From a virus, in IMG/VR virus record IMGVR_UViG_3300001472_000018, positions 35,321-57,246 of that record: a DNA stretch of 21,926 nt; one strand, written 5' to 3'. Below, piece by piece: positions 1 through 21,926 of the stretch. The notes under the pieces are model-generated. The model did not search any database, was not told the DNA's origin, and saw nothing but the letters and a program-made list of their open reading frames with translations. Position numbers and translations under genes: made by a program. Position 1 is the stretch's first letter, and the number at the start of each line of letters is the position of its first letter.

Positions 1-24
1 ATTCATGGCTTATAGAATAAAGGG

Positions 25-339
25 TTAAAAGATAGGACAGTCTGCAACAGATATAGGCTGTGAATTAGGCTGAGGTTTCCATGCCTTGTAGTCATTGATG
101 AGCTTATAGACACATGCTTTATGAATTACATAAGCATCCATGTTCTCGATAGTATCGCACCTGGTCATGCCTTCTTTAATATCTGAAAGCATCTTGATGC
201 GCGTTACAAGTCGTTGGCGTTCTACTTGTGAGCTAGTAAGGTTAGCTGAGAAGTCAGCTTCTCTCATGAACGTTTCACGTTCTTCGAGCTGCACACTGTA
301 GTCATTGATAAGGTCTTGGGTGTAATTAGGAGTCCACAT
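25..339 (-). CDS. Hypothetical protein, 104 aa
   Basis: I do not recognise this protein. It is charged and soluble-looking, with no signal peptide or membrane segment. The first two thirds (about residues 8-65) are rich in E, R, Q and L and look helical; the C-terminal 25 residues are proline-rich and probably disordered. It reads leftward with two other small genes, away from the structural module, so it probably belongs to an early or middle accessory cluster that continues past the left edge. The start is the ATG at 337-339 and the stop is TAA. The reading frame is open and uninterrupted and no better frame overlaps it. An ATG on the minus strand at 4-6 might start the next gene, but too little is visible to call it. 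Confidence 0.6.
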   Translation of the reverse strand: MWTPNYTQDLINDYSVQLEERETFMREADFSANLTSSQVERQRLVTRIKMLSDIKEGMTRCDTIENMDAYVIHKACVYKLINDYKAWKPQPNSQPISVADCPIF

Positions 340-408
340 GTTACTAGGTTTAAAAGGTTACTAAGAATCGGATTTGTCTCTACCACGTATAGAGAGAGAC
401 ATAAATAC

Positions 409-690
409 TTACCACTCTGTAGTAGAGCAGTAAGCACTAAACAATGGTAGTATAGGTGAAGGTGTCTCATCTAGATAGAAGGTGTCTCTAACTGCTGAGC
501 ATTCGTTCTCTACAACTATCCAGTTAACAGTACATGAGTAGTAGAAGCCATAGATCTTCCCACATACACATTCGTCTGTTACGTTAGTAAGAGGTGTAGT
601 AGGCTCAATGACTTCTTTAGTGCATGCAGTTAAGGATGCTGTTAGGATGATAAGGATACAAATAAGACTATGATGAATGGAGTTATTCAT
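409..690 (-). CDS. Predicted phage-encoded lipoprotein, 93 aa
   Basis: The N-terminus has a lipoprotein signal peptide: a short polar start, a hydrophobic core (residues 9-20) and a lipobox LTAC at residues 20-23, so C23 should be lipidated. The residues after the cysteine are TKEV. The K-E pair partly resembles the surface-export signal (a lysine or similar followed by acidic residues) known for Bacteroidota lipoproteins, so surface exposure is possible. The mature part carries five further cysteines (41, 43, 53, 64, 88), which suggests disulfides outside the cytoplasm. Small phage lipoproteins sometimes block receptors or DNA entry of competing phages (superinfection exclusion, as with T5 Llp). 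That role here is inference. The gene sits apart from the virion genes, and a perfect palindrome lies about 30 bases upstream of its start. Confidence 0.7.
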   Translation of the reverse strand: MNNSIHHSLICILIILTASLTACTKEVIEPTTPLTNVTDECVCGKIYGFYYSCTVNWIVVENECSAVRDTFYLDETPSPILPLFSAYCSTTEW

Positions 691-720
691 AGTGCAAGGA
701 TTAGAAGGTTATAGCGATAA

Positions 721-741
721 AGACTATAGTCTGTAGTACAG
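721..741. promoter_or_regulatory. Candidate operator: nested palindromes upstream of the lipoprotein gene
   Basis: AGACTATAGTCT at 721-732 is a perfect 12-base palindrome. It shares two bases with CTGTAGTACAG (731-741), which is palindromic around its central base. The pair lies 31-51 bases upstream of the start codon of the leftward lipoprotein gene, where an operator or the upstream part of a promoter would be expected. No regulator is identified, so operator function is inference. Confidence 0.35.
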
Positions 742-833
742 ATGATGTAGCAAGGCCTAAACAAAGGGTAAATAGCTATGCACACGTCCTGGTAGGCACA
801 TGCACATAGCTGTAAGTGTCGTCGTTCTGATGA

Positions 834-845
834 TAGTGTACACTA
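834..845. repeat. Perfect 12-base palindrome
   Basis: TAGTGTACACTA is identical to its reverse complement. On the minus strand it follows directly after the hairpin at 848-861, beyond the 3' end of the 105-aa gene. It may be a protein-binding site or part of the transcript end. The 691-868 spacer around it holds no gene that I can support. Confidence 0.3.
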
Positions 846-861
846 AAGGCACCGAAGTGCC
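846..861 (-). terminator. Candidate intrinsic terminator with UUCG loop
   Basis: Read on the minus strand, GGCAC-TTCG-GTGCC forms a 5-bp stem closed by the very stable C(UUCG)G tetraloop, followed by TTTAGTGT. It starts 7 bases beyond the TAA stop of the leftward 105-aa gene. The position and loop fit a terminator. The U-tract is short (three T), so termination may be partial, or the hairpin may mainly protect the 3' end. Confidence 0.5.
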
Positions 862-868
862 CCGTACG

Positions 869-1186
869 TTAGTCACGTACTATACCATACCACTGCTTAC
901 CTTCTTCAGTAAGCCATGGTTCGTTGGTCTCTCGGTCTGTGTAAGGCACGAGCTTCACACCTTCGAGGGCCACAGCTTCCTTGCTGCAGAACTCTGGGTA
1001 CGAACCACCGCCTTCACGGCACTCAACCCAAGTGCTTGTTACTTGCTCGGTTAGCCCGAAGTGGGCAGCCCTAAGAGCATCTACAAACACCAGGTGTGTG
1101 CCGTTCAACGTAGTATCATCGAACGACTGAAGAACCAAGTTACCAGTTTCGGTACGGTTCATAGGGAATAAGGTTAGCTTATCCAT
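869..1186 (-). CDS. Hypothetical protein, 105 aa
   Basis: The family is not recognised. The protein is soluble with no signal peptide or membrane helix; it has two cysteines (56, 67) around a GGGS stretch and an aromatic, acidic C-terminal third. It is the first leftward gene after the divergent spacer and is followed by a UUCG hairpin, so it may be transcribed on its own. An open frame on the opposite strand (800-1054) covers much of it. I prefer the minus frame because it fits the direction of its neighbours, begins at the divergent spacer and ends right before the hairpin. The start is the ATG at 1184-1186. Confidence 0.55.
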   Translation of the reverse strand: MDKLTLFPMNRTETGNLVLQSFDDTTLNGTHLVFVDALRAAHFGLTEQVTSTWVECREGGGSYPEFCSKEAVALEGVKLVPYTDRETNEPWLTEEGKQWYGIVRD

Positions 1187-1333
1187 GAGTTTGGGGTTTA
1201 TGTTTGTGTAGAGCAGGATTACTCTGGCACGGAGCCGAAGGGTAGTTGTATTGGGGGGTGTTAAGTTGGACCGAGCGGGAGGGGAGTAGTAATGGGGGTG
1301 GTGCTCATAAGCATATTTCCGTAACTTTGAGAT
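1187..1333. promoter_or_regulatory. Divergent intergenic spacer, G-rich on the + strand
   Basis: This 147-base gap separates the leftward small genes from the rightward late module, so promoters in both directions are expected. The + strand carries G-runs at 1253-1258, 1277-1284 (GGGAGGGG) and 1294-1298, unusual beside the A/T-rich surroundings. A candidate rightward -7 element lies at its right end (1322-1329). I saw no clear TAnnTTTG element for the leftward gene. Confidence 0.5.
1322..1329 (+). promoter_or_regulatory. Candidate Bacteroidota-type -7 promoter element (TAACTTTG)
   Basis: TAACTTTG matches the TAnnTTTG consensus of Bacteroidota housekeeping promoters exactly. Only four bases separate it from the ATG of the first rightward gene, so transcription would start at or next to the start codon, giving a leaderless or nearly leaderless mRNA. 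I found no convincing -33 TTG/TTTG box at the expected distance, which weakens the call. It lies where the promoter of the late operon is expected. Confidence 0.45.
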
Positions 1334-1516
1334 ATGTCAGAATTTTATCCGGTAAATATTCAGCTGGTAGAACCCTACATTTTTACTTTCTATGAGCAGG
1401 GTGGGGGTGACTTAGTAGTCATTACAACGACCGGGGGTTTGTATATTACTAGTGACTTAGTGGGGGAGGGTACTGACACAGTCGCATTGGACTTACTCGA
1501 ACAGAACATTAATTAA
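1334..1516 (+). CDS. Small hypothetical protein, 60 aa
   Basis: The family is not recognised. The protein is short and looks beta-rich, with alternating hydrophobic residues (VITTTGGLYITSD, residues 28-40) and glycine turns, and an acidic C-terminus. It is the first gene of the rightward module and starts four bases after a TAnnTTTG element. The coding strand contains G-runs at 1403-1407, 1433-1437 and 1462-1470. There is no ribosome-binding site. The next gene starts six bases after its stop, so the two are probably co-transcribed. Confidence 0.55.
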   Translation: MSEFYPVNIQLVEPYIFTFYEQGGGDLVVITTTGGLYITSDLVGEGTDTVALDLLEQNIN

Positions 1517-1522
1517 ATTATT

Positions 1523-1801
1523 ATGGAAGGCAAGTACTACACAGATAGTAAGACACGTAAGGTTATTGATTCCTTACTTAAGATGAATGCTGCTATACAA
1601 GCGAACATTGGCACTAATAGCGCAGTGGATATTAAGTCGCCGGGGGCTGCAGAACAGTTATGGCATCAGTGGTTAGTTGAGATTAAACAGCTTGATCCGT
1701 TGTTTTATAAGTCTATTTCTACCGCAGAGGAGAAAGAGATGGTGGCTAAGAAAATCTATAGTAAGCGTAGGTTTAGGGAACAGCAAGCTGGTTCTGTATA
1801 A
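1523..1801 (+). CDS. Hypothetical protein, 92 aa
   Basis: The family is not recognised. The protein is small, charged and mostly helical. It has a basic, lysine- and arginine-rich C-terminal segment (about residues 72-86) that could bind nucleic acid, but no recognisable motif. It lies between the first small late gene and the Acb2/Tad1-like gene, in the run of small genes that precedes terL. The start is ATG after an A/T-only stretch (ATTAAATTATT), a typical leader in this window, with no Shine-Dalgarno sequence. Confidence 0.6.
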   Translation: MEGKYYTDSKTRKVIDSLLKMNAAIQANIGTNSAVDIKSPGAAEQLWHQWLVEIKQLDPLFYKSISTAEEKEMVAKKIYSKRRFREQQAGSV

Positions 1802-1831
1802 TTTTCTTATATTTCGGGCAAATATTATGTG

Positions 1832-2137
1832 ATGGAAATTGTCAAGCCCGGGATAGAGTATCGGCTGCACAACTTCAAGTCAGAAACAGAGTATCAAACA
1901 GTACGCTTCACCGAGAAGACACCTACTGGATTTGTACCAGGAACGACTAATGAAGAAGTGGTGTCGATGTTTATTGATCGCCTGTATGCACTGCAGGCTA
2001 AAAACTTTTCTGTAGAAAATCAGTGTTGTATTATCTTACTTAAACAAGTTAGAGTGCTTCTAAAGAAGCGTTTAAATCGTAAGATCGACAGAGTAAACAA
2101 ATACCAAGAGAATGCAGCTGGAGATCAAGACAAGTAA
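1832..2137 (+). CDS. Acb2/Tad1 hairpin-domain-like protein (candidate cyclic-nucleotide sponge)
   Basis: The 101-residue protein has a variable N-terminal strand region (1-35) followed by GTTNEEVVSMFIDRLYALQ (residues 37-55) and a second helix with EN at 62-63, ending in a basic K/R-rich stretch (79-90). This pattern (GTTNEEV, then IDRL, then a second long helix starting at a conserved EN) matches, as I recall it, phage proteins annotated with the Acb2/Tad1 hairpin domain. Acb2 and Tad1 bind cyclic di- or trinucleotides or gcADPR and block CBASS or Thoeris immunity. The usual C-terminal signature of the family (EALMWL...RT.DR..RGVEG) is diverged here, so nucleotide binding is inference. I chose ATG 1832 over the GTG three bases upstream. 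The 3' end overlaps the next gene by 26 bases. Confidence 0.55.
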   Translation: MEIVKPGIEYRLHNFKSETEYQTVRFTEKTPTGFVPGTTNEEVVSMFIDRLYALQAKNFSVENQCCIILLKQVRVLLKKRLNRKIDRVNKYQENAAGDQDK

Positions 2138-2465
2138 AAAAAGTTTTATTCGCCACTACTTAGAACTTTTAAATGGTATCTTGAAGCTGACTCCCCGTGA
2201 GCTAGATTCACTGCTACTCTTTTTAGAATTCGACCCAGAAGTAGCGTGTAGCATGCAGGCAAGAAAGTTTGTTGCAGAGGCAATGAACTTTAAAAGCGTT
2301 AGTGTATTAAACAACTACGTAAAGAGCCTTAAGGACAAGAAAGTCATTCACAAGGATGACCACGGGGTGTATCGGTATAATGACATTGTTAAACCGCATG
2401 GAAACCTTGAATCACTTACCTTCAAATTCGTCGTCACCGAAACCTCTATTTCGCCTAGAATATGA
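2112..2465 (+). CDS. Winged-helix DNA-binding protein; candidate small terminase subunit
   Basis: The 117-residue protein has an N-terminal helical part with LTPRELDSLLLFLE (26-39), a helix-turn-helix region around residues 49-78 (MNFKSVSVLNNYVKSLKDK is at 58-76) and a wing-like hairpin at about 80-92. Small winged-helix proteins of this style occur just before terL in crAss-like and other Bacteroidota phages. No other small terminase is visible, so this is the best candidate for the subunit that recognises phage DNA for packaging; a late transcription regulator is the alternative. The start overlaps the preceding gene by 26 bases, and the next gene follows after one base (TGA-G-ATG). The fold is fairly clear; the function is inferred from position. 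Confidence 0.55.
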   Translation: MQLEIKTSKKSFIRHYLELLNGILKLTPRELDSLLLFLEFDPEVACSMQARKFVAEAMNFKSVSVLNNYVKSLKDKKVIHKDDHGVYRYNDIVKPHGNLESLTFKFVVTETSISPRI

Positions 2466-2466
2466 G

Positions 2467-2607
2467 ATGGATTCGCTTGACGTATTGTTTGCGTTTGAAC
2501 TGTCTATGGCTACAGAGCTTGAAGACCAGCAGGTGTTGTACGATACGGCAGTATCTGTTGGGCTGCACACCTACGTTTTAACTTACATAATCTATGCCGC
2601 GACCTAA
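2467..2607 (+). CDS. Small hypothetical protein, 46 aa
   Basis: This short frame starts with an ATG one base after the previous stop (TGA-G-ATG), the same junction type seen three times in this window, and it overlaps the next gene by 14 bases. The frame is also open upstream to 2356, but that longer version would lie inside the winged-helix gene, so the short form is preferred. The product has an acidic N-terminal half and a hydrophobic C-terminal segment (about residues 28-45, GLHTYVLTYIIYAAT) that could be a weak membrane or buried helix. No family is recognised. It may serve mainly to couple translation between its neighbours. Confidence 0.45.
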   Translation: MDSLDVLFAFELSMATELEDQQVLYDTAVSVGLHTYVLTYIIYAAT

Positions 2608-2827
2608 TAAACTGATGGAAGAACTTATCCTGGAGATACTTCAGGAAGACGGGGGGACTTATGAGGAGGTGTCGGAAGTAGTTATGAGTCAGTTTACTTT
2701 TTTGCGCAAGCACATGGAGCACGGAGCATTTAGTACAGTGCGCTTACCCTACCTGGGCAAGTTTTATGTTAAACCCGGTCGGCTATACAGATTAAACAAT
2801 GCGATTATTCAGGGAAGAAAGTTTTAA
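2594..2827 (+). CDS. HU/IHF-like small DNA-binding protein, 77 aa
   Basis: The protein has two N-terminal helices (about 5-43) followed by VRLPYLGKFYVKPGR (49-63). The arrangement of helices, then a short strand, then a (P/G)-x-(L/F)-G-x-F-x-V strand, resembles the core of HU/IHF-type proteins, where this segment forms the beta platform before the DNA-binding arms. Short proteins with this LPYLGKF-type motif are common just before terL in Bacteroidota phages. The full HU arm is missing, so DNA bending is not assured; a role in packaging or genome organisation is inferred from position. The gene overlaps both neighbours (14 and 29 bases), showing tight operon packing. Confidence 0.5.
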   Translation: MPRPNKLMEELILEILQEDGGTYEEVSEVVMSQFTFLRKHMEHGAFSTVRLPYLGKFYVKPGRLYRLNNAIIQGRKF

Positions 2828-3362
2828 AGTAGTAGTAGATACAGAGCTGAAGTTAATCCCAGAGTTTAAGGCTCTAATTACTCGGGACCGCAGTGCCGAT
2901 AAAAAGCAAGCGGTTAAAGAGTTGAGTTTTATCTACTTTTTCCACGACCACAAATCGCCTTATTTTATTTACCCTGAGGATGAACGCCGCTTGCGTGTGT
3001 GTAAAGATTCTGGGCTAGGCGAGGCCTTTACTCCTGATGATAAAGTTAAAGCGGCTGTTAAAAAATACCTTGAGTTGTCTAAGACTCCGACTATTCAGTC
3101 TCTTACATCTATACGCGAGGGTCTGCTTACTAGTAGTAGGCTTATTGATACATTGCGCGAGCGTATTGAGTCTGCTCTTGCTGATCCTTTGTTGGAAGAC
3201 ATTGACCCTGTTGTGCGATCCGTTACCCGCATGCTCGAGATTTCTGAGAAGCTGCCAAAGGCGATTGAGAATATTACATCGCTAGAAGAGAAGGTAAAGA
3301 AAGAGGAGTCTAATGATGTGCGCATCAAGGGAGGAGGTAAAAAAGGAATGTTTGAAGACTAA
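2799..3362 (+). CDS. Conserved terL-upstream protein, 187 aa, function unknown
   Basis: The pattern LIPEFKAL (19-26), then ELSFIYFFHDHKSPY (41-55) and YPEDERRLRV (58-67), is one I associate with a protein encoded immediately before terL in crAss-like and related Bacteroidota phages. Its function is not established as far as I know. The second half (about 80-170) is helical, with a probable coiled coil near 120-170, and the C-terminus is a flexible GGGKKG linker ending in MFED. Such a tail could dock onto a partner such as terminase or portal. The start overlaps the HU-like gene by 29 bases, and the stop overlaps the terL start (TAATG). A packaging accessory or small-terminase-like role is inference. 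Confidence 0.6.
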   Translation: MRLFREESFKVVVDTELKLIPEFKALITRDRSADKKQAVKELSFIYFFHDHKSPYFIYPEDERRLRVCKDSGLGEAFTPDDKVKAAVKKYLELSKTPTIQSLTSIREGLLTSSRLIDTLRERIESALADPLLEDIDPVVRSVTRMLEISEKLPKAIENITSLEEKVKKEESNDVRIKGGGKKGMFED

Positions 3363-5371
3363 TGTTAGTTAATACAAGAGAATTTAGTAGGAGTGGGCAA
3401 CACTTCTTAGAACACGGGTTCTACTGTGCTGACCCGCCAGGCAGTGCTGCGTACTTTGAGTACTGGGCTGAAGAACTGCGTCGGTGCAAGGTGGGCTATC
3501 AAGTGGGAGGGACGGCTATTACCGGGCATCACTACTTCTATCTAAACTACGTACAGATAAAACTGACCGATAAGGGAAATAAAAAGATAGTTTCTTTTCC
3601 AAACTTTTGGGACGGAGACTACGAGTACTTCTGGTTGCAGGACATTGCACGTAATGGAACTACCGTTGAGAAATATCAAAAGCTAGGCCTATCTTCAGTT
3701 GTTGCTCCTGAGCACATGGATGGGAGTCGGCACATGATTGTAGGTAAAGCGCGTCGTAAGGGATTCTCGTACAAAAACGCTGCTTTAGTAACCAATACCT
3801 TTAACACCGAACGCAATAGCTATACTTTGCTTTGTGCCTTTGACAAAAAATACCTTTACCCTAAAGGCATTATGGCAATGGTTACAGACAACATGAACTT
3901 TCTAAATGAACACACGGGATGGGCAAAGCGCAGGCAGGTAGTCGATAAACAGAATCACCGCAGGGGCAGCTACTTAGAGTACATGTCGGGACAACAGGTG
4001 GAGAAGGGCTACAAGTCTGAGGTAGAGGCGATTACATTTAAAGATAACCCAGACGCTGCTCGTGGTAAGGATGCTAGTATCGTTATCTTCGAGGAGTGCG
4101 GGGCATTTGATAATCTCAAAGCATCTTACCTCGCTACTAAACCAACCGTAGAAGACGGCGGTGTTACAACAGGGCAGATGATTTTGTTTGGCACAGGCGG
4201 AGACATGGCAGGAGGCACGATTGATTTCGAGAGTATGTTCTATAATCCAGAAGCCTACAATCTTTTACCTATTACAAACACTTGGGACGAAGGCACGGAC
4301 CACTCTAACTGTGGGTTTTTCTTTCCTTCTTTCATTAACAAGATTGGGCATATGGATTTCTCTGGCAACAGCGATGTAGCTGGGGCAAGACAGTCGGAAG
4401 AAGCAAAGAGAGAGCAAATTAAACGAGATGCTAAAGATGCGGGTGTACTAGATAAGCATATTACAGAGTACCCATTTACGCCTAAGGAAGCATTCTTGCA
4501 GCATACAAGTAATATTTTTCCTACCGCTACCCTTATGGAATGGAGAAACGAACTTATGCGCAGTGGCATGTTTAAATCTCTAGCAGTAGCGGGGCATTTA
4601 GTGCAAACCCAGTCTGGTATAAAACTTAAACCAGACGACCGGTTGCGCCCTGTATTAAAATTTCCTACACAACGCGGGGACGATACAACAGGATGCGTTG
4701 TAATGTACCAGTCTCCGTACAAAGAAAATGGTGAGGTTCCTGGAGATCTGTACATTATCGCGCATGACCCTTATGCGCAGGACGGTAAAGGGCAATCTTT
4801 GGGGGCTGCGTATGTCTTGAAACGTGTAAATCCTTACAGCCAACCCGACGATATGATTGTTGCAAGTTATATAGGCAGACCAGATACGCAGGATGAATAC
4901 AACAATACCCTATTTTTGCTGTCAAAGTATTATAATGCTCGTATAGGATTTGAGAATGACCGAGGTGAAATTATTCCTTTTGCTAAACGTCACAAAATGA
5001 TGCAGCAGCTTTTACCAGAGGTAGAAATCTTTGATAAAACGGACAATGTGCGCATACGCAAGCTAGGCCGTAGTTACGGCATGAGCATGGGTAGTAAAGA
5101 ACGTAAAGGGCAAGCAGAAATCTATCTAAGAGACTGGTTAAAAACTCCTCGGGGTCGCAACGAGTCTGGAGAGATAAAGCTTAATCTACACCAAATATAC
5201 GATATTGCGTTGATAGATGAGTTAGTAAAGTACAATCGTCGTGGCAACTTTGACAGAGTTTCCGCGCTGATGGTAGGCATGTTTCATTTAAAGGACCTGC
5301 ATTCTAGAGAAGTCCAGGTGGTAGAGCAGTCAAGTAATGACACTTTTTTTGACCGAGACTTCTTTTCATAA
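3362..5371 (+). CDS. terL: Terminase large subunit (ATPase-nuclease packaging motor)
   Basis: TerL drives phage DNA into the prohead by ATP hydrolysis and cuts the concatemer. The 669-residue protein has the expected order of motifs. A Walker A variant, GKARRKGFSYK, is at 128-138. Walker B, SIVIFEE, is at 239-245 with catalytic E245. The coupling motif FGTGGD is at 276-281. The RNase H-like nuclease domain has acidic residues D469 (IIAHDP), E531 (IGFEND) and D631 (NFDRVSAL). All key residues are present, so it should be active. The Walker A form and the length fit crAss-like and related Bacteroidota phages. The start overlaps the previous stop as TAATG, implying coupled translation. The portal gene follows after 11 bases. 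Confidence 0.93.
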   Translation: MLVNTREFSRSGQHFLEHGFYCADPPGSAAYFEYWAEELRRCKVGYQVGGTAITGHHYFYLNYVQIKLTDKGNKKIVSFPNFWDGDYEYFWLQDIARNGTTVEKYQKLGLSSVVAPEHMDGSRHMIVGKARRKGFSYKNAALVTNTFNTERNSYTLLCAFDKKYLYPKGIMAMVTDNMNFLNEHTGWAKRRQVVDKQNHRRGSYLEYMSGQQVEKGYKSEVEAITFKDNPDAARGKDASIVIFEECGAFDNLKASYLATKPTVEDGGVTTGQMILFGTGGDMAGGTIDFESMFYNPEAYNLLPITNTWDEGTDHSNCGFFFPSFINKIGHMDFSGNSDVAGARQSEEAKREQIKRDAKDAGVLDKHITEYPFTPKEAFLQHTSNIFPTATLMEWRNELMRSGMFKSLAVAGHLVQTQSGIKLKPDDRLRPVLKFPTQRGDDTTGCVVMYQSPYKENGEVPGDLYIIAHDPYAQDGKGQSLGAAYVLKRVNPYSQPDDMIVASYIGRPDTQDEYNNTLFLLSKYYNARIGFENDRGEIIPFAKRHKMMQQLLPEVEIFDKTDNVRIRKLGRSYGMSMGSKERKGQAEIYLRDWLKTPRGRNESGEIKLNLHQIYDIALIDELVKYNRRGNFDRVSALMVGMFHLKDLHSREVQVVEQSSNDTFFDRDFFS

Positions 5372-5382
5372 ATCGATATCTG

Positions 5383-7581
5383 ATGACCCAGATCCCAAAA
5401 CAAAAAATTGCTAGATCTCGCAAGTCCAAAGACTGGGCGCAGGACTGCATCCGTGCTTTTATCAATCGTTCGTCATTTAGCACGAGCACTAAGCACACGC
5501 TACAAACATACTATGAGGCCTATAATGGGAATCTTAGAGAGGCGGATTACAACTATGTAACGAACCCTTATAATAGCGAAGCATGGGCTAAGAAGAACTT
5601 CCCAGCTCGATTGCGTAACTACAATATTATCAAGCCTATCATAGACTTGCTCTTAGGAGAAAAAGCCAAGCGCCCGTTAGCTTACCAAGTTGTTGTACGC
5701 AATAGCGATATCGAATCGCGGTTTGACAAGTTTCGGAAGACGCAGTTCCGTCAGTACCTAGACCAAGTCTTTGTTAACGAGGCAAACAAACAAGGCATTG
5801 CAACTGGACAAGAGTCTGCCGAACTGCCTGCTGCTGAGGAGTACATGGACCAAGTCTTTTCTAACTATAGGGATTCCCGTGCTATTATGGGGCAGGAGGT
5901 GTTGAATTACCTATTCGATTGGCTCGGCATGGAGGATCAGATTCAAAAAATGTTCTTTGACTGGTTAGTTGCGGGGGAGTGCTATTCGTACAAAGACGTT
6001 TGCATGAACGACGTGAGCTACGATGTGGTGTCTCCTTTAGATATTGACTTTGAGAAGGGGCCGGACGTAGAGTATATTGAAGACGCGGATTGGGTAGTAC
6101 GACGCCAGGTCATGAGCGTTAACCAAGTAGTGGACCGTTTCTACGATGTTTTGACCCCAAAACAAATTGATCGGCTTGAAGCTCCTCATGGTAAATACCG
6201 TGATTCTGCAGGCGGGGCACAAAGCATGTTTAATACCAAGTCGGATGAAGACGACTCGGATCGTATGATAGAGGTAATGCATGTCTGTTGGAAGTCTTTC
6301 TCACGTGTAGGCATTTTGAGCTACATAGATGAGTTAGGACAGCCGCAGGAAGAAGTAGTAGACGAAACTTACTCGGTGGAAGAGAATGAGGAGATTAAAT
6401 ACTACTGGGTAAATGAAGTTTGGGAAGGGTATCAAATTGATAAAGACCTTTTTGTATCTCACCAACCTCATCCTGTACAGCGAAATGAGATGAATAATCT
6501 TTCTGTATGCAAGCTGCCATATAACGGCAGGGTATACAGCAATCGGCACAGCGATAACATAAGCGTTGTCAGCATGGGGCTGCCGTACCAAGTTCTTTAC
6601 AATGTATTTCATTACCGCCTAGAGCTGTCTATTGCTAAGAACAAAGACAAGATTATGCTTATGGAGATGAATACCATCCCTAAACGCCATGGTTGGGACG
6701 AAGAGAAGTTTATGTATTACGCGGATGCTATGGGCTACGCGTTTATTGACTCTACTGCAGAGGGCAAGAACAACGAACGTGTTACTTTTAATCAGTACCA
6801 AGTACTGGACATGTCTTTAGGTCAGTATATCGCGGCTCAGTTCCAACTACTGCAAGCTATTAAAGCTGAGTGGGAAGAAAACATTGGGGTCTCACGGCAA
6901 CGCAAAGGGCAAGTAAAGACCTCTGATGGCGTAGGCACGACCGAACGCGCAGTATTTCAGTCTTCCGTTATCTCAGAAGAGATATTCAGACGATTCGAGT
7001 CTTTCTTAGAGCGCGAGTATGCAGGTTTAATTGACACAAGCAAGATTGCATGGCGAGAAGGCAAAAAGATGTCTTACGTAACCAGCGATTTGCGTACAGC
7101 CCTAGTGAGCGTAGACCCTCAAGAGTACCAAGAAGCTGAATACGGAGTATTTGTCAAGAATAACAGCCGCGAGCAGGACAAGTTAAACCAGATTAAGTCT
7201 TTGGCTTTAGCCTTTGCTCAGAACGGGCAGCAGCCTTCTACTATTGCGGAGATTATAGACAGCAACAACTTCAGTCAAATTAAAACTTTGATGGCAGAGG
7301 TTGATGAAAAGCAAAAAGAAATGCAAGAACAGGCTAGTCAAATGCAGCAGCAACAACTTCAAGCTCAAGCAGAGGCACAGGCTCAGGAAAAGCAAGGAGA
7401 CCAGATGTTTGAAGCGGATCAAAACGACAAAGACCGCATGGTTCAACTAGAGCTTAAGAAAATGGAAGTTGCCTCTAAGTTGACTACAGATGCAGACGGT
7501 AATGGGCGTAAAGACGAGATTGACAAGGCTCGGTTAGACGTCGAAAAAGAAAAAGTGGCGCTCCAACGTCAAAAAGGTTGA
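5383..7581 (+). CDS. Portal protein
   Basis: The portal is the dodecameric ring at one capsid vertex through which DNA passes. The 732-residue protein directly follows terL. Its N-terminal region has YYEAYNG at 43-49 and RNYNIIKPIIDLLLGEKAKR at 78-97, both typical of crAss-like and Bacteroidota phage portals, followed by a long mixed alpha/beta body. From about residue 637 onward the chain is glutamine- and charge-rich and likely coiled coil. Inside it, residues 703-714 (DADGNGRKDEID) form an EF-hand-like calcium-binding loop. There is no Shine-Dalgarno sequence. A 70-base spacer with a candidate promoter follows before the scaffold gene. Confidence 0.87.
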   Translation: MTQIPKQKIARSRKSKDWAQDCIRAFINRSSFSTSTKHTLQTYYEAYNGNLREADYNYVTNPYNSEAWAKKNFPARLRNYNIIKPIIDLLLGEKAKRPLAYQVVVRNSDIESRFDKFRKTQFRQYLDQVFVNEANKQGIATGQESAELPAAEEYMDQVFSNYRDSRAIMGQEVLNYLFDWLGMEDQIQKMFFDWLVAGECYSYKDVCMNDVSYDVVSPLDIDFEKGPDVEYIEDADWVVRRQVMSVNQVVDRFYDVLTPKQIDRLEAPHGKYRDSAGGAQSMFNTKSDEDDSDRMIEVMHVCWKSFSRVGILSYIDELGQPQEEVVDETYSVEENEEIKYYWVNEVWEGYQIDKDLFVSHQPHPVQRNEMNNLSVCKLPYNGRVYSNRHSDNISVVSMGLPYQVLYNVFHYRLELSIAKNKDKIMLMEMNTIPKRHGWDEEKFMYYADAMGYAFIDSTAEGKNNERVTFNQYQVLDMSLGQYIAAQFQLLQAIKAEWEENIGVSRQRKGQVKTSDGVGTTERAVFQSSVISEEIFRRFESFLEREYAGLIDTSKIAWREGKKMSYVTSDLRTALVSVDPQEYQEAEYGVFVKNNSREQDKLNQIKSLALAFAQNGQQPSTIAEIIDSNNFSQIKTLMAEVDEKQKEMQEQASQMQQQQLQAQAEAQAQEKQGDQMFEADQNDKDRMVQLELKKMEVASKLTTDADGNGRKDEIDKARLDVEKEKVALQRQKG

Positions 7582-7638
7582 TATTAATAAAAAGAATAGA
7601 CGGCAAATATAATCCGTCATATAATTCGGTATATAAAA

Positions 7639-7646
7639 TACTTTTG
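7639..7646 (+). promoter_or_regulatory. Candidate Bacteroidota-type -7 promoter element (TACTTTTG)
   Basis: TACTTTTG fits TAnnTTTG exactly and stands five bases before the ATG of the scaffold gene, in a 70-base A/T-rich spacer (7582-7651). Transcription from it would start at about the start codon. A small inverted repeat, GACGG/CCGTC (7599-7603 and 7614-7618), lies upstream. No clear -33 box is visible. Together with the terminator after the capsid gene it would define a scaffold-capsid transcription unit. Confidence 0.45.
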
Positions 7647-7651
7647 TAGGA

Positions 7652-8740
7652 ATGAGTGAAGAAAAATCATTGGATTTAAGCCAAGTTAGCGTAGCCAACT
7701 TGCTTAACAATACGGGACAAACGGCAATTCCAACGCCCGAGCCAGAAGCAGTAGAAGAGCCAGAAGCAGTTGCTGAGACCCCCGAGGTTTCGGAAGAAGT
7801 GGAAGAGCAAGTAGAACAAGAAGAAGAAACGTCGGAAGACTCTGACGATTCTCCTGAAGTTCTTGCAGATACTGATACTGAAGCACCTGTAGAAGAAGAT
7901 GTAAGTGTCATCGATGTTTTAAAGTCCAAAATGGGCTACGAAATTGAAGGAGACTTTGCAGAAGACTACGACGGCGTTGCAAAGTTTGCAGATGCTGTAG
8001 CTCAAGAGATTGCTAAAGAGCAGCTTGACACGGTATTCTCGCAATTTCCTGACGTAGAAGAGTACTTGCAGTTTCGTTACAACGGTGGCGATCCTAAACA
8101 ATACTTTCAGGCAACCTCTCCTGTAGTAGACTATAGTGCTGTAGAGATAAGCGATGAAAACGTCGGTATCCAACGAGCTGTAGTAGAAGAGTTTTTACAA
8201 CGCTCTGGGTATACTAACGAAGAAGTTGCAGAAACAGTGCAGGACTACCTCGAGGCAGGCATTTTGCAGCGTCAGGCAACTAGAAGCTTAGGCAAGCTCC
8301 AACGGCTACAGGAGACTGAAGCTAAGGAAATTGTAGTAAAGCAAAAGCAGCAAGCGGAGCAGCGTCAAGAAGAAATGCAACAACAGTGGTCCTCTATTAA
8401 AGGCACCATTGATAAAGGCACAGTTAAAAACTTTGAAATCCCTACCTCTGATCGCAAGAAGTTTTATACTTGGATGAGCGAGGCGGTAGATAAACAAGGA
8501 CGCACTCAGCGTCTAGTAGATAGAGAGCAAATGGACTTAGAAAGCCAAGTTGCTATGGAGTACTTGTTGTGGAAGAAGTTCGACCTCAACAAATTAGTAA
8601 GTAGTACTAAGAATACTAAAGCGGCACAGAACCTTAAGCAGAAACTGCAACAGAATAAACCCGCCTCACAGCGGATGAAGGGAGGTAAATCTTCTTTCAA
8701 AGCACCGAAGAAATTACCTTCATTGAAAGATCTTTTGTAA
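7652..8740 (+). CDS. Capsid scaffold protein (prohead core)
   Basis: A scaffold guides capsid shell assembly and is then lost. The 362-residue protein lies between portal and major capsid genes, the usual scaffold position. Composition fits. The first about 90 residues are extremely rich in E, V, P and S and probably disordered. The middle (about 95-200) is acidic and helical. Residues 220-260 are a glutamine- and charge-rich coiled coil, and the C-terminus is basic (MKGGKSSFKAPKK, 342-354), as in scaffolds that contact the capsid protein through a basic tail. No protease motif is evident. There is no sequence-level family match, so the call rests on position and composition. Confidence 0.72.
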   Translation: MSEEKSLDLSQVSVANLLNNTGQTAIPTPEPEAVEEPEAVAETPEVSEEVEEQVEQEEETSEDSDDSPEVLADTDTEAPVEEDVSVIDVLKSKMGYEIEGDFAEDYDGVAKFADAVAQEIAKEQLDTVFSQFPDVEEYLQFRYNGGDPKQYFQATSPVVDYSAVEISDENVGIQRAVVEEFLQRSGYTNEEVAETVQDYLEAGILQRQATRSLGKLQRLQETEAKEIVVKQKQQAEQRQEEMQQQWSSIKGTIDKGTVKNFEIPTSDRKKFYTWMSEAVDKQGRTQRLVDREQMDLESQVAMEYLLWKKFDLNKLVSSTKNTKAAQNLKQKLQQNKPASQRMKGGKSSFKAPKKLPSLKDLL

Positions 8741-8762
8741 CCCTTAATAATTAGTTTAAATC
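8741..8762 (+). promoter_or_regulatory. A/T-rich leader of the capsid gene, repeated at 12990-13006
   Basis: The spacer begins with CCCTTAAT and ends with TTTAAATC directly before the ATG. The same two blocks stand before the gene at 13007, and TTTAAATCATGTCT is identical across both start codons (8755-8768 and 12999-13012). There is no Shine-Dalgarno sequence, so this is a candidate translation-enhancing leader for highly expressed virion genes. Confidence 0.45.
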
Positions 8763-10190
8763 ATGTCTGCTGACAACATTAAAAAGCTTCGTTTATACGA
8801 AGACACGTTCAACAGTTCCTCGATGACTGATGAGAATAGCCTCGCAGCTGCTCTCATGACTCAACCCGACGTTCTGTCCCCTGTAATTACCCATCTTTCC
8901 GGCCAGGAAGACAAGCGATTCCCGCTTTCTTACTTGACTGAAGGCATGGGTGCAACTAAGTACATCAACGATATTGAGTACGATTACCCAGTGATGGGCC
9001 GTATGAATAAAGCCGTAGAGTGTACTGCCCAATCTGGTACTGGTATAAACCATACTCGTATTAAATTAACTTTTGCTGAGCGATGGTTCGTTCGTCAATA
9101 CATTCTTGAGGCTCCAGATGGAACGCAAGTACGTGTAATGGACGACCCCACTCCTGTAGCAGCAGGTTATGAGTATAGCGTTCAGCTCGTATCATCTGAT
9201 GGTGCCGCCGTAACTAGTACTGCTTTTGCAAACAAGATGTTTGTTCAATTGTACGCTCCGGCTGCAATGAGCGGATCTCGTGGAAACGAAAGCCACTGGG
9301 TTGCCCCATCTAAAATGCGTAATCAAATCAGCTTGATTCGTAAGTCTTATGCGTACGAAGGCAACATGCCTGACCGCGTTGTAAACTTTGAATTCAATGT
9401 TGGTGGACGCTCTACTAACCTATGGTATGACTTTGAGGAGTACCAGCACATGTTGCGTTGGAAAGAAGAGACTGAATATGCATTGTGGTACAGCCAGTAC
9501 AACCGTGACGCTGCAGGACTTATCCATATGAAGGATGACAATGGCAAGCCGATTTCTCTTGGTTCTGGTGTCTTTGAGCAGATTCCTAACGTGGATACCT
9601 ACTCTGAGTTGACTACTGCTAAGATTAAGTCTGTTGTACGGGATGCTTTGTATGGGGCAACTGACGCACAACAGATGAACATCGTATTGTTCACTGGTAT
9701 TGGGGGAATGGAAGAGTTTGACAACGCTATGAAGTCTGAGATTAGTGCCGGTTCTTATATCAAGAATACTGATCCTGCAAGCTTTATTGGCGGAAGCGGT
9801 AACAACCTTAAGCTAGGCGGTTACTTCACTTCTTACCAGCACATCGATGGGCACATCATCACTGTTCGCCACTTGCCTCTGTTTGACCACGGAGCACGTG
9901 CTTTGAATAGCGATCGTCACCCAGTGACTGGTCTTCCTTTGGAATCTTACCGCATGTGTTTCCTCGATATGAGCACATATGATGGTGAGCCAAACGTTCA
10001 GTACATTTCTCGTAAGGGACGTGAGCTAATGCGTTGGGCCGTTGCAGGTGCTTCTGTACCTCCTGGGTTCGGCGGAAACGCTCTCCGTGCTACTGACGTT
10101 GACGGTTCTTCTGTACACTTCATGAAGGAGTGTGGAATTGCAATCCGTCGTGCTACAAATTGCTTACTCTTGGATTGCACCAAGTCGTAA
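8763..10190 (+). CDS. Major capsid protein
   Basis: This 475-residue protein follows the scaffold gene and is followed by a strong terminator, the classic place for the capsid shell protein. It has no signal peptide. The N-terminal arm (about 1-75) is followed by DIEYDYPVMGRMNKAVE (72-88 region) and, in mid-protein, WKEETEYALWYSQYNRDAAG, patterns I associate with major capsid proteins of crAss-like and related Bacteroidota phages, which have the HK97 fold. The composition is even, with few lysines and many G, D and S, as usual for shell proteins. Its leader is shared with the gene at 13007. The fold is assigned from family resemblance and context, not structure. Confidence 0.85.
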   Translation: MSADNIKKLRLYEDTFNSSSMTDENSLAAALMTQPDVLSPVITHLSGQEDKRFPLSYLTEGMGATKYINDIEYDYPVMGRMNKAVECTAQSGTGINHTRIKLTFAERWFVRQYILEAPDGTQVRVMDDPTPVAAGYEYSVQLVSSDGAAVTSTAFANKMFVQLYAPAAMSGSRGNESHWVAPSKMRNQISLIRKSYAYEGNMPDRVVNFEFNVGGRSTNLWYDFEEYQHMLRWKEETEYALWYSQYNRDAAGLIHMKDDNGKPISLGSGVFEQIPNVDTYSELTTAKIKSVVRDALYGATDAQQMNIVLFTGIGGMEEFDNAMKSEISAGSYIKNTDPASFIGGSGNNLKLGGYFTSYQHIDGHIITVRHLPLFDHGARALNSDRHPVTGLPLESYRMCFLDMSTYDGEPNVQYISRKGRELMRWAVAGASVPPGFGGNALRATDVDGSSVHFMKECGIAIRRATNCLLLDCTKS

Positions 10191-10206
10191 CTGGTATTTT
10201 GGTTAG

Positions 10207-10246
10207 GATTGGGGGAGGTAGTGTGCCTCCCCCTTTTCTTTTTATT
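10207..10246 (+). terminator. Strong rho-independent terminator after the capsid gene
   Basis: GGGGGAGG (10211-10218) and CCTCCCCC (10226-10233) form a perfect 8-bp G/C-rich stem with a 7-base loop, followed by TTTTCTTTTTATT. It lies 20 bases after the capsid stop. No promoter is obvious in the 26 bases before the next gene, so partial readthrough probably feeds the downstream genes, leaving the scaffold-capsid part of the transcript most abundant. Confidence 0.9.
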
Positions 10247-10272
10247 AGAAACTCATTAGAAAAACAATAGAT

Positions 10273-11082
10273 ATGTCTTCACACCTCATCACCATTAACC
10301 GTCGACCTAACTCGACAAACCTCCCAAATGAAATTTATACAGAGTCCAAGCGTAAGATTGGATCAGTATTTACTAGCGGAGGAGATATTATTAGAGGCCT
10401 GACTTTTGCAGAGCAGAAGCAGTACCTCCCTGAAATTATAGGACTTAGCCCCTCTGATCCCGAATTCAGTCGTAAATGCCGAGAATACTATTTGAACATG
10501 ACTGTGTCTGTTCCTATGGCTGGGCTAGATCTTGAAGTTGGTTTAGACGAAGAAGGGCATCCTTTGAATGTACTTGATTACATTAAGTACAAGTTTGCTC
10601 TTGCACACCCCTTTGTTGTAACAGACGAGGAGCAGTTGACTGGCAGCAAGCGTATCCAGTATTTTATTAGCGATAACCGCAAGGAGCTTAAAGAAGCTAG
10701 TGCAAGTTTGGTTATTAGGAAAGATGCGTACAAGGAGTTTATTAAGCTGTGCGATAATGAAGACCGTATGAATATGGTTCTTCACGTGTATTCTTATGAT
10801 CCTGGGTCAATGACTAAGGATGAAAAAGAACTTCAATTAGAAGAGCTACAAGAAGATAATCCTCTTTACTTTATCGATATTTGTAAAGATAAAGATTTGG
10901 CTCTTACAGCTCTTATCAATGAAGCTCTAAGCGCAGAGGCCCTTCGTAAAGTAGGCAACAGTATATTAGACGGTGACATCACCCTAGGAGATTCTATGGA
11001 AGGCGCCGTTCTCTTCCTTAAGGATAAGAAAAATTCTAATGTTTTAACGGCAATCAAAGCCAAACTAAAGGCTTTCGCATGA
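10273..11082 (+). CDS. Conserved Bacteroidota-phage structural-module protein, 269 aa
   Basis: The protein lies between the capsid and adaptor genes. Residues around 42-70 (GLTFAEQKQYLPEIIGLSPS, then PEFSRKCREYYLN) and the following motif SVPMAGLDLEVG resemble a family I recall from crAss-like and other Bacteroidota phages downstream of the capsid gene. No function is established that I know of. The rest is alpha/beta without signal or membrane segments; the C-terminal quarter (about 205-269) is helical and charged. Its place between capsid and neck genes suggests a minor head or connector role, which is inference. The stop and the next start are separated by one base (TGA-T-ATG), so translation is probably coupled to the adaptor. 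Confidence 0.6.
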   Translation: MSSHLITINRRPNSTNLPNEIYTESKRKIGSVFTSGGDIIRGLTFAEQKQYLPEIIGLSPSDPEFSRKCREYYLNMTVSVPMAGLDLEVGLDEEGHPLNVLDYIKYKFALAHPFVVTDEEQLTGSKRIQYFISDNRKELKEASASLVIRKDAYKEFIKLCDNEDRMNMVLHVYSYDPGSMTKDEKELQLEELQEDNPLYFIDICKDKDLALTALINEALSAEALRKVGNSILDGDITLGDSMEGAVLFLKDKKNSNVLTAIKAKLKAFA

Positions 11083-11083
11083 T

Positions 11084-11776
11084 ATGACTGTTCAAGAGAT
11101 GCACTATGCTGTGGACCAGGGATTACAAAAAGTAGCCTCGTCGGTCTATGATTACTTCTTACCTGAAGAGGTTGACTTTTGGTTGAATCGGGCACAGGAA
11201 AGATTTATTAAGCAGCGTCTCTACAAACAGACTGATCCTAAAAAAGTCGGATTTGAAGGCAACATAAAGCGTATGGATGACCTCCGTATGCTTATTACAG
11301 TAGACTATGAAGATGGGGTGGTTCCATCTTCTAATGTAGACTTTGTAAACTTTGACTTGCCAATCGATTATATGTTCCTCGTCAATGCTCGCGTGCAATT
11401 TCACGTGAACCATTGCGGGGAACAAGTCGATACTGCAGACCCTTTGGTTATCAGGGATTTAAGAATTGTTGAGCAAGACAAAGTATACCAGCACCAGCAG
11501 AATCCTTTTGGAAAAACTAGGGCTGAAGCTCCTGTAGCAACAATTTTTGACGACGACGTTAGGGTCTTTCAAGAGAAAGAAAAGTTTATATTAAAAACAC
11601 TGCGGCTAGATTACTTGCGGGTACCTGTTGACATTACGCTGTCAACTAGCGTAGATTGCGAACTCGCAGAACACACGCACCACGAGATTGTAGATCTCAC
11701 GGTGAAAAGCATCATCGAGGCCATAGAGTCGCCACGATACCAAACGACTTCTATCGAACAACAACAATCTGAGTAA
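11084..11776 (+). CDS. Head-tail adaptor (neck ring) protein
   Basis: The 230-residue protein carries LPEEVDFWLNRAQERFIKQ (26-44) and GFEGNIKRMDDLRMLI (56-71). This combination is typical of a neck or adaptor protein of crAss-like and related podoviruses, which sits below the portal. The C-terminal HEIVDLTVKSIIEAIESPRY (about 200-219) also fits the family, where a final helix packs against the ring. The gene follows the conserved 269-aa gene in the head module, and its TAA overlaps the next start (TAATG). It has no signal or membrane segments. The family is assigned from recalled patterns; the exact ring position is unknown. Confidence 0.7.
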   Translation: MTVQEMHYAVDQGLQKVASSVYDYFLPEEVDFWLNRAQERFIKQRLYKQTDPKKVGFEGNIKRMDDLRMLITVDYEDGVVPSSNVDFVNFDLPIDYMFLVNARVQFHVNHCGEQVDTADPLVIRDLRIVEQDKVYQHQQNPFGKTRAEAPVATIFDDDVRVFQEKEKFILKTLRLDYLRVPVDITLSTSVDCELAEHTHHEIVDLTVKSIIEAIESPRYQTTSIEQQQSE

Positions 11777-12984
11777 TGAATAATCTTATATCTACACTGG
11801 TAATTGAAGCTTTGGATTCAGCTATGGCAAATCAAACAGGGGCAACAGCAACAAGTATTGCGGACGCCGCAGCTACCAATCGTTTGGTTGTACAGCGTGA
11901 CGGGGAGTTTGCTACTGGACAATTGACTAATACTACTGCAGCTCAACTCATTAAGCTTAGTGCTGCAACTACTATGTCTGATGGCACTGTATCCGTAATG
12001 TCTTCTTCAGAGTTTAAGTTAGCGGACATTATTTCTTCTAATTATGCTATTCCAAGTGCAGGCACTGCTGCTTCGTACGTTCTTGAGTTTGCAAATGCTG
12101 TTAAATTAGGAGGACAATTCTTTATTCGTCTAGAACGTAAGGATGGCGCAGGCATTAATGCTTCTGCTACTTTTTCCGGCGAAACTTTAGCTGAAGTAAA
12201 AGCGCAGTTTGACTTGCGGGCATCGTTTAATGACTTTGGCAATGTAGCTATGACTGCTACGGATGCCGACACAATGACAATTGCTGTAAGTGCTAAGGAT
12301 TCAAATTCTGACGTACACATCTCTACAAATGATGATGTTACTTTTACAGATGTAAATCCTGTAAATAAAAAAGGATCTCTTACTGTTGCTAAAGGCTTAG
12401 AGAAGTCTGGCTTTATTAGTCAAGGGGCTTATAACCAATATGGCTTTCCAATCGTTGTCCCAGAAACATCTACATCTGCAGGACAGGATTATGGTATTTA
12501 TACTATCGAACTCCGCAAAAAAGTTGCAGGTCGTTTCGTATTTGAGACAATTAAAGTTCTTATTGCGGACGATGAGGCTAACGCTCAAAAGACTGCTCAA
12601 GCGTTGAACAATCTACTTGGACTGACTGCTGCAGATTCTACTGTGCCTACAGCTATTACTGCAACATCGTTTGTTACAAATGACGCTGGAGACACTGTTG
12701 CAGGTACAACTTATACTGATGACGCTGCAGTTGCAATCTTTGTCAAGGCTACAGGATGCGAGGTTGGTACTACCATTACAATTACTTTAGAGTCTGATGG
12801 ATCTGAGGCAAACCACGTACAAGCCTTTAGTGTTACTGATGCATCGGATGTTTACGCTATTACTGGGGTTGACTCTTCAACCTATGCAAATGGCGCAGTA
12901 GTCACTGCTAAAGCCATTCTTACAGATTCTTCAGGTAATGTCAGTGCTGCCGCATCTAGCGCAGGCACTGTAACTATCGCATAA
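11776..12984 (+). CDS. Virion protein with C-terminal Ig-like domain, 402 aa
   Basis: The protein is rich in A, T, S and D and strongly beta, as typical for virion surface proteins. Residues 1-280 have two or more beta domains, including a segment with YGIYTIELRKKVAGRFVFE and a following helix rich in A and N (about 265-280). The last about 115 residues (from about 287) begin DSTVP and end TDSSGNVSAAASSAGTVTIA, the typical edges of a bacterial Ig-like domain. Such domains on phage heads and tails often bind host-surface sugars or proteins. A decoration, tail tube or whisker role is inference. It starts within the adaptor stop (TAATG), so expression is coupled to the neck gene. Confidence 0.6.
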   Translation: MNNLISTLVIEALDSAMANQTGATATSIADAAATNRLVVQRDGEFATGQLTNTTAAQLIKLSAATTMSDGTVSVMSSSEFKLADIISSNYAIPSAGTAASYVLEFANAVKLGGQFFIRLERKDGAGINASATFSGETLAEVKAQFDLRASFNDFGNVAMTATDADTMTIAVSAKDSNSDVHISTNDDVTFTDVNPVNKKGSLTVAKGLEKSGFISQGAYNQYGFPIVVPETSTSAGQDYGIYTIELRKKVAGRFVFETIKVLIADDEANAQKTAQALNNLLGLTAADSTVPTAITATSFVTNDAGDTVAGTTYTDDAAVAIFVKATGCEVGTTITITLESDGSEANHVQAFSVTDASDVYAITGVDSSTYANGAVVTAKAILTDSSGNVSAAASSAGTVTIA

Positions 12985-12989
12985 TATTA

Positions 12990-13006
12990 CCCTTAATTTT
13001 TAAATC
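12990..13006 (+). promoter_or_regulatory. A/T-rich leader matching the capsid-gene leader
   Basis: CCCTTAAT (12990-12997) is followed by TTTTTAAATC right before the ATG at 13007, repeating the arrangement before the capsid gene with a spacer five bases shorter. A related CCTTAAT also lies at 20804-20810, before the last fibre gene. It is a candidate leader for high translation. Confidence 0.4.
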
Positions 13007-13825
13007 ATGTCTCATACTAAGACTGTTCTCGTCTCTAATGACGCCGCCGCTACTTCAACAACTGTAGCTAGTGGCAAACTTGTTGCTTTTGTTGATGGTT
13101 CTGCTGTTGCTAGTAGCGCACCATGGGCTGCTATTAATGCTTCTGGCTCTGCTGCTAAAACCTTTCAGTTCCAAACTGGTGAAGGAAGCTCTTTGCTTTT
13201 TAAAGGCGCTGATGTAAAATCTTCTACAATTCAAGATTACGTAGCTGGTACACAGCAAATCTTGGAGGTTACGCCTGTAGTTGAAGCAGATGGATCTGCA
13301 TTTATTAAGCTTATCAATGTAACTGAAGGCCGAGAGAAGTTCACTATTGCTACTTTTGAAGCTCCTGCAAAGGCGGGTCAAAACGATGCTGCTGCTGTAG
13401 ATCTTTTGGTTCTCGCTATCAATGCTTCTAAGCGTGACATCTTCAAAGATGTTCAAGCTGCTGAAAAGAGTGGTGCTGCTACTGTGATTCAAATCACTAT
13501 GCCTTTGAATGTAAGCATGCGAGGAGCATCTAATGACGCTTCTTCTGCTGTTGTGGTGGCTACTGCTCCTGTTTTTTCTATTGGCGCACCCGCTGATGTA
13601 AATGCCGAAGTTCAAGCCGCTCTTCCTATCCAAGGTGTTACTAACATTGCAGGACCTAACGTAGTAAAGCCTGCAGTTGTTACTGGAGCTAATACCTACG
13701 ATCGGACTTGTTTGTTTGTAGAGCAGACGCACGGTAACCGCACAGACATTCATGAGATTGTTTTGTATACCCTTGCTGCTAACACTACTTTGAACGGTAC
13801 GCTGGATACTTTCTTGGCATCATAA
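13007..13825 (+). CDS. Abundant virion protein candidate, 272 aa, beta-rich
   Basis: The protein is rich in A, V, S and T and looks mostly beta. No family is recognised with confidence. The central part (about residues 80-140: QILEVTPVV, then FIKLINV, then TIATFEAP and LLVLAINASKRD) resembles the order of strands in the preceding 402-aa protein (YVLEFANAV, FFIRLERKDG, ATFSGET, LRASFND), so the two may share a domain. Its start region is nearly identical to that of the major capsid gene, which hints at high expression, as for a decoration or tail tube protein. This is inference. There is no signal peptide or membrane helix. Confidence 0.6.
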   Translation: MSHTKTVLVSNDAAATSTTVASGKLVAFVDGSAVASSAPWAAINASGSAAKTFQFQTGEGSSLLFKGADVKSSTIQDYVAGTQQILEVTPVVEADGSAFIKLINVTEGREKFTIATFEAPAKAGQNDAAAVDLLVLAINASKRDIFKDVQAAEKSGAATVIQITMPLNVSMRGASNDASSAVVVATAPVFSIGAPADVNAEVQAALPIQGVTNIAGPNVVKPAVVTGANTYDRTCLFVEQTHGNRTDIHEIVLYTLAANTTLNGTLDTFLAS

Positions 13826-13835
13826 CTTATAAAAT

Positions 13836-14387
13836 ATGGCTACAGGATATTGGAGACTTAAAGCGGTGTCTGGCAACTTTCAGTTGTTCGATCATCTGCC
13901 AAACGCCACTACGCGGACAACCCTCATAGTGAAGGTTACCATTCCTGGAGCCACAACGGAAGAAACTTTATCTGCTGGCATTATAGGCGGCGCTGGAGAC
14001 TATACGTTGGCTAACCCTTGGTCCAACCCTGTGAAAATCGAACCGGCTGATGTTACGGCTGAAACCGGTTCGACTTTCAGGGATGGGATCTATAGGTTTA
14101 ATATTTCCTTTGTTATTGGGAGTGATACGTATGCGTTTGATGAACGCATCTTGTATATTCCTATTATTGATGCTGCTATTAGCACTAAGCTCGATGCATA
14201 CCTCGCAGGAGTGTGTGACAAGTGTGCTAACGGTGGTTTGTTAGATACCCTGCAAGAACTTGTTTCGCTACGGCAAGGTGCTCAGCTAGATTTAAATGCT
14301 GGACGTAATACTGCTGCTGCAAAAAAGGTTACCTTAATGTCCAATATCTCTACAGGGGCATCATGCAACTGTATTTGCGGTTGCTAA
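13836..14387 (+). CDS. Structural-module protein with cysteine-rich C-terminus, 183 aa
   Basis: Residues 1-110 look like a beta-sandwich (WRLKAVSGNFQLFDHLP, TLIVKVTIPG, YRFNISFVIG, ILYIPI). A helical part follows (111-165) with QELVSLRQGAQLDLNAGR. The cysteines are confined to the C-terminal third: C127-DK-C130, then C177, C179, C181 and C183 in CNCICGC, ending the protein. Six cysteines in this spacing suggest metal binding or a crosslinked clamp, but no zinc-finger family fits exactly. It lies between the abundant-protein candidate and a large Ig-like protein, with one base to the next start (TAA-T-ATG). A connector or fibre-base role is inference. Confidence 0.6.
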   Translation: MATGYWRLKAVSGNFQLFDHLPNATTRTTLIVKVTIPGATTEETLSAGIIGGAGDYTLANPWSNPVKIEPADVTAETGSTFRDGIYRFNISFVIGSDTYAFDERILYIPIIDAAISTKLDAYLAGVCDKCANGGLLDTLQELVSLRQGAQLDLNAGRNTAAAKKVTLMSNISTGASCNCICGC

Positions 14388-14388
14388 T

Positions 14389-16005
14389 ATGATTTTACTC
14401 GCCACGGATTATAGTTCTACAGCAGAATTAACTGCAGCTATTGATACATACTTGTCTAATGCAGCTGACATTTATGTGACAAAAGCCACGTACGATATAA
14501 GCCGAGACTGCGATCAAACAGATTTCTTTATCAATGTCTTGCATCACCAGGTAAAAAATGGTTACCAAGACAGAGAGCTATACTCTGGCTTTGACGACTA
14601 CGTAACCCCGCCTCCTGTACAAGCTATTAGTTATTTAGACGGCTTTAATATTACTTATGGTACTCAGCCTGCGACTTACACGGAAGGTGCTGCTGTTACA
14701 ATAACTGTAATTAGCGGTAACTCTGCTGTACAGATTCTTAACACTGATATTACATTAACTTTTGGTACGGAGGTATTCACGGTTACAGCTAATGCTCAAG
14801 GCATTGCTACTTTTACCTTTACCCCTACTACTCAAGGTCCTGTTACAGTTACCTCTGCTTTGTCTTCAGCAGCATCTAATGCTATTGCCCTCGGGTACCA
14901 CGGAGTAAATGTAGATACGTCTACCTACTCTATAGACTCGACTGCTACTTACGGCTTGACTTTGAATTCAGGCATTCTAGCTGTAGGAGACGGGAATACT
15001 CCGACTGGTTTTGGCGCCATAAATGTCAACGATTTAACAAATGCGCTAACCATGAGCGCGAGTAGCCGACTACTGTTTACTAAGCATGCAACTGTTGAGA
15101 TAGGGAGTCTCTTTTATAACCCTGGCGTTGGCGGTACGTTAAGTTACACCATAACGCCAGTTGCAGGAGACTACACTTTTGGCGCTATCTCTGGGCAGTC
15201 AAAAAGCATTGATAATTTGCGTTACAACTACGCAATTACAGACAGTGATGGCTCTCCCTCGTCTACAATAAGTTCTCTTATAACTCATGCTGCTAACACT
15301 TTAGCTGCAGATGGTTCATTTACAGGCACCATTCCTATTTCGGCTGCTTTTAATAATCCGTTGTTAGTAGTATTCGCTTTAGCAAATGCTTACAATAAAG
15401 CGGTTATAACTGCTGCTAATTTAACAGGTTTACAGGCTACAATTAGTGCCAACGATTCTTTTGAACCAGGGGACACTGTGGTTGTAACAGTTAGTGACGG
15501 AACGGGAGATGCAAATGTTACTGGAAGCCTTTTGTACTTAGAAGGGTATGCTACTTCTGCTTTAACCGGCACCCCCTTAGTGACTACTTCGGGATTTGTA
15601 ACTGCTACTAATGCGGGAACGTTATCGCTGGCTATTCCGAGTACACTGGACCAAGACCTCTTCTTAAAGACGGGTTATACATTTTACAATGTAATAAACT
15701 CTGTTACTGTAGCATACATACCAGGAACAATTGCTGATGTAGCTTCGATAATGGTTATTACTACAAACGTAACTTATTACACTGCTGTAGGTCAAACTAT
15801 TACAGTTACCGTTACTATGCAGGGAAGCAATAGTCGCACAGCTTATAAACTTACTTTACTTGCCCAAGAAGTAGGCACAAGTAATTTACATACAGTTGCG
15901 ACAGCTGACCAATCCAGTGCTGTCTCTTACACCTTTCAGCCGAATTCTGGCGATCTTACAGGCACAAAATCAATTGTGTTAAACGCCAGTTTAGTAGCAG
16001 TCTAA
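14389..16005 (+). CDS. Large Ig-like tail or appendage protein, 538 aa
   Basis: The N-terminal about 75 residues are mixed helical, with a single cysteine at residue 41. The segment at about 86-169 (FNITYGTQPATYTEGAAVTI to VTVTSALSS) has the strand pattern of an Ig-like domain of the bacterial BIG type. The remainder is a long series of beta strands rich in T, S, V and N, with further Ig-like repeats likely near 445-538. There is no signal peptide. It resembles phage appendage proteins rather than enzymes, and no catalytic motif was found. It is probably co-translated with the upstream cysteine-tailed protein (one-base gap), and the two may form one assembly. Position and composition support a tail or fibre role; the exact role is unknown. 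Confidence 0.6.
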   Translation: MILLATDYSSTAELTAAIDTYLSNAADIYVTKATYDISRDCDQTDFFINVLHHQVKNGYQDRELYSGFDDYVTPPPVQAISYLDGFNITYGTQPATYTEGAAVTITVISGNSAVQILNTDITLTFGTEVFTVTANAQGIATFTFTPTTQGPVTVTSALSSAASNAIALGYHGVNVDTSTYSIDSTATYGLTLNSGILAVGDGNTPTGFGAINVNDLTNALTMSASSRLLFTKHATVEIGSLFYNPGVGGTLSYTITPVAGDYTFGAISGQSKSIDNLRYNYAITDSDGSPSSTISSLITHAANTLAADGSFTGTIPISAAFNNPLLVVFALANAYNKAVITAANLTGLQATISANDSFEPGDTVVVTVSDGTGDANVTGSLLYLEGYATSALTGTPLVTTSGFVTATNAGTLSLAIPSTLDQDLFLKTGYTFYNVINSVTVAYIPGTIADVASIMVITTNVTYYTAVGQTITVTVTMQGSNSRTAYKLTLLAQEVGTSNLHTVATADQSSAVSYTFQPNSGDLTGTKSIVLNASLVAV

Positions 16006-16018
16006 TAAAATAAGAAAA

Positions 16019-17245
16019 ATGGACATTCTTGCATTAGTTAAACAGTACTGCAAGAATCACCGAAATGAGACACACGCGCGTATCGCTTCGCTGATTCTTG
16101 AAGAAAATCCAGGAGTTGAGCTGTCACATCGCTCGCTACGACGAGCGGTGGCTAAAGAGCGCAAGCCCGTTCCAGAGGTAACTCAAGATATTTCTCCGCA
16201 AGCAGCTAGCTTTACCTATAAAGGTGCTGATCCTATTAACAACTTAGACGAAGCCTTAGAGTACTTTAAGGTAGACACTTCTAAGTGGGAAGTTGCTCGG
16301 TACACTTGCAATAGTTGGGAATCCCAAACTAAGACAGGTCCTATAACCATGCACCAGGTTAAGGTTCAACTTGAGCCTAAAACTGTAGAAATAGATCTTG
16401 AAGGAGTTATTGAAGATTTGCGCGAAACTCTAGATGGGTTTCAAATCAATCGCGGACCTGGAAGCAATACAGCGGTTCTCGCTCTCTCAGACTTCCATAT
16501 AGGAGCTAAAGTAGAGGCTATGGGCAACACGCCTGTATTTGACGTCAAGACCGTTGTAGCACGCTTACAAGAAGTCGCTACTCAGGTAAACTCTAAACAG
16601 TATGAAGATGTTTACGTTTGCCTTCTTGGGGATTTCATTGAATCTTTCACAGGGCTTAACCATATGTCTACATGGCACGAGCTTGAGCATAAGGGACACG
16701 GCACTAATGTTATTATCCTAGCTTATAATATCATTCGTAGATTCTTAACGAGTCTTGACAATGTAGCAGGCGTATATATCGTTAGTGGTAATCACGATAG
16801 GGTTACCATGAAGATGGAAGGAGACCCATATGGTTCAGTAGCAGGACTTCTTGCATTTATGCTGAAAGAAAACACTCCGTTGGATATAAGACACAATGCC
16901 GTACTTTTGGGAATAGAGATAGATAGTATCTATTACATCCTTACACACAACCATTTTGGAGTGTCTAAGGGAGACTTAGGAAAGGCTTTCTGGGAGCATG
17001 GACGGCAAGGCGTATACAATGTTATGCTGGGCGGTCACTGGCACTCGCGGAAAGGAAAGCGGGTCTATACCACTATAGACGAGAAACAAGTTGATCAAGC
17101 AAACTACCGGCAGCTAGCAGTTGCTCCTTTGTTTACGGGTAATTTTTACTCGGAAAGCAACGGGTGGAATAGCTCTGCTGGTTATACTGTAATTGTAAAT
17201 AACGGACAGGGGAAACCCAATGTCTTTGAATACGTTTTATCCTAA
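16019..17245 (+). CDS. Calcineurin-like metallophosphoesterase with N-terminal helical domain
   Basis: The catalytic domain (about 150-375) contains the full metal-binding set: D158-x-H160 (LSDFHIG), G204-D205 (LLGDFIE), G257-N258-H259-D260, H310 (LTHNHFG) and G339-H340-W-H342. It should therefore hydrolyse phosphoesters with two metals. Residues 1-48 look like a small helix-turn-helix domain. The linker contains LDEALEYFKVDTSKWEVARY (76-95), a segment I associate with phage metallophosphoesterases. Family members act on DNA ends (SbcD/Mre11), cyclic nucleotides or proteins; the substrate here is not evident. No SbcC-like ATPase is present. It sits among fibre genes and its stop overlaps the next start (TAATG), so it is expressed late and may be a virion component or act on the host during assembly. 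Confidence 0.88.
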   Translation: MDILALVKQYCKNHRNETHARIASLILEENPGVELSHRSLRRAVAKERKPVPEVTQDISPQAASFTYKGADPINNLDEALEYFKVDTSKWEVARYTCNSWESQTKTGPITMHQVKVQLEPKTVEIDLEGVIEDLRETLDGFQINRGPGSNTAVLALSDFHIGAKVEAMGNTPVFDVKTVVARLQEVATQVNSKQYEDVYVCLLGDFIESFTGLNHMSTWHELEHKGHGTNVIILAYNIIRRFLTSLDNVAGVYIVSGNHDRVTMKMEGDPYGSVAGLLAFMLKENTPLDIRHNAVLLGIEIDSIYYILTHNHFGVSKGDLGKAFWEHGRQGVYNVMLGGHWHSRKGKRVYTTIDEKQVDQANYRQLAVAPLFTGNFYSESNGWNSSAGYTVIVNNGQGKPNVFEYVLS

Positions 17246-17634
17246 TGTCTGCAGGTAAATACAACTTTGTAGTAGAGCAAGGATCTCAACATGAGGTATC
17301 CTTTCGATATAAGCTAGCGGATGGCAATTACCAGAACTTAGATAGCTTTCGAGCTAGGATGTCTGTTAAAGACCATATCACCGATACGGCATATGTGTAT
17401 CGAGCTACTAGCGATGCTTCTAGTGACACTGGTTATAATGTACATTTTGTTAAGGCTGCAAGTCAAGGGACTGCTGCAAATACAGGTAAGTTTACTTTAA
17501 CTATTCCTGCAGGTACTACGAGTGCTTTTACTTTTGGGCAAGGAGTTTATGACTTAGAGTTAGTAAGCAATAGTGGGGTGGTATCTAAGTTGCTTGAGGG
17601 AAAGTTTAAAGTCAAGCCTCAAGTATCTGAGTAA
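17245..17634 (+). CDS. Small beta-rich phage structural protein, 129 aa
   Basis: The order of motifs (YNFVVEQGSQ near residue 6, then FRARMSVKD, then a threonine-rich turn, GKFTLTIPAGTTSAFTFG, and YDLELVSNSGVVSKLLEGKF near the C-terminus) matches a common family of small phage virion proteins. In that family an N-terminal EQG segment precedes a beta-sandwich ending in YDLEL...LLEGK. The family is usually encoded with tail or fibre genes, often as an adaptor or baseplate-like piece; the precise role is not known to me. Both junctions are TAATG overlaps, so it is coupled to the phosphoesterase before it and the 343-aa protein after it. Confidence 0.65.
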   Translation: MSAGKYNFVVEQGSQHEVSFRYKLADGNYQNLDSFRARMSVKDHITDTAYVYRATSDASSDTGYNVHFVKAASQGTAANTGKFTLTIPAGTTSAFTFGQGVYDLELVSNSGVVSKLLEGKFKVKPQVSE

Positions 17635-18665
17635 TGCCTAATAAAGTTGAAATAACTGAAGCAGGTAAAAATATCGTACAGATATCTACTAGTCCTACTA
17701 CTCTTGCTATTACCGAAACTACTCACACGGTAGAAATAGCCGCTTTGACCCGTGCCGTAGGTAATGCAACCTTAACCGGAAGTATCGATATAACGAATAC
17801 AATTGGAGACGCTATTGCTGGAGGTACCTATGCATCAGGAACAACTTTAGAGGCTGTAGTAAGAGATCTTATCGGTCCTTTCTTAGAGCCTAGTTTTTTA
17901 AGTGTTTCTTTCTCAGGTACTGGTGCTCAGCAGTCAGACGGAGAAAACCTTTTGGTCGAGTGCGGCAGTGCTGCTACTGTTTCATCAATGCTTATTACTT
18001 GGGCCAACCCTGAGAACTTAGATGACGATACCAATCTTGTAATTACAGACACTGCTGTTGTAGGAGGAAGTAATGGAGCAATGGTAAATCAGGATATTGC
18101 CAATTATGGGGCTTTAAACGTACCGCATAATCAACTCATTAATTATGTTGTTCCGGTTCAGACTTCTCCCATAAGCCGTAGTATTACGCTTACAACCGGC
18201 TATTTAAATAACAATGGGGTTGGATCAGTTGTAGCACTTACGAAGACTGTAAAGATTCACCATCGTAACGCTGTGCTTGTTAGAACGGGAACGGCTGCTA
18301 CAGTAGTTTCTGCAGGAAGCTTCACTGCTTTTTTAAACGCTTCAACGGCGGTAGTGCAAACACTTGGAGTAGATCAAACTCAGGCTTCTCAAAATATGTC
18401 TGTAAATTGTACTTCAAATACAGGTAATTCAAGTAACTTTACATACCTCTTTATGCCACTTGCGGCTTCTTTAGGAGAGGTTGCGGCAGAAGTGAACGTT
18501 AGGGGTGTAGCAGACTACACCGACAGCTGGGTGTTAGACGATAACAGCGGTAACGGTTATACTCGAACCATTGGAACAGCGTCTCCTTTATACAAAATTT
18601 ATAGAAGCATTCAACCCGGGGCATTTGACTCGGACATTACTTTGAACATCGAAATCTTACATTGA
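17634..18665 (+). CDS. Beta-rich tail or fibre protein with N-terminal repeats, 343 aa
   Basis: The N-terminus has two short similar strands, VEITEAGKNIVQIS and LAITETTHTVEIA (residues 4-36), a pattern seen in marine phage fibre proteins where it forms stacked beta structure. Residues 45-85 contain a repeated-looking stretch leading to VVRDLIGPFLEP, which may be a trimerisation or attachment segment. The rest is beta-rich with N, T and S and no catalytic motif. The C-terminal part, with YLFMPLAASLGEV and a final LNIEILH, may be a globular tip. It lies before the main fibre genes and is coupled to them (TGA-T-ATG). A base, neck or side-fibre role is inference. Confidence 0.55.
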   Translation: MPNKVEITEAGKNIVQISTSPTTLAITETTHTVEIAALTRAVGNATLTGSIDITNTIGDAIAGGTYASGTTLEAVVRDLIGPFLEPSFLSVSFSGTGAQQSDGENLLVECGSAATVSSMLITWANPENLDDDTNLVITDTAVVGGSNGAMVNQDIANYGALNVPHNQLINYVVPVQTSPISRSITLTTGYLNNNGVGSVVALTKTVKIHHRNAVLVRTGTAATVVSAGSFTAFLNASTAVVQTLGVDQTQASQNMSVNCTSNTGNSSNFTYLFMPLAASLGEVAAEVNVRGVADYTDSWVLDDNSGNGYTRTIGTASPLYKIYRSIQPGAFDSDITLNIEILH

Positions 18666-18666
18666 T

Positions 18667-20802
18667 ATGGCAATCAAATTTGGAGACACCCTTGAAAATC
18701 AAAACACCAGCTACCCTATTGTAGATGTAGTTGGGGATAATATTGCGGGTGTGCATATTGTATCTGCTTTTGACAATACTCAGTTAGCTGCTATTCCAGT
18801 CAACGCTCGCAGACAAGGTTCTATTGTAATCAATACCGCTGACGGAAAGGTCTACATCTTTAAAGGCGGGACTGTTACGGGCAACGATAACAACAGCAAT
18901 GCGTGGGGCCATGCTGCAGGCACAAACTGGGTACCTGCAGGTAGCACTACTTTAGGTACTCCAACAGATGGAGACTTGACTGATGGTAACCCGGCAATCG
19001 GATCGTTTACGGCGAGCACGACAATTGTAGATGCTATCGATTTATTGAATGAAACGCTGGGTTCTTTGGTTCCTACAGCTCCAACAGATTGGAATACATT
19101 TGAAAATGGCCTAGCTGCAAGTGCATTTGGAGTTCAGGCTAGTGCTAATGCTCGCCTTACTCCGAAGGACAGCAGTGGTAATAATATCACGCATGCAACA
19201 AATAACAGTGGCGCATCATATACAGCGGGTAGTGGCAGTAACACAGTAAACTGGGAGACTGATACTTCCATTAATGCAGAGTTTAGCCCTGGTTCTGTTG
19301 GGTCAGAAGGAGATAATGATCTAGCCCCTACTGTGCTAACCTTCCGACTGAACGACGAGTCTGTAACGCTAGCGTCCACTTCCGCAACATCTGCAACCTT
19401 GGCTGCTAACCAAAATACTCATGGAGGAGCAATTACTTTAGCGGTAACTTATGGCAACTTCCCAACTACAGGTGACTCTGCAGGATTCTATCAAGGAATA
19501 GATAAAGTAGAACTAGATATTGGGGCCTCTCTTCTGCAAGGATTCCACAAACTCACCCTTGAGGATGCCTCCAACAATGGCATAAGCAATACTATTTATA
19601 GAGCACCTAGCTCAACCGATATTTCTGTTACTGCAGTTGGGGTTGCAACAGACGCTGGAGATAATATTTATATGAGTGGTCAAAAGTTTTGGACCAGACC
19701 AACATACCTACCTAGCGCAGTAGCAGTACAAACAATTATACCGTCATCCGCACTGGTATACGGCGCTACCTCAAGCGCAACTAATAATACCTTCTTGACG
19801 TCCACGAATGGAGATATCTTTCCTGCACTAGCTTCTAAAAGCTACACAGATATTAGTGGCGTTACTTCTGTAGACGATTTACGTTTAAATCAATCTGTTA
19901 CTTTTGGAAATTCTGACTATTCTTCAGTTACGGCTGTCGCAGGGACGAAGGGATTTAAAGATTTGAATGGTGTGAGCAACAGTAATGTTCCTAAGATTAA
20001 CGGTCTTTCTATACATGGTAATGATCTTAACAACAGAGTCTCTGCTGCAGGCGCTAACTATGCTTTTTGGGATAAAGGCAGCGTTGCACAATCGCTTGCA
20101 AACCTCTACCCTTATGAGGACAATTTGTATACCGACTTGCACTCAACCGATAATGAAGGTGAGCGCGTAGTTGACCCAGATGCTATTACTGGTACTTATG
20201 TAGACAATCCAAGTGACGCAGTATCAGCTTATACTCTATGGAGTCCCCAGTACGGTAACAACACTAGTGGTTCTTTATCTCTAGATGCACAGGATGCTAT
20301 TACCTGTATTAATTCTGCAGGCACTTCTTTAGAGTGTGCTCATGAACTGCGCAACTTTACTAGCGGATATACGTTTGCTGCATCTGCACAAAACTTTAGC
20401 GGTCGTACAAGTGGTACTGCCCAATACGTTACTTATCGCTTCCCTATCAATGGGACATCTGTTGCAACTGTTTACTTGAAGTTTCAGGGAGACTTAGACG
20501 GAGGTGGTGACGTCTTCATCAAAATCTTTGACGGTGCTGGGGCCACAAACCTAGAAGGAGCTAACTCTTCTACAGGAGGCTGGATGCCAGCTACTTTAAA
20601 TGGTACCAGCAATGGTAATGTACCAGTAGGAGGGTGTGCTTCAGGAACGCCTCTTTCTAAAACAGCAACAAGCTTACAAACTGTAGCTCTTAATGCTGGA
20701 GGGGCACGATGGGAAACCGGCAGTGATAATTTTATCTATGTACGAGTCAAGCTAAAAGCAGGTGACTACGTGCGTAAAATCGGACTGTGTGCTACGGCCT
20801 AA
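18667..20802 (+). CDS. Tail fibre / receptor-binding protein candidate, 711 aa
   Basis: The N-terminal about 95 residues (MAIKFGDTLENQNTSYPIVD, then an RRQGSIVINTADGKVYIFKG stretch) resemble the anchoring region of marine phage fibre proteins, which attaches the fibre to the virion. The middle (about 130-450) is a long beta-rich shaft with Ig-like strands. The C-terminal region has YVTYRFPINGTSVATVYLKF followed by GGWMPATLNGTSNGNVPVGG and a late cysteine motif GGCASG, a pattern I recall from distal domains of marine virus proteins. Such a protein would recognise the host surface. No hydrolase residues were recognised. It starts one base after the preceding stop. Confidence 0.65.
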   Translation: MAIKFGDTLENQNTSYPIVDVVGDNIAGVHIVSAFDNTQLAAIPVNARRQGSIVINTADGKVYIFKGGTVTGNDNNSNAWGHAAGTNWVPAGSTTLGTPTDGDLTDGNPAIGSFTASTTIVDAIDLLNETLGSLVPTAPTDWNTFENGLAASAFGVQASANARLTPKDSSGNNITHATNNSGASYTAGSGSNTVNWETDTSINAEFSPGSVGSEGDNDLAPTVLTFRLNDESVTLASTSATSATLAANQNTHGGAITLAVTYGNFPTTGDSAGFYQGIDKVELDIGASLLQGFHKLTLEDASNNGISNTIYRAPSSTDISVTAVGVATDAGDNIYMSGQKFWTRPTYLPSAVAVQTIIPSSALVYGATSSATNNTFLTSTNGDIFPALASKSYTDISGVTSVDDLRLNQSVTFGNSDYSSVTAVAGTKGFKDLNGVSNSNVPKINGLSIHGNDLNNRVSAAGANYAFWDKGSVAQSLANLYPYEDNLYTDLHSTDNEGERVVDPDAITGTYVDNPSDAVSAYTLWSPQYGNNTSGSLSLDAQDAITCINSAGTSLECAHELRNFTSGYTFAASAQNFSGRTSGTAQYVTYRFPINGTSVATVYLKFQGDLDGGGDVFIKIFDGAGATNLEGANSSTGGWMPATLNGTSNGNVPVGGCASGTPLSKTATSLQTVALNAGGARWETGSDNFIYVRVKLKAGDYVRKIGLCATA

Positions 20803-20821
20803 TCCTTAATATCTACAAACA

Positions 20822-21926
20822 ATGGCTACATTTAGCGGAGAGGAGCAGTTAGACCTCTTAATCAAAAAACTGTTTTACGGGGTTGCCAAGGGGGGATCTA
20901 GTGATAACTACAACTTCTCTAACGAAGTACATGACTCTTTCTTAGCAGTCAAGCCGGCCAATATTTGGACTAATGCAGCAAGCATTCCAACCGCTCCTCC
21001 AACCAACACAGACACTACGGTAGAAGTATATACTCCGAATGCCGGTGGTAGTCAAAATGCCCCGCTCGAGCTTACCGCTGTAAGTCTTGCTGGGAATGCA
21101 GGCGACTACTCTAACTTCCGTAAGCAATGGGTTGCTTTAGATAGCAGCGATAATCGCTTAAAGAATTGGATCGGACCTGGTTATGGGGGCGCTTATGCTG
21201 CAAGAGTTTATGTAGGTGCTACAAGCTGGGATGGTACCGACGCTGATGCTTCAAATAAAGGCATCCAAGAGATTAGCTTTGGGGGTAACGCAGCCGCAGA
21301 CTGGTTCTTTGACTATGAAGCGGGAGTGTTGTTTTGGACCAATGAAAACCTTAGTGAAACAGGTGACTTTCAGGGGTCTGCTAACTTTACTACAGATACA
21401 AGCCTTATTGCTAATGGCGATGTAGTTTACATCAAAGCGTATCGATATATTGGAGGCACTGGACTAGGTTCTGCTACTAACGTCTCCATCTCTGCATCTG
21501 CTGATGATACTGCTTTTCCACTTGTTTTCGCAGACGGAGCAAATGCTTCCGCTGCTCTTAAGGTAGATGGTGTAAATCCTGCTACTTATAACCCAGACAG
21601 TGGGATATTAACTACTACGACTTTATCCGCTACAGCTAGCTTTACAACAGCCATTTTACAGGTTAATGGAAACTCAACCTTAGGAAACCTCGCATCTGAA
21701 GACACCGTAACTTTTAGTAGTCGTATTGCTAGTGATTTTATTCCTAGTACTAATAATAGTAAGGATTTAGGTTCGGGCTCTCTAAAGTGGGCGCAGGTAC
21801 ACGCTACTACCTTCACCGGTAACTTGACTGGTGATGTAACTGGTAACGTAAGCGGTTCTTCTGGCTCAACAACTGGTAACGCTGCTACTGCAACAGCCTT
21901 GGCAGCTGCTGTAACAATTGGTGGAG
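20822..21926 (+). CDS. Fibre protein, partial (3' end outside the window)
   Basis: The frame is open from ATG 20822 to the right edge (368 codons visible) with no stop. The N-terminus, EEQLDLLIKKLFYGVAKGG followed by NFSNEVHDSFLAVKPANIWT, matches an anchor region common in marine phage fibres. Later, NNSKDLGSGSLKWAQVHATT precedes the repeats FTGNLTGDVTGNVSG (residues 331-345) and TTGNAATATAL, the usual entry into a triple-stranded shaft of GNxxG repeats. A distal tip and possibly an autocleaving chaperone domain would be expected downstream. It starts 19 bases after the preceding stop, behind CCTTAAT, as seen before the capsid gene. Confidence 0.75.
   Translation, partial: MATFSGEEQLDLLIKKLFYGVAKGGSSDNYNFSNEVHDSFLAVKPANIWTNAASIPTAPPTNTDTTVEVYTPNAGGSQNAPLELTAVSLAGNAGDYSNFRKQWVALDSSDNRLKNWIGPGYGGAYAARVYVGATSWDGTDADASNKGIQEISFGGNAAADWFFDYEAGVLFWTNENLSETGDFQGSANFTTDTSLIANGDVVYIKAYRYIGGTGLGSATNVSISASADDTAFPLVFADGANASAALKVDGVNPATYNPDSGILTTTTLSATASFTTAILQVNGNSTLGNLASEDTVTFSSRIASDFIPSTNNSKDLGSGSLKWAQVHATTFTGNLTGDVTGNVSGSSGSTTGNAATATALAAAVTIGG
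21812..21880 (+). repeat. GN/G repeat region encoding fibre shaft
   Basis: The DNA repeats GGTAAC/ACTGGT units that encode TGNLTG, DVTGNV, SG and TTGN. It is a coding repeat typical of trimeric fibre shafts and a natural place for recombination between fibre genes. It continues towards the window edge. Confidence 0.5.

Follow-up and report, generated by a model that had tools for sequence, protein, structure and literature searches.

Tad1 and Acb2 are known as sponges of immune signals, and when a gene resembling theirs is found among the packaging genes of a phage one may ask whether it still serves against host defence or has become part of the packaging process itself. The case considered here is a small gene in a stretch of 21,926 nucleotides (the window), part of a 57-kb virus record, which a preliminary description had read as a probable anti-defence gene of the Acb2/Tad1 hairpin family at the head of a packaging operon, either a sponge of altered specificity or a version recruited to packaging.

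The gene itself is real. It is an intact open reading frame that starts at an ATG (an in-frame GTG lies just before it, at 1829) and encodes 101 amino acids plus the stop, and the motifs from which it had been recognised are all present in the translation, namely GTTNEEV (residues 37-43), IDRL (48-51), EN (62-63) and KKRLNRK (78-84). An initial search of IMG/VR yielded 46 relatives, at 72-100% identity, and profile scans counted 183 and 191. Measured against close relatives only, as dS is near saturation further out, dN/dS is 0.047-0.062 (about 0.05), indicating strong purifying selection. No promoter, repeat or Rfam signal marks out the start of the operon. The features discussed below are collected in Table 1.

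Table 1. Coordinates in the window of the Tad1-like gene, of its parts and of the genes that follow it
Feature	Position	Strand	Basis
Tad1-like gene; N-terminal strands (residues 2-35) and two-helix hairpin	1832..2137	+	ORF, PHROG Tad1 match, AF2, Foldseek to CbTad1
GTTNEEV motif (residues 37-43), entry of helix 1	1940..1960	+	Alignments; common to canonical relatives L142 and L223
Predicted helix 1 (residues 40-57)	1949..2002	+	AF2 models
S-V-E-N turn (residues 60-63); [SC]-R-E-N in canonical members	2009..2020	+	Alignment
Predicted long basic helix 2 (residues 61-98)	2012..2125	+	AF2 model, charge comparison
Small winged-helix/VpsT-like putative regulator (wHTH)	2112..2465	+	Synteny; next after the gene in all relatives checked
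IHF/HU-like gene of the crAss structural block	2594..2827	+	PF00216, E 0.004, below cut-off; profile matches
Gene of 187 aa adjoining TerL, probably equivalent to crAss gene 86 (putative TerS)	2799..3362	+	
Terminase large subunit (TerL)	3362..5371	+	phrog_6681, E 3e-137
Portal protein	5383..7581	+	phrog_6547, E 1.5e-119

The hairpin model of Pfam (PF24729, Acb2_Tad1_hairpin) matches neither the window protein at E<=10 nor any of its relatives at E<=1; it places SBSphiJ7 Tad1 above its cut-off and the proteins of L142 and of phage phi17:2 just below. Since this model gives no match, homology was built by way of PHROGs, profiles and folds. The Tad1 PHROG (phrog_2428) matches the window protein alone with an E-value of 5e-5 and all 28 of 28 diverse relatives (for reference, SBSphiJ7 Tad1 matches this PHROG with 8e-47 and the CbTad1 hairpin with 5e-25). 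In HHalign, the subfamily alone was aligned with Tad1 homologues at a probability of 95% and an E-value of 3.3e-8, and in a profile search of the PDB it had Tad1 chains on top, at 0.005. When two canonical relatives, L142 and L223 (which share 35% and 33% identity, respectively, with the window protein), were added as bridges, these values became 1.3e-14 and 2.5e-9, part of the gain being due to the added sequences themselves. The single sequence gave only a weak Tad1 match in the PDB (E 0.19), and a tblastn search with it against isolate phages found nothing. Homology to Tad1 can be detected across residues ~9-93.

Structure prediction points the same way. Two single-chain AlphaFold (AF2) models (pLDDT 84.7 and 86.0, pTM 0.65) have the layout of Tad1, i.e. 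antiparallel strands at the N-terminus, here five short ones, followed by two long helices, at residues 40-57 and at 61-100 or 61-98. Foldseek, which had been suggested as a check on the assignment, returned Tad1 structures and nothing else from the PDB below an E-value of 0.05 (11 matches with one model and 17 with the other); TMq was mostly 0.5-0.63, and outside Tad1 no match was better than an E-value of 0.25. The N-terminus of Acb2 is a short helix rather than strands (PMC12043709), a layout from which the five-stranded model departs, and this, together with the strands and the Tad1-only Foldseek result, makes the protein Tad1-type. We conclude that the window protein is a diverged Tad1 homologue, of Tad1 type rather than Acb2 type, so that the family named beforehand was right but can be narrowed to one of its two branches. 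The lack of a profile match, which was to have counted against the family, was literally the outcome for PF24729, but it is outweighed by the PHROG matches, by HHalign (E 3e-8) and by Foldseek.

What sets the subfamily apart lies in the hairpin. Canonical members, including L142 and L223, follow the pattern [SC]RE[NT]..A[IL]T...E.[SA]LMWL.KRTA.R..RGVEG, whereas the aligned subfamily reads S[VAST]EN...I.LLK.[VI]R..L.KRL..K[IK]..V.KY, so that the basic helix 2 stands in place of the canonical AITKLEEALMWLxKRTxxR-RGVEG. We collected 56 distinct sequences, the two canonical ones and 54 of the subfamily. In all 54 of the latter the arginine of REN has become V, A, S or T, the LEEALMW core is replaced, its first glutamate being K or R, and the tryptophan is missing; in the aligned representatives the RGVEG tail has turned into a basic helix. 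The protein therefore does not have the full set of residues and the tail ([SC]REN..AITKLEEALMW..KRT..R..RGVEG) by which a canonical Tad1 is recognised. What the subfamily has preserved is the N-terminal domain, GTTNEEV, E62-N63 and R80. The net charge of helix 2 and the tail is +3 to +8, compared with -1 to +3 in canonical members, and since this charge is spread round the helix (charge moment 0.02) and forms no charged face, a DNA-binding face is not indicated. In Tad1 the C-terminal tail lines the pocket for gcADPR and cyclic dinucleotides, which it forms together with four conserved loops and helices of the partner subunit (PMC12043709, a review); judging from the lost tail and the short loops, the canonical pocket is unlikely in this subfamily.

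The window belongs to a crAss-like phage: its TerL, portal and major capsid proteins (the last by phrog_11589) match crAss-type families, and a crAss ring-protein model matches 11084-11776, below its cut-off. On the plus strand the Tad1-like gene runs into an operon with IHF-like, putative TerS, TerL, portal and major capsid genes. IHF and gene 86, a TerS candidate, are core genes of crAss phages (PMC7886860), and the 187-aa putative TerS has matches in gut crAss phages with E-values of 1e-25 to 1e-12, while the wHTH gene has profile matches in FpV4, cr10_1 and PhiCrAssBcn9. The genes that come after the Tad1-like gene belong to the structural block of crAss phages: Flavobacterium and gut crAss phages possess homologues of wHTH, IHF-like or TerS. 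That the gene heads the packaging operon is slightly inexact, as two small plus-strand ORFs (1334-1516 and 1523-1801) precede it. The second of these, of 92 aa, evolves fast (mean identity 52%) and was detected in 13 of 24 loci, unlike the Tad1-like gene. Further downstream, among virion genes, 16019-17245 (+) encodes a candidate calcineurin-like metallophosphoesterase of 408 aa, based on sub-threshold Pfam matches and on GDFIE/GNHD motifs.

Among 76 TerL loci examined, 46 had at least 2.3 kb upstream, and in every one of the 46 the order was hairpin gene, wHTH, IHF-like, putative TerS and TerL, with variable spacers; these are related contigs, and so represent one conserved arrangement, not 46 independent events. 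Identity to the window, averaged over 24 loci, was 69% for the Tad1-like protein, 67% for portal, 73% for TerL, 57% for wHTH, 56% for the IHF-like protein and 62% for TerS, i.e. the Tad1-like gene evolves about as slowly as the portal gene. It is constantly present, keeps its place by the IHF-like, putative TerS and TerL genes and changes at the rate of a core gene. No hairpin gene was found anywhere in FpV4, Fpv1, phi40:1 or five gut crAss genomes, so that its status as a core gene is confined to this clade. FpV4 gp03, which occupies the equivalent position, was considered as a counterpart and is not a homologue. A scan with a TerL profile, intended to find crAss-like phages at a greater distance, led back to this clade. 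The changed form also occurs on two Bacteroidetes MAG contigs, which fits Bacteroidetes hosts for the clade. On a contig of a Prolixibacteraceae MAG (DMFR01000207.1; L141:469-2974) a crAss-like packaging operon that includes the hairpin gene is immediately preceded by a pair of adjoining tyrosine-recombinase genes (Phage_integrase, E 1e-7 and 3e-8), and these may be a sign of an integrating crAss-like phage.

Three readings of the locus other than our preferred one have to be considered. For an unrelated protein with a chance two-helix hairpin, such as an antitoxin or a MazF-like fragment, one may cite the silent Pfam hairpin model, a best Pfam match to PemK/MazF (sub-threshold, E 0.075) and a profile of the closest relatives that puts MazF slightly above Tad1 (0.03 vs 0.055). 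This identity was followed and fell behind once the profile was made more diverse (0.005 for Tad1 vs 0.29), and with the 28 of 28 PHROG matches, the HHalign result, strands that are predicted to come before the hairpin as in Tad1, and Foldseek placing Tad1 three orders of magnitude ahead of any other fold, we regard such a coincidence as highly improbable. An ordinary sponge that adjoins packaging genes by chance, being expressed throughout infection and having no role in the virion, would find a parallel in canonical Tad1 genes, whose neighbourhoods vary (in Bacillus phages, for example, they include genes for a ssDNA-binding protein and a UvsX-like recombinase), but the fixed order in 46 of 46 loci, the core-gene rate and the missing hallmark residues make it improbable as well.

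A more serious contender, which we consider quite possible although not the likeliest, is a sponge of altered specificity that would be made late, packaged and injected, so that immune nucleotides in the newly infected cell would be taken up without delay. Such a course has a precedent in gp184 of phiKZ, a Tad1 homologue. This protein is found in the virion and its injection has been demonstrated (PMC10449902); it has been characterised as a Tad1 which, once injected, inhibits CBASS and Thoeris (PMC13282480), and is thus an actual case of a sponge that is made late, packaged and injected. Hairpin relatives in Lactococcus phage 1706, Bacillus phage P59 and Klebsiella phage Eowyn are annotated as "structural protein", the N-terminal domain, GTTNEEV, E62-N63 and R80 are retained, and the positive charge of the hairpin might be suited to an anionic ligand. 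Against an altered sponge stand the lost REN arginine, LEEALMW core and RGVEG tail, and a core-like constraint with no sign of turnover, although strong constraint and gene order would also fit a sponge needed in every infection. The phiKZ precedent and the structural annotations lead us to prefer a protein that would be produced along with the head genes and remain with the DNA-filled head, and the loss of the canonical residues makes recruitment somewhat likelier than an injected sponge. One point against association with the virion is that gp070 of Cellulophaga phage phi4:1, also a hairpin relative, has no mass-spectrometry-based virion annotation, whereas other phi4:1 proteins, including neighbouring head proteins, do. 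Synteny and constraint by themselves do not locate the protein in the virion or elsewhere.

Homology, predicted fold, gene order, constraint and residue replacement are observed or computed, and the reading that we favour, with confidence that is evenly balanced, is that a Tad1-fold core protein was recruited to the late, head stage of infection, its signal binding altered or lost. According to this recruitment reading, a sponge of cyclic nucleotides or gcADPR, with a strand domain and a two-helix hairpin, would be the ancestor, and its gene would have become a fixed member of the late head and packaging operon in an environmental crAss-like clade. The second helix would have turned basic while the canonical tail and conserved hairpin residues disappeared. 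The protein, in which the hairpin probably still serves to build an oligomer, would be made late together with the head genes and may stay with DNA-filled heads, whether on the DNA, on a packaging partner or as internal cargo, and it presumably no longer binds gcADPR as Tad1 does. An anti-defence role, read beforehand as probable, is better called possible, given the replaced residues and tail and the behaviour of a fixed head and packaging core gene; between the two alternatives offered beforehand, altered sponge and recruitment to packaging, we lean to the latter. More speculatively, and on the doubtful side, an immune-evasion protein may have turned into a structural or packaging factor, its nucleotide-sponge fold being exapted for an essential function at the head or packaging stage in this clade, where it would possibly still sense a nucleotide in order to set the timing of packaging or to shield the injected genome.

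What is new is a Tad1-fold subfamily that is fixed in a crAss-like packaging operon and missed by the Pfam hairpin model; since the model misses the whole subfamily, counts of sponges in metagenomes are underestimates. The gene is invariant in the checked members of the clade, which is described as one of abundant, marine crAss-like phages, moves with packaging genes and has had its canonical residues replaced, and this suggests either that sponge folds can become parts of the virion or packaging apparatus, or that phages routinely load sponges into their virions in advance. Virion-borne sponges may be commoner than reported, given two Tad1-family genes annotated as structural, gp71 of Lactococcus phage 1706 (L221:3869-4222) and P59_140 of Bacillus phage P59 (L145:163-525).

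Compared with known systems, the protein comes closest to Tad1 (CbTad1, 7uav/8smd/8kbf; CmTad1, 8kbb; SBSphiJ7 Tad1; phrog_2428). Tad1 is a hexamer (three dimers) that has gcADPR/CDN pockets and CTN sites, and by taking up these signals it blocks Thoeris or CBASS. With Tad1 the window protein shares the predicted succession of strands and two-helix hairpin and the E62-N63 and R80 positions, but its loops before helix 1 are shorter, its helix 2 is more basic, the REN arginine, AITKLEEALMW core and RGVEG tail are replaced, and its gene is an invariant member of a head and packaging operon. With Acb2 (T4 Vs.4; PF24729) it has the two-helix hairpin in common, as does Tad1, but PF24729 does not match it and no Acb2 chain appeared among its PDB matches. 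L142, from a Bacteroidia MAG, and L223, a viral contig, have the same N-terminal style and GTTNEEV, yet both retain the canonical REN/RET, LMW and RGVEG, and the L142 gene lies outside any packaging operon; by eye, two DNA-methylase-like ORFs are seen a few kb downstream of it, in this non-packaging context (L142:9409-11747). The jumbo-phage Tad1 of phiKZ (gp184, PHIKZ184, PDB chain 8y6v_I) has the Tad1-family hairpin and is itself virion-associated, but at 230 aa, including an additional N-terminal part, it exceeds the crAss-like protein in length. In Cellulophaga phages phi4:1 (gp070, L222:8684-9028) and phi17:2 (gp072), where it is annotated as hypothetical only, a canonical hairpin gene likewise sits in the terminase operon with IHF-like and TerL genes; it has kept SRES-AITKLQEALHW and the tail, however, and is placed after the IHF-like gene, whereas in the clade of the window it comes before.
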